From Bacteriovoracaceae bacterium (GTDB taxonomy: Bacteria; Bdellovibrionota; Bacteriovoracia; Bacteriovoracales; Bacteriovoracaceae): a stretch of 51,717 bases of DNA. The DNA lies in NCBI GenBank assembly GCA_947446575.1, contig CANFHC010000021.1:1-51717 (forward strand), read 5' to 3'. The position numbers and the translations under genes are program-made. Below the pieces are notes generated by a model. It was given only the letters and a program-made list of their open reading frames with translations. It was not told the origin of the DNA and did not search any database. Shown here one piece after another: positions 1 to 51,717 of the stretch. The stretch's first letter is position 1. Every line of letters begins with the position of its first letter.

Positions 1-894
1 AAAACTTTTCTTTATTATGGAAGCATCCTCCGAACTCATCTCTACCCGCACTTTGCTAAGATGAATCTTTCGGAAATTACCGAAGAGCATGGCATGAGTT
101 TAATGGGGGCACTCAAGAAAACTCACAGTGCTAAGGGAATTAAAAATATTTGGATTGTATTAAAGGGAGTTATCAACAAAGCTCGAAAAGACAAACTCAT
201 TCCGTTCGATCCTTTTGAAGATATTAAAAAACCAAGGCCCGACCTAGTTCAAGATAACTTCTGGATAAAGGTCGAGATCAATCAGTTCTTAATGGCAAAC
301 AAGCACGACCAGCTTCTCCCCTTTTTCTTCGTGGCGATTCATACAGGTCTCAGACTTGCTGAACTCTGCGGCCTTCGATGGGATCGCATCGACTTTGTGA
401 ACAATCAAATTTCTGTGACTCGTACTAGAGATAAGTTTGGATCAAAAGAAACGACCAAAACAAAGATAAAAAGATTTGTTCCTATGACTAATGAAGTGAG
501 GATTTTGCTTATATCGCTTTTCAAAGCGAATCATAGAAATAATCCGTATATCTTTCTTGAGAGCGACGGCACAGAAGTTAAATACGCCCATATCTACAGG
601 CGATTTCATAAAGCTCAAGACAAAGCAGGAATCACCAATAAAATTCGCTTCCATGACCTAAGACACAGCTTTGCTTCGAACTACATGATGAACGGTGGAA
701 ATGTTTTTGATCTGCAAAAACTTCTAGGCCACACCGATATTAAAATGACGATGAGATATGCTCACTTCACGCCCGATCATCTTCAAGGTTCAATTAAATT
801 TATGAATATGACTGGAGAAAACAGTGAGGTCATCCCTGTTTTAGACCTGCGAGAAACAAATGTAATGGATAAGCTTACGATTCTAGGTAGTTAA
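1..894 (+). CDS. Tyrosine recombinase/phage-type integrase, 5' end outside window
   Basis: Site-specific recombinase that cuts and rejoins DNA through a covalent 3'-phosphotyrosine. The first ATG in frame is at 61, but the frame is open from base 1, and the residues before that ATG (FLYYGSILRTHLYPHFAK) read like the SAM-like core-binding domain of an integrase, so the real start lies left of the window. The catalytic set is complete: Arg in HTGLRLAELCGLRW, then HDLRHSF (His-x-x-Arg), then LLGH, then the nucleophile Tyr in MRYAHF. The gene ends 6 bp before the 3' end of a tRNA-Leu gene transcribed towards it, the usual place for an integrase of a tRNA-integrated island or prophage. The family is certain; the specific element is unknown because it lies outside. 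Confidence 0.93.
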   Translation, partial: KTFLYYGSILRTHLYPHFAKMNLSEITEEHGMSLMGALKKTHSAKGIKNIWIVLKGVINKARKDKLIPFDPFEDIKKPRPDLVQDNFWIKVEINQFLMANKHDQLLPFFFVAIHTGLRLAELCGLRWDRIDFVNNQISVTRTRDKFGSKETTKTKIKRFVPMTNEVRILLISLFKANHRNNPYIFLESDGTEVKYAHIYRRFHKAQDKAGITNKIRFHDLRHSFASNYMMNGGNVFDLQKLLGHTDIKMTMRYAHFTPDHLQGSIKFMNMTGENSEVIPVLDLRETNVMDKLTILGS

Positions 895-900
895 AAAAGA

Positions 901-983
901 TGGTGCCCTGCGAGGGACTTGAACCCCCACGCTTGCGCACCAGATCCTAAGTCTGGCGTGTCTGCCAATTTCACCAGCAGGGC
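901..983 (-). tRNA. tRNA-Leu (anticodon UAG)
   Basis: On the minus strand the acceptor arms GCCCTGC (977-983) and GCAGGGC (905-911) pair perfectly, followed by a discriminator A (904) and an encoded CCA (901-903). The anticodon stem-loop reads CCAGA-CTTAGGA-TCTGG, giving anticodon TAG, which reads CUA and other CUN leucine codons. A T-arm with GTTCAAGTC is present, and the extended variable region fits a class II tRNA such as Leu. The 3' end faces the integrase gene. Confidence 0.96.
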
Positions 984-1042
984 GTCGATTTGTGTGAGGT
1001 ATTTTTACTCAAAATGCGTTGGACTGACAAGCGAAATTTGAC

Positions 1043-3517
1043 TTAAGCCGCTTTTTTCTCGGTATTACTTAGCTTTTTTTCAACTTCGGCCAGTTTAGTG
1101 GCCATAATATTGTTCTCTTGCTTCAATTTTAAGATCTCTTTCTTTCGTTCAGCTAAGTCTGTGGCAGCGTCTGCAATGCGCGCATTAGCCGATTCTAGCT
1201 GTTTTATATAAACCTCATTACTCTTTACGGCCGAAGCCGCAGGGGCTGCTTTTTTACGCTGAGATTCATCTAATTGAGCTAAAGAGAATTTCAGTTTTTG
1301 CTCTAGTTTTTTAAGCTCTATCGATTGAAGTTTGTATTTTTCTTCGAGGATTTTTTTATCCGTCGTGATGTTTTGAAGTTGAGCGATTTGTTCTGAATCT
1401 TTGACAACAGTAACCATTGGTTTTTCATCGCGAAGTTTAGCGTATTTTTCTCTTTCTTCAAAAAGCTTAGCTTCAACATCGATGCGCTCCTGTTTAAATT
1501 TTTCAATTAAACTTTGGGCCATTTGAATATTCCTTTTTAAAATGAGTATCTCTTTGTCTTTTTTTGCTGTCGAATCGTTATCTTTTTTGTCCATATTGTC
1601 GCTAATAATATTGATCTTATTATTGGCAAGATCAAGTCTCGCGGTAAGACTCTTGTTTTCAGCTAACATTTGCTCTAATTTTTCTTCGTTGGTATGATCA
1701 CTGCTATTAGAAAAATCAACCTTCAGAGCTTTAATTCGGTCTTCAAGGGCCTTTGCTCTTTCATCTTTAGACTGAATAATTAATTCTAAATCGGATCTTT
1801 GCTTAGCTGCCATTTTTTCTTTATTTTTCATTATCTCGACAGTTTTTTTCAGAGCATTTTTTAATTCAGATAATTCTAAATGTTGCGAATCACTTAAATC
1901 TGAAACTTTATTGACCGCTTTGGTTTCTACGAGCTCAGCTCTCATCTTAATCATTTCAAGTTTCATTTGTTCCATGATTTTTTTCATGCGAACAACTTGC
2001 CCCTCTAATTTTTCTCGAGCGGAAATATTCGCATGATTAACTTTTCCATTTTCAAAATGTCGAGTAAGGACCTCTTCTAGCTTTTCTTTTTGAAGAACTT
2101 CGTTAATCACAGCTTCTTCTACAATCGCTTTAATGAAGGCGCTTACATCTTCAGAATTAACATCTAATTGAGAGGACACAGCTCTGAGAATATCATCTTC
2201 TACAACTTTTTTTCCGCCGCCTTTGATAATTTTGACTTCTTTTTCAATTTTATCCACTAGTCTAGAGCGCTTAACTTTCCACTCTTCTTCGTTTAAGTTA
2301 TCACTCCAGCCTTTCAAAGCTGTTTGATCATTGCTGTCATCATCAGTTTTTCCATCTTTGATTCGAAGTACTTCTGAAATATCTGCAAGTGATTTGCTTC
2401 CTAAAATTGTTTGAATACTACTCATATGGGCATCAAGATTTGAATTGGCTATATTTTGCACATACTCACTTAAGCCATTATAAAGATCATCATCACAAAG
2501 AAGTTTGATAATAAAATTCTTAATCTCATCATCTAATTCTTTTATTGCCTCTTGTCTCGGATAATGAGTCAGATAATCGTCAATACCTTCAAGAGTTAAG
2601 CTTGAGAGCTCGGGTGGAATTTCTTCATTGCTTCTATAATTCTTTATAAAAAGAGTGAATTTTCTAGCAAGTTTTAGCTTTAGAGCTTCATCATTATTAA
2701 CTTTTTTCGGCTCATAAAAAATCGGTTCTCCTGCTTCATCCATACGATTAATGACTTCTGCAGAGCTTTCAGAATCAGTTCTAAGAGCAACCTCTGTAAA
2801 GAAAAATGACTTATGAGTCCGCAACTTCTCTTCTTTAAACCACAGTGCAGAAAAACTTAATCTCTCTCTTTTTTGAAAATAATTTAAATCAAAGTAATTC
2901 GTATTACTGGAAAGATTTTTTAGGCTAGTAAGATCTTTTTTGAAACTATTCTCTGGAGCATTTAAAGAAATATCAATTGCAAATCCCACATCCGAATACG
3001 AAAATGAAACATCTAGCGGTGAATGATCTTCCAATTTCTCAACTAACTTTAAAGCATGAGTAAGTGTTGAATTTAAAAAGTTTCGAATTTTTTCAAAATC
3101 AAAATTGCTCTTATAAGCTTCAATAACAATGGTATCAATGAAATACCCCATATTAAGGAAGTCATGAATTTTTAATGTATAAATGTTGTGATAAGCTTGA
3201 GAATAGCGATCGACCAAATCAAATTCAGCAGAACCGAAATAATTGGTTAAAAGTGCTTTAACAACATCGGCCGTTAAATGTTTTTCATCTAAAAAAGCTC
3301 GTACATTACCTTCGCAAGTACTCGCTATTTGAACTTTTGTTTGAATTCTTGGAAGATTCGTTATCTCACTTAAATAGTCATCAACGATAAATTGATATTC
3401 TAAATTTTGGTCGTAGTTTTGACATAACTCAATTCCTGCTTCTTGAAAAAAAGCACCTAGCTGAGCATTGGCTTGCTCAGTTGAGATGAGGATTCTTTTT
3501 TTCAAGTTCTGACTCAA
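1043..3517 (-). CDS. Large coiled-coil protein of unknown function
   Basis: 824 residues, no signal peptide or membrane segment, so probably cytoplasmic. The N-terminal ~400 residues look globular; the opening KKRILISTEQANAQLGAFF resembles the first strand and helix of a receiver-like fold, but no phosphoacceptor motif was identified. An acidic linker (DDDSND, near residue 395) follows. From about residue 480 to the end the sequence is Lys/Glu-rich heptad-like coiled coil, broken by an Ala/Pro patch (KKAAPAASAV). A globular head with a long coiled coil recalls scaffold proteins such as myxobacterial FrzS/AglZ, but that is analogy only. It lies 16 bp downstream of the 3534-4415 gene on the same strand, so the two are probably co-transcribed. 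Function unknown. Confidence 0.8.
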   Translation of the reverse strand: MSQNLKKRILISTEQANAQLGAFFQEAGIELCQNYDQNLEYQFIVDDYLSEITNLPRIQTKVQIASTCEGNVRAFLDEKHLTADVVKALLTNYFGSAEFDLVDRYSQAYHNIYTLKIHDFLNMGYFIDTIVIEAYKSNFDFEKIRNFLNSTLTHALKLVEKLEDHSPLDVSFSYSDVGFAIDISLNAPENSFKKDLTSLKNLSSNTNYFDLNYFQKRERLSFSALWFKEEKLRTHKSFFFTEVALRTDSESSAEVINRMDEAGEPIFYEPKKVNNDEALKLKLARKFTLFIKNYRSNEEIPPELSSLTLEGIDDYLTHYPRQEAIKELDDEIKNFIIKLLCDDDLYNGLSEYVQNIANSNLDAHMSSIQTILGSKSLADISEVLRIKDGKTDDDSNDQTALKGWSDNLNEEEWKVKRSRLVDKIEKEVKIIKGGGKKVVEDDILRAVSSQLDVNSEDVSAFIKAIVEEAVINEVLQKEKLEEVLTRHFENGKVNHANISAREKLEGQVVRMKKIMEQMKLEMIKMRAELVETKAVNKVSDLSDSQHLELSELKNALKKTVEIMKNKEKMAAKQRSDLELIIQSKDERAKALEDRIKALKVDFSNSSDHTNEEKLEQMLAENKSLTARLDLANNKINIISDNMDKKDNDSTAKKDKEILILKRNIQMAQSLIEKFKQERIDVEAKLFEEREKYAKLRDEKPMVTVVKDSEQIAQLQNITTDKKILEEKYKLQSIELKKLEQKLKFSLAQLDESQRKKAAPAASAVKSNEVYIKQLESANARIADAATDLAERKKEILKLKQENNIMATKLAEVEKKLSNTEKKAA

Positions 3518-3533
3518 GTGATTCCCTTTTTTC

Positions 3534-4415
3534 CTATGCGCTCAAAGACGCTTCTCTTTGTTTTGTCTTAACTAAATACCGCTTTAGTCTTTTTAGAGTT
3601 TTTTTCTCACAAAAAAAACTGTCTTCATTTATTTCACAGAAAAGAGTTCTCTTAATTTCTTTCCCATATGGATAGTGGTTGCACAAAGCGACCAGCACTA
3701 ATTCCAATTCCGTCATTTCGTTTTTATTAATACTTTGAACTCCAGTTCCATCATATCGTTCAGAGAGCAACATATTCTTTTGAACATATATTTTTTTGAG
3801 ATAATTTTTATCTTCGCTTGATAAGGCACTGGTCCCTCTTATATTTTCTAACTTCTCTTTCAAGGTTGGAAGAGGATCAATTTTTTCGATACTCATTAGA
3901 TTTATAAATGTTTCATTAAATAATTTTTTTAAGTAAGCATCATCGTAATATCCCAAGAGAAAAGCACATAATGTGTAATTGCTCGCAATAGTTAGGCTTC
4001 GCTTAAATAAATCGATATCGATTTCTAAAAATTCTCTGGTCTCTTCACTATTTAAACTAGAAAAAGCGATCCATAAACATAGGTCAATTTCAAATTGTGA
4101 AAAACCTGGACTTGAAAATTTCGTTGAGCAAAGTTCAATGATTGATTCTCTCCATTGTCCTTTTTCTCTCACTAATATTTCTTTGGCGTGGGACTCTAAT
4201 ATTTCTAAAAAATCGTATTGGAGTTGATAATCGATAGAATCTTCTATGAATAATGCACAATCAGCTTTGAATAATTTTTCGATTAATTTAAAATTTAAAA
4301 AATCTGATTTAGCTGAAATTAAAACACGACTTCCTAATTTTTGTTTCCAAAAAATATTTCCAGGCGAAAGGATTAGTCCGTTTAGGTGTTTTAAATTTAG
4401 TTCCATTTCTGCCAA
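3534..4415 (-). CDS. Possible degenerate HD-GYP-like protein
   Basis: 293 residues, no signal peptide. Not recognised as a known family overall. Residues 219-225 read ERYDGTG, followed by a segment with a run ELELVLVAL; this matches the ERYDGxGYP and following helix of HD-GYP cyclic-di-GMP phosphodiesterases (compare HHERYDGRGYP in the intact HD-GYP encoded at 21302-22033). The preceding His is missing (LLSERYDG) and the catalytic HDxGK is absent; the corresponding place may be LLGYYDDAYLKK near residue 155. If related, it would be a non-catalytic sensor or protein-binding domain rather than an enzyme. It is the first gene of a pair with the coiled-coil gene downstream. The domain assignment is tentative. 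Confidence 0.7.
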   Translation of the reverse strand: MAEMELNLKHLNGLILSPGNIFWKQKLGSRVLISAKSDFLNFKLIEKLFKADCALFIEDSIDYQLQYDFLEILESHAKEILVREKGQWRESIIELCSTKFSSPGFSQFEIDLCLWIAFSSLNSEETREFLEIDIDLFKRSLTIASNYTLCAFLLGYYDDAYLKKLFNETFINLMSIEKIDPLPTLKEKLENIRGTSALSSEDKNYLKKIYVQKNMLLSERYDGTGVQSINKNEMTELELVLVALCNHYPYGKEIKRTLFCEINEDSFFCEKKTLKRLKRYLVKTKQREASLSA

Positions 4416-4487
4416 AATATGCTCAATGGTTAGGTTTACTACCTAAGACTTTTCGGACCAAAATGAAATAGATTGAATGAAATTCCA

Positions 4488-4542
4488 AAAATTACTTCAA
4501 GAAAATCCCCCTTTTGAGAGGGGATTTTCTTGAAGTAATTTT
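4488..4542 (-). terminator. Strong hairpin terminator after the opp operon
   Basis: Perfect 23-bp inverted repeat (arms 4488-4510 and 4520-4542) with a 9-nt loop. The arms have a CCCC/GGGG core and A-rich outer ends that become a U tract in the transcript. It starts 3 bp past the oppF stop codon, and its symmetry would also stop transcription from the other direction. Confidence 0.88.
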
Positions 4543-4544
4543 GA

Positions 4545-5519
4545 TTATTGAATCGGATTATAACAACGGTATTGATGAGTAGGTGACTGATTTGTTATGG
4601 GTGGAAAGTTTTTACGACACTCTTCTGTGGCATTCCAACATCTTGGGTTGAAGTGACATCCAGATGGTGGGTTCATTGGACTTGGGATATCTCCCTCCAA
4701 AATAATTCTTCCCGCTCTACCTTCAGTACTTGCGTGAGGAATAGCCGAGAAAAGTGCTTTAGTATACGGATGTTTCGCATGCCCATAAAGCTCGCTTGAT
4801 TCCGCTACTTCAATCATATTTCCCAAATACATAACTGCTACTCTATTTGAGATGTATTCAACGACCTTAAGATCGTGAGCAATAAAGAGAAAAGTTAAAC
4901 CAAGATCGCGTTGCAAATCCATCAAAAGATTTACCACTTGCGCTTGTACCGATACATCCAGTGCTGAAACTGGTTCATCGCAGACAATAAATTCTGGTTC
5001 AACAGCAAGTGCGCGAGCAATACAAATACGTTGTCTTTGCCCACCAGAGAATTCATGTGGATATTTATTAAGAGCATCGGCCGGAAGTTGAACTTGGTTT
5101 AAAAGTTCAAGCAAACGAGCTCTTCTGCTGGCCTTTTCAGTATGTAGTCCGTGAATTTCCATCGGCTCTGCTAAAATATCTCCAACAGTCATCCTTGGAT
5201 TTAATGAAGCATATGGATCTTGAAAAATAATCTGCATTTTTCTTCTCACTGCTCTCATTTGAGCAGGAGTGTAATCAACGATATTTTTTCCGTTGAAAAT
5301 AATTTCACCTGAAGTTGGTTCAATCAATCTTAAAATTGATCTTCCCAGAGTTGTTTTTCCACAACCAGATTCTCCAACAAGACCAAGTGTCTCACCTTTT
5401 TTGATTTTGAAGCTTACATTATTTACAGCACTAACAGCGCCGATTTCTCTACCAAGAAGTCCGCCTTTTATCGGGAATTTCTTGCATAGATCTTTTACTT
5501 CAATTAAATACTCGCTCAT
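4545..5519 (-). CDS. oppF: Oligopeptide/dipeptide ABC importer ATPase, OppF/DppF type
   Basis: One of the two ATPases that power peptide import at the inner membrane. 324 residues, normal for the family. Walker [10 protein letters not shown] near residue 51, ABC signature FSGGQRQR, Walker [13 protein letters not shown], and the C-terminal oligopeptide-transporter extension with the cysteine motif GCHFNPRC typical of OppD/OppF (an Fe-S-associated extension in some members). It is the last gene of the oppABCDF order and lies 17 bp after oppD; a strong terminator follows. Whether it takes dipeptides or longer peptides cannot be read from the ATPase. Confidence 0.95.
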
Positions 5520-5536
5520 ATTTCTAGTCCTTAAAA

Positions 5537-6532
5537 TTAATTGAGAGGGTTAAAGCATGCCACGTTGTGATCAACACCTTTAGACGGCTTCAACACTGGA
5601 TCTCCTTGAGATCCACGACAATCATCAGTTACTTTCGAACATCTATCTTGAAAATTACATCCCTTGGGTAAGTTAAAAAGCGATGGGACCATTCCTTCAA
5701 TTGTTTGAAGACGTTCTTTTCTATGTCCACTAGTTGAATCGAATGATGGAATTGAATCCATTAATCCTTTCGTGTAGGGATGAGCGGGGTGGTTGAAAAG
5801 AGTTTTTACATCTGCACTCTCAACAATTTGTCCGCAGTACATAACAGATACTGTGTCACATGTTTCAGCAACAACACCAAGATCATGAGTAATTAAAATA
5901 ATTCCCATTCCTAATTCTTTCTGAAGTTTTTTCATCAACTCTAAAATTTGAGCTTGAATCGTAACGTCGAGAGCAGTTGTAGGTTCATCTGCAATTAAAA
6001 TATCTGGCTCGCACGAAAGTGCGATCGCGATCATTACACGTTGTCTCATCCCACCAGAAAGTTGATGAGGGTATTCTTTAACTCTTTTTTCCGGAGATGG
6101 AATCCCCACTAGGCGAAGCATGTCGACAGCTTTAGCAGCCCTTTCACTTGCTGAAAGATGAGTTTGGTGAAGTTCAATAACTTCTTCAATTTGATTTCCA
6201 ATTGTAAAAACTGGATTCAATGAGGTCATTGGCTCTTGGAAAATCATGGCAATTTTATTACCTCTGATTTTTCTCATTTCGCCTGGTTCCATATTAACTA
6301 GACTTTTCCCGTTGAAGAGAATTTGTCCACTGGCCACGCGTCCTGGAGGATTAGGAATTAATCCCATGATCGCTAGTGCCGTTACAGATTTTCCAGATCC
6401 AGACTCTCCAACGATTCCTAAAGTTTTACCTTTAAAAACGTCAAAGTTAACTCCGTTAACAGCTTTAACTGCTCCCCGGTCAGTTCTGAATTCAACTACG
6501 AGATCTTTTACTTCTAAAATTTTCTCAGTCAT
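5537..6532 (-). CDS. oppD: Oligopeptide/dipeptide ABC importer ATPase, OppD/DppD type
   Basis: Partner ATPase of OppF, forming the heterodimeric motor of the peptide importer. 331 residues. Walker [10 protein letters not shown]-loop in [11 protein letters not shown], signature [12 protein letters not shown], Walker [14 protein letters not shown]-loop LITHDLGVV, and the C-terminal cysteine motif GCNFQDRC. The start codon is directly adjacent to the stop of oppC (6533), implying translational coupling. The gene is not truncated and all nucleotide-binding motifs are intact. Confidence 0.95.
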
Positions 6533-7405
6533 TTATTTCCCTTTCAATTTTGGATCGAGAGCATCACGAAGAGCGTCTCCCAAAACGTTAAATGCTAATA
6601 CGATAAAAAACATTGCCATTGTAGCGGCACCTAATTGCCACCAAACTCCGCGTCCAAGTTCCAGCTTTGCATCATCGATCATTCCTCCCCAGCTAGGGCG
6701 CCCAACAACACTTAATCCTAAGAAAGAGAGAATAACCTCTGCTTTAATTGCTGAATCAAAAGTTTGAGTAAAATTGATGATGAGTAAGTGAGAAACATTT
6801 GGCAAAATATGCTTTAAAAGTTTACGACTATTACTTGCTCCAAGTGCATTGGCAGCTTGAACATATTCGCGATCTTTATGCTTCATAACTTCCGCGCGGA
6901 TGATTCTACACAAACCAACCCAGCTCGTAAGTCCAAGCGACAAGAACACTGAAGTTGTTCCTTTCCCTAAGATAAAAGCGATTGCCACTAAAAGCATAAT
7001 CCCTGGAATAGAAGAAACCGTTGTGTAAAACCACACGATAATCTCATCTACTAATCCACCAAAAAATCCAGCAAGCATACCTAAACCAGCGCCGATGAAC
7101 ATACTGATCATCGAAACAACAATTCCAAGCATGACGGCAGTTTCCGTTGCTTTAATAACTTTTACAAAAACACTTCTTCCAAAGATGTCAGCTCCAAACC
7201 AAACAAGACTACTTGGTTCAGCATAAGAAGCGGCAACTTCTTTTCCCCAATCAGCAGCAAGTACGCCAATTGAAACTAAGAATGCTACAAAAAAGTATAT
7301 GCCCACTACTATAAGAGCAATCAGAGATAATTTATCTGATACGATCCTAGAAAGAGCACTTTTAAATAATGATGGTGATTGTTTTACATTTGATTGCATA
7401 TTCAT
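6533..7405 (-). CDS. oppC: Peptide ABC importer permease, OppC/DppC type
   Basis: Inner-membrane permease, 290 residues, forming the translocation channel with OppB. An N-terminal transmembrane segment (LSLIALIVVGIYFFVAFLV) is followed by the characteristic periplasmic region (FGADIFGRSVFVKVI), then five more hydrophobic segments and the EAA loop (EYVQAANALGASNSRKLLKHILPN), where the ATPase docks. Lies 3 bp from oppB and abuts oppD. Family assignment is secure; substrate length preference is not determined. Confidence 0.94.
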   Translation of the reverse strand: MNMQSNVKQSPSLFKSALSRIVSDKLSLIALIVVGIYFFVAFLVSIGVLAADWGKEVAASYAEPSSLVWFGADIFGRSVFVKVIKATETAVMLGIVVSMISMFIGAGLGMLAGFFGGLVDEIIVWFYTTVSSIPGIMLLVAIAFILGKGTTSVFLSLGLTSWVGLCRIIRAEVMKHKDREYVQAANALGASNSRKLLKHILPNVSHLLIINFTQTFDSAIKAEVILSFLGLSVVGRPSWGGMIDDAKLELGRGVWWQLGAATMAMFFIVLAFNVLGDALRDALDPKLKGK

Positions 7406-7408
7406 TTC

Positions 7409-8350
7409 CTACTTCAATCTCATTCTTGGATCGACCATGGTGTAGGCCACATCAGTGATAATACCAAAAAGCATAAAGCCAAGAGCACTCAAGATTGTCA
7501 TGGCCTTAATAACTGGAAAATCACTATTGTTAATAGCGTTGATAGTCATCGACCCTAAACCTGGAATACTAAAAAATGATTCCGCAAACAATAGCCCCAA
7601 AATCAATGTTGGAATTTGGATAATAATATTTGTTAGAATAGGAATCATTGAATTTTTAAGAACATGTTTAAACATGATCACCATTTCGTTTAAACCTTTC
7701 GAGCGAGCAGTTCGAACATAGTCTTGGTAAACTTCATCTAAGATGACTGTTCGATAAAACCTAGTATCTGCACCGAATGAAATAAAAGTATAAAGAATTA
7801 CTGGCAAGATGACATAAGGAACGAATCCCGGAAAACCGCGCTCATAACCTGAAATCTCAAACCATCCTAACTTATAACCGAAATAATATTGCCCAAACAA
7901 CACGACTGCTAAACTTGGAATACTCATTCCACCAATTGAAACAATAAGCATAACCTTATCGATTAATTTACCTCTGTAAAAGGCAACCAAAAGGGCTAGT
8001 GAAATCGCAACAATATTTGAGATTATAAATAAGGGACCAGTAATTGAAAGTGAAGGCCCTGCTCCATTTTTAATCATCTCATAAATATTTTGTTTCGTTG
8101 CCCACGAATAGCCAAAATCAAAAGTGAAAGAAGATTTAACGATATCAAAGTATTGAACGATAAACGATCTATCCAATCCTAGCTCATGATGAAGCTGATC
8201 AATTTGAATTTGAGTTGCGTGTTTTCCTAGCAAAATAAATGCAGGATCTGGTGCAACCAAGTTAAATAAAACGAAAATAATTAAGCAGACTCCCAACAAT
8301 ACGGGAATCGTATAAAGGAGTCTGCGCAAAACGTAAGAATAAATATTCAT
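7409..8350 (-). CDS. oppB: Peptide ABC importer permease, OppB/DppB type
   Basis: Inner-membrane permease partner of OppC, 313 residues. Starts with the family-typical first membrane segment (LRRLLYTIPVLLGVCLIIFVLF), then a periplasmic loop with LGLDRSFIVQY, further membrane helices, and the EAA docking loop (DYVRTARSKGLNEMVIMFKHVLKN). 14 bp downstream of oppA and 3 bp upstream of oppC, so clearly part of the same operon. Confidence 0.94.
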   Translation of the reverse strand: MNIYSYVLRRLLYTIPVLLGVCLIIFVLFNLVAPDPAFILLGKHATQIQIDQLHHELGLDRSFIVQYFDIVKSSFTFDFGYSWATKQNIYEMIKNGAGPSLSITGPLFIISNIVAISLALLVAFYRGKLIDKVMLIVSIGGMSIPSLAVVLFGQYYFGYKLGWFEISGYERGFPGFVPYVILPVILYTFISFGADTRFYRTVILDEVYQDYVRTARSKGLNEMVIMFKHVLKNSMIPILTNIIIQIPTLILGLLFAESFFSIPGLGSMTINAINNSDFPVIKAMTILSALGFMLFGIITDVAYTMVDPRMRLK

Positions 8351-8364
8351 CTAAAGATCACCAA

Positions 8365-10119
8365 TTAAAAATTCTTTAACAATTCAGCTTTTTTAGCATT
8401 ATCAATATTTAGGTATTGAACATAGTCATGTGAAAAATCTGAGTTATGGTAGTTTTTTAACCATCCTTGCTCAAGCGTGTAGCTCTGACGGTGTAAACCA
8501 AATAGAGACACAACTTCTTCTGCTAAGAATTTATTTAATTTTTCATACTTAGCTGTACGAGCTGGAGAATCTTGCATTGAAACCGCATCTTCAAATTGCT
8601 TATTGAATTCTGGGTTATCATAGTTAGATCCGTTAGCTCCTGGCGATTTATTTGGTCCGTAGAAAAGTTGTAAAAAGTTTTCAGCATCTGGATAATCTGC
8701 CATCCATGCAAGACCATAAATTTCTACCGCTTTCTTTTTTACTTTCGCTTGGAATTCCGGCCACGGACTAGTTACGATTTTAATCTTAACTCCAATTTGA
8801 TCCATTTGTTTTTGGAAGAACTCTCCACCTTGTCTTGAAGTAGTTGAATCTGGAATATCGTATTTTAATTCTGGAAGACCAACTCCTCCTGGGTACCCAG
8901 CTTCTGCTAAAAGTTTTTTAGCAAGATCAAGATTTGGACCTTTAAATGGGTTGATATATTTTGGATCGTTTCCAGAAACCCCTGGTGGAATAACTGATTG
9001 AGCAGGGAAAGCAGTATTGTTATAGAAAAGAGCATTGTCTTTTTTATTATCAAAAGCTGCATACATTGCTTGTCTTAGTTTTTTATTGTGGAAAAGTTTA
9101 TTTTCCATATTGAAAGCAGTGTAAGTAACATCAAGTCCTGGAGTAATTTCTAAAACAATTCCTTTTTTAACTAATTCTTCTGAAAGTTTATTGTCCTTGA
9201 TAGCTGTTGCAAAGTTATCCTTTGGAATGCCCGTAATATCAACTTCACCTTTATTGAATTTTAACCATCTTGGTTGATCTTCTTTAATGATGTGAACAAC
9301 AATTTTATCAACTAGTGGAAGTTTCTTTCCAGCATCGCCTAATAAATGTTGAAGTTGTGGAGAAGCTTCTTTCGGGTAGAACTTCTCTCTGAAAGTTGGG
9401 TTTTTTGTATAAGTAATTTGCTTACTTTGATCAAAAGAAGGAAGTGAATATGGCCCTGTTCCAACCGGGTGGTTGATGAATTCTTTACCGTATTTAGCAA
9501 CAACTTCTTTAGCAACTACATAAGTAAATGGCATCGCTAGTGAGTAGATAAATTGAGGATTAATTTTAGCAAGAGTAAATTGTAATGTGTACTTATCAAC
9601 TGCTTTTAAACCAACTACATCTTCATCGTAATTTGTCGTTGGAAGTTTTGCGTTCCTATCTCTCCATTCATTTAGTCCTTTGATTTTTCCATCAAGAACC
9701 CACCATCCAGTTGATACAGTTTTAGCATCAGCAAGACGTTTAACTGAATAAACAAAGTCTGAAGCTTCAATTTCACGTCCTTTTCCACCAGGAAAAGCAG
9801 CGTCATCTTGAAACTTAACGCCTTTTAAAATTTTAAAAGTATAAGTTAAACCATCTTTTGATACTTCCGGCATTGCTTCCGCAAGATTGGGAATTAATTC
9901 ATAAGGAATTTTTAACCAATGATATTGTAATAATCCTTCATAAATTTTTGAAATTTCTCTCCCTGAATAAAGATCGTCAGCTTGAATAGGATCAAACCCT
10001 TTAATCTCTGCTGGACTAACTAAATTCAAAACTCGCTCGTTGGCATCGCGTTTTTTAGCACACCCACTAACAAGCATAATTGAACTGATCACAAGTAAAA
10101 AAATGTTACGCATTTTCAT
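8365..10119 (-). CDS. oppA: Peptide-binding lipoprotein, solute-binding family 5 (OppA/DppA type)
   Basis: Captures peptides outside the inner membrane and delivers them to OppBC. 584 residues. An N-terminal signal peptide ends in a lipobox (LVSGC, Cys at about residue 20), so the protein is lipid-anchored rather than freely periplasmic as in E. coli. Family 5 features include the KGFDPIQADD opening, the GLTYTFKILKGVKFQD segment and the GTGPYSL motif. The start at 10119 has a well-placed AAGGA seven bases upstream. First gene of the operon; a candidate promoter is at 10159-10188. The peptide importer sits in the same window as several peptidases, consistent with a protein-consuming lifestyle (inference). 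Confidence 0.93.
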   Translation of the reverse strand: MKMRNIFLLVISSIMLVSGCAKKRDANERVLNLVSPAEIKGFDPIQADDLYSGREISKIYEGLLQYHWLKIPYELIPNLAEAMPEVSKDGLTYTFKILKGVKFQDDAAFPGGKGREIEASDFVYSVKRLADAKTVSTGWWVLDGKIKGLNEWRDRNAKLPTTNYDEDVVGLKAVDKYTLQFTLAKINPQFIYSLAMPFTYVVAKEVVAKYGKEFINHPVGTGPYSLPSFDQSKQITYTKNPTFREKFYPKEASPQLQHLLGDAGKKLPLVDKIVVHIIKEDQPRWLKFNKGEVDITGIPKDNFATAIKDNKLSEELVKKGIVLEITPGLDVTYTAFNMENKLFHNKKLRQAMYAAFDNKKDNALFYNNTAFPAQSVIPPGVSGNDPKYINPFKGPNLDLAKKLLAEAGYPGGVGLPELKYDIPDSTTSRQGGEFFQKQMDQIGVKIKIVTSPWPEFQAKVKKKAVEIYGLAWMADYPDAENFLQLFYGPNKSPGANGSNYDNPEFNKQFEDAVSMQDSPARTAKYEKLNKFLAEEVVSLFGLHRQSYTLEQGWLKNYHNSDFSHDYVQYLNIDNAKKAELLKNF

Positions 10120-10158
10120 TTAAAAATCCTTTTTATGCAAAATAGAATTGAACTTGAA

Positions 10159-10188
10159 TATATATCTAGGATGTGATGCGTTTGTCAT
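10159..10188 (-). promoter_or_regulatory. Candidate promoter of the opp operon
   Basis: Minus strand: -35-like ATGACA (10183-10188), 18-bp spacer, -10-like TATATA (10159-10164), about 40 bases before the oppA start. Only partial matches to the sigma-70 consensus in an AT-rich stretch. Confidence 0.4.
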
Positions 10189-10225
10189 TTTTTTAGGCAA
10201 TTTTTTTTTACAACGCAGCGTGCTT

Positions 10226-10825
10226 TTAGCGGTCGCAGCTTTGAGGAACTAGATACAGAGTCATTATGGGATCAGTACTTGATGGGGCTGTAAGAAAAAT
10301 TTTAAAAACTGTGCGCTCAAAGAAGGTTTCGTTTTCAGAAAAATTATCCACCTCGAATTTGTAATGAGGGGTTACTCTAAAAAGCCCGAAGTGACCATTG
10401 CCTGAAGTTGAAGTAAAGTGGGTTGGATACGTTCCGGCCGCTCTATAGCGGACAAAGTCAGAAGCAAAAACAAAAAATTCTTCTATTGTTTTTACAACTT
10501 GGTCGCGGTCAGAGCGCTCGCCTACTCGTTCACGCAAAATTTCAATTAATTCAGACTTTCCAATTTGTTTAGAAACTTCGCTTGGATTTAAACTAAGGCT
10601 TACTTTTGTTTCTCCTATAATTGGAAAATCAAGGACGAGATCAAATAAATTTTTTGTACGATTAACTTGGGACTCGTAACCAAAAGTGTATTTTGATCCC
10701 ACTAATTCGATGCGGCCTTTTCCGGAACTTTCCAGGCAGATTTTTTTAAATTTTTTATTAAGGTATGCATTGCTTTGGGTGTCCGTGCCAACCGGTGTGG
10801 TGGTTGCACACGAACATAAAAGCAA
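10226..10825 (-). CDS. Small lipoprotein of unknown function
   Basis: About 199 residues, ending in an exported-looking domain with a conserved SCDR end. The N-terminus is the tail of a lipoprotein signal (LLLLCSC, Cys as lipid acceptor). The only conventional start in frame is TTG at 10825, which leaves just three residues before the first Cys. The frame continues upstream through IRIQIIGLLLLC, a good lipoprotein signal with an arginine, but only ATC, ATA or ATT codons could start it. The true N-terminus therefore probably overlaps the end of the TPR gene (stop at 10834) and uses a rare start. Co-transcribed with the TPR lipoprotein. No family recognised. Confidence 0.72.
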   Translation of the reverse strand: MLLCSCATTTPVGTDTQSNAYLNKKFKKICLESSGKGRIELVGSKYTFGYESQVNRTKNLFDLVLDFPIIGETKVSLSLNPSEVSKQIGKSELIEILRERVGERSDRDQVVKTIEEFFVFASDFVRYRAAGTYPTHFTSTSGNGHFGLFRVTPHYKFEVDNFSENETFFERTVFKIFLTAPSSTDPIMTLYLVPQSCDR

Positions 10826-10833
10826 AAGACCAA

Positions 10834-12684
10834 TTATTTGGATTCTGATGCAGGTAAACGAACTTTTTCGACATCGCCTAAGATTTTTAATACGTCCTCT
10901 TTGTCCGCTTCAACTTTTGCTTGCTTTAGAGCTTCTGTTAAATACTCTTTTGCTTTATCAAAATAATTGAGGCGTTGGTAAATCATTCCAAGGTGCTTAG
11001 TGATAATAACATCGCTTTTTACTAACTCAAATGCTTTCTTTGCTTCTGCTAGAGCTTCTTTAAATTTTCCAGTCTGGAAATAATACCAAGCAAGCGAGTC
11101 GCGAATATATCCGTCATCAGGGCGCAATTTAACTGCTTTTGTAATATAGGCAAAGGCTATATCTAAGCGTTCATTTTTTTCTAAATATGAATAGCCTAAG
11201 AAGTTAAGGGCATGAGCGTTGTTTGGATCTTTATCTACAATGGCCTGAACGAGAGATCTCGCTTCTAGATACTGACCGTCTTTTTCCATTAAAGATGCTA
11301 AGTAATAACTATGGGATTCTGTAAAACCTTTATGTGACTTTACTGCGGCCATAGTTTCAATGGCCTTCTTGTATTGAAAAGTATCTTCAAAAAAACTGGC
11401 CTGTAACATTTTAAATTCCACAACACTTTCATCGTGATCTTTTATACGCTCTTCAGTGAAGCTCATGAATTTCCCAATCGCTTCTCCACTTTTTTTCCCT
11501 TGAACAAAATCTTCACGTGCAACAGCCCCCATCATTTGTCCGACTTGCACACCAGCGTCTCCAAACAAAGCAGAGCTCGCTGGAATGCGCTTGAAATAAT
11601 CAATGGCCTCTGGATAATGATTCGTTTGTTGATTTAAAGCACCAAGGTAATAAATCACTTTATCTGATTCAGGAACAACTGTTAAAACTTCTTTAAAAAG
11701 ATTAGTAGCTTCATCATATCTGCCCGAATCAGAATATAATAATCCTAAACGAACTTTTAAATTGAGGTCTGTATTATCGATAGAGCTTAATGTTTCAGCA
11801 TATGGAATAACGTCTGCGTTTTCTTCCATTGAAAATAGGACTGTAACCAAGCGAGAAAGAACTGCCATATTTGTGCCGTTACCTTCGTCATCTAAAAATT
11901 CTTTATAAACTTTAACGGCCTTTTTTAAATCTTCTTTTTCTTCGTAAAAAGCCCCAAGAGCTAAAGCAGCTTGAGCATAAGAATGATCCATAGTTAATGA
12001 TTTTTCGAAAAATTTACGAGCTTCAGGTTTATGGCCTCTTTCGTATTCAATTTTTCCTCTATAAAAAGAGTAAACCGGGTCATCTTTACTTTTTTTCTCG
12101 CATTTAGATAAAAGCGCGTGAGCTTCTTTATATTTCTTTTCACCAGAAAAAGATTTGGCCAGAAATAAGCATGCTTCTTCAGCATCAGCACTTGTGTTGA
12201 TAATTTTTTGATAAGTTTCGCGTGCTAAAACGGGCTTTTCTAAGGCAGCATAGACACCTGCTAAAATCAGTCCAATTGAATCATCTTTATAATGAGATTC
12301 AACAAACACTGTTTCTAGAATTTTTTCTGCTTCTTTTAACTCACCAATGCGAATGAGCTCGATAGACAATTTTCTTTTTAAGAAAGAATCATTAGGCTGA
12401 AGATCCACGACATATTTAAAAATCTGGGAAGCCGTTTGGTAATCACCGCGAATTGAAGCATCGTTGGCCTTAATAAATAAATCAGTGGCAAGAAACTCCG
12501 AAGCTCTGCCGCCTAGGGATTTTGCCTTATTGACCATATCTTTTAGATCATCACTTTTAATTCCTAATTCTTTAGCGGGATCTGAGGCCTTAGCTACAAC
12601 TACAACATGATCACTTATGGGCATTTGTGAACAGGCCATTAGGGTAAAAGAAGTTGCCAGTAATGAGTTTTTTAAAAAGCGCAT
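10834..12684 (-). CDS. TPR-repeat lipoprotein
   Basis: About 616 residues. A start at 12684 is preferred over the ATG at 12702 because AGGGA sits seven bases upstream and the product then begins MRFLKNSLLATSFTLMACS, a good lipoprotein signal with lipobox LMAC. After the lipid-anchored Cys come many tetratricopeptide repeats, seen for example in SLTMDHSYAQAALALGAFYE, DLNLKVRLGLLYSDSGRYDE and DPNNAHALNFLGYSYLE. TPR arrays bind proteins; membrane-anchored ones often help assemble envelope complexes or cell-surface polymers. The C-terminal repeats most resemble those of general TPR lipoproteins of predatory and other delta-type bacteria. A second small lipoprotein follows directly, perhaps a partner. 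Confidence 0.88.
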   Translation of the reverse strand: MRFLKNSLLATSFTLMACSQMPISDHVVVVAKASDPAKELGIKSDDLKDMVNKAKSLGGRASEFLATDLFIKANDASIRGDYQTASQIFKYVVDLQPNDSFLKRKLSIELIRIGELKEAEKILETVFVESHYKDDSIGLILAGVYAALEKPVLARETYQKIINTSADAEEACLFLAKSFSGEKKYKEAHALLSKCEKKSKDDPVYSFYRGKIEYERGHKPEARKFFEKSLTMDHSYAQAALALGAFYEEKEDLKKAVKVYKEFLDDEGNGTNMAVLSRLVTVLFSMEENADVIPYAETLSSIDNTDLNLKVRLGLLYSDSGRYDEATNLFKEVLTVVPESDKVIYYLGALNQQTNHYPEAIDYFKRIPASSALFGDAGVQVGQMMGAVAREDFVQGKKSGEAIGKFMSFTEERIKDHDESVVEFKMLQASFFEDTFQYKKAIETMAAVKSHKGFTESHSYYLASLMEKDGQYLEARSLVQAIVDKDPNNAHALNFLGYSYLEKNERLDIAFAYITKAVKLRPDDGYIRDSLAWYYFQTGKFKEALAEAKKAFELVKSDVIITKHLGMIYQRLNYFDKAKEYLTEALKQAKVEADKEDVLKILGDVEKVRLPASESK

Positions 12685-13152
12685 TTGCCAGTCCCTCGGC
12701 ATTTAAGAGAATGATCTCTCTCTTAATCTTTTTCGAACTTCTATAGGGAATCTTTAAAGAAATGAGACCGAAAATAGGAAAAGGGACGTTTTTTGCGCAA
12801 TGTTCCTAATACTTGATTTAATTGCATTATTAAAAAATTGTCGGACATCCATCAAAAATTGTTTGGAAATTTGTTTGACAGCATCAATTTAAAATTGTTA
12901 TTTCATGGCGTGCATCGCCTGAGAGCCGCGAAAAAAACGAAGTAAAAGCCCTAAGTGTTTAATTTTGTTAATGTTTGACTCAGTCACCGTAAGAACTCAA
13001 AAACAGTGACCCAATTCAATAAACGCGAGTGAAAAAAATACTCAACGGTGAGTTTATAACGAAAAAATATGATAGAAAACTTACGGCAATTCGCCGCTAA
13101 AGCAATCTTCAGAGAGATCTACATAGACTCTCTTTAAAAATAGGGGAATAAA
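12685..13152. other. 468-bp gene-free region upstream of the PhaR-like gene
   Basis: No open frame of note on either strand. The left half is very AT-rich and would hold the promoter of the minus-strand TPR operon. The right half holds a candidate plus-strand promoter (12875-12903) and several short inverted repeats: GGCG/CGCC near 12908, GTCAC/GTGAC (12983-13010), ACTCA-ACGG-TGAGT (13040-13053), CGGC/GCCG near 13084 and AGAGAG/CTCTCT (about 13109-13135). These could form a structured leader of about 250 nt or a small RNA. No known riboswitch class was recognised. Confidence 0.5.
12875..12903 (+). promoter_or_regulatory. Candidate sigma-70-type promoter
   Basis: Perfect -35 TTGACA (12875-12880), 17-bp spacer, -10-like TTATTT (12898-12903). 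If used, it gives a leader of roughly 240 nt before the PhaR-like start codon at 13153. Confidence 0.5.
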
Positions 13153-13518
13153 ATGAGCGACGTTAGAATCATTAAGCGCTACCAAAACAGAAAACTTTAT
13201 GACACTCACCAATCTTGCTACGTGACTCTTGAAGAGATCGCGCAAATTATTCGTGAAGGTAACGAAATCCAAGTTATCGACAACAAAACTAAAAATGACA
13301 TCACTTACATTACTCAAATCCAACTTTTATTTGATCAAGAGAAAAAATCAACTAGAGCTGGAGATGTTGAACTTCTTAAGCGCGTAATCCGTTCTGAAGA
13401 AGGTACTTTTACTGGTCACATCAAAGCTCTTGAAAAGAAACTTGGTGGAGACTTAGCTGTTCCTTTCATGGCAAACGAGTCTAACTCTGCTATTGAAACT
13501 ACAACTACTTTAAACTAA
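13153..13518 (+). CDS. PhaR-type regulator (PHB/PHA accumulation regulator DNA-binding domain)
   Basis: 121 residues. Residues 5-65 (IIKRYQNRKLYDTHQSCYVTL and following IREGNEIQVIDNKTKNDIT) closely match the N-terminal DNA-binding domain of PhaR, which in PHA-making bacteria represses phasin genes and senses polyester granules. The C-terminus is short and lacks the usual longer region. A strong Shine-Dalgarno (AGGGGAATAAA-ATG) fixes the start. No PHA synthase, phasin or depolymerase is in the window, so the regulon may differ; in such bacteria PhaR-like proteins may act as more general regulators (inference). Downstream is an outer-membrane barrel gene. Confidence 0.88.
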   Translation: MSDVRIIKRYQNRKLYDTHQSCYVTLEEIAQIIREGNEIQVIDNKTKNDITYITQIQLLFDQEKKSTRAGDVELLKRVIRSEEGTFTGHIKALEKKLGGDLAVPFMANESNSAIETTTTLN

Positions 13519-13523
13519 AATTC

Positions 13524-13562
13524 TAAGCATTAGTCCTCTTTAAGAAAGGTCCTTAATGCTTA
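13524..13562 (+). promoter_or_regulatory. Inverted repeat covering the start of the outer-membrane protein gene
   Basis: Perfect 9-bp arms TAAGCATTA (13524-13532) and TAATGCTTA (13554-13562). The loop carries the Shine-Dalgarno AAAGG and the right arm contains the ATG at 13556. No U tract follows, so it looks more like a translation-control hairpin than a terminator. Confidence 0.45.
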
Positions 13563-14248
13563 AAAAAATGTTAAATAGAGTTTATATTGCACCCGTCTTA
13601 ATGGCGGGTGTTTTTATTTGTGCTGCCCCTAGGGCCCTTCGTGCCGACGATAAACAGGTTAAACCAAACATTCATCAACTCACTAGCGATAAAACTGCCA
13701 AAAAAGTTAATGATGATATCCCATCTGGAAACGATCAACGCATTCCAGGAGAAGTTCATAAACATTCATTGGGAATTGGAATTGGGCAAACATTTTTACG
13801 TTCTGATTTAGCAGATAATGGAAATGATAAAATCACTCCCGATCTCTACTATACATACTCTGCTAGCTACTCTTTTGATTTTGTCGCCAATGCTCACTAC
13901 TCGTCTCACTCTTATTTAAATCGTGAAGCGACTATAAAGGGACTTGCTTTAGCAATAAAAGGAAAAGGATTTCAATTCGACGCTTTTTCTCCCTTTGTTC
14001 TTGGAGGATTTGGATTTTATCTTCCAAGTGTGAAGAGAATTTATAACGGCATTCCAACTGATACGAGATCACAATTAGTTTTTGGTGTAAACGTCGGAGC
14101 TGGAGTTGAATTGAGATTAAATAATGAAGTTACCGTGGGAGTTATCGCTCATTACCACGACCCATTTGATGTTCGCCAAGATGTCGGACCTGTGCTTGAA
14201 GGATCTTATATGAAGCTTTTGATTATTGCTTCATATACATTTAACTAA
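13556..14248 (+). CDS. Predicted outer-membrane beta-barrel protein
   Basis: 230 residues with a signal peptide (VYIAPVLMAGVFICAAPRALRA, cleavage after about residue 30). The mature part starts with a polar linker, then repeats of alternating polar/non-polar strands (HSLGIGIGQTFLR, YTYSASYSFDFVANAHYS, SPFVLGGFGFYLP, FGVNVGAGVELRLNNEVTVGV) and ends KLLIIASYTFN. This resembles an OmpW/OmpA-type eight-stranded barrel. The start at 13556 has AAAGG six bases upstream, but an internal ATG at 13568 is also possible. The ArsA-like gene begins one base after its stop codon, so the genes are coupled; the barrel may or may not be functionally linked to the ATPases. Confidence 0.8.
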   Translation: MLKKMLNRVYIAPVLMAGVFICAAPRALRADDKQVKPNIHQLTSDKTAKKVNDDIPSGNDQRIPGEVHKHSLGIGIGQTFLRSDLADNGNDKITPDLYYTYSASYSFDFVANAHYSSHSYLNREATIKGLALAIKGKGFQFDAFSPFVLGGFGFYLPSVKRIYNGIPTDTRSQLVFGVNVGAGVELRLNNEVTVGVIAHYHDPFDVRQDVGPVLEGSYMKLLIIASYTFN

Positions 14249-14249
14249 A

Positions 14250-15053
14250 ATGACACCTGTATACCATCGCCTCTATATATTCACTGGTAAAGGGGGCGTT
14301 GGAAAAACCACGGTTGCAATGGCGTTTACAAAATACCTGCAATCACAAAATTGTAATGTGAAATATAATTGTTTTCACCAAAGTCCTGAACGGGCCTTGC
14401 AGCAAGAATTAAACTTACCCACTATCGAAATGAAAATTGAAACTAGTGCTGAGGTTTATATTGGACGGAAATTAAATTCACAGACTATTGCTTCATGGAT
14501 TATGAAAACACATTTTTTCAAATCGTTATTTCAAATGATCCCAGGCCTAGGGCACATGATTCTTCTAGGGCATTTAATAGAGCAATTGGAAAAAGATCCG
14601 TCGCTCATTATCGTTTTAGATTCACCAGCCTCGGGGCATGCACTCACGATGTTTGAATCTTCTTCAAATTTTAAAACAATTTTTAAAACGGGATTAGTCG
14701 TCAAAGACATAGATAAAATGCAGCACTTTTTAAAAGGTGAAAACAATTTAAAAACTCATGTTATCACCCTGGCGACAGAGCTTTCTTTATCTGAAGCAAG
14801 TGATCTAAAAAGTGAACTCGACAATAATCTTCCAGACACAGAAGCGCATTCGGATTTAATTGTGAATGATAGTTTTAAAAAATACTTGGATTTAAATCTC
14901 ATTAATGAAGATGTACTTCCTTCTTTTTTAAAACAAAAAGTAGAACTCGAAAAAGAAATCGTCAAAAATCACTTTTCACTTCCACATATAGATCAAGCAA
15001 AACCATCTCAGGTCGTTACAGAACTAACTTCTTACATGGTGGAGTTGGTATGA
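14250..15053 (+). CDS. ArsA/Get3-like P-loop ATPase, subunit with signature lysine
   Basis: 267 residues from the ATG at 14250, one base after the preceding stop; an in-frame start at 14226 would overlap the barrel gene and adds nothing conserved. SIMIBI-class ATPase: deviant Walker A GKGGVGKTT (residues 12-20) with the dimer-sensing signature Lys, and a switch segment VLDSPASGHALTM like the DTAPTGHTLR of ArsA/Get3. Known relatives are arsenite-efflux ATPase and the tail-anchored-protein chaperone Get3, plus paired actinobacterial homologues. No arsenite pump or ars regulator is present, so arsenic efflux is unlikely. It overlaps the next, related gene by ATGA, implying a heterodimer. Confidence 0.85.
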   Translation: MTPVYHRLYIFTGKGGVGKTTVAMAFTKYLQSQNCNVKYNCFHQSPERALQQELNLPTIEMKIETSAEVYIGRKLNSQTIASWIMKTHFFKSLFQMIPGLGHMILLGHLIEQLEKDPSLIIVLDSPASGHALTMFESSSNFKTIFKTGLVVKDIDKMQHFLKGENNLKTHVITLATELSLSEASDLKSELDNNLPDTEAHSDLIVNDSFKKYLDLNLINEDVLPSFLKQKVELEKEIVKNHFSLPHIDQAKPSQVVTELTSYMVELV

Positions 15054-16102
15054 AAATTCCTTTAAAAAAGGTTGAGCTTTTTTGCGGAACAGGTGGCGTT
15101 GGCAAGACAACAATAGCGACTGCTAGAGCTCTATCGCTTGCGATGTCTGGGAAAAAAGTTTTACTCATTACAATCGATCCAGCAAAACGATTAAAACAAA
15201 TTTTAAACATGCAGGATAATAATGATGGAGTGATAAGTACTATTTCTCTTGATCTATTTGGATACGGAAAAGATAAATCATTTGATGCCATGCTGATGTC
15301 TCCTGGAGCAACTCTTCGCCGTTTGGCTGTAGAAAAAAACCTACATGCAGAATTTGAATCTGATATTATCAAGACCCTTTCACGCCCTTACGGGGGAATG
15401 AATGAAATCATGTCTATTATTGAGGTTCAAGCTCAGTTGGATAAAAATCTATATGACACGATTATTCTAGATACTCCCCCTGGAAAACATTTCATCGACT
15501 TTTTAGAATCTTCTGAAAAAATCAAAAACTTTTTTGATAAATCGTTTTTGGAAATCTTTGAATATTTGGGGAAAAATATAACCAGTGGTGGTAGGGCCCG
15601 AAATTTTATTTCAATGATCGTTTCTACTGGAATAAAAAAGCTTTTAAGTTATTTAGAAGATGTAACTGGTGCGGACTTTGTTCGCGAATTTATCGATGCT
15701 GTTTTAGCTTTATATAAATGTAAAGATTCATTCCTAAGAGCACTACAATTCCAAGAAGAACTAAAGAAAATCACTTTCTCTAATTGGTTTTTAGTAACTT
15801 CAGTAGAGCAGCAAAAAATGAATGAAGCGCAAGATTTAAAGCGAGAAGCCGGCGTTTTTTTACATGAAGATCATTTCTTAGTTATGAACAAGTGCCTAGG
15901 TACTTTTTTAAATGATTGGATCCCAACCGGGTCTGTCCTTACCCGCCTAAAACAATCAATGATTAAGCGCGAATCGGACCTTCAAGACTTCGCTAGTAAT
16001 AACTTTTCAAACGTATTAAAATTTCATGAAATTAACCACCCTTCTCCACTCGAGCACGTAAAAGAATTGGCTCGAATGTTTTTGGATCAAACAGATCAAT
16101 AG
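15050..16102 (+). CDS. ArsA/Get3-like P-loop ATPase, partner subunit lacking signature lysine
   Basis: 350 residues. Walker A is GTGGVGKTT (residues 13-21): the P-loop Lys is present but the signature Lys of the deviant Walker A is replaced by Thr. Then VLLITIDPAKRLKQIL, the ArsA-family switch-like IDPA motif, and DTIILDTPPGKHFIDFLES. It overlaps the upstream ArsA-like gene by 4 bp (ATGA) and has GGAG five bases before the start. One subunit with and one without the signature Lys predicts an asymmetric heterodimer, as described for some bacterial paired ATPases. The gshA gene follows after 9 bp. Substrate unknown. Confidence 0.86.
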   Translation: MKIPLKKVELFCGTGGVGKTTIATARALSLAMSGKKVLLITIDPAKRLKQILNMQDNNDGVISTISLDLFGYGKDKSFDAMLMSPGATLRRLAVEKNLHAEFESDIIKTLSRPYGGMNEIMSIIEVQAQLDKNLYDTIILDTPPGKHFIDFLESSEKIKNFFDKSFLEIFEYLGKNITSGGRARNFISMIVSTGIKKLLSYLEDVTGADFVREFIDAVLALYKCKDSFLRALQFQEELKKITFSNWFLVTSVEQQKMNEAQDLKREAGVFLHEDHFLVMNKCLGTFLNDWIPTGSVLTRLKQSMIKRESDLQDFASNNFSNVLKFHEINHPSPLEHVKELARMFLDQTDQ

Positions 16103-16111
16103 GAACATTCC

Positions 16112-17332
16112 ATGGAAATAAAAATAAACAACAAAGAACAATTAGAAAATTTTGTTTGTGAAAATTGGGACAAAGTAAATGCCTATATTTTAAACGCGCA
16201 AGCAGGATTGCCAATTCCTTTTTACTCAAGCGTCGATATCAGAGAGAGCAAAGAAAAATATGCTCCAGTCGATCACAATATGTATCCGGCGGGATTTAAC
16301 AATCTTTGTTCGGCGGATTTAAAAGATGCCAATCCAATTGTGCGTGAAACATTAGTTAAAATAAATGCCAACGCTAAAACAATCGGTATTATTCCAGAGT
16401 CTCATACAAAAAATTTAATGTATTTGGATCATCTCGTGACTATCAGTAAATTAATTATAGATGCTGGATATAAAGTTCTCATTTTAAGTTTTGATTCGGG
16501 ACTATTTCCAAACAATGAAGAATCAATTGATCTCACTTCACATTCTGGAAGTGCATTGAAATTTTTTCGTGGAAAAATTGAAACGGGTAAGCTTTATGCT
16601 CAAAATGAAAGAATTGACATCGCCATCAATAATAACGATCAATCAAATCCTTGGCCGATTGAATGGAAAGAAATTTCAACTCCCATTGCTCCGACACCTT
16701 TGATTGGATGGTTTAGAAGACAAAAAAATACACACTTTGCCTACTACAAAAAAGTAGCTGACGAATTTGCAGCTCATTTTGGAATTAATCCTGATCTTAT
16801 ACAAGCACAATTTCGTGCGGTGGAAGATGTGGACTTTGAGACCAAACATGGCTTAGAAAAATTAGGAAGCGCTGTTGATGATTTAATTTCTAACCTAAAA
16901 CCTGCTTCTAAGGTATTTGTGAAAGCTTCCCAAGGTACGTATGGGATGGGAATTAGTGTAGTTTCCTCCGGAGAAGAAATTATCAATATGAATCGCAAAA
17001 CTAGAAACAAAATGGATGTTGGGAAAAATAGCATTAAGTTTACTTCGCTCTTAGTTCAAGAAGGAGTAGAAACCATTATTAAGTGGGATGACATGCCAGC
17101 TGAAATCACTATCTATCTTATGGATGGAAAAAGTATTGGTGGATTCATGCGCGCCAATGGCGAAAAAGACAGTTTAGGAAATCTCAATAGCCGTGGAATG
17201 ATTTTTAGAAAATTATGCATGGGTGATATTAAAGAATCACCTAAAGATCATACAACGAAAGAAGCAATGTATTCACTAATCGCCCGTCTTGCAACCATTG
17301 CTTCAGCATATGAAATAAAAGAAGTTTTATAA
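16112..17332 (+). CDS. gshA: Glutamate-cysteine ligase, ATP-grasp ('ferrooxidans') type
   Basis: Joins L-glutamate and L-cysteine with ATP, the first step of glutathione synthesis. 406 residues, in the range of this uncommon GshA family (distinct from the E. coli and plant types). Recognised from SSVDIRESKEKYAPVDHNMYP with PAGFNNLC near the N-terminus, VFVKASQGTYGMGI (phosphate-binding loop of the ATP-grasp fold) near residue 270, and LVQEGVETI with AEITIYLMDGK later on. Start chosen for AGGAA six bases upstream. No gshB lies in the window. It is directly followed by the two transsulfuration genes that make its cysteine substrate, a strong functional link. Confidence 0.9.
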   Translation: MEIKINNKEQLENFVCENWDKVNAYILNAQAGLPIPFYSSVDIRESKEKYAPVDHNMYPAGFNNLCSADLKDANPIVRETLVKINANAKTIGIIPESHTKNLMYLDHLVTISKLIIDAGYKVLILSFDSGLFPNNEESIDLTSHSGSALKFFRGKIETGKLYAQNERIDIAINNNDQSNPWPIEWKEISTPIAPTPLIGWFRRQKNTHFAYYKKVADEFAAHFGINPDLIQAQFRAVEDVDFETKHGLEKLGSAVDDLISNLKPASKVFVKASQGTYGMGISVVSSGEEIINMNRKTRNKMDVGKNSIKFTSLLVQEGVETIIKWDDMPAEITIYLMDGKSIGGFMRANGEKDSLGNLNSRGMIFRKLCMGDIKESPKDHTTKEAMYSLIARLATIASAYEIKEVL

Positions 17333-17350
17333 TTTAGTAGGAGAAATATT

Positions 17351-18733
17351 ATGATGTACGGAGCTCGGAAAAATGTCTTAGAGGCCATTGGTAACACACC
17401 AATCGTTAAGCTAAATAAAGTAGCAAACGGGGTCTCTTCAGAAATTTATGTAAAATTAGAATACATGAATCCGGGTGGATCAAGTAAAGACCGCATCGGT
17501 GGTTTTATTATGGATCGAGCAGTGGCAGCTGGAAAATTAAAACCTGGTGGAACAATTATAGAAGGAACTTCTGGTAATACAGGAGTCGGTTTAGCAATGT
17601 GGGCAGCGGTTAACGGATACAAATGTATTTTCGTTATGGCCGACAAACAATCGATTGAAAAAGTGAATAACTTAAAATCATTTGGAGCTAAAGTTGTTGT
17701 GTGCCCTACTGATGTTGAGCCGGATGATCCACGTTCTTATTATTCTGTTTCAAAAAGATTGGCTGAAACAATTCCTAATTCGTACTATGTGAATCAATAT
17801 GACAACCTTTGGAACCGCGAAACTCATGTGGCGACAACAGGTCCAGAAATTTTTGAACAAACTCACGGTGATTTTGATGTCTATATGGCCGGTGTTGGTA
17901 CAGGTGGAACAATCACAGGTGTTTCGATGTACTTGAAATCCAAAATGCCAAAACTCACAACTGTCGGTGTAGACGTTGAAGGATCAATCGTTGCTCAATT
18001 TGCTCGCACAGGGGATTTAAGTGGAGCTCGCTCTTATGTTATCGAAGGAATCGGAGAAGATTTTATTCCTGAGAATTATGATTTTAAAGTGATTGATGAT
18101 TGGGTCGTTGTTGGTGACAAAGAATCATTCCTTATGACTCGCGCTCTTTTAAAACAAGAAGGAATTTACACTGGTGGATCTGGTGGTGCTGCTGTTGTTG
18201 GCGCCCTTAAATATGCCGAGACTTTAAAAGAACCAAAAAAGATTTTAGTCGTTCTACCTGATTCAGGAAATAGATATGCTTCAAAAATTTTCAATGATGA
18301 ATGGATGATGAGCAAAGGCTATATTGATTCTTCATTCAACGTTATCATTAAAGATCTTTTAGCTGATCTTCAGAAAAATAATACTCCACTTATTTCAATT
18401 ACTGATCATGCCAACATTGGTGATGCGGTAAAAGTAATGGAAGAAAAAAGTGTTTCTCAGCTTCCTGTTATCAGCGACGGAGTTATTAAAGGTGTATTGA
18501 GTGAAACTGGTTTATTAAAGCCACTTTACAACGGTGAGTTTGCGCTTAGTGATTCAGTCTCACTGGCTTACTCAAACAAATATAGAGTTGTAGATATTAA
18601 CGATCTACTTACTAATGTTGCTGACTCACTTCTAAAAAAAGACGTAGTTATCGTGACAGACAAAGGCCAACCAGTAAATCTTCTTACTAATATTGATATT
18701 TTAAACTACATCGCAAAAAGAGAAAATGTATGA
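17351..18733 (+). CDS. cbs: Cystathionine beta-synthase with C-terminal CBS domains
   Basis: PLP enzyme condensing serine with homocysteine to cystathionine. 460 residues: a fold-type II core (about 1-335) with the PLP lysine K46 in GGSSKDRIG, the substrate loop EGTSGNTGVGLA, and the phosphate-binding GVGTGGTITG; then a CBS pair (about 345-455; SVSQLPVISDGVIKGVLSE) like that which binds S-adenosylmethionine or nucleotides in other CBS enzymes. Length and the CBS pair favour this over cysteine synthase CysK. It lies 18 bp after gshA and overlaps the next gene by 4 bp. Confidence 0.93.
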   Translation: MMYGARKNVLEAIGNTPIVKLNKVANGVSSEIYVKLEYMNPGGSSKDRIGGFIMDRAVAAGKLKPGGTIIEGTSGNTGVGLAMWAAVNGYKCIFVMADKQSIEKVNNLKSFGAKVVVCPTDVEPDDPRSYYSVSKRLAETIPNSYYVNQYDNLWNRETHVATTGPEIFEQTHGDFDVYMAGVGTGGTITGVSMYLKSKMPKLTTVGVDVEGSIVAQFARTGDLSGARSYVIEGIGEDFIPENYDFKVIDDWVVVGDKESFLMTRALLKQEGIYTGGSGGAAVVGALKYAETLKEPKKILVVLPDSGNRYASKIFNDEWMMSKGYIDSSFNVIIKDLLADLQKNNTPLISITDHANIGDAVKVMEEKSVSQLPVISDGVIKGVLSETGLLKPLYNGEFALSDSVSLAYSNKYRVVDINDLLTNVADSLLKKDVVIVTDKGQPVNLLTNIDILNYIAKRENV

Positions 18734-19953
18734 GTAAAAAAGTAACTACAAAAACGAAAGTTAAAACAAAAGCAAAAGTAACAAAAACTTCAAAAGAAAA
18801 ACCTATGCAACATGATATTGCTACCAGAGTTATTCATGTTGGTGGACACCCAGATAAAGAAACGGGGGCTATCATGCCTCCTATTTATCAGACCTCAACA
18901 TACGTTCAAGACTCTCCTGGTGTTCATAAAGGTTACGAATACACGCGTTCACACAACCCAACGCGCACGAGATTAGAAGAATGCCTGGCTTCCCTTGAGC
19001 AAGCAAACCATTGCATAGTAACCGCTTCAGGACTTTCAGCAGAGATGCTCATCATGCATCTTCTGCCAGCTGGATCAAACATTATCTGTGGTGATGATGT
19101 TTACGGCGGAACATACAGATTGTTCACTACTGTTTTTAATAAAATTCATAATTTTAAATTTATCGATACAACAAATGTTAAAGCTGTAGAAAAGGCAGTT
19201 AAAGAATTTAAGCCAGCTCTTATTTGGCTTGAAACTCCAACTAATCCACTACTAAAAATTACTGATATCGTGGCAGTAGCAGCAATTGCAAAAAAAGCAA
19301 AAGCACTTACGGTAGTCGACAATACATTTATGAGTCCTTATTTTCAAAATCCTCTAGTTTTAGGCGCGGATTTAGTATTGCATTCAATGACAAAATACAT
19401 CAACGGTCATAGTGACTCTGTTGGTGGATGTATAATGTTGAATGATTCTGAAATGTACCAGTTGCTCTTCACGCTTCAAAACTCAATCGGCCCATGTCAT
19501 TCACCATTTGATTCATGGTTAGTTTTACGAGGGCTTAAAACACTTGCGATCAGAATGGAAGCACATCAAAAAAATGCGATGGTTATTGCGAAATATTTGG
19601 AAAAGCACCCCAAGGTTGAACGTGTCGTTTATCCAGGATTAGAGTCTCACCCTCAGCATGATATAGCTGAAAAGCAAATGTTAGGTTACGGCGGAATGAT
19701 CACTTTTTTCTTAAAGGGCGATATTAAAAAAGCTAACAAATTTTTAGAAACAGTTGAACTATTCGCTTTAGCTGAAAGTTTAGGTGGAGTTGAAAGTTTA
19801 ATTGAGAATCCAGCGATCATGACTCACGCTTCGATTCCTAAAAAAGTTCGTGAATCAATTGGACTAACAGACAACCTAATTCGTTTGTCTGTAGGAATTG
19901 AAAATGTAAACGATTTAATAGATGATTTAGATAACGCTTTTAATGCAATTTAA
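18730..19953 (+). CDS. Cystathionine gamma-lyase/gamma-synthase-type PLP enzyme
   Basis: Most likely splits cystathionine into cysteine, 2-oxobutyrate and ammonia, completing transsulfuration with the CBS next to it. Cys/Met-metabolism PLP family: YEYTRSHNPTR (phosphate-binding Tyr/Arg), PLP-stacking Tyr in GDDVYGGTYR, VVDNTFMSPYFQNPL with the PLP-binding Asp, and SMTKYINGHSD with the Schiff-base lysine K222. An unusual Lys/Thr-rich N-terminal extension (about 25 residues) precedes the family start; an internal ATG at residue 26 (MQHDIATR) may be the real start, but the ATGA overlap with cbs favours the longer form. gamma-Synthase activity cannot be excluded by sequence alone. A terminator follows. 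Confidence 0.9.
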   Translation: MSKKVTTKTKVKTKAKVTKTSKEKPMQHDIATRVIHVGGHPDKETGAIMPPIYQTSTYVQDSPGVHKGYEYTRSHNPTRTRLEECLASLEQANHCIVTASGLSAEMLIMHLLPAGSNIICGDDVYGGTYRLFTTVFNKIHNFKFIDTTNVKAVEKAVKEFKPALIWLETPTNPLLKITDIVAVAAIAKKAKALTVVDNTFMSPYFQNPLVLGADLVLHSMTKYINGHSDSVGGCIMLNDSEMYQLLFTLQNSIGPCHSPFDSWLVLRGLKTLAIRMEAHQKNAMVIAKYLEKHPKVERVVYPGLESHPQHDIAEKQMLGYGGMITFFLKGDIKKANKFLETVELFALAESLGGVESLIENPAIMTHASIPKKVRESIGLTDNLIRLSVGIENVNDLIDDLDNAFNAI

Positions 19954-19958
19954 AAAAC

Positions 19959-19981
19959 GCCCTCTTCGGAGGGCTTTTTTT
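19959..19981 (+). terminator. Rho-independent terminator of the arsA-gshA-cbs operon
   Basis: GCCCTC (19959-19964), UUCG tetraloop, GAGGGC (19969-19974) and a run of seven or more T from 19975. Flanking A's on the other side let it also stop the convergent minus-strand gene at 19992. Confidence 0.95.
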
Positions 19982-19991
19982 AAAATTTCTT

Positions 19992-21077
19992 TTATGAAAG
20001 TTGATATAAAACATTTTCTTCAATTTCTAGTACTGTCATCAAGGCATCATAAACAAGGAAATTGCCGAATTTATTTCTAGAGACTTCAAAGAAAAATTCA
20101 TTTACCAAATCTTTTGTCGTCATTGTTTGATTATCGTGGAAAAATTTTTTTGTAGTTACCTTAGATGACATTTCTAAATTCTTCATTGAGCCTTCAGAGA
20201 CAAAAACTACTCGCTCTTTAGGTTTTAAGTTTAATTTCATAGGTCCTTCAAAACTAATAAGTTCATTTTGATAAAAAACCTGTCCTTTTCCCTTTACTAT
20301 CAAACTCGCTTGTAACGTTTTCAAATTAAGATTAATCATACAGTATGTAAGAGATGCATTATTTTCCACCGCATGATGATTTATTACTTTTAGAAATTTT
20401 TCAGAAGAATTTTGAAAACCAGTCCCTGTTTTTTCTTTTAGATTTTCTATTTCTCCAAGAATCATAGAAGACAAAATATAAGAATCACTTCCGGCCTGAA
20501 CAAAAAGCACTTCTTGCTCACTTTGAATAATATCAAAAAACTCTCCGCCACTTTTTTCACCCGCCATAAACTTGCTTGTAAGACTCGCACCTTTTAATTG
20601 ATCAACACGTACTTTAACAAAACGATCGTGAAGATCTTTTATTTTAGTAAGTTCACTTTTAGTGAATTCATAAACTTTATCCAAGTCACTTGCGAGCTTA
20701 TTGAGTTCAAGAGCGTGTTGTGTAAAATTCATATTCAAGTAATTTTTTAAAATGGGCACATTGTATTCAACTTCTTGGGATAAATCGATAAAACCAAAAA
20801 TTTTTGTAAAATGATTTTTTAATTCAGACACCAATTTAAAATCTTTTCTAGTATTTAGAGCGATAATAATTTTCTCTTCTCTATCAGCTACTAATTTTTT
20901 TAATTCTGCAAGATATTCAGAATCTGCTATCAAAACTAAGGGTGCATGAGGATTAGTAATTGGTTTTTCCCAATCTATAAATTTCACTTCGGAATCAACT
21001 TCCTTGATCAATTTTTTCAAATAATTGTTCATCAGTACACTCGTGTTCTCTAAACGAACACATTCTATTTCACGCAT
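19992..21077 (-). CDS. SpoIIE/RsbU-like phosphatase domain with degenerate active site
   Basis: 361 residues, cytoplasmic. The first ~110 residues look like a receiver-type domain (PLVLIADSEY, then EEKIIIALNTR and KIFGFIDLS). A helical linker (LASDLDKVYEFTKSELTKIK) leads into a segment aligning with PP2C-type SpoIIE/RsbU phosphatases: KGASLTSKFMAGEKSGGEFFD corresponds to the region ending GGDFYD. The metal-binding Asp is Glu (E179), and the usual GDVSGKG is replaced by AGSDSYI, so the second metal ligand is lost. Catalysis is therefore doubtful; a pseudo-phosphatase binding role is possible. Divergent from the HD-GYP gene, a frequent neighbourhood for signalling proteins. Confidence 0.75.
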   Translation of the reverse strand: MREIECVRLENTSVLMNNYLKKLIKEVDSEVKFIDWEKPITNPHAPLVLIADSEYLAELKKLVADREEKIIIALNTRKDFKLVSELKNHFTKIFGFIDLSQEVEYNVPILKNYLNMNFTQHALELNKLASDLDKVYEFTKSELTKIKDLHDRFVKVRVDQLKGASLTSKFMAGEKSGGEFFDIIQSEQEVLFVQAGSDSYILSSMILGEIENLKEKTGTGFQNSSEKFLKVINHHAVENNASLTYCMINLNLKTLQASLIVKGKGQVFYQNELISFEGPMKLNLKPKERVVFVSEGSMKNLEMSSKVTTKKFFHDNQTMTTKDLVNEFFFEVSRNKFGNFLVYDALMTVLEIEENVLYQLS

Positions 21078-21301
21078 AAAACTCCTTATTAGCTCCTAAC
21101 ATTCTAAAAGAAGGTTGAGAAAATAGGTATTTAAAAATAAATTGCCGAATTTTTTGGGCAGGCGTTTAATACCTGAGAATTCTTATCGCCTTGATATTAT
21201 ATGAGATTCGCTTTCTTGCTAAAGTCATATTAAAAACCGACCGATACTAAAGCAAAGAGGTTGTGAATTTTTGTGAACAACCCCCAAGCGGTAGTAGAGG
21301 A

Positions 21302-22033
21302 ATGACCAAAAAGAACAACGTATACCAATTATCGGTAGTAAAAGAGAATCGTGATCGAAAAAAGATCGCTGCTGCATTGGATTTATCTCCTATCGAATTA
21401 GTTAAAAAAGAATACTTTGAATTAGTGGTTAAAACTCTTTTAAGTGCACTTAAATGCAAAGATGATTACACTTGGGGACACTCTCTTCGAGTTGCTTATT
21501 TTTGTGTTTCTGTAGGCCGGGAAATGGGTTTCTCGGAAGCTGAAATCTATGAATTAGAAGTATCTGCTTTATTTCATGATATTGGAAAAATCGGTGTACC
21601 AGATTCTGTTTTATTGAAACCTTCACGTTTAACTGACGAAGAATTTTTAGAAATGAAACTTCATCCAAGTAAATCATACGATATTTTAGCTGACTTCCCG
21701 ATCTTTAATAAAATGGCGATGAATGCAAAATTCCATCATGAACGTTATGATGGGCGCGGCTATCCAGATGGTTTAAAGGGCGAAGATATTCCTTTGTTTT
21801 CAAGAATTATTTTAATTTCAGATACGTTTGATGCCATGACTTCAACTCGTCCTTATCGAAAAGGTCTGCCATTTGAAGTAGCATTTGCTGAATTACGAGA
21901 ATTTGCCGGAACACAATTTGATCCGTACGTAGTCGAGAAATTTATTTCTTGCATGACTAAAGAGCAAAGTAAAAATGAAGACACTTTCAATCTACAAGTT
22001 ATTGAAGGCCATTTTAAAAAAGACGCAGCTTAA
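21302..22033 (+). CDS. HD-GYP domain protein (probable cyclic-di-GMP phosphodiesterase)
   Basis: Hydrolyses cyclic-di-GMP, lowering this second messenger. About 243 residues from ATG 21302; a GTG start at 21263 is also possible and neither has a well-spaced ribosome site (AGAGGA touches the ATG). The core is complete: GHSLRVAYF, the catalytic HDIGKIGVPD, the HHERYDGRGYPDGLKGEDIP signature, and SDTFDAMTSTRPYR. A short N-terminal part without a receiver or sensor domain suggests it is controlled by expression or by a partner. It converges with the 22037 gene only 3 bp away. In Bdellovibrio relatives several HD-GYP proteins tune predation and motility (knowledge of the group, not shown here). 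Confidence 0.9.
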   Translation: MTKKNNVYQLSVVKENRDRKKIAAALDLSPIELVKKEYFELVVKTLLSALKCKDDYTWGHSLRVAYFCVSVGREMGFSEAEIYELEVSALFHDIGKIGVPDSVLLKPSRLTDEEFLEMKLHPSKSYDILADFPIFNKMAMNAKFHHERYDGRGYPDGLKGEDIPLFSRIILISDTFDAMTSTRPYRKGLPFEVAFAELREFAGTQFDPYVVEKFISCMTKEQSKNEDTFNLQVIEGHFKKDAA

Positions 22034-22036
22034 ATT

Positions 22037-22990
22037 TTATTGGCAAAAGGGCGTGGGCTTATTTGTTGATACATTATACTTCTGCACAACTCCACAATCA
22101 TCATCAGAATTATAAACATTAGCGACAGCACACTCTGCTGGTTTTCCGTGTGACTTATTCCATTTCATATTTTTATTGCAAGTAACGTAAGCCGTTTTAT
22201 CTATGCATACCCAATATTTTTCTTTGCAATTATATACTAACCCTCTTCCTAATTGGTCGTATACAGGTGGAGGAGTATAGACATCATCTGCAACAATTTT
22301 ATCTTCCAAAGTCGCTTCTTTTTTCTTTGGAGTTTCTTCGCCTGCTTTATTATCTACGGTGTCAATTAGACTATCAATATTTTTGTCTATTAGATTTTCT
22401 GTCTCTTTGACTTGTCCGACTTGGGTTTTAGGCTCTTCAGTTGGTGCTTTTACTATTGGTGTATTATCAATAGGCGTTGGCGTTTTTTCTGGAACAACTT
22501 CTACCGGCTCTTCGATTTTTTTATCCGCAATATTTACATTTTCAACAGGCGCCTTTGTTTCTTCAACCGGCCTTACAACCTCAGCTTCCTTTTTTGCAGG
22601 AGCTTTTTCTTCAGCAGGTTTTGTATCAGTTGGCTTTGTTCCAGTAGTCTTTGTATCAACAACTCCTGGGATATTTTTTTTGCGAGATTTCTTGGCCTTT
22701 GCTGAACTATTGCCTATTTCAGTAGCAGGATCTGGCTTTATAACAAATTCAGTTAATGCCAAATAACCTAATCCAAGCACCACCACTACGCGAATGATCA
22801 TACTAGTTTGATTTTTCTTCTTATCTTCCGGGGGAGCATCCCCATCATTATCTGATGAGTCGTGACTCTCTCCATTATGTTCTTCAGAATGGTCAGAGTC
22901 TTCATCGTGAGTATTTTCTTCCACCCCCATCATTTTTTTTAGTGGGGCTGGAAGACTTTGTTTCAAGTTGGCGATAAGTTTATCAAGCAT
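22037..22990 (-). CDS. Single-pass membrane protein with TonB-like linker and Cys-rich C-terminus
   Basis: 317 residues. An acidic cytoplasmic N-terminus (residues 20-60, Asp/Glu/Ser/His-rich) precedes one transmembrane segment (about 64-81, MIIRVVVVLGLGYLALT), then a long periplasmic linker rich in Pro, Glu, Lys and Thr (about 95-240) as in TonB-like proteins. The last ~75 residues form a small domain with six Cys (NC, VC, TC, EC, DC, FC), probably disulfide-bonded. No TonB C-terminal motif was recognised. The start is 24 bp from the divergent 23015 gene; TATAAT on the minus strand (22999-23004) lies 8 bases before the ATG, so the message could be nearly leaderless. Function unknown; an envelope-spanning role is inferred from architecture. 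Confidence 0.8.
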   Translation of the reverse strand: MLDKLIANLKQSLPAPLKKMMGVEENTHDEDSDHSEEHNGESHDSSDNDGDAPPEDKKKNQTSMIIRVVVVLGLGYLALTEFVIKPDPATEIGNSSAKAKKSRKKNIPGVVDTKTTGTKPTDTKPAEEKAPAKKEAEVVRPVEETKAPVENVNIADKKIEEPVEVVPEKTPTPIDNTPIVKAPTEEPKTQVGQVKETENLIDKNIDSLIDTVDNKAGEETPKKKEATLEDKIVADDVYTPPPVYDQLGRGLVYNCKEKYWVCIDKTAYVTCNKNMKWNKSHGKPAECAVANVYNSDDDCGVVQKYNVSTNKPTPFCQ

Positions 22991-23014
22991 ATAGAATTAT
23001 TATAAAGGATTTTT

Positions 23015-23656
23015 ATGAAAGTAATAGATGATGGAGTAATCAAGTACGATCGGTCAAATTTTACCCAGTGCGGGCCGATTGAATTAGTCGAATATTCGGC
23101 ATTAGAAGCATGGAGAAAAAAGCTTTATGAAAAGAATCTCATTGGAGAATACGCTGAAGCAGGTATCGGATTTGGAAACATCTCAGAGCTTAAAGATTAT
23201 TCAAAGTATCATCAGGCCCAGGTCCCACAGTTTGTCATCACTGGCACTCAAACCGGAAAATATCCCGATTTAGATGGAAATTTTTATACTAGAGTACTCG
23301 ATTACGATATTGAGCTATTAAAAATTAAAATGCAGGGCCCCATCGAAGCCTCTAGTGAAGCATTAACTCATGCTGCAATTTATTCTTGTAACCCAATGAT
23401 TAAAGCAATTTTTCACATTCATTCAGCAGATATTTGGAGCGGCATGATCCGTGATCGATCAAATTTTACAGCTAAAAGTATTCCATATGGGACCGTCGAA
23501 ATGGCACGCGCCACACAGAGGTGTGTTGAGAAAAAAGAAGTTGGTGCCTTTTGCATGCATGGCCATGAAGATGGTGTTGTAGCCTATGGAAGAAATTTAG
23601 TTGAAGCCGGAGATCTTATTCTCAAGCTTCATCATAAATATGTTGTAAAAAAATAA
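23015..23656 (+). CDS. Class II aldolase/adducin-family protein
   Basis: 213 residues. The family's metal site is visible: HIHSADIW (H134, H136) and MHGHEDGV (H184), with a Glu at SSEALTH (E115) matching the catalytic acid position. Relatives include fuculose-phosphate aldolase, ribulose-5-phosphate 4-epimerase and methylthioribulose-phosphate dehydratase. The substrate cannot be told; no salvage or sugar genes are adjacent, and the N-terminal extension (ELVEYSALEAWRKKLYEKNLI) is family-normal. Good ribosome site AAAGGATTTTT-ATG. Divergent from the TonB-like gene. Confidence 0.85.
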   Translation: MKVIDDGVIKYDRSNFTQCGPIELVEYSALEAWRKKLYEKNLIGEYAEAGIGFGNISELKDYSKYHQAQVPQFVITGTQTGKYPDLDGNFYTRVLDYDIELLKIKMQGPIEASSEALTHAAIYSCNPMIKAIFHIHSADIWSGMIRDRSNFTAKSIPYGTVEMARATQRCVEKKEVGAFCMHGHEDGVVAYGRNLVEAGDLILKLHHKYVVKK

Positions 23657-23660
23657 TGAA

Positions 23661-24194
23661 CTAAATCTTTTTCCAAAAAGCCTCAATTGTAACTGGCACT
23701 AACGAATTGATATCTACTCCAAGCAGACTTGGTTTTTCAACCTTGTGATCATCTAATAAAAGATCAAACTTTCCTTCTGCGTGAAAACCATCTTTTTCTG
23801 TAGTTATTTTGAAAATAACATTCGAATAGGTTTTTTTGATTCCAACAAATTCAATTTCAACGTCTGCATGGAGTTCCGCATTTTTAATTTCATTCTTTGT
23901 TTTAATTCTAGCAACTACCAATGGAAACTTATCTGCCTTAGTAACCTTCAGCATATTTAAATCACGGTTACTGTCTTTTGATTCGAAACTTTTGATTGGC
24001 GCAGCTATAAGAAAATCACAAGCAGCTTTACACTCACCTTTTCCTTTAGCTTGAACCGAATCACCATCAGCTTTTTTAATTAAATAAGTTACTAGATAAT
24101 TAATTTTTGAAGATTTTAATTCATAGTTTCCGCTTAAAGTTTCAGCGTATGAATTGTTGATGAAACCAAGAACACATATTAAAAATAATTTCAT
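23661..24194 (-). CDS. YceI-like periplasmic lipid-binding protein
   Basis: About 177 residues from ATG 24194 (AAGGGG eight bases upstream; an upstream ATG at 24218 lies inside the preceding gene). Signal peptide MKLFLICVLGFINNSYA. The mature protein has YceI-family features: GNYELKSSKINYLVTYLIKKADG, FPLVVARI, and a C-terminal DLLLDDHKVEKPSLLGV segment typical of the lipocalin-like barrel that binds polyprenoid/quinone-like lipids. The pair CKAAC is unusual. It follows a b561-like membrane gene, the same arrangement as the yceJ-yceI pair of E. coli. Confidence 0.85.
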   Translation of the reverse strand: MKLFLICVLGFINNSYAETLSGNYELKSSKINYLVTYLIKKADGDSVQAKGKGECKAACDFLIAAPIKSFESKDSNRDLNMLKVTKADKFPLVVARIKTKNEIKNAELHADVEIEFVGIKKTYSNVIFKITTEKDGFHAEGKFDLLLDDHKVEKPSLLGVDINSLVPVTIEAFWKKI

Positions 24195-24207
24195 TAAAAA
24201 CCCCTTA

Positions 24208-24744
24208 TTAAAAATCAAAATACATTACTAAACCAGCACTCATGAAAGCGATATAAGCTGCAGATGCCAAAGCACCGTGAGCTTTTACAATTCCTGTCGA
24301 TTCTTTTCCTTTGCGATCGTTTTCTTTGTGAAGGTATCCAAGCACAGGTACAATGGCCATTAATGGAGCATGTATCCAAGCTAGAGCTCTATGAATTTCA
24401 GATGACCCACTATCTTTTATTCCTTCAGGCTTAGGTGCTGAAAGAGAATAATAAGCTGTCGTCCAATATAAAAGTCCAGTCGTAATTCCGGCAATTTTAT
24501 GAACATCATTTTTTTTGGCATTATCAGCAAGTAAAACAGTGGCCGTCATAGCTGCCATTGTTGCAAGACCTAATTTTTGATGTGTTTGAAGTTTTGATTG
24601 TCGCACTTCCATCATTTGAGTGATCTTAGGATCAACTTTTAATTGTTCTGGTTTAAAAGTTAAATCTTCAAGTGTTAGTTCAGCAAATGCTGATTGAGTA
24701 AACAATGAAAGAATAATAAAAAATAATATAGAAATTTTTTTCAT
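24208..24744 (-). CDS. Four-helix membrane protein, possibly b-type cytochrome (b561-like)
   Basis: 178 residues: signal peptide (FFIILSLFTQSAFA), a short periplasmic part, then four hydrophobic helices, with His residues near helix ends (H55, H82, H118, H125, H139, H156). Paired His on a four-helix bundle suggests heme b as in cytochrome b561 family proteins, though the exact family motif is not certain. Lies 25 bp after the DUF2231-like gene, and its 3' end is 13 bp before the YceI start, so these form one operon. Likely electron transfer in or at the inner membrane (inference). Confidence 0.7.
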   Translation of the reverse strand: MKKISILFFIILSLFTQSAFAELTLEDLTFKPEQLKVDPKITQMMEVRQSKLQTHQKLGLATMAAMTATVLLADNAKKNDVHKIAGITTGLLYWTTAYYSLSAPKPEGIKDSGSSEIHRALAWIHAPLMAIVPVLGYLHKENDRKGKESTGIVKAHGALASAAYIAFMSAGLVMYFDF

Positions 24745-24769
24745 ATAGTAACTCCGCTAGCTTAATAAA

Positions 24770-25219
24770 TTACTTTTTTTCAGATCGAATTTCGTCATGA
24801 CGTATTTGCCCACCTTTGTGAGCAGCATCAGCAATCATTCCTGCACTTATAACATTTGTTAGAATCATTGCTGCAAAAATTTTGCTCTGGTAACCCTTTT
24901 GTAATTTATTCGCGATTAGCCAAGCTATTCCTAAAACAGCCGTCAGTTGAATTGCAATCATTGCTCTATCGGCAGCTTCTTCATGCTCATGGATCAATTC
25001 TTTTGTGACTAGGGGCTTATGTTCAACAATTTCTTCGGCACTATCGCCAGAATTGGCAACAATAAATGCTGTAATTGAACTTACCAACAGTAATCCAATG
25101 CCAACAGTTTTAATTTGATCTTTTTTACTAAACAACCCCCACACTAAAACCAACAATGCGAGAATGGTTCCTGCGATGGGAAAATGATTTAATGCTAAGT
25201 GTATTTGGGCTCCGGTCAT
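24770..25219 (-). CDS. DUF2231-like membrane protein
   Basis: 149 residues with four hydrophobic segments. The N-terminal QIHLALNHFPIAGTILAL matches the 'IHPxxVHFPIAL' start of DUF2231 membrane proteins, thought to bind heme; the C-terminal part has further His (AHKGGQIRH) and an acidic/His loop (ELIHEHEEAADRAM). First gene of the cluster with b561-like and YceI genes. Start supported by AGGAG seven bases upstream. A TATAAT on the minus strand at 25284-25289 may be its promoter -10, but the matching -35 is weak. Confidence 0.75.
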   Translation of the reverse strand: MTGAQIHLALNHFPIAGTILALLVLVWGLFSKKDQIKTVGIGLLLVSSITAFIVANSGDSAEEIVEHKPLVTKELIHEHEEAADRAMIAIQLTAVLGIAWLIANKLQKGYQSKIFAAMILTNVISAGMIADAAHKGGQIRHDEIRSEKK

Positions 25220-25357
25220 ATAACTCTCCTTTTTAGTTAAAAATTATGAATTAGTACTTACAATATTTCCATACGGCATATGCATTATAAGACACTATTT
25301 AGGTCATTGGCACTATGAATAACAAGCTAAAAAATGACAGCAGTCCACTAATATATA

Positions 25358-26419
25358 TCAAAAATCTAACCTTTCAGGGCGAGCTGAACTTTCAGCATTT
25401 TTTTTAGAAGATTTACTGAAGTAACTTCTAAAATGATTTCCTTCAGGAGAAAGTTGAATCCAATTTTCATCGATTGGAGATTCTTTTAAGCTCTTTAGTG
25501 TTTCAACTCTCCACTCAATATAATCAGCTTCGCTAAATTTATCAGCAATGGCCTGAATTACCAATCCCATCGTTTTGCGGTAATTAACTTCGACTAAAGG
25601 ATAAATTTTTAACTCACCATGATCTTCATAAACGAAAGAATCAATTTGAATATTAGAAGTGGCGCCCATTTCAAGATATTTCTGAGCAATTTCCGAAGTA
25701 ATTTTTTCTAAACCATTGAGAGAGTAAGTGAATTTTTCATAAATATATTTTTTGAATTTATCCACATTAGAGGAGCCGGCCCCACCTCTAAATCCTCCAA
25801 CTGAAGTATTAAAGTTTTCGACCATAAATTGTCTTTGGATATTACCATTTGAAATTTCAAAAGTTGTTCCAATATCAAAAATTCTATCAAAAACAGGTTC
25901 GAGTAGAACTTTTTCTGTGAGAATTTTTTCTAATGTCTCAGCATGAAGGTCACTTCTTTTAAATTGCACATGACCAATTCCACTAAAACTATGGGGACGT
26001 TTTATTATCCATTTTTCTCTTAATGGAAATTTTTCTAAGTGAGCGCGTAGATCACTTAAGTTTTCAATAATCGCACCTTCTGAAAAACCCCAATTATTTT
26101 CCAGAGCTATTTGAGCAGAAGTCAGTTTAGAATTTAAATTCTTTTCTATTTCTGGATCATGATGATGTCCCCACCAGAATTCATATTCTGTTGCCTTGGG
26201 ATTTAATTCTGGAATAGCAAAACCCAAGTGTTTTAAATCTTCTAAGTAAATTGGATCATAACCTTTTATATTTTTTAAGATCGATGGTTCTTTTTCGATG
26301 AGAAAAAAAATGTACTCAAACTCTCTAATAACTTTTTGACTTGATGGTGAATCTTCTTTGTAGTTCGGATCAAAAAGGGCCGCTTCATAGTCGAGATCGA
26401 CTTTGTAGGTTTTTACCAC
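25358..26419 (-). CDS. ATP-grasp-like enzyme of unknown substrate
   Basis: 353 residues, no signal peptide. The central part has the ATP-grasp pattern: KWIIKRPHSFSGIGHVQFKR (ATP-binding K140 and a glycine loop), VLLEPVF (E174) as adenine-region acid, and metal-binding IQIDSFVYED and LVEVNYRKT (E277) near residues 258-282. ATP-grasp enzymes ligate an acid to an amine through an acyl-phosphate, making peptides, cofactors or amino-acid conjugates. The N-terminal 100 residues include an odd FWWGHHHDPE segment. It overlaps the end of the DUF455 gene by 7 bp, so the two enzymes are translated together and may act in one pathway. Substrate not known. Confidence 0.78.
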   Translation of the reverse strand: MVKTYKVDLDYEAALFDPNYKEDSPSSQKVIREFEYIFFLIEKEPSILKNIKGYDPIYLEDLKHLGFAIPELNPKATEYEFWWGHHHDPEIEKNLNSKLTSAQIALENNWGFSEGAIIENLSDLRAHLEKFPLREKWIIKRPHSFSGIGHVQFKRSDLHAETLEKILTEKVLLEPVFDRIFDIGTTFEISNGNIQRQFMVENFNTSVGGFRGGAGSSNVDKFKKYIYEKFTYSLNGLEKITSEIAQKYLEMGATSNIQIDSFVYEDHGELKIYPLVEVNYRKTMGLVIQAIADKFSEADYIEWRVETLKSLKESPIDENWIQLSPEGNHFRSYFSKSSKKNAESSARPERLDF

Positions 26420-27228
26420 GATTTCCTATTGGTGACTTTAAAGTCATCGCGAAAAGCTTCCAATTGATCTAAGAAAGCATCATCGAAGCCTGCTCGAACT
26501 CTTGATGAGCGGTCAAAATGAATTCCTTTAGATCTCGCGGGAGTCATCACACCAGGAAGATGATTTGTAAAATACGTCCATAGATCAATATCTCTTCTCC
26601 ATAAATTGAGCCAATGGACACCAAGAGCAACATGTGAAATTTCATCTTGAAAAACTATATCCATAATTTTTGCTGTCTCGAAATCTTCAACATCTAAAAA
26701 AGACTTTCCATAAAATTGTGCAAAATCTAAATTGGCAGATTCAAAAATCATCGCCATTGCACAATGAAAATGAGTTGGAGTTTTTAATTTATCCATTGAA
26801 CGCCAGAAAAAATCATTGAGAGGAAAATCCCCCAACTCAATTCCAAAATCTTTCATGCGGTTCATATATAGCTTCAGATGCTTTTGTTCATCTTGAATTG
26901 TTCTTACTAACCCTTTTTTCATTTGCAGTATTTCAGGAGTTGTATCGGGATAAATTAAAAGGGCCGCGGCCATCATTTCTATTGCCAGTAATTCATGATT
27001 GGCAAAAAAATGCAGGGCCAATCCTCTTTTTTCTTCTAAGTGAAAACTTGTATTACGAGGGAATTTAACTTGCTCATTGTTAAACTCTAACCTTGAAGTC
27101 CTGCCGGGATTAACCGGCAGCTCATATGGTCTTAAATTTTCTGTGTATTCAATATTTTTAAGAGGAATGAGTTTATCTTCTAAATTCGTTCCTTCTAAAA
27201 GAATGCGGGCATATTCACAGTAGTGCAT
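26413..27228 (-). CDS. Ferritin-like di-iron protein, DUF455 family
   Basis: 271 residues, soluble. A four-helix ferritin-like bundle with a repeated Glu/ExxH pattern: HELLAIE (E79/E84), IQDEQKH (E114 and H117), FESANLD (E163) and QDEISH (E196 and H199), the ligand set expected for a carboxylate-bridged di-iron centre. DUF455 has no well-established reaction; related di-iron enzymes hydroxylate or oxidise substrates. The gene lies 3 bp after the helicase stop and overlaps the ATP-grasp gene, so all three form one operon. The pairing of a di-iron oxidase-like protein with an ATP-grasp ligase suggests a small-molecule or peptide modification pathway (inference). Confidence 0.85.
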   Translation of the reverse strand: MHYCEYARILLEGTNLEDKLIPLKNIEYTENLRPYELPVNPGRTSRLEFNNEQVKFPRNTSFHLEEKRGLALHFFANHELLAIEMMAAALLIYPDTTPEILQMKKGLVRTIQDEQKHLKLYMNRMKDFGIELGDFPLNDFFWRSMDKLKTPTHFHCAMAMIFESANLDFAQFYGKSFLDVEDFETAKIMDIVFQDEISHVALGVHWLNLWRRDIDLWTYFTNHLPGVMTPARSKGIHFDRSSRVRAGFDDAFLDQLEAFRDDFKVTNRKSW

Positions 27229-27231
27229 AAA

Positions 27232-29907
27232 TTATTTTTTGGATTTTCCTTGAAATTTTCTTTTCTTAGAAGGTTTACCTTGTCTGAAATCTTTATTAGT
27301 TGATCCAACTGCCGAGGCCAAGTGAGATTGTCTCTCTCCTGGTTTTGCACCTGGTTTCCCTGGTGGACCACTACGTCTTGGAAATGGGCGTCTTGTAAAA
27401 CGTCTTTGTTGAAAACATTCATCACATATAGGAAACTTAGCTCCATCCGCGAGTTTTGCTCCACAACTTGAACATGTCGGAGTGATCTTATCAGACAAGA
27501 GTGTATTTAATTTTTCAATGGCTAGTAATTTATTTTCTAAAAGATCAGATTCTTCAAACTCAAAATTTTTATTATTAAAGTGTCGAGCAAGCCATTGATA
27601 AAGCTCTACACATTTAATAGTAGTTTCAAGATAATCAATTTCACTAGAAGTATGATTTATGTGCTCGTTTGGAATGATTTCACTTGAGACATATTTTTTT
27701 AAGATCCAAACATAATACTGAACGTGTTCCAATAAACCTAAGTTAACAGGCGCACAAGCGAATCCAAAAATTTCAGCAGAAGATAAAACATTATTATGAT
27801 CGATATCTTCAACTGTTTCAGCGAGCTCAATCATTTCTTTTAGATCAACACAATAAAATGGCTTCGTAAAAGTCATGGTATTGAAGAGTCTTAAAAATTC
27901 TGCCAGTTTTAAAATTGGAAGATTGTTTGAAGAAAGTGCATTGTTAACTTTTGTAAAAATATCTAAATCTGGACCGACCATACTTTGTGTTTGTTGATCG
28001 AGAGTTGATTCAAGAGCGTGCTGAATATCTGTTAAACCTTCTTCTACTTTTTGCAAACATGTCACAGAGCCCACTGGAAAGCGTTGGAATCTTCCAGCTC
28101 GCCCAGCAATTTGCTTAATCTCACTAACTGTAATTTGATGTTCTTGAGAATTAATATGTTTTGTAAGTGTTGAAAAAACAATTCTCTTTATTGGTAAGTT
28201 CATCCCCATTGAAATGGCATCTGTACTTACAATAACGTCTGTTATTCCTTTATCAAATTTGCGGGCCTGTTCACGGCGAACTTCCGGAGAGAGCATTCCA
28301 TAAATAATAGAAACTTTAAAACCAACTTGTTCTAAATCGTATTTATACTTTAGAGCGTTTCTTCTTGAGAAAACTATTAAAGCATCACTTTTTTGGAGTT
28401 GAGACAATGTTATTGGACGATCTTCTACATGCAGCTCAGTCATGCGCTCGTATTTTTTTACTTCTAATTCATCACCACAAAGTTCAACAATTTGTTTTAC
28501 TAAATCAAAAACTGAACCATCTCCGCAAACATGAACTTCGATAGCATGTAAATTCACTAGGGCGCGAGTCCAGGCCCACCCTCTTTGCTTGTCTGTAATC
28601 ATTTGAATTTCATCGATCACAGCGCATGAGAATTCTTCATTTAATTTTGCCATTTCAATAGTAGACGAATAATGAGTTGCATTTTCAACTTCAATGACTT
28701 CTTCACCAGTAAGCAGTGTTGTCTTTACACCTTTGGTATTCATCGTATCGTATAATTCAGCGGCAAGAAGTCTAAGTGGAGCTAGGTAACAACCTTTTCT
28801 CGCTTTAACTAATGCTTCAATCGCATGATAAGTCTTACCAGAGTTGGTAGGCCCCATATGATAAATAATCTTACGAGGAATTTTTCTTGCATGCGAGTGA
28901 ATCCAAAATTGTCCTAAATACTCTTGAAGAATATTAGAGGAAATATCTTTTCGTTTTAGAATTAGAATAGATTTAATTAATTTTTTAAATTCTGCTTCAA
29001 GATATTTTTCATTTCGCCAAATATTACTAGAGAGTTGTTTAAAAAATCGCGTGTACTCTTCGTCGCTCACGAGATCAATTGAAAGACTTTGATCACTTAA
29101 TTGTTTGTGAAAAAACAAAATAAGATTTTGAGAATGTCTGTGGGCAATCTCTCCAGGGTAAGTAAAGGTCTCTTCGCTTAAAGCTTTAATCTGAGCCTCA
29201 AGACGGTTCAGAGAAGACTTTTTTAACTTGAATTGAACTTGTTGAAATTTTCTATCTAAAACTTTTAATAAGTTTTGATAGTGATTGTTAACCGCTGCAA
29301 TTCCTTTATCGACTTGAGTTGTGATTTGTTCTTCAATTTTAGCTTTCGTGTCGTTAATGGCCTCGACGCATTCGTCGTAAACTACTTCGCGCACTCTTGT
29401 CCTGAAATCAGCCAAACAAGCAACACACTGACAAGTTAGGTTTACGGATTTGAAATCTAAATTGAAATGTTCTTTAACCAAATTTTGAGTTTCAGTGTGA
29501 TTTTTTTCTTTATCATCACTCCATTTTTTCAAAACAGCGCAATGCAAATCGAGGACTGCTGGATTTAATCCACCGTCTTGACCAAAATAAAAAATTTCTT
29601 TTTCTGGCATTAAACAATCATCTACAAAGATAAGTGAGATGACGTTGTCTCTTTGAAGAAATTCAAAAAAATTAACATATTCTGTATTGAAGACTGAAAC
29701 GAGAGAGGGATTACGTTTAAAATTATTCCAAAGTTGAGTTTGTGTTTTTTCAACAAAATTTAAAACAATACCTGCATCTTCAATTGTTCGAAGATAATCA
29801 TCGTTTTCAGCAAAAGAGTGAATTTTGATTAAAGTTTTTCTTTCGGTATCTAAAAAATTGCGAATGCTTGTGTAATCTGGGAGGGCGGGAAAATCAGTCG
29901 TACTCAC
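27232..29907 (-). CDS. Suv3-like RNA helicase with C-terminal zinc ribbon
   Basis: 891 residues from GTG 29907 (AAGGA upstream). The helicase core (about 345-690) is that of the mitochondrial/alphaproteobacterial Suv3 family: YHMGPTNSGKTYHAIEA (Walker A at 352-359), YLAPLRLLAAELYD, TGEEV, CAVIDEIQM (DEIQ box), VIVSTDAISMGMNLP, and QIAGRAGRF. It unwinds RNA and in mitochondria feeds RNA to a degradosome exonuclease. Extras: a ~340-residue N-terminal region with a Cys motif (LTCQCVACLADF), a C-terminal four-Cys ribbon (CSSCGAK...CDEC, near 835-850), and a basic Arg/Gly/Pro-rich tail probably binding RNA. Promoter candidate at 29941-29970. Confidence 0.92.
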   Translation of the reverse strand: MSTTDFPALPDYTSIRNFLDTERKTLIKIHSFAENDDYLRTIEDAGIVLNFVEKTQTQLWNNFKRNPSLVSVFNTEYVNFFEFLQRDNVISLIFVDDCLMPEKEIFYFGQDGGLNPAVLDLHCAVLKKWSDDKEKNHTETQNLVKEHFNLDFKSVNLTCQCVACLADFRTRVREVVYDECVEAINDTKAKIEEQITTQVDKGIAAVNNHYQNLLKVLDRKFQQVQFKLKKSSLNRLEAQIKALSEETFTYPGEIAHRHSQNLILFFHKQLSDQSLSIDLVSDEEYTRFFKQLSSNIWRNEKYLEAEFKKLIKSILILKRKDISSNILQEYLGQFWIHSHARKIPRKIIYHMGPTNSGKTYHAIEALVKARKGCYLAPLRLLAAELYDTMNTKGVKTTLLTGEEVIEVENATHYSSTIEMAKLNEEFSCAVIDEIQMITDKQRGWAWTRALVNLHAIEVHVCGDGSVFDLVKQIVELCGDELEVKKYERMTELHVEDRPITLSQLQKSDALIVFSRRNALKYKYDLEQVGFKVSIIYGMLSPEVRREQARKFDKGITDVIVSTDAISMGMNLPIKRIVFSTLTKHINSQEHQITVSEIKQIAGRAGRFQRFPVGSVTCLQKVEEGLTDIQHALESTLDQQTQSMVGPDLDIFTKVNNALSSNNLPILKLAEFLRLFNTMTFTKPFYCVDLKEMIELAETVEDIDHNNVLSSAEIFGFACAPVNLGLLEHVQYYVWILKKYVSSEIIPNEHINHTSSEIDYLETTIKCVELYQWLARHFNNKNFEFEESDLLENKLLAIEKLNTLLSDKITPTCSSCGAKLADGAKFPICDECFQQRRFTRRPFPRRSGPPGKPGAKPGERQSHLASAVGSTNKDFRQGKPSKKRKFQGKSKK

Positions 29908-29940
29908 TAAAGGTTTTTCCTTTTTAAGGTTATACGACTG

Positions 29941-29970
29941 ATTATATCTGATAAATTTCTATTGGTCTAA
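29941..29970 (-). promoter_or_regulatory. Candidate promoter of the helicase operon
   Basis: Minus strand: perfect -10 TATAAT (29941-29946), 18-bp spacer and a weak -35-like TTAGAC (29965-29970), about 34 bases upstream of the GTG start. Confidence 0.4.
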
Positions 29971-31182
29971 CTATCTATCTAATTCAACAATGTACGCTAG
30001 CGCCATTTTAGCAAACTTAATCGCGTGAGTTGCATTATTGTTTGACACATTCAAAGTATCGTTTGCTGTATGAATATTGTGATTCATTGTATCCATAGTT
30101 GCTTCAAACGGCATTGATGCTGGGTAACCTTGAGTGTGCCATGAAGCATGGTCAGAACACCCGTAGCCACATTTGTCATATCCCCATTTAATTCCTGGGA
30201 CGTAACGGTCAATAATTGCACCGACAAATTTATTTTGTTGATCGTTAGTATAATCTTGCATTAATACAATATCGAAATCCGGACTTCCTTTAAAGTTTGT
30301 CATATCTAATTGCATGACACCGATAATATTTTCATTTCTTTTTTTGAAATCAGCAGCAATTTCTTTTGAACCTAACAGACCAACTTCTTCTGCTGCATAG
30401 GCCATAAACTTTAGGGTTTTTTGCGGTTGGTATGAATTATCAACAAGTGTTCTGATAACTTCAGTAACCGTTGAGATACCAGATGCATTATCATCAGATC
30501 CCGGTGCGCGAGCTGAAGAGCCTCCCATGTATCCATTGATTGAATCTTGGTGACCACCTAAGACGATCGTTTCATTGGATTGACCTTTAATTGTTAGGAT
30601 AATTGAAGGTTGATCCCATTTTGAATGAGGAAAATATTCAACCGTTGCGTCGGTTCTATTTTTTACTAGTGAAGTCCAAGTATCTTTGATGAAAGCTGCT
30701 GATTTTTTCCCAAACTCGCCTTTATAGTAACGGTTTTGAAATGCTGAGATCTGAGTGATTGTTGCAAAAATATTTTCTGCTTTCATTTGTTCAATCATTG
30801 GTGTCACGATTGCTTCTTGATCTATTTTGTAAGATACGAATGAATTGTTTTTCGCATAAAATTTTTCTTCGTTAGAGTTTAACAAATTTTGAGCATCTGT
30901 TTCATCATCGTGAAGCATGAAGCCTCCGCAACGTTTGAAATCTTTATGCATAAGCATTGAAAGCCACGGGAGAGCGTCTTCATCAATTTTTAAAACACTG
31001 ATACCATCAGTAGTTTGTACTTCTTCAACTCTTGATCCAAACTTTTTTTCTGTGTACTTTAGAGCATCGCTATCGATAGAGATAAAGACTTTCTTCTCTT
31101 GTACTGGTTGAGCTGCATTGACTGAAAAAGCTGAAACTAAAATAAGTCCTGCTACCAGTGAGTTTAATGTTTTGATTTTCAT
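29971..31182 (-). CDS. Secreted M28-family zinc aminopeptidase (leucyl aminopeptidase type)
   Basis: 403 residues with a signal peptide (NSLVAGLILVSAFSVNA, cleavage about residue 24) and a pro-region to about 120. The catalytic domain matches the Vibrio/Aeromonas leucine aminopeptidase: zinc ligands H211 (LGGHQDS), D230 (PGSDDNASG), E266 (AEEVGLLGS, E265 general base), D293 (LDMTN) and H371 (NIHTANDTL); the Cys pair C338 and C342 matches its disulfide. It removes N-terminal residues from peptides outside or in the periplasm, probably feeding the peptide importer. The gene is intact. Confidence 0.94.
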   Translation of the reverse strand: MKIKTLNSLVAGLILVSAFSVNAAQPVQEKKVFISIDSDALKYTEKKFGSRVEEVQTTDGISVLKIDEDALPWLSMLMHKDFKRCGGFMLHDDETDAQNLLNSNEEKFYAKNNSFVSYKIDQEAIVTPMIEQMKAENIFATITQISAFQNRYYKGEFGKKSAAFIKDTWTSLVKNRTDATVEYFPHSKWDQPSIILTIKGQSNETIVLGGHQDSINGYMGGSSARAPGSDDNASGISTVTEVIRTLVDNSYQPQKTLKFMAYAAEEVGLLGSKEIAADFKKRNENIIGVMQLDMTNFKGSPDFDIVLMQDYTNDQQNKFVGAIIDRYVPGIKWGYDKCGYGCSDHASWHTQGYPASMPFEATMDTMNHNIHTANDTLNVSNNNATHAIKFAKMALAYIVELDR

Positions 31183-31326
31183 AATCGTTTCCTAGTTTTT
31201 GTAATCATCCGTGATCCTAAAATTGTCAGGAAAATTTTACGATTTGTCTAATTTTCTGTCCTTTTCTCTTCTTACTTCTTAGAATAATTCTAGTCATCTC
31301 TTATTAAACATTTGGAGCTACCATCT

Positions 31327-32313
31327 ATGATCTCAACATGGCTTACTAAAACTTTCGATATCAAATACCCCATTATTCTTGCCCCGATGTTCTTAGTATC
31401 GAACAATAAAATGTTAATTGAAGCTTATAAAAACGGAATCATAGGCTGTATTCCGGCCCTTAATTACAGATCTCCAGAAGAATTAGAAGTTGCAATGAAA
31501 GAATTGAAAATAAAATGCGACGGAAAATTCGGCGTTAATCTCATAGTAAATAAGTCAAATATTCACCTAGGAAAACAACTCAAAGTTTTGGAAAAAAACC
31601 CACCGGCATTTGTCATAACGTCCCTTGGATCCCCCGAAGAAACGATAAAATTATTAAAACCTCTTGGTGTAAAAGTTTTTTGTGATGTCGTCGATGTTGA
31701 ATATGCAATAAAAGTTGAAAAACTTGGGGCAGATGCCTTAATTGCTGTCAATTCTGGGGCCGGAGGACATGCTGGAAATATTGCTCCTTCAATTTTAGTG
31801 CCGATGTTAAAAGAGCACTGCAAAATTCCAGTTATTTCTGCAGGGGGTGTTGGAACAGGTGCAAGTCTGCTTTCAAATATTGCGCTAGGGGCAGAAGGTG
31901 TTTCTATAGGATCACCGTTTATTGCAACAACTGAATCAGGGGTTTCTCAAGAATACAAACAAGCAGTCGTAGATTATGGAGCTGAAGATATCGTGATGTC
32001 GTCTAAAATATCAGGTTCACCTTGCTCAGTTATCCAAACTCCATACGTAAAAAAAATCGGTGTCGATCAAAATTTCTTAGAATCTTTTTTAAGCCAGAAT
32101 AAAACGGCTAAAAAATATGTCAAAATGCTCACATATTACAAAGGAATGAAGGCCATTGAAAATGCCGCATTCGCAGCTACTTATAAAACCGTTTGGGTCG
32201 CAGGTCCTTCTATTGAATTTGTTCATAAAATTGAATCAACACAAAGTATAATCGAGCGAATTATCAACGAATATAAAACTGCATACGCTGACCTCTGCAA
32301 GCGACATTCCTAG
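31327..32313 (+). CDS. Nitronate monooxygenase (2-nitropropane dioxygenase) family protein
   Basis: 328 residues from ATG 31327, chosen for GGAG nine bases upstream rather than the TTG at 31312. FMN-dependent TIM barrel: KYPIILAPMF opening, VNSGAGGHAGNIAP (flavin/substrate loop with the conserved His), PVISAGGVGTGASL, and GAEGVSIGSPFIATTES (phosphate binding). Family members oxidise nitronates such as propionate-3-nitronate, or act as FabK-like enoyl-ACP reductases; FabK is less likely because the loop with GGHxG is monooxygenase-like. The gene stands alone. Confidence 0.88.
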   Translation: MISTWLTKTFDIKYPIILAPMFLVSNNKMLIEAYKNGIIGCIPALNYRSPEELEVAMKELKIKCDGKFGVNLIVNKSNIHLGKQLKVLEKNPPAFVITSLGSPEETIKLLKPLGVKVFCDVVDVEYAIKVEKLGADALIAVNSGAGGHAGNIAPSILVPMLKEHCKIPVISAGGVGTGASLLSNIALGAEGVSIGSPFIATTESGVSQEYKQAVVDYGAEDIVMSSKISGSPCSVIQTPYVKKIGVDQNFLESFLSQNKTAKKYVKMLTYYKGMKAIENAAFAATYKTVWVAGPSIEFVHKIESTQSIIERIINEYKTAYADLCKRHS

Positions 32314-32405
32314 AGCTTGCGTCCTGTATGCCGACTATATCTGTTGGTATATTTATGGCCCCGGCACTATCTCCCATGGGAAATAAACTCTCTAGCTTGG
32401 TGAGT

Positions 32406-32433
32406 TTGAATAAAGATAGGACCATACTATAAT
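32406..32433 (+). promoter_or_regulatory. Promoter of the 32493 gene
   Basis: -35-like TTGAAT (32406-32411), 16-bp spacer and a perfect -10 TATAAT (32428-32433), giving a 5' leader of about 52 nt. Confidence 0.6.
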
Positions 32434-32492
32434 AGAATGAGGAGCTAACATTAGGACTTCCAGGATGATGTCCCTATTGGTTAGATAAGAGT

Positions 32493-33182
32493 ATGAGAAC
32501 TATCTTGCTACTCGCTCAGATCACCTTTTTATTCATTCTCAATGTTGGGGCTAAAACTCGCGTTGTTCAAAAAAGTGCACTTCAAAATAATGAAATTAAA
32601 TTCCTCGATCTAAAATTAAAAAAAGAATTAAGCGATAAAAAACTCTCCCCTCAAAAAAAATACACCCTGGCCATATTGGCTGCGAGAGAATTAAAGCAAC
32701 TTAACAATCACGAAAAGGCTTTGGAATTTTATCAAATAGCCAAAGATATCAAAGTTGATGAAAATAAAACGGAAGTTCAACTCGCTTTTTCTAAAAAACA
32801 CGCAGCTAGCAACTCTGTCTTTTTTTACGAAGTTAATTTAAAAACATTATTAAAAAACAAGACTTATGAGCGTGCTCTTTTAAGTATGGATCCAGAAAAA
32901 TTAAATGATCCTGAAAACATCAAATATAAAATTGTTTATGATATGCTTAATGTGAAAATAAAAAAACGTTCTGTTAAAAAACTTTATTGCTTCGATGACT
33001 TTCAAAAAAATCCTGAAGATTATCAATATTCAAACTTACTCTGTGACCTTTTGGTTGACTATATTCGTGACGGGAAAATTGGAAATGATCATATCAAAAT
33101 TGTAGAAGAATATTTTTTTAAACATGATTTAAAAGAGCGATATCTTCTTCAGCTGGCCAAGGAAATAAAGTCGACTCTTTAA
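32493..33182 (+). CDS. Exported helical (TPR-like) protein of unknown function
   Basis: 229 residues; signal peptide (ILLLAQITFLFILNVGA) then Lys-rich helices. KYTLAILAARELKQLNNHEKALEFYQIAKDI looks like a TPR pair; the rest is not assignable. Probably periplasmic. It converges with the transglutaminase/barrel gene, and the two stop codons share the palindrome TTAA at 33179-33182. No relative recognised. Confidence 0.78.
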   Translation: MRTILLLAQITFLFILNVGAKTRVVQKSALQNNEIKFLDLKLKKELSDKKLSPQKKYTLAILAARELKQLNNHEKALEFYQIAKDIKVDENKTEVQLAFSKKHAASNSVFFYEVNLKTLLKNKTYERALLSMDPEKLNDPENIKYKIVYDMLNVKIKKRSVKKLYCFDDFQKNPEDYQYSNLLCDLLVDYIRDGKIGNDHIKIVEEYFFKHDLKERYLLQLAKEIKSTL

Positions 33183-35188
33183 AATTTAACTTTTGCTTTA
33201 GCAGAAATACTATTGGATTGATTATCAAAATTGCGTTCATACTCAATTGTAAAAGAAACATTTTTCGTTTCTTTTTCAATACTAGCGAAGGCGCGGCGCT
33301 CTCCACCATTTAAAAATGTCGGCATATTGCTTGATACGGGCATTGAGGCGCCAGAGCTATAGCGCATTCCATTTTTATCGTCTTCTAAAATTCCTTTTAC
33401 TACGATATTTGTTCCATAATTCCTTAACACTACAGCAGTGTCTATTAGGGCCCTGGTATCATCGTTTATGGCATGACTTACGCCTGTTTTAATAACCACA
33501 TTATCAAGGGCGGCGACTATCTTATCTCCCCTGGCAACATGATTCCAATCGGGATAAAAGTTTGCATAAATAGTACTGTCGATTTTTGTTTTTTCATCTG
33601 ACGTTTTATAAGAATTTTTAACTCCTGCATAGAAATCTGCAGATGCATCTTGGCTTGTAGCGGTAGTTTTACCACCTGAAAAATTTGTATCATTACTATT
33701 ATAGATTAATAAATCAGCAGAGCCTCCTGCAAATGCCTTACCTTCGTATCCACCGATACGCAATTTAGGTGAAGATAATTCAAGGTTGGCCTGTAAATAC
33801 AAATTGTCTTGCTCGATATGAACTAAACTTTTATTGCCTTCGATTCTTGAAAATGAAGCACCGGCTCCCAAAGATATGTATTCATTAGGAACCATTTTTT
33901 TATAAAGAGCAACTCCATAAATATTTTCGCCCAAAGAAGTATTTCCAGTGAAAATATTTCCATCAATATAAGGACTACTAAAACCTACTTTGGTTAAGCT
34001 GAAGTTTCTTTGATTAAAATCTCTTTCATTGTCGCCTCCTGCTGATTCCTTCAACATTTGACCTAATTCAGATGACACTTTAGTTACGGGTTTTCCATTG
34101 GTATCATAGATATTATAAGCTAAGCCGTGATCAGGCATCGAAGTCGCTTGTGTTAGCGCTTCTGTTCCTGAGCCTTTTTGCATTTCAGTTGTTTCACCGT
34201 AATTAAACTTAACAACTTTTCCAGTTACTGGGTCAGTAGAAATAACCGTTACATGCCTTCCAGATAATGTTTTATAGAGGAGAACATAGTTATTAGTAAA
34301 ACCTAACTCTTTAAGCATTTGGGTTTGAGCTAAAGCAATATCGCGACAGATTCCCCCCAGAGTTCCATTTTTTATTGATTCTAATAATTGTTGAGTATCA
34401 ACAAATTCTCCACGAGCATTATCGCCTTTATCTCTTCTGGCATAATTGTATTGATTTCCAAACAAACCACCCAACTTTGAAACCAGTTGAATTTTTTGTT
34501 CAGAAGTTAGTTTATCTTTTGCCTCTGCCAGTACCGCTTTCCATTCAGCAGATTGAGCAACCATTTTTTGATAAGCCATCTCTTTCATTAAGAGTCCGCT
34601 TGGTAACTTTGTACTAAGATAAGATTCAGCATATTCGTTTAAAATTTTTTCTTTTTGAGAAAGTGTGAGGGCATTTAAATTTTCTTCTGGATGGGCTTGC
34701 TTATAACTATCTTCTAGCATTTGAATATTATAAAGATTGTAGGCTTTTGTATTGCCTGCAATATAGAGTTGTCCCATATAATTTAGATAATCATCAGTAG
34801 TAAATCTTCCCAGGGCGTTTTGTTCAAATTTTTTATTGTTACTAAAAAGAACAACCTCTAATTGAAAATCACGATTATCAATGCGTTTTTCTAAATCTGA
34901 TTTTTGTAAATTTTCATTTACCAATTGATCACATTCGCGTTTTTCTTTATTCACAGATAAGTGTGAATTCATCGAATCGTCGAGATTAGCGAGTGCTTTC
35001 ATTTGATCAGATTGCTCAGGTGTTAAAAAAAAATCACGATTTGGCATTGGATGGCCGCCAGGCGATTTCAAAACAACATCTCGCATATCTTCTGATAAAA
35101 GGTATAACTTCTCAAAGTCATCATCGGCATATGCCTGTCTAATATATGCAGTTAGTATTAGAATTGTTACAAGCTTAATCATTCCCAT
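33179..35188 (-). CDS. Transglutaminase-like domain fused to an outer-membrane beta-barrel
   Basis: 669 residues; signal peptide (LVTILILTAYIRQAYA). Residues about 230-335 resemble a transglutaminase/papain-like fold: GGICRDIALAQTQMLKELGF (C281), then GRHVTVISTD (H312, D319 or a nearby polar residue as third member). Before it lies a helical Lys/Gln-rich region. From about 400 to the end the sequence is strand-rich (VGFSSPYIDGNIF, YISLGAGASFSRI, LYLQANLELSSP, FTIEYERNFD) and ends in KAKVKF, a terminal Phe typical of barrel-assembly targets. This suggests a surface or periplasmic Cys protease/cross-linker tethered to the outer membrane. The fusion is unusual. ATG at 35188 or 35182 may start it. 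Confidence 0.72.
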   Translation of the reverse strand: MGMIKLVTILILTAYIRQAYADDDFEKLYLLSEDMRDVVLKSPGGHPMPNRDFFLTPEQSDQMKALANLDDSMNSHLSVNKEKRECDQLVNENLQKSDLEKRIDNRDFQLEVVLFSNNKKFEQNALGRFTTDDYLNYMGQLYIAGNTKAYNLYNIQMLEDSYKQAHPEENLNALTLSQKEKILNEYAESYLSTKLPSGLLMKEMAYQKMVAQSAEWKAVLAEAKDKLTSEQKIQLVSKLGGLFGNQYNYARRDKGDNARGEFVDTQQLLESIKNGTLGGICRDIALAQTQMLKELGFTNNYVLLYKTLSGRHVTVISTDPVTGKVVKFNYGETTEMQKGSGTEALTQATSMPDHGLAYNIYDTNGKPVTKVSSELGQMLKESAGGDNERDFNQRNFSLTKVGFSSPYIDGNIFTGNTSLGENIYGVALYKKMVPNEYISLGAGASFSRIEGNKSLVHIEQDNLYLQANLELSSPKLRIGGYEGKAFAGGSADLLIYNSNDTNFSGGKTTATSQDASADFYAGVKNSYKTSDEKTKIDSTIYANFYPDWNHVARGDKIVAALDNVVIKTGVSHAINDDTRALIDTAVVLRNYGTNIVVKGILEDDKNGMRYSSGASMPVSSNMPTFLNGGERRAFASIEKETKNVSFTIEYERNFDNQSNSISAKAKVKF

Positions 35189-35340
35189 AATCGCTATATC
35201 GGCAAATCATCTAAACAATTTAAGATTAAATATCCGAGCATTTAACGTCGCCTTAAATCTTCATTAAAACAACGCTAACTCTCTAATTCTCAACAAAACT
35301 TAAGGAGACAGTAAGTCACTTTAATGTTAAAATTTTTTTT

Positions 35341-36438
35341 ATGTTACTCAAAAATTTGAATAAAAAAGACAACTTATTAATCGTCTTAGATTCTATCTAT
35401 TGCCTTCATCGCATTGGGGATCACAGCGCTGCAGATGAATTATTATCTGAAAGTAAATGTGAATGGGAAAAGGATGTATCTCTAAAGCCACTTTTCCAAT
35501 TAGTTCACATCATCGGTAAGTATCAGCAAACAAAATTTTTAGCGACTGATTATGCTGAACTCTCAAATGTTCTTAAAGATCCGATTCATTCTACAGGTTT
35601 GAAATTGTATCAGGGATGGGTCCATTTGCTTTTAGGATATTACTTAAAGCACGAAGAGGAATTTCATAAAGCAGAAGAGTATTTTTTGAGCGGCCATCAC
35701 TTAAATGAATTATTAGAAGTTTACTATTGGATGAATCGATTTAAATTTCTCCCTTCTGAAGAAAAAATAAATTCATTTTTACGTCTTTATCCACTTAAGA
35801 GCATTTACTCACTCATTATGGGAAATACCTACTTTAAAGAAGAAGTAAAACCAAATACCCGACTTGAAAAAAACCAAGCAAAAAATTGGTTACATGAAGA
35901 AGATGAAGATAGTTTTGATTGTTGGGTTATTTCCAACAAAAATATAATCCCTGCAAAATACAAAAGTCTCAATTTTAAGGAAGAAAATTGTCTGGATTTA
36001 TTTTCAGGACTTATCAACGATCGTGGAGAATTCACTTTTTTATTAATAAGTGAATTAAACTGTCTCTCTTTTTTGATTGCATCTGAACTTATAGGAACAT
36101 CAAGCCTCGATATGGCAGAATTTCTAGAGCGCACTGAGGAAGAGGCAGAAGATCTAATAAAATACGTTACAAAATTAGGTATCCCGATAAAAAAAGTAAA
36201 TAACCTCTATTTTTTAGACTGGTCTGATAAACCGAAAATTATTATTCCCAGAAACCTAAAAGTTATAGGTCTTCAAGAATTCGTCAGAAAAAAAATGCCA
36301 ACTTTTTCTAAACCTCAATTAGTAGATCTATTACAGCTAACTCAATTTGGTGCTGAAGCGTTGATCAAAAAATGGGCATTGGCCGGTTTTATTCAGCCAA
36401 TGGATAAATCAGAAAATACAATGTGGAAATTTCTTTAG
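35341..36438 (+). CDS. Helical protein of unknown function, possible C-terminal winged helix
   Basis: 365 residues, no signal peptide. Helix-rich and Leu/Glu/Lys-rich; the N-terminal part (DNLLIVLDSIYCLHRIGDHSAADELL and so on) resembles TPR-like repeats. The C-terminal ~110 residues contain two segments (TSSLDMAEFLERTEEEAEDLI; FSKPQLVDLLQLTQFGAEALIKKW) that may be helix-turn-helix-like. The ATG at 35341 has no close ribosome site; AAGGAG lies 33 bases upstream, and the intervening run of eight T (35333-35340) could hide a longer start (see findings). Shares stop-codon bases with the convergent 36435 gene. Confidence 0.7.
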   Translation: MLLKNLNKKDNLLIVLDSIYCLHRIGDHSAADELLSESKCEWEKDVSLKPLFQLVHIIGKYQQTKFLATDYAELSNVLKDPIHSTGLKLYQGWVHLLLGYYLKHEEEFHKAEEYFLSGHHLNELLEVYYWMNRFKFLPSEEKINSFLRLYPLKSIYSLIMGNTYFKEEVKPNTRLEKNQAKNWLHEEDEDSFDCWVISNKNIIPAKYKSLNFKEENCLDLFSGLINDRGEFTFLLISELNCLSFLIASELIGTSSLDMAEFLERTEEEAEDLIKYVTKLGIPIKKVNNLYFLDWSDKPKIIIPRNLKVIGLQEFVRKKMPTFSKPQLVDLLQLTQFGAEALIKKWALAGFIQPMDKSENTMWKFL

Positions 36439-36749
36439 TTCGAGTGCTCTGGAATTGGTTGATCATTAATTTCACAATCAAGACTAGCGTGTTCATTTTT
36501 AAAATCTAAATTCGTAGCCAAACTTCTTTGCTCATAATCTTTTAAAGAATAGCTCATAGTTTTTACACCATGAGCTGGATATTCAATCATCACTGAATTT
36601 AATCTTCCTTCAAAGACTGTCGCTTCAAAATTAACTTCATTATACGTTTTGGTAATTGTCGCCATGGCGTATTCATTTATTGGCGCCTCAAGGACTAATA
36701 CATGTGTTTTAGCCAACAGAATGCACTTTAAAACAGTTGAACTAATCAT
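36435..36749 (-). CDS. Small conserved-looking protein of unknown function
   Basis: 104 residues, no signal or membrane segment; begins with a hydrophobic strand (TVLKCILLAKTHVLVLE) and continues with beta-rich sequence. Its start overlaps the last base of the M3 peptidase gene (TAATG-type junction), so it is translationally coupled to it. No family recognised. Confidence 0.68.
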   Translation of the reverse strand: MISSTVLKCILLAKTHVLVLEAPINEYAMATITKTYNEVNFEATVFEGRLNSVMIEYPAHGVKTMSYSLKDYEQRSLATNLDFKNEHASLDCEINDQPIPEHSN

Positions 36750-38782
36750 TACTTCACCAATCCTGCTCTTCTTAGAAGCGCCGCTGGATTGGGTTCTTTT
36801 CCTCTAAAGCCAACGTATAAATTCATTGGGTGCTGACTTCCACCACGCGAGAGAATATTGTCTTTAAACTTATTAGCTACCTCGCGATTGAAGATACCTT
36901 GTTCTTTGAAAAATTCAAAAGCATCTGCATCTAAAACTTCTGCCCATTTATAAGAGTAGTACCCAGCAGAATATCCACCAGCAAAGATATGTGAAAATGC
37001 TGTTGAAATGCTTGTTCCGGAAACAGCAGGAAGGAAATCCATTTTATTGGTAATATTAGTTTCAAATTCTTCGATGTTTTCAATGTACGATGGATCACTT
37101 GAATGCCATGCCATATCGACAGAAGCAAAACTCAATTGGCGAAGTGTTGCGCGTCCTTCCAGGAAAGACGCTGAGTCTTTAATTTTTTTAATCAATTCAG
37201 CTGGAATTTTTTCTTTTGTTTCATAGTGTTCAGCAAAAAGGTCTAGGCACTCTTTTTCGTAAGCCCAGTTTTCTAATATTTGCGATGGAAGCTCTACGAA
37301 GTCCCAATACACATTTGTTCCTGATAATGACTCATATTGAGTATTGGCAAGCATTCCGTGAAGAGCGTGACCAAATTCATGGAAAAGAGTTGTTACTTCT
37401 TCAAAACCTAAAAGAGACGGTTTAGTCGCAGTAGGTTTTGTAAAATTACAAACGATAGCAATATGTGGACGAAAATTGACTCCCTCTTCCTTCTTTTGCC
37501 CACGGAAACTTGTCATCCAGGCGCCATTTCTTTTTCCTGTACGTGGGTGAAAATCAGCGTAAAAAACTGCAACGTGATTATTTTGCTCATCCAACACATC
37601 GTAAGTTTTTACATCAACATGATAAACTGGAATGTCTGTGCGTAAGTTAAATGAAAGTCCGTAAAGTTTTTTTGCTACTTGAAAAACTCCGTCAATAACG
37701 TTTTCTAATTTAAAGTACGGTCGTAAAAGTTCGTCGTTAACTTGAAATTTTTCATTTTTTAGTTTCTCAGCATAATACATATTATCCCATTTAGAATAAT
37801 CAGTGATGCCATCGATTTTTTCAGCGTATCTTCTCAGTTCTTCTGTCTCAAGTTTAGCGGCAGGAGTTGCGTGATTAACGATATTATCGATGAAACTCAT
37901 GACAACTTTTGGAGTTGAGGCCATGCGCTCTTCTAAAACAAAGTGAGCATGAGATTCATAACCTAAAAGTTTTGCTTTTTGATGGCGTAGTTTGGCGATT
38001 GTTTTTACGATCTCTCTGTTATCTGTAGCATCTCCGTGGAAAGCTTTAGTTGAGTTCGCCATAAAAAGAATTTTACGAAGATCTCTATTTGTAGAATGAG
38101 TTAAAAATGGGATTACGCTTGGATATTGAAGAGTGAAGACCCATTTCCCTTCTTGCCCTTTTTCTTTTGCAGTCTCAGCTGCAGCTTCAATAACATCTGC
38201 CGGCAATCCCGCTAAGTCTTCTTTCTTATCAAGAACCATCATGAAGTTATTTGTTTCTTTTAAAATATTGTCCCCGAAGTGCAGGCCTAGTGTAGATAAC
38301 TGCTTAGAAATATCTCTCAAGATATCTTTGTCACTGTCAGATAAAAGAGCTCCGTTACGAACAAAGCTTTTATAGTTTTTTTCTAACAACATCATTTGTT
38401 CAGCATTAAGATTAAATTTCTCTTTATTATCCCAAACTGTTTTTATCTTAGAAAATAGTACTTGATCCATACTAACGTCATTTCCAAATTCAGTTAAGAT
38501 TGGAGAAATATCTTTGGCAATATTTTGAATGTCATCATTAGTTTCAGCACTATGAAGATTGAAGAATACTCCTGAAACAAGCTCTACTTCAGGACTAGCA
38601 TTCTCTAGAGCTTCGACCACATTTTTAAAGCTTTCAACTTCGGTATTATTTTTAATATCTTCAATGCGTTTTTTAGCAATAACGATTGCTTCATTAATGG
38701 CCGGAAGAAAATCTTGTGGTTTGATTTTATCAAACGGCACAGTTTCAAAAGGTGTATTAAATTTTTGTAGTAGAATATTCAT
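36749..38782 (-). CDS. dcp: M3-family metallopeptidase (peptidyl-dipeptidase Dcp type)
   Basis: 677 residues, essentially the length of E. coli Dcp (681). Zinc-binding HEFGH at 468-472 in FHEFGHALHGML, the third ligand Glu in DFVELPSQI, and substrate-domain motifs GYYSYKW and FAHIFAGGYSAGYYSY match Dcp. No signal peptide, so it acts in the cytoplasm, removing dipeptides from the C-terminus of imported or broken-down peptides. Likely partner in function of the opp importer elsewhere in the window. Oligopeptidase A is the alternative but the N-terminal alignment favours Dcp. Confidence 0.92.
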   Translation of the reverse strand: MNILLQKFNTPFETVPFDKIKPQDFLPAINEAIVIAKKRIEDIKNNTEVESFKNVVEALENASPEVELVSGVFFNLHSAETNDDIQNIAKDISPILTEFGNDVSMDQVLFSKIKTVWDNKEKFNLNAEQMMLLEKNYKSFVRNGALLSDSDKDILRDISKQLSTLGLHFGDNILKETNNFMMVLDKKEDLAGLPADVIEAAAETAKEKGQEGKWVFTLQYPSVIPFLTHSTNRDLRKILFMANSTKAFHGDATDNREIVKTIAKLRHQKAKLLGYESHAHFVLEERMASTPKVVMSFIDNIVNHATPAAKLETEELRRYAEKIDGITDYSKWDNMYYAEKLKNEKFQVNDELLRPYFKLENVIDGVFQVAKKLYGLSFNLRTDIPVYHVDVKTYDVLDEQNNHVAVFYADFHPRTGKRNGAWMTSFRGQKKEEGVNFRPHIAIVCNFTKPTATKPSLLGFEEVTTLFHEFGHALHGMLANTQYESLSGTNVYWDFVELPSQILENWAYEKECLDLFAEHYETKEKIPAELIKKIKDSASFLEGRATLRQLSFASVDMAWHSSDPSYIENIEEFETNITNKMDFLPAVSGTSISTAFSHIFAGGYSAGYYSYKWAEVLDADAFEFFKEQGIFNREVANKFKDNILSRGGSQHPMNLYVGFRGKEPNPAALLRRAGLVK

Positions 38783-38790
38783 CGTGTCTC

Positions 38791-39504
38791 CTATTGTAAT
38801 TTCAGTTCGTATCTTATTTCAGTTTTTCCGTTTAGTTCATTTATATCTGTCTGGGGAATTCCCAAATTTTTATTATTTTCATTAAGCTCTTTAACAACTG
38901 ATGCGATATTGAGCCACTCACCGCGCTTTACTAATATCTCTGTTTTTACACTTCCATGTCCAACATCAGCGAAAGAAAAAATTAAATTTGCAGTGCTCTC
39001 TCCAATCAATCGACACATAATTTTTAATTTCTGTGTGCCCACTTCAAGCTCTCCCTGCAGTCCTGAGCTTAGAAGAATTTGCATCGTGCTTTCGTTTATA
39101 AAAGTACTGCTTGCCTTATTGGCGCTATTTTTTTGTCCGAGTTTGACTGTATTGCCTTCAGAGTTAGTTTTGGTGGTCGTTTTAAAATCCAAAACACAAT
39201 TGGCCGAATCAACAACTGAAGAGACCTCACCTTTTCGTGAAGTACTTAAAAGAGCATATCTTTTTGAGAGATATTTCTCAAATAGTTTTCCTCTATCGGG
39301 CGATACAGTTATATCGATGCAGTTTTCATCTGTTTGAAAATCAACAACATCATTAGGTAACAGGAGAAAATCAATGGAGTTTTTAGCGTTTTTTAAATTT
39401 ACAGTTTTCTCGAAACAATATGAATCTGCAAATGCCACGCGAACATTAATCCAGCAGAGAAAAAGTGTTATGAGGGTGTTATTTACCTTGAAGATGACTG
39501 TCAC
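38791..39504 (-). CDS. Exported protein of unknown function
   Basis: About 238 residues from GTG 39504, which gives a normal signal peptide (MTVIFKVNNTLITLFLCW, cleaved after VAFA). Longer starts at 39528 or 39555 overlap the DtxR-like gene more. Mature protein rich in beta-like stretches, with three Cys (YCFEK, NCIDI, NCVLD) that may form disulfides, and a C-terminal segment DVGHGSVKTEILVKRGEWLNIA. Not recognised; not a lipoprotein. Transcribed with the DtxR-like gene upstream and Dcp downstream. Confidence 0.68.
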   Translation of the reverse strand: MTVIFKVNNTLITLFLCWINVRVAFADSYCFEKTVNLKNAKNSIDFLLLPNDVVDFQTDENCIDITVSPDRGKLFEKYLSKRYALLSTSRKGEVSSVVDSANCVLDFKTTTKTNSEGNTVKLGQKNSANKASSTFINESTMQILLSSGLQGELEVGTQKLKIMCRLIGESTANLIFSFADVGHGSVKTEILVKRGEWLNIASVVKELNENNKNLGIPQTDINELNGKTEIRYELKLQ

Positions 39505-40009
39505 CTTTTTGGTGATGAATAAAATCATCAGAAGTCGAATATGAGCAAAGATCAAGTGCCGTTTTAAACTGAAACGACTTAGGAAGCTGCCCTTTTTTAC
39601 TTAGGTCTTCACAAGTACAAGCGAGAGTCTTCATGAAGTTAAAAAATTTTTCACTTGTTTGTGGACTCATCAAATGTTCCATTTGGCAGGAATCATTTTG
39701 CGCTGTCTCTTCATCAACACCAACAAAATCTCTGAGAAAATAATAAAGTAATGTACGAGAAGATAAAATGCGGTGAACTTCCTCGTGTCCTAATTCTGTC
39801 AAAATAACAAATTTACATTCTTCTTCTTCTTGAATTAAGCCTTTCTTTTTTAAATTATTGAGCATCGTCGAAACAGATCCCTTCGTGAGATCTAAATCTT
39901 TGGCAATATCTGTGACTCTGGCAAAACCTCTATTCTCTTTTAACTTATGGATCGTTAAAAGATAGTGGACCATAGAGTGCGAGAGTTCGTTTTCGATCGT
40001 GTCTTTCAT
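39479..40009 (-). CDS. DtxR/MntR-family metal-dependent transcription regulator
   Basis: About 177 residues from ATG 40009 (an alternative ATG at 40024 is equally unsupported by a ribosome site). Winged-helix DNA-binding domain (FARVTDIAKDLDLTKGSVSTMLNNLKKKGLI) followed by the dimer/metal domain. By comparison with DtxR the primary metal site keeps Cys, Glu and His in SCQMEHLMS, with His where DtxR has Met10 (HYLLTIHKL), while ancillary-site residues appear lost (SRTLLYYF and ETAQND segments). It probably represses iron- or manganese-uptake genes; none are adjacent. No C-terminal SH3-like domain. Confidence 0.86.
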   Translation of the reverse strand: MKDTIENELSHSMVHYLLTIHKLKENRGFARVTDIAKDLDLTKGSVSTMLNNLKKKGLIQEEEECKFVILTELGHEEVHRILSSRTLLYYFLRDFVGVDEETAQNDSCQMEHLMSPQTSEKFFNFMKTLACTCEDLSKKGQLPKSFQFKTALDLCSYSTSDDFIHHQKGDSHLQGK

Positions 40010-40086
40010 AGTAGTACCATTCATAGAATAAAAGTTTTCTTACTCAAATTTGTACCTCTGAAACGCACCCCCGTAAAGAGTGAAAC

Positions 40087-40136
40087 GTGCCTTTAAAATC
40101 GGGCAGTAAACTCCGGTATTACGGGTCCAGAGGCAC
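40087..40136 (+). other. Inverted repeat in the divergent intergenic region
   Basis: GTGCCT (40087-40092) and AGGCAC (40131-40136) enclose a smaller GTAA/TTAC pair. It lies between the DtxR-like gene and the 40226 gene. It could be a leader hairpin or an operator; no known riboswitch consensus was recognised. Confidence 0.3.
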
Positions 40137-40225
40137 TGCATATCTTATTGATTTCATGAGTCTTCTACCTGTCCTTTTTTGCCTCTCACGCGGCAATTCG
40201 CTCTCTGAGGTAAAATGGAAGAACT

Positions 40226-42139
40226 ATGAAAAATTTAATCTTATTTATTCTTGTTTTTTCTTTTTCAACTGCTAACTCCGCGGACTCAACAGCTTCTGTT
40301 TCACAGGTTCATGAGAGCGTGGCCAAGAAGATGGCTGATTCCCCAACAGCTTCTGAGGGAACTGTTAATCAAACGTTGCTCGATAATGCGGCTAAGGCAC
40401 AACAGATTCTTAACGCCAATCCGAACTCTGCAACTCCAACTAGCATAAAAATTTTAAGCAATAAAGGCAGTAGTGCAACGACGACCTCTTCAGCCAATCT
40501 AACAGATCAAGATAAACAGTTAAGTGAAAATTTTGTTCACCAAGGAAAAGCCAATAGAATTATTGAAGAGAAGTGTGTCGGCGAAATGAAAGACGCCTGT
40601 GCTGGAAATGAAGTCGATCATAAAGTAATGGGGATGAACCCTGGTTTAATTAAAGTCGCAGCCCAGTCATACGCAACTTTCTCAGCGATGAGTGATGGAA
40701 TTTTTGGGTTATCCAAGCCTCCGGAAGTGAATGCATCTGGAGCTGGAGCAGCGGGTACTGGAACAACGGGTACTGGAGCAACGGGTACTGGAGCAACGGG
40801 TACTGGAGCAACAGGTACTGGAGCAACGGGTACTGGAGCAACAGGTACTGGAGCAACGGGTACTGGAGCAACAGGTACTGGAGCAACGGGTACTGGAGCA
40901 ACAGGATCTGCCACTGCTGGAACAAAGCCAGCTGCAGCCAAAAAAGAACCCGCAACAGATTATTGTAAATATATCCCTGCAATGGGTGAAGCTTATGCAA
41001 CTTTTGCTCAAAAAGTTGTAGTGAAAGACTTAAATAATGGTGGAGAGACTTCACAAAAAGAAAGTCTTTTAAAGGCAGCTGCAAGTCATGATAGCAGGTC
41101 CGACTTAGCTCAGGCGCAAGCTGTTGGCTGGTATGGAGGAGCTGCTTGTTATGTTGCAGGATATGCCATTGGATCATTCGCTATGGATACATCGCTTGTT
41201 GTAAAAGTTGCAGCTGCAACTTTGCTTGGAACTTTTTATCAAGAAGAAGTTGGCGCCAATAAAGATTACGCAAATAAAACACGTGAAATCGCAAAATCAC
41301 TTCCTGGAAAAGGAGATTGCAACCCCATTACCCAAAACGATTGTTACTGTGCTCAGCCAGAAACGGCAAATGACCCTACTTATTGTAAAGCTCAAATTGC
41401 TGCAAAGTCTGGAGCAAATTCTGCCTTTGCCCGCACGGCCTGTACTGACAATAAAATGCAAATTGATCCAAGCTGCAGTTGCGAAAAAACAAATTCTTGT
41501 TTTGAGAAATTTTTAGAAAATCAAGGGGCCGCAAGTTTACAAATGGGATTTGGAAATACGAACTCTCCATTTAAATCTGTCGTTTCTCTAGCGCACGGAA
41601 AGCTGGAAACTGGAACTCTTGGCGCGCAATCGTTTGCGGGAACAGCAGCAATCGCTAAAAAAGGACTTAATGATTTTGCCAATAAACTTCCGGCAGGATC
41701 AGGATTAACTCTTAGTCAAAAAGCTTTAGCTGATTCAATGATTTCAAAAGGAATTCCAGCAAGAGTAGCGAGCTTAATGGCACAAAATCCTCCCTCACAG
41801 GCGGCCATGGCACAGGCCATGTCCAAAACAGAAGGGCTTGGAAAAAATTATCAAGTCGCAGCTTATTCATCTGGAAATAGTAACGTTCTCGATTTCTCTG
41901 GCGGAAATGGTCTAGGCATTAGTGGAAAAAGAGGTGAGAAGAAAAGTGGAATGGAAGATTTTTTAGGAAAAATTCCTGGTGGAAAAGCTGCTACCAGTGG
42001 AAAAATATTAGAATTTGCGCAAAAAGCAGAAGCTCGTGCCCCGCAAATTACCAAGTCTGATCGTCCAATTTTTGAAATCATATCTCTACGCTATCAAACT
42101 TCTGGAAGACGACTCCTGCAGCTCGATTCTAGTAATTAA
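40226..42139 (+). CDS. Exported protein with Gly-Thr-Gly-Ala-Thr repeats and Cys-rich centre
   Basis: 637 residues. Signal peptide (NLILFILVFSFSTANSA, about residue 19). Then an Ala/Ser/Thr-rich region, ten copies of a five-residue repeat (GTGAT, first copy GTGTT, residues 177-226), an Ala/Lys bridge, and a central domain with a hydrophobic stretch (GGAACYVAGYAIGSFAM) and 11 or more Cys (for example DYCKYIP, CNPITQNDCYC, CSCEKTNSC), probably disulfide-rich. The C-terminal half is Ala/Gly/Lys-rich without clear domain. Likely periplasmic or surface exposed. No family recognised; the repeat will vary in length between strains if it slips. Confidence 0.8.
   Translation: MKNLILFILVFSFSTANSADSTASVSQVHESVAKKMADSPTASEGTVNQTLLDNAAKAQQILNANPNSATPTSIKILSNKGSSATTTSSANLTDQDKQLSENFVHQGKANRIIEEKCVGEMKDACAGNEVDHKVMGMNPGLIKVAAQSYATFSAMSDGIFGLSKPPEVNASGAGAAGTGTTGTGATGTGATGTGATGTGATGTGATGTGATGTGATGTGATGTGATGSATAGTKPAAAKKEPATDYCKYIPAMGEAYATFAQKVVVKDLNNGGETSQKESLLKAAASHDSRSDLAQAQAVGWYGGAACYVAGYAIGSFAMDTSLVVKVAAATLLGTFYQEEVGANKDYANKTREIAKSLPGKGDCNPITQNDCYCAQPETANDPTYCKAQIAAKSGANSAFARTACTDNKMQIDPSCSCEKTNSCFEKFLENQGAASLQMGFGNTNSPFKSVVSLAHGKLETGTLGAQSFAGTAAIAKKGLNDFANKLPAGSGLTLSQKALADSMISKGIPARVASLMAQNPPSQAAMAQAMSKTEGLGKNYQVAAYSSGNSNVLDFSGGNGLGISGKRGEKKSGMEDFLGKIPGGKAATSGKILEFAQKAEARAPQITKSDRPIFEIISLRYQTSGRRLLQLDSSN
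40754..40903 (+). repeat. Ten tandem 15-bp repeats coding for Gly-Thr-Gly-Ala-Thr
   Basis: Unit GGTACTGGAGCAACG, ten copies, in frame with the 40226 gene. The first copy has ACA in place of GCA. From the fourth unit on, the last codon alternates ACA and ACG, so a 30-bp higher-order unit has been duplicated. Not a CRISPR: there are no spacers. Confidence 0.97.
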
Positions 42140-42140
42140 T

Positions 42141-42161
42141 AAAAAGACAGCTGCCTTTTTT
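42141..42161 (+). terminator. Weak candidate terminator
   Basis: AAAAAG, then CAGCTG, then CTTTTTT just past the stop of the repeat protein. The stem has a mismatch and a short loop. Confidence 0.4.
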
Positions 42162-42205
42162 GGATGATACAATTTTGTCATTAACAAAATTTTGGAAACC
42201 ATTAA

Positions 42206-42934
42206 ATGCAACTGCCATTTGAAAAAACATTAATTATTATTCCTACCTATAACGAAATTGATAATATAGAAAAGATGGTTCGTACTCTCTTTTCTCTCTA
42301 CCCAGAATTATCTCTCTTGATAATCGAAGATGGCTCTCCCGATGGTACGGCAAAAGTCGTTAAATCTCTTATGACGGAATTTAAAAATCTTTTCATGATT
42401 GAACGCACTGGCAAGTTAGGATTGGGCACAGCCTATATAACAGGATTTCGTTGGGCCCTAGAAAAAGATTATGATTATGTTTTTGAAATGGACTGCGATT
42501 TTTCTCACGATCCTAAACAAATACCCGACCTCTTGGAAGCTGCTCTTACCAATGACCTTGTCATTGGATCTCGTTATATCAATGGCATTCGCATCATTAA
42601 CTGGCCTTTTAGAAGATTACTGCTTTCATATTGCGCTTCGATTTATACCCGCACGATTACCGGCATCCCCATCTTTGATACAACTGGTGGATTTAAATGT
42701 TTTAAAAAGAGTGCGCTTCTCTCGTTAGATTTTGATCGCATTATTTCTAACGGGTATTCATTTCAATTAGAGCTCAATTATAAAATTTGGTCGAAAGGAT
42801 TAAAGATAAATGAAGTTCCAATAATCTTTTATGAAAGAAGGGATGGCCAATCAAAAATGGGAGGAGGTATTATTCTGGAAGCCATTTTTGCAGTATTCAG
42901 ATTGCGCATAAAAAAAATGTTGGGGTCATTATAA
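42206..42934 (+). CDS. Family-2 glycosyltransferase, polyprenol-phosphate mannose synthase-like
   Basis: 242 residues, no membrane segment in the core. GT2 motifs: IIIPTYNEIDNIEKMV, LLIIEDGSPDGTAKV, FEMDCDFSHDPKQIP (nucleotide-sugar/metal DxD region) and IGSRYINGI, then a C-terminal amphipathic part. The pattern matches dolichol/polyprenol-phosphate mannosyltransferases that load a sugar from a nucleotide donor onto a membrane lipid carrier, used later for glycan or protein glycosylation. The lipid-carried sugar here is not known. It has no partner gene nearby. Confidence 0.88.
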   Translation: MQLPFEKTLIIIPTYNEIDNIEKMVRTLFSLYPELSLLIIEDGSPDGTAKVVKSLMTEFKNLFMIERTGKLGLGTAYITGFRWALEKDYDYVFEMDCDFSHDPKQIPDLLEAALTNDLVIGSRYINGIRIINWPFRRLLLSYCASIYTRTITGIPIFDTTGGFKCFKKSALLSLDFDRIISNGYSFQLELNYKIWSKGLKINEVPIIFYERRDGQSKMGGGIILEAIFAVFRLRIKKMLGSL

Positions 42935-42969
42935 ATTTATAAGCAAATAAATACAGTATTTAAATAGAC

Positions 42970-43641
42970 TTAGCGAATGAGAGAAATACGAGAAAAAACT
43001 TCATCGTTTAGTGGATTGTACATCATCAAAACAAGAATCCAGTAAAAGCCAAATTCAAAAATAACATACTTTAAATCAGATGGAATTAGCCCTACTAGGC
43101 CCGCGAGCACAATATAAGCACCTGTTTGAATATAGCGAGGAAGTGGAATTGCAAATCGATTGACTATCGATTTAATGCGCTGAAGTTTTGTATAAAAAAA
43201 TGGCAATACAATAAAGTAGAGTGTTGCTAAAAACTTTATCGCCAACGTGAAGATTATATTATTGAGATGAAATCCATAGACTACGAGATGATGAATATTA
43301 ACTTGCATCTTAGAATTGTGATTTTTAAAAAAATCGGGAGATTGAAAATTAAAGAGGTGTTGCCCCCAAGATATTTCATCCATGGCAAAACAAAAAAAGA
43401 GAATGCCTCCTAAAATAAGGCAAGTTGCAAACATATTTCCTCTAAAAGGTCTTAAAATGCTTGCACGGTAAAAACACATAACTGAAGCAAAGAGGATCGT
43501 ATAAAAAATCATCCACTGAAAAAATCCATCTTCAGCAACCATGGCCGATTCAAAATAAAAAAGGTCTGTGCGAGAAATATAAATCGCTAGAAATAAAAAA
43601 ATCACAAGTATGGGATACATAACCTTTTCAAAAATTTTCAA
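42970..43641 (-). CDS. Integral membrane protein of unknown function
   Basis: 223 residues with about six hydrophobic segments. A loop containing DEISWGQHLFNFQSPDFF and HNSKMQVNIHHL matches the conserved EEISWGQ...NLHN pattern of a widespread uncharacterised membrane family. Start overlaps the rpiB stop by 4 bp (43638-43641), so it is translated with ahcY-rpiB. Function unknown. Confidence 0.8.
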   Translation of the reverse strand: MKIFEKVMYPILVIFLFLAIYISRTDLFYFESAMVAEDGFFQWMIFYTILFASVMCFYRASILRPFRGNMFATCLILGGILFFCFAMDEISWGQHLFNFQSPDFFKNHNSKMQVNIHHLVVYGFHLNNIIFTLAIKFLATLYFIVLPFFYTKLQRIKSIVNRFAIPLPRYIQTGAYIVLAGLVGLIPSDLKYVIFEFGFYWILVLMMYNPLNDEVFSRISLIR

Positions 43642-44078
43642 CAGCTCTCTCCCAAATCTTCAAACTTTTTAAGACGATCAGTGTGCCTTCCACCTTCAAA
43701 GCCGCTTTCGAGCCATGAGGCTACAATCGCCTTAATTTCGTCTTCAGTATTTGTTCGAGCACCAAGGCAAAGAACATTGGCATCGTTATGCTTACGGGCC
43801 ATTTCGGCGTCGTAAGAAGAACGACAAAGTGCTGCTCTAATTCCTTTGTAGCGATTGGCCACGATGGAAACTCCGATACCTGATCCACAAAGAAGAATGC
43901 CGGTGAGCTTATTTTGAATAACTGATTTGGCTAAAGCACTAGCATAGTCAGGATAATCACATCGATCACTCGAATGCGTGCCTACATCAATAACTTCATG
44001 ATGAAGAGAGACAAGGAGTTTTTTTACAAACTCCTTAGTCTCGAAAGCTGCATGGTCTGAACCAATAACTATTTTCAT
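43638..44078 (-). CDS. rpiB: Ribose-5-phosphate isomerase B
   Basis: 146 residues, the RpiB length. Interconverts ribose-5-phosphate and ribulose-5-phosphate in the pentose phosphate pathway. IGSDHAAFETKEFVK (substrate-binding DHA), DVGTHSSDRCDYPDYA, the catalytic Cys loop ILLCGSGIGVSIVANRYKGIRAAL, and NVLCLGART all match RpiB. It lies 17 bp after ahcY, so these share a transcript. Related LacAB galactose-6-phosphate isomerases differ in length and context. Confidence 0.95.
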   Translation of the reverse strand: MKIVIGSDHAAFETKEFVKKLLVSLHHEVIDVGTHSSDRCDYPDYASALAKSVIQNKLTGILLCGSGIGVSIVANRYKGIRAALCRSSYDAEMARKHNDANVLCLGARTNTEDEIKAIVASWLESGFEGGRHTDRLKKFEDLGESC

Positions 44079-44095
44079 CTTTTTAAGTCTTGGTA

Positions 44096-45391
44096 TTAAT
44101 ATCTATAGTGTTCTGGTTTATATGGACCAGCTGGGTTGATCCCTAAGTATTCAGCTTGTGCTGAAGTTAGAGTATCAAGTTTCACACCGATTTTTTCTAA
44201 GTGAAGACGAGCAACTTTTTCATCCAAGTGTTTTGGAAGAACGTATACTTCGTTTTTATAGTTTGTGTGGTTAGCCCATAATTCCATTTGTGCCATAACT
44301 TGGTTTGTAAACGAGTTAGACATAACAAAAGATGGGTGACCTGTTCCACAACCTAAATTAACAAGACGTCCTTCAGCAAGAACGATTAGTTTCTTTCCTG
44401 ATGGCATTACGTATTGATCAACTTGCGGCTTGATATTAATTTTTTTAGCTGTCTTGTTTAAATGAGCAACTTCAATTTCTAAATCGAAGTGACCGATGTT
44501 AGCTACAATTGCTCCATCTTTCATCATCTCTAAATGCTTAGCTGTGATTACGTCACGGCATCCAGTTGCAGTTGTAAAGATGTCACCGATTTTAGCAGCA
44601 TCATCCATATTCATTACTTGGTATCCTTCCATTGCTGCTTGAAGAGCACAGATAGGATCGATTTCTGTAATGATAACTCGTCCGCCAAGACCTTTGAAAG
44701 ATCCAGCTGAACCTTTACCAACGTCTCCGTAACCAGCAACAACACAAACTTTACCAGCAACCATTACGTCTGTTGCGCGTTTAATTGAATCGACAAGTGA
44801 TTCACGACAACCGTAAAGGTTATCGAATTTTGATTTTGTAGTTGAATCGTTGATGTTGATAGCTGGAACTTTTAATTCCCCTTTCTTCACCATTTCATAA
44901 AGTCTATGAACACCAGTAGTCGTTTCTTCTGAAAGACCTTTGATACCTTTTAACATTTCTGGAAATTTAGTATGAACCATAACAGTAAGGTCACCACCAT
45001 CATCAAGAATCATGTTAAGTGGAGATCCATCAGCCCACTTAAGAGTTTGCTCAATACACCAGTCGAATTCTTTTTCAGTCATTCCTTTCCAAGCAAAAAC
45101 TGGGATTCCTGCAGCAGCGACTGCAGCAGCAGCTTGGTCTTGAGTTGAGAAAATATTACAAGAAGACCAACGAACCTCAGCTCCAAGCTCAACTAAAGTC
45201 TCGATAAGTACAGCTGTCTGAATAGTCATGTGAAGACATCCAGCAATTTTTGCACCTTTTAATGGTTTTTGTTTTCCGAATTCAGAACGAAGGGCCATAA
45301 GACCTGGCATCTCAGCTTCTGCGATTTCGATTTCTTTGCGTCCCCAGTCAGCCAGTGACATATCTTTTACTTTGTAATCCGTAAAGGCCAT
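44096..45391 (-). CDS. ahcY: S-adenosylhomocysteinase (adenosylhomocysteine hydrolase)
   Basis: 431 residues from ATG 45391, chosen for AGGGGG four bases upstream and for the family-typical start [20 protein letters not shown]; a longer frame up to 45484 adds non-family sequence. Cleaves S-adenosylhomocysteine to adenosine and homocysteine, using bound NAD. NAD-binding [40 protein letters not shown] and [11 protein letters not shown] are all intact. It recycles the methyl cycle and supplies homocysteine to the cbs-cgl genes at 17351-19953 (pathway link inferred). Confidence 0.96.
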
Positions 45392-45439
45392 AATTCCCCC
45401 TAGTGGTTTTATAAAATTACTATAGAATAAATCTGACCT

Positions 45440-45469
45440 AATATAGCACTCTCTACCCTCTGGGATCAA
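45440..45469 (-). promoter_or_regulatory. Promoter of ahcY
   Basis: Minus strand: -35-like TTGATC (45464-45469), 18-bp spacer, -10 TATATT (45440-45445), about 48 bases before the ahcY start. It overlaps the leader of the divergent kinase gene at 45483. Confidence 0.55.
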
Positions 45470-45482
45470 GGTAATAAACTGC

Positions 45483-46433
45483 ATGGCTAGCTATACGCAA
45501 ATTGGACCTATTGAAGCAGAAGATATTTTGCAGCTTTATGGACGATCAAAAGTTTTAAAATTAACCCCTTTGTCTTTGGGAATCTCAAATTCAAATTACC
45601 GAGTTGATTTAGAACAGGAATCTGTCCTACTCAAAATATCCAACGATAAAAATCAACTTCAACTCGCTGAAGAACAAGCAATTTTGCTCTATTTAAATCA
45701 ACGCGGTTATCCTTACTCTCTGCGCCCTTTTGCGTTGAGCTCGGGAGAATTAGTTTATCACTACGCTCCTTACTTCGGAGTTCTCTACCCGTTTGTTGAG
45801 GGTATTCCACCTGGGCCTTCTGACTATACTTGTAAAGAAGTTGGTGCTGCCCTCGCAAGTCTTCATACCTTGAAGCACGAGGCTAGTGAGTTAAAAAAAT
45901 TGCGTCACCATGAAGCGGTTGGCTTCGGCGCTTTAGAAATTCTCAACTATTCAAAGTCGCCACTTTGTCCACCTGACTACCAAGAAGCTGTTCAGTACTT
46001 TTTCCCCGACCAATTAAAAAATTTTTTAGCCACTGATTTTGAAAAGGGAATCATTCATGGCGATCTCTATTACGACAATACTTTGTTTGATAACAATCAC
46101 CTAAGAACAGTGTTGGATTTTGAGCAGGCCGGATTGGGAGAATTCATCCTAGATTTAGGAATTTCGCTCTCCGGAACTTGTTTAGAAAAAGGGAGAATCA
46201 TAACTCCCCTTGTAAACTCTTATCTCTCAGGCTATGAAGCTATACGGCCTTTAAGAACTGAAGAAAAAAAGCACCTAGATAATGCAATTATTTTAGGACT
46301 TATGTCGATATCTCTCTGGAGAATAAAACGCTTTAAAGAAAGAAACTTGAATCCTCTGATGGAAGATTCTTATCGCGATTTAATTGTCAGAGCGATGAAT
46401 TATTATCAAATGAAACAACAAGAAAATGTTTAA
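45483..46433 (+). CDS. APH/homoserine-kinase-type II phosphotransferase
   Basis: 316 residues. Protein-kinase-like phosphotransferase fold: [13 protein letters not shown] (glycine-rich loop), VLLKISN (ATP-binding Lys), catalytic loop [14 protein letters not shown] and metal-binding [17 protein letters not shown]. Closest by feel to type II homoserine kinase (ThrB of Pseudomonas), which feeds threonine synthesis; aminoglycoside- or choline-kinase-like substrates cannot be excluded. Starts close to the divergent ahcY promoter, and the methyltransferase gene follows after 22 bp. Confidence 0.82.
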
Positions 46434-46455
46434 GCATAAAGTATAGGAAAGAATC

Positions 46456-47829
46456 ATGGCAAAAAAGCCTTTTAACAATCCCGATAGAAAATACAGTGAC
46501 CGCACTCCACGTGAAGAAAGAAAGCACCGCGAAGCTCGCGAAGAGCGAAAAGTAAGTGACGTAAAATCCAACGCTCGCGCGAAAGTTAATCCCGATGGAA
46601 CAAAAGAATTTGATCAATCTACTTTTTTTGCCTCTTGCCCGCGTGAAGCTGAATCCCTTCTAGAAAAAGAAATTAGAGACCTAGGCATTACTCGTATTGA
46701 AGTAGAAAAAGGTGGAGTCGCTTTTAAATGTGAAACTGAAGAAGCACTAGATGTTCTTTTACAATCGCGAGTTGCTTCAAGAGTTTTTAAAGAAATTCAA
46801 GTTTACACAATTGTGAGTGAAAAAGATTTATACACTAAAGCAAAAGAGAAATGGTGGGATAAAGTTTTTAACGTTAATCAAACTTTTAAAATTAATACGC
46901 TTTTTGATCGCGAGACAAAAGAGCATTTTAATAATTCAATTATTTTTTCTCAGCTTCTAAAAGATGCTATCGCTGATAACTTTCGTGAAAAATTCGGTGA
47001 ACGCCCCTCCGTTGATACGGGAAGACCAGATATTACTTTTTTACTCCGTGTAGAAAAGAAACCAGGAAGTGATTTATTCAACGCCCGTATTTTAGTTGAT
47101 ATGTGTGGTGAGCCTCTTTCAAATCGTGGCTACAGAGAAGAGTCTCTTAAAGCACCACTGCGTGAAAATTTAGCTGCTGCCATTATTTTAACAACAGACT
47201 TCGATCCAGAAAAAGATTTGTTCACTGATACAATGTGTGGAACTGGAACATTTTTAATTGAAGGAATTTTAATTAAAGCAAAAGTTGCTCCGACTTATTT
47301 AAAAGTTCGTCAGTATATAGAGAAGAAAGCTCTCGTTTTTGATTTCCTAAAACACCCTTGGTTTCTTGCTGATAGAAAAGCTCACAGACTTTTTGAAGAA
47401 CGCGCTCAAGCCGTTTACAATCATTCGCTAAGTGCGATGAACGAATTGCAAACGAGACAATTTTTTGGATTTGATATTACAGAACGTGCTCTTGAAACAA
47501 CTCGCATCCATCTTCATAATGCTATGATTGATCAACAAATCGTAACCCTCAATAAAAGAGATGCCACAATGATTACGCCGATGGATAATCCTCCAGGAAT
47601 CGTTATTGCCAATCCTCCTTATGGGGAACGCATGGGTGAAGAAGAGGAGCTTAAAAAGCTTTATCACGATTACGGTGAGAATTTAAAAAAGAACTTCAAA
47701 GGTTTTAGAGCATACGTATTTACTTCGAATCCGCTGTTAAGAAAGGCTATTTCGCTCGGGACTTCTAAGCGTCATACTTTTTATAATGGTAGCTTGGAAT
47801 GTCGGTTGTTAAAGTACGATCTTTACTAA
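46456..47829 (+). CDS. RlmL-like 23S rRNA guanine-N2 methyltransferase
   Basis: 457 residues. An Arg/Lys-rich N-terminal tail (about 50 residues) precedes a THUMP RNA-binding domain (ASCPREAESLLEKEIRDLG ... GGVAFKC) and a Rossmann methyltransferase (about 230-457) with SAM motif DTMCGTGTFLIEG and catalytic IVIANPPYGERMGEE (NPPY). This matches the N2-guanine methyltransferase half of E. coli RlmL (m2G2445); the RlmK half is absent, as in many bacteria. Ribosome site AGGAAAG four bases before ATG. Confidence 0.9.
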   Translation: MAKKPFNNPDRKYSDRTPREERKHREAREERKVSDVKSNARAKVNPDGTKEFDQSTFFASCPREAESLLEKEIRDLGITRIEVEKGGVAFKCETEEALDVLLQSRVASRVFKEIQVYTIVSEKDLYTKAKEKWWDKVFNVNQTFKINTLFDRETKEHFNNSIIFSQLLKDAIADNFREKFGERPSVDTGRPDITFLLRVEKKPGSDLFNARILVDMCGEPLSNRGYREESLKAPLRENLAAAIILTTDFDPEKDLFTDTMCGTGTFLIEGILIKAKVAPTYLKVRQYIEKKALVFDFLKHPWFLADRKAHRLFEERAQAVYNHSLSAMNELQTRQFFGFDITERALETTRIHLHNAMIDQQIVTLNKRDATMITPMDNPPGIVIANPPYGERMGEEEELKKLYHDYGENLKKNFKGFRAYVFTSNPLLRKAISLGTSKRHTFYNGSLECRLLKYDLY

Positions 47830-47877
47830 TGCAGGCAAATCAGAAACAACTCCATTTACTCTAAATTTTTGAAGCGA

Positions 47878-47907
47878 GAGAGTATCAGAACTAATCTGTG
47901 TACTCTC
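47878..47907. other. Hairpin between convergent genes
   Basis: GAGAGTA (47878-47884) pairs with TACTCTC (47901-47907), with an inner CAGA/TCTG pair and loop ACTAA. It lies between the convergent ends at 47829 and 47940 but has no U tract on either side, so it is at best a non-canonical terminator. Confidence 0.3.
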
Positions 47908-47939
47908 CCTGATTCTTCAGTGAGCTTTCCGCTAAATAT

Positions 47940-49685
47940 TTATCGACAACTATGATTCCACACCACTTCATTGACTGGAACGGGCAAAGAAGTGCCTGGA
48001 AATGAAGTGGTTTCTCGCACAAAATAAAGAGTGTACTTTAATAGATCCAAGCTCTTTGAATGGGTCTCGTTCCAACGGCGGCAAAGATAGCGACCAAACC
48101 AGAGCTTATAAGTGTCATTATGATCAATCCTCAAATTGACTAAAAATTTTCTCCATTGTGAACTTGGAAAAGTTTCTTGCACATTCTCCTGTTTGTTAAA
48201 GTTAATTGGTTTGTTATTAAGAATATCCCATTTTATTCCTCCTTCTAGATTGGCTTCAGCTACAAACCATCCATCGTCTTTCATCGGTGTAGGAGCAAAC
48301 ATATTCCATTGCTGATTAAGCTGGAGCCCAAAAACAATTTCCCTCCATGGAGTGCCGACTGTGAAATATTTTGAGTTAGTGATTCCTTCAACGTTCCATG
48401 CAAATATTATTAAAATAAAAAAAGTGATAAATGATTTTTTTAGAATTCCTTCCTCAGCATAAACTTTTTCGGCTCCAACCTCATTTATCATTATTCCTAA
48501 AATTTTTCTTTTTTGACTTGTAAAATTATAGAGATAATCAAGAGGTATTTTTTTAGTCAATTGCCCTATCCCTCTTAGCAGGAAAAAATCCGACTGCTGA
48601 AGTAACTCATAAAAAACTCTTCCTCGAATAAAAACATTTTGGTCATTGACTAGTACCCATGATTTTTTTTCCTGAATATGTTTTAAAATGTTTATATCGC
48701 TGTCTCCTGAAAGGATTGTAAGATCAGATAAAAAAAGAAATTCTTTTATCAAGAAGCAGAATTTACGACAAAATCCGCAATCAGGATCATAATAAAGTGT
48801 GGACTTAATTTGAAGATTATTTTTAAAGAATTTTGATTCCCAAAAGATGGAAGGGATAAGTGCTACCCAGAGAATCATACATGCCGGAGCGAAATTTCCC
48901 AACTCGAGGGTCATCCAAATTCCAATATGAAGAGCAAAAAATAAAAATACTGTCAGGCTTCTCCAAAACGATATTTTCCATGGAATTAGTAATAATATCG
49001 GCCCGACTCCCTCTAAAGCGAAGGCAAAAAAAGAAAGAAATTTCATTAAACTAGGGAAAAAGAGAAGCTTTTTTCCAAGCGAAGTCGTGAACATATCCAG
49101 ATTCATGGCATAGTATAATGAATCAAAATTTTTATACCAGCCTGGATCCCATTTATATAGGAAGGTGAATAGATAAACGAATAAAACTTGCATAATCCAG
49201 GCAATGCTTGCAAGTCCAAAATATGCCGGTCTTATTTTGGGAGTATCACTTAAGACAGAATCTACTGAATAATATGAATTGATAGGAAGAAAAAAACTCC
49301 AAAATAATATCATTCGCAAAAGATTATCACCTCCATGATTAACGAGTGGAAATCGCGCATGAAACGACATAATTACTACCCAAGTGACAAATAAACTTAT
49401 TTTGGTTCTCCAACCAACAATTAAAAAAAGAGAAGTTATTAAGCCAATAAGCGCCACAATTAAAGCAAAGAATGCAGAGCCATTAATATTTAAAATGCTC
49501 ATCATCCATGGCAATTCAAAATTATTCATTAGAACAGATCTGGATAGAATTCCGTTGTCAGAATAGAAAGTATTGATTTGGGGAATACGATTTGCGATGT
49601 CTACAAAACAAAGTAACCCAATTAGAAAACGCGCGAATGCGAGGGATCTTAAGTCTAGTGAGAATAATGACTTGAACTTTTCCAC
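47940..49685 (-). CDS. HTTM-domain membrane protein fused to a DCC thiol-oxidoreductase-like domain
   Basis: 581 residues. The first ~290 residues hold many membrane helices in the HTTM pattern related to vitamin K-dependent gamma-carboxylase (SLDLRSLAFARFLIGLLCFVDI, VNHGGDNLLRMILFWSFFLP, QVLFVYLFTFLYKWDPGWY). Around residue 307 comes YYDPDCGFCRKFC, the CxxC of DCC/DUF393 thioredoxin-like domains. A final helix (SFITFFILIIFAWN) and a soluble tail follow. Bacterial HTTM-DCC fusions are known but without an established reaction. No Gla substrate protein was seen nearby. Confidence 0.86.
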   Translation of the reverse strand: MEKFKSLFSLDLRSLAFARFLIGLLCFVDIANRIPQINTFYSDNGILSRSVLMNNFELPWMMSILNINGSAFFALIVALIGLITSLFLIVGWRTKISLFVTWVVIMSFHARFPLVNHGGDNLLRMILFWSFFLPINSYYSVDSVLSDTPKIRPAYFGLASIAWIMQVLFVYLFTFLYKWDPGWYKNFDSLYYAMNLDMFTTSLGKKLLFFPSLMKFLSFFAFALEGVGPILLLIPWKISFWRSLTVFLFFALHIGIWMTLELGNFAPACMILWVALIPSIFWESKFFKNNLQIKSTLYYDPDCGFCRKFCFLIKEFLFLSDLTILSGDSDINILKHIQEKKSWVLVNDQNVFIRGRVFYELLQQSDFFLLRGIGQLTKKIPLDYLYNFTSQKRKILGIMINEVGAEKVYAEEGILKKSFITFFILIIFAWNVEGITNSKYFTVGTPWREIVFGLQLNQQWNMFAPTPMKDDGWFVAEANLEGGIKWDILNNKPINFNKQENVQETFPSSQWRKFLVNLRIDHNDTYKLWFGRYLCRRWNETHSKSLDLLKYTLYFVRETTSFPGTSLPVPVNEVVWNHSCR

Positions 49686-49716
49686 TTTTAAGCAATCCTT
49701 TTAAAGTTTAAAATAA

Positions 49717-49745
49717 AAATAGGGGGATATTAAATCCCCCTATTT
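49717..49745 (-). terminator. Rho-independent terminator of the collagen-like gene
   Basis: Perfect 12-bp arms AAATAGGGGGAT (49717-49728) and ATCCCCCTATTT (49734-49745), 5-nt loop; read on the minus strand it is followed by a T-rich stretch. It sits 26 bases past the stop at 49772. Confidence 0.9.
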
Positions 49746-49771
49746 CTTGTTAGTTTTTGAAAGCAAAATTA

Positions 49772-51717
49772 CTAGTTTTTAACTGGAATAATAGCTCCAG
49801 GTCTGCCGAAAACAATTACCACTCCGTCTTCGTGATGGTGATCACCACTATTTTGAAGATCAGTATTTCCTGCTCGTTTCACAAGTTGACCAAGTTTACT
49901 AGTCGTTGTGAAATTCACTTGATAATTCGACACATTTCTACCTTTAATAGAATAATTCATTGCTACATCAGATCCTGCTAATTCCATGGCCGATTGGAAT
50001 AAGAATTGGTTGCGCGAAATAATTTTTCCAAAGTCAGCATAGGTTTTTACAAATTCTTTTTCATCATTCCAATTCTTCTTCATCAGTTTCAACTTGCTCA
50101 CCATTTCTTCAGCGCCACTGTATGATTGAGATTCAGTGTCTGCTGGACAATTGTTTGGCTGATCATTGCTTGTTACAACTTCACAAATTTGGTCAGCGTC
50201 ATCTGTCACTTTGAAGTATGCTCTGGCTTTTGCAGCAGCATTTGCAGCGATTTTTTTCATTCCATAGAGTTCAGCACTATCAATCATTTTTTTAGTTTGC
50301 TCTTCAGTGAAAGTTAATGAGAAATCAACATCGGTGTAACCTAATTTTCTCTCATCTGGAAGATTAACTTTTAGAGCTTCCCCTAACCCAGTTATTTTCA
50401 CTAAGTCATCGATCGCATTTCCAAGTCGTCTATGAGTAGATGCATCGGTTTCTGCTGACCAAACAAATTGACCAAAGTGCCCAGAAGTTTTCTTCTCATT
50501 TTTAGCAGTTAAAACATTGTAAGTCGCACCATAGAAAGACAATGTTCTCTCAAAGTGTTTGTTAAATATTCTTGTTTTTTTGTCTTTTAAATACACCCCG
50601 TAATGAGCATTTGTTTTAGTTCCTTCATAGAATAGGTTGCCTTGATCAACTTCATAAATTTTTCCTTCACTTGTTGTTGTGTTTAAGACAACAGGCAGAC
50701 CGAAGAAAAAGTTTTTAGTTTTTCCAAGTTGTTTCGAAACAAGAGAATCCCATTTAGAAACATAATCAGCTTTTTGCTCTATCATTTTTTCAATTGCCGC
50801 AACGTTACCTTTGATTAAGTCACTGTAGGCCATTTTTCCTAGCTCTGTACTGATATCAACTTTATACGACATACCGTTTGAAAGTTGTTCAAACTGAGAT
50901 GAACCGATTGAAACTACAGCTGCACCAGCTTGAACAGATAGTGAGTCTAAGTGAATTTTTGTAATCCTAACGAGTACATTTTTAGCATCCATTTTTTGTA
51001 CAAGGGTTTGAAATGTTCCTTGTGAAATTTTAGCAGTACTTATTGAACCCATTCCAATTCCAATTCCTCCAAAAAAGATAACTCCCCCATTACTTGAATA
51101 TGAAACGGTGTCACCTGGGGCCCATGTTTTGAACGCTTCTGCTTTTTGAGGAATACTTCTTCCACTTGAATCAAGTTCTTGTAAATTTTTAATATAGCTA
51201 GTTGAAGTATAGCTATGTCCTTTAATTGGAATTAATCCCACCGTTGCCCATATTTTTCCCTGCAATCCAGTTGGGTTATCATAGAAAAACTTAATTGCTC
51301 CACCTAGACCACCTTCAAATTCGCTAGATTTAACAACCTCGAATCCACTTCGGTAATCACCAAAAAGTAAAGTATCTCTATTTTGTAAAAATTCTGGATA
51401 GAAATCTTTATTCATTTTTGGAAGTGCATTATCAGTTAAGTTAATAACCTTAGTACCACAGTCAAAATCTAGATAAAGTGCAGGTACTAATTTAGCTCTT
51501 AATTTATTTGTTTCTGGTGTTGATGGTGGTTGGCCATTTGATCCGTTACTTCCATTTGATCCGTTACTTCCATTTGATCCGTTGTCACCGTTGCTTCCGT
51601 TATCGCCATTGTTCCCGTTGTTTCCATTATTCCCGTTGTTTCCATTGTTCCCGTTGTTTCCATTGTTCCCGTTGTTTCCATTGTTCCCGTTGTTTCCATT
51701 GTTCCCGTTGTTTCCAT
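49772..51717 (-). CDS. Collagen-like repeat protein, C-terminal part; N-terminus outside window
   Basis: The first ATG in frame is at 51415, but the frame stays open to the right edge, so that ATG is internal. Reading N to C, the visible part begins with about 20 Gly-X-Asn triplets (X = Asn, Asp or Ser), then a linker QPPSTPETNKLRAK, a strand with LYLDFDCGTKV, and about 550 residues with no family recognised. That region is Lys/Ser/Thr-rich with beta-like stretches (VSYSSNGGVIFFGGIGIGMGS) and ends HHHEDGVVIVFGRPG. Two Cys pairs are likely (CEVV...NNCPAD). Probably a surface or secreted protein with a triple-helix stalk. Terminator follows. Confidence 0.8.
   Translation of the reverse strand, partial: GNNGNNGNNGNNGNNGNNGNNGNNGNNGNNGNNGNNGDNGSNGDNGSNGSNGSNGSNGSNGQPPSTPETNKLRAKLVPALYLDFDCGTKVINLTDNALPKMNKDFYPEFLQNRDTLLFGDYRSGFEVVKSSEFEGGLGGAIKFFYDNPTGLQGKIWATVGLIPIKGHSYTSTSYIKNLQELDSSGRSIPQKAEAFKTWAPGDTVSYSSNGGVIFFGGIGIGMGSISTAKISQGTFQTLVQKMDAKNVLVRITKIHLDSLSVQAGAAVVSIGSSQFEQLSNGMSYKVDISTELGKMAYSDLIKGNVAAIEKMIEQKADYVSKWDSLVSKQLGKTKNFFFGLPVVLNTTTSEGKIYEVDQGNLFYEGTKTNAHYGVYLKDKKTRIFNKHFERTLSFYGATYNVLTAKNEKKTSGHFGQFVWSAETDASTHRRLGNAIDDLVKITGLGEALKVNLPDERKLGYTDVDFSLTFTEEQTKKMIDSAELYGMKKIAANAAAKARAYFKVTDDADQICEVVTSNDQPNNCPADTESQSYSGAEEMVSKLKLMKKNWNDEKEFVKTYADFGKIISRNQFLFQSAMELAGSDVAMNYSIKGRNVSNYQVNFTTTSKLGQLVKRAGNTDLQNSGDHHHEDGVVIVFGRPGAIIPVKN
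51533..51717 (-). repeat. Collagen-like triplet repeats (Gly-X-Asn)
   Basis: 9-bp units coding Gly-Asn-Asn, Gly-Asp-Asn and Gly-Ser-Asn on the minus strand. In the outer part the units form an 18-bp pattern (CCATTGTTCCCGTTGTTT on the plus strand) that continues past the window edge. Confidence 0.93.

Follow-up and report, generated by a model that had tools for sequence, protein, structure and literature searches.

The window, a 51,717-nucleotide stretch of DNA from a member of the Bacteriovoracaceae, raises the question of what a DUF455 protein and an ATP-grasp protein, encoded by overlapping genes next to that of a Suv3-like helicase, achieve together, and whether the helicase takes part. 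A sequence-only reading had proposed a two-step modification by an oxidase and a ligase, with RNA as a possible target. Its three genes were recovered at the same coordinates (Table 1), with a gap of 3 bp between the helicase and DUF455 genes and a 7-bp overlap between the GTG start of the ATP-grasp gene and the DUF455 stop. The interpretation favoured here, at a probability of roughly 0.55, is that a ferritin-like di-iron oxidase and an ATP-grasp amino-acid or peptide ligase are the two halves of one system producing an oxidised di- or oligopeptide.

Table 1. Features of the locus (positions in the window).
Feature	Position	Strand	Details
M28-family aminopeptidase (LapA-like), upstream	29971-31182	minus	PF04389 E=1.6e-33
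Suv3-like DExQ/H helicase	27232-29907	minus	891 aa; PF22527 DEXQc_Suv3 E=2e-63
DUF455 ferritin-like di-iron protein, putative oxidase half	26413-27228	minus	271 aa; PF04305 E=9.7e-44
DUF455 ligand E79	26992-26994	minus	codon
DUF455 ligands E114 / H117	26887-26889 / 26878-26880	minus	codons
DUF455 ligand E163	26740-26742	minus	codon
DUF455 ligands E196 / H199	26641-26643 / 26632-26634	minus	codons
ATP-grasp ligase, PGM1/BesA/LdmS-like fold	25358-26419	minus	353 aa; GTG start; predicted structure

The DUF455-ATP-grasp pair is a real and deeply conserved unit. It is present in 23 of the 24 genomes of the window's family, and in all 23 the two genes overlap, by 1 to 23 bp. In nine further genomes, from five other families of Bdellovibrionota, the two proteins are fused into one. 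The fusion also occurs in Verrucomicrobiota, SAR324, Latescibacterota and Myxococcota; Pelagicoccus and Plesiocystis pacifica are among its bearers. All 80 named loci examined, from several phyla, carry it as a protein of 646 to 826 aa, and database matches to the fused protein number 479. The arrangement in the window, given the 23 of 24 family genomes and the gene fusions elsewhere, is far beyond chance. An alignment of 44 fusions contains 55 invariant columns. In a tree, the DUF455 domains fall into sister clades, one of split and one of fused proteins (support 0.95 and 0.96), consistent with a single ancient pairing. Because the two proteins have been fused in many distant bacteria, they almost certainly work together. 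The sequence-only reading had staked its case on adjacency beyond a single species and on active sites conserved in orthologues. Its oxidase-ligase part stands and is strongly supported, since the genes overlap across a family and are fused in other families and phyla, none of the six di-iron ligands varies, and the ligase varies little in its catalytic residues.

The DUF455 protein of the window is a clear member of its Pfam family, scoring 150.2 bits against PF04305 (curated cut-off 34.3). The ligands E79, E114xxH117, E163 and E196xxH199 are invariant in 32 of 32 homologues, and the fusions examined show little or no variation in the motifs ANHELLAxE, EEQxH, TFEQANLD and DExxHV. A fused relative was modelled confidently by AlphaFold (pLDDT 92.4, pTM 0.90), and its DUF455 half folds into a four-helix bundle with the ligands on its four core helices (65-92, 98-124, 148-176 and 180-204). 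The E / ExxH / E / ExxH pattern together with this modelled bundle identifies DUF455 as a ferritin-like di-iron carboxylate protein. Similarity to known di-iron oxidases is below threshold by sequence, with best E values of about 0.003-0.1. Most of these weak matches are catalytic relatives, namely MiaE, aldehyde-deformylating oxygenase and the beta subunit of RNR; bacterioferritin and encapsulated ferritin also appear among them. The MiaE structure 8fhc matches at E=0.026 over 68 positions only. At E<=1, Pfam returned DUF455 and EncFtn-like models alone, and none of the haem-oxygenase-like (HDO) family. The DUF455 half is thus a predicted iron-dependent oxidase. The literature searched contained no characterised DUF455 member, and nothing on function for the DUF455-ATP-grasp combination, COG2833 or SAOUHSC_02373.

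The ligase half is recognised by structure. No Pfam or NCBIfam model names the third protein of the gene set as ATP-grasp and none reaches its cut-off, and the family seems to lack a model of its own in either collection; weak profile matches to Slx4 and methan_mark_16 were dismissed as chance. An AF2 model of the window ligase (pLDDT 81, pTM 0.81) shows the ATP-grasp fold over the whole protein. Its closest structures are PGM1 (3wvq, Z 25.7 over 318 residues at 3.5 Å), BesA (24.0), 8ynd (23.6) and 7r8q (22.4), and the next group begins at 18.9. The ligase half of the fused relative matches PGM1 (3wvr, Z 29.1 over 351 residues at 2.9 Å), 8ynd (27.8), BesA (25.1) and 7r8q (24.8), followed by PurK at 19.0. 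Both proteins thus rank the same group of structures first, with PurK, PurT and biotin carboxylase as the next group (Z 16-19 in both models). Sequence comparison adds a weak match of the ligase to 7r8p (E=7e-4); 7r8p and 7r8q (SAOUHSC_02373) are presumably LdmS. The NCBIfam model of LdmS matches the fused relative at E=8.6e-5 and 21.4 bits, against an equivalog cut-off of 475, and gave no match to the window ligase at E<=1. The ATP-grasp residues S97-K98, K140, S146-G147, D260 and E277-x-N279-x-R281 are kept; K140 is replaced by arginine in seven relatives, and the hinge residue E174 by serine, alanine or glutamine in some genera. On these models, the enzymes nearest to the ligase are those that join amino acids or peptides (PGM1, BesA, LdmS). 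The reaction itself is a prediction, since resemblance in fold is no proof of it.

In the proposed mechanism, the ATP-grasp half would activate an amino acid or short peptide with Mg-ATP, converting its carboxylate to an acyl phosphate, and then couple it to an amine provided by a second amino acid or peptide. DUF455 would activate O2 and oxidise one of the partners by hydroxylation, desaturation or cleavage. This oxidation could precede ligation, as BesC precedes BesA, or take place on the ligated product, and a small modified di- or oligopeptide would result. Both genes of the pair are intact; it is the oxidase activity, the order of the steps and the substrates that we infer.

The helicase was weighed as a third component. 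It is a firm Suv3 relative (212.9 bits against PF22527 with a cut-off of 27; E down to 5e-76 to Suv3 chains) with a zinc-ribbon-like segment at its C-terminus, and it is probably co-transcribed with the pair. A system in which it opens RNA for oxidation and ligation would fit the tight operon found in most of the window's family and the presence of MiaE, a ferritin-like tRNA hydroxylase, among the weak DUF455 matches. However, the helicase adjoins the pair only in this family, where opposite-strand genes separate the two in three genomes. A search at E<=1e-20 detected it in none of the nine genomes of the phylum sample that bear the fusion, the flanks of all 80 fusion loci lack it, and its phylogenetic profile is unlike that of the pair. 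Furthermore, the ligase resembles amino-acid and peptide ligases rather than RNA ligases. RNA as the target is therefore unsupported, this part of the sequence-only reading is regarded as very improbable, and the helicase is judged a neighbour of the enzyme system, not a member. One genome (G093) that keeps the helicase and seemed to have lost the pair was dropped as evidence against a link, as its contig ends about 0.3 kb past the helicase. A rather unlikely alternative concerns the bond that is formed: the ATP-grasp half could carboxylate or formylate an amine, as PurK and PurT do, or carbamoylate it. The rank of PurK, PurT and biotin carboxylase as the next structural group speaks for this, but the group of PGM1, BesA, 8ynd and 7r8q lies 2-10 Z units higher in both models, and the weak sequence matches point to LdmS. 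Slightly more credible, though still improbable, is a DUF455 half that stores or senses iron, or supports the ligase structurally, rather than acting as an oxygenase. The ferritins among its weak matches agree with such a role, but catalytic relatives form the majority of these matches, a ligase has no obvious need of iron storage, and the near-invariance of the ligands and their flanking residues across fusions is that expected of an active site.

The gene neighbourhood bears on one more reading, in which the ligase acts on the terminus of a ribosomal peptide or protein and DUF455 prepares or modifies a residue, the outcome being a tagged protein or RiPP and not a free metabolite. PGM1, the closest structural match, lends itself to this, as do peptidase genes beside the pair or its fusions: M17 in SAR324 and in an Oligoflexaceae MAG, M24 twice, M14 in family f22 and M28 in the window's own family. 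The M28 gene is syntenic upstream in most genomes of that family, scores below the cut-off of NF045908, and may have a functional link to the pair. The peptidase cases are few and count as a lead rather than as evidence. Moreover, the recurrent neighbours include no conserved precursor gene, in a screen that systematically covered ORFs above 70-90 aa. Tagging of this kind is considered unlikely, if the least so of the alternatives. When the four neighbours of the fusions on each side were clustered, and 55 directly adjoining genes on the same strand were tallied by Pfam family, no gene proved to be a constant partner; the recurrent groups are small (M17 aminopeptidase 3, TauE 3, PQQ_2 3, M24 2). 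A dedicated pathway would usually have a constant biosynthetic neighbour, and its lack at the fusions counts against the favoured interpretation. One genome (G032) has a solitary ligase paralogue in a cluster that also encodes a carbamoyltransferase, a PLP-decarboxylase-like protein and a glycosyltransferase, contents that suggest small-molecule synthesis. A short second ferritin-like gene lies beside rlmN, an adjacency not conserved in 20 other loci checked. A defence-system reading was rejected, as PADLOC matched neither DUF455 nor the ligase nor the fused relative, and gave the helicase only generic matches.

Returning to the oxidised peptide, there is about an even chance that DUF455-ATP-grasp constitutes an undescribed two-domain enzyme family, encoded by separate genes in the window's family and as a fusion in several other families and phyla, that oxidises and ligates amino acids or peptides, with a modified peptide as a near-universal product of the window's family. 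If this is true, part of DUF455, a family annotated also in animals and other eukaryotes, would gain a function. DUF455 occurs in plants and fungi as well. Hundreds of bacteria, most of them aquatic, would produce the modified peptide, as would almost all sampled members of the window's family. Being a single stand-alone enzyme, the fused form allows the question of oxidation and ligation to be addressed with one protein.

Several known systems resemble parts of this pair. Another DUF455 (PF04305) subfamily, found for example in the Bdellovibrionota families f6 and f11, has the same ligands at 20-24% identity, but no such ATP-grasp gene occurs in the stretches fetched around eight of its loci. 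MiaE and aldehyde-deformylating oxygenase share the ligand pattern, with E values of 0.03-0.3 that make them kin in no more than the ferritin-like fold. LdmS (L-aspartate--L-methionine ligase, NF047900) shares the ligase fold (Z 22-25) and a weak profile similarity far below the equivalog cut-off; we know of no LdmS with a fused oxidase. In the biosynthesis of beta-ethynylserine, BesC acts as an oxidase before BesA (8yi6), likewise combining a di-iron oxidase with an ATP-grasp ligase of the same fold group (Z 24-25). BesC, however, is haem-oxygenase-like whereas DUF455 is ferritin-like, and the Bes enzymes are separate proteins of a five-enzyme cluster, in contrast to the stand-alone pair or fusion described here. 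PGM1 (pheganomycin; literature in PMC8939145) couples an unusual amino acid with a core peptide of ribosomal origin. The whole ligase half superposes on PGM1 and on the ATP-grasp peptide ligase 8ynd/8ynq, and its E-x-N-x-R motif aligns with that of 8ynd; identity to PGM1 and 8ynd is 10-14%, and the present ligase has no PKS or precursor neighbours and has a ferritin-like protein as its obligate partner or fused domain. HDO/ATP-grasp clusters such as that of mangotoxin, with MboA and MboC/D, also combine a di-iron oxidase with ATP-grasp amino-acid ligases (PMC13185094). The logic is equal to that proposed for the pair, although the Mbo oxidase is haem-oxygenase-like and works unfused within a multi-gene cluster.

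A functional link between the DUF455 protein and the ATP-grasp-like ligase is close to certain: the two occur fused elsewhere, keep a fixed order, overlap as genes and share their distribution. This supports the pairing of oxidase and ligase proposed in the sequence-only reading, which also gave the location and spacing of the three genes correctly: 3 bp lie between the helicase and DUF455 genes, and the DUF455 and ligase genes overlap by 7 bp. The third gene was rightly called an ATP-grasp gene, although the Pfam and NCBIfam libraries do not see it. The final codons of the DUF455 gene read TCG TGG TAA; within them, and preceded by AGGAAA, lies the GTG at which the ligase starts. Judged from these bases, translational coupling is likely.

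Genes of the DUF455–ligase locus in the window
Product	Position	Strand	Library match
Suv3-like helicase	27232-29907	minus	Pfam Suv3, E=2e-63
DUF455 protein	26413-27228	minus	Pfam DUF455, E=1e-43
ATP-grasp-like protein	25358-26419	minus	no Pfam/NCBIfam model

The phylum sample comprised 114 genomes, 24 of them from the window's family. The ligase gene immediately follows the DUF455 gene in 23/24 family genomes, with frames overlapping by 1 to 23 bp in 23/23 (22 relatives measured together, plus the window itself). The contig of the sole exception, G093, stops ~0.3 kb past its helicase, so its pair may simply be unassembled. Adjacency within the family carries little functional weight by itself, because the entire block is syntenic (M28 peptidase, helicase, pair, aldolase-like gene, further genes); it is fusion elsewhere that counts. 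Nine genomes from five further families of the phylum encode the pair as a single frame of 644-802 aa with DUF455 N-terminal. The adjacency is not peculiar to one species.

Searching GTDB genomes with the alignment of fused proteins yielded at least 479 relatives. The 80 that were kept are all fusions (646-826 aa), from Verrucomicrobiota, SAR324, Latescibacterota, Myxococcota (Plesiocystis) and Bdellovibrionota including Oligoflexales. Of 115 genomes sampled evenly from the Pelagicoccus phylum, 3 carry a full-length DUF455, each time in a frame of 718-729 aa; its presence is patchy, yet always within fusion-length proteins. A FastTree phylogeny of the DUF455 domain (23 split and 88 fused sequences, rooted on the other DUF455 subfamily) separates split and fused sequences into two clades (support 0.95 and 0.96), a topology consistent with one split or one fusion event. 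At eight control loci of that other subfamily, the ligase profile matches nothing at E<=10 in the fetched stretches.

The helicase had suggested RNA as a target, and it is present in 24/24 genomes of the window's family (E<=1e-20). Elsewhere in the phylum sample its sole match is a weak one (G007, family f8). None was found at this threshold in the nine fusion-bearing genomes, and the stretches flanking the 80 named fusions hold no helicase of the Suv3-like kind. Moreover, an opposite-strand gene separates helicase and pair in three family genomes (gaps of 777, 850 and 1630 bp). The pair therefore works without the helicase, and the RNA hypothesis is left without its basis. The helicase itself has an unannotated N-terminal region of ~330 aa and a zinc-ribbon-like C-terminal segment.

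Both predicted active sites proved intact and conserved. Eight residues do not vary among the 32 DUF455 proteins compared, which include split and fused forms: E79, E84, E114, H117, E163, D168, E196 and H199. Of these, E79, E114xxH117, E163 and E196xxH199 make up the classical E / ExxH / E / ExxH di-iron pattern and map to the four core helices of the fused-protein model. Beyond DUF455 itself, matches of this half are all sub-threshold, for the most part to di-iron proteins (bacterioferritin, MiaE, aldehyde-deformylating oxygenase, RNR beta, encapsulated ferritin). On the ligase side, S97-K98, K140, S146-G147, D260, E277, N279 and R281 are retained in nearly all of 33 sequences, one of them incomplete at a contig end; K98 is substituted in a few, and K140 is R in 7 family sequences. 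The fusion residues K440, E477, D485, D565, E583, N585 and R587 are invariant (44 to 80 sequences). At hinge position E174, several genera of the window's family have S, A or Q, which makes some adaptation to substrate or nucleotide likely in them. Within the family it is the ligase that evolves fastest (median identity 25%; DUF455 reaches 48% and the helicase 58%), which would fit changing specificity without proving it.

AlphaFold2 modelling of a fused relative, L073 (657 residues; alignment of 44 fusions), gave a mean pLDDT of 92.4 and a pTM of 0.90. Its C-terminal 400 residues most resemble PGM1 (3wvr, Z 29.1, 2.9 Å over 351 residues; 3wvq, Z 28.6), followed by 8ynd (27.8), BesA (25.1) and SAOUHSC_02373 (24.8), with PurK down at 19.0. 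The window ligase model (pLDDT 81.4, pTM 0.81) has the same group on top: PGM1 25.7, BesA 24.0, 8ynd 23.6 and 7r8q 22.4, with PurK lower at 18.9. Weak sequence matches, of the fused profile to 7r8p (E=7e-4) and of a fused relative to NCBIfam LdmS (E=8.6e-5), agree with this predicted grouping independently of the fold search. BesA, 8ynd and LdmS are ligases for amino acids or peptides. PGM1 joins a nonproteinogenic amino acid onto a small core peptide (PMC8939145).

From the demonstrated gene unit, intact sites and fold group, we infer an oxidation, the ligation partners, the step order and the product. Most likely, the ligase would turn the carboxylate of an amino acid or peptide into an acyl phosphate and then form an amide with a second amino acid or peptide, while the DUF455 site would oxidise one partner or the product. 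A lone 334-aa ATP-grasp paralogue without DUF455 (G032, L056:7522-13969) neighbours a carbamoyltransferase, a PLP-decarboxylase-like protein, a glycosyltransferase and a 408-aa protein without Pfam match, a cluster that probably serves small-molecule biosynthesis. Peptidases recur by fusions (M17, M24, M14) and in the window's family (M28), in small numbers that do not establish enrichment. An M17 leucyl aminopeptidase directly adjoins the fusion at L076:4468-5976, L118:35-1159 and L109:5147-6649 (SAR324 and an Oligoflexaceae MAG), and an M14 carboxypeptidase overlaps the fusion start by 4 bp in L047. In family f12 (L043, L069), a MoxR-type AAA ATPase gene lies upstream of the fusion, with an additional VWA/CoxE-like gene in L043; such pairs are known in cofactor or metal-enzyme maturation.

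Other DUF455-like proteins were also encountered. A further short ferritin-like protein of 167 aa (L002:1501-2004, contig C14, 65546-66037 region) matches PF04305 weakly and lies 18 bp downstream of a gene reading as rlmN; at least 20 other phylum loci with homologues have no adjacent rlmN. Weak PF04305 frames of 426-552 aa (G114, Pelagicoccus, C45:2826 and C31:144727; also G135, G177, G205, G208) suggest another DUF455-like family in Verrucomicrobiota.

No description of DUF455 function or of the DUF455–ATP-grasp pair was found in the literature searched, mostly outside subscription journals. Both folds are already known, and the oxidase and ligase logic has precedents, BesC/BesA among them. 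Di-iron oxidases and ATP-grasp amino-acid ligases likewise share clusters (PMC13185094). The new element would be a predicted ferritin-like oxidase joined in one protein to a PGM1-type ligase, in a form that is both free-standing and widespread.
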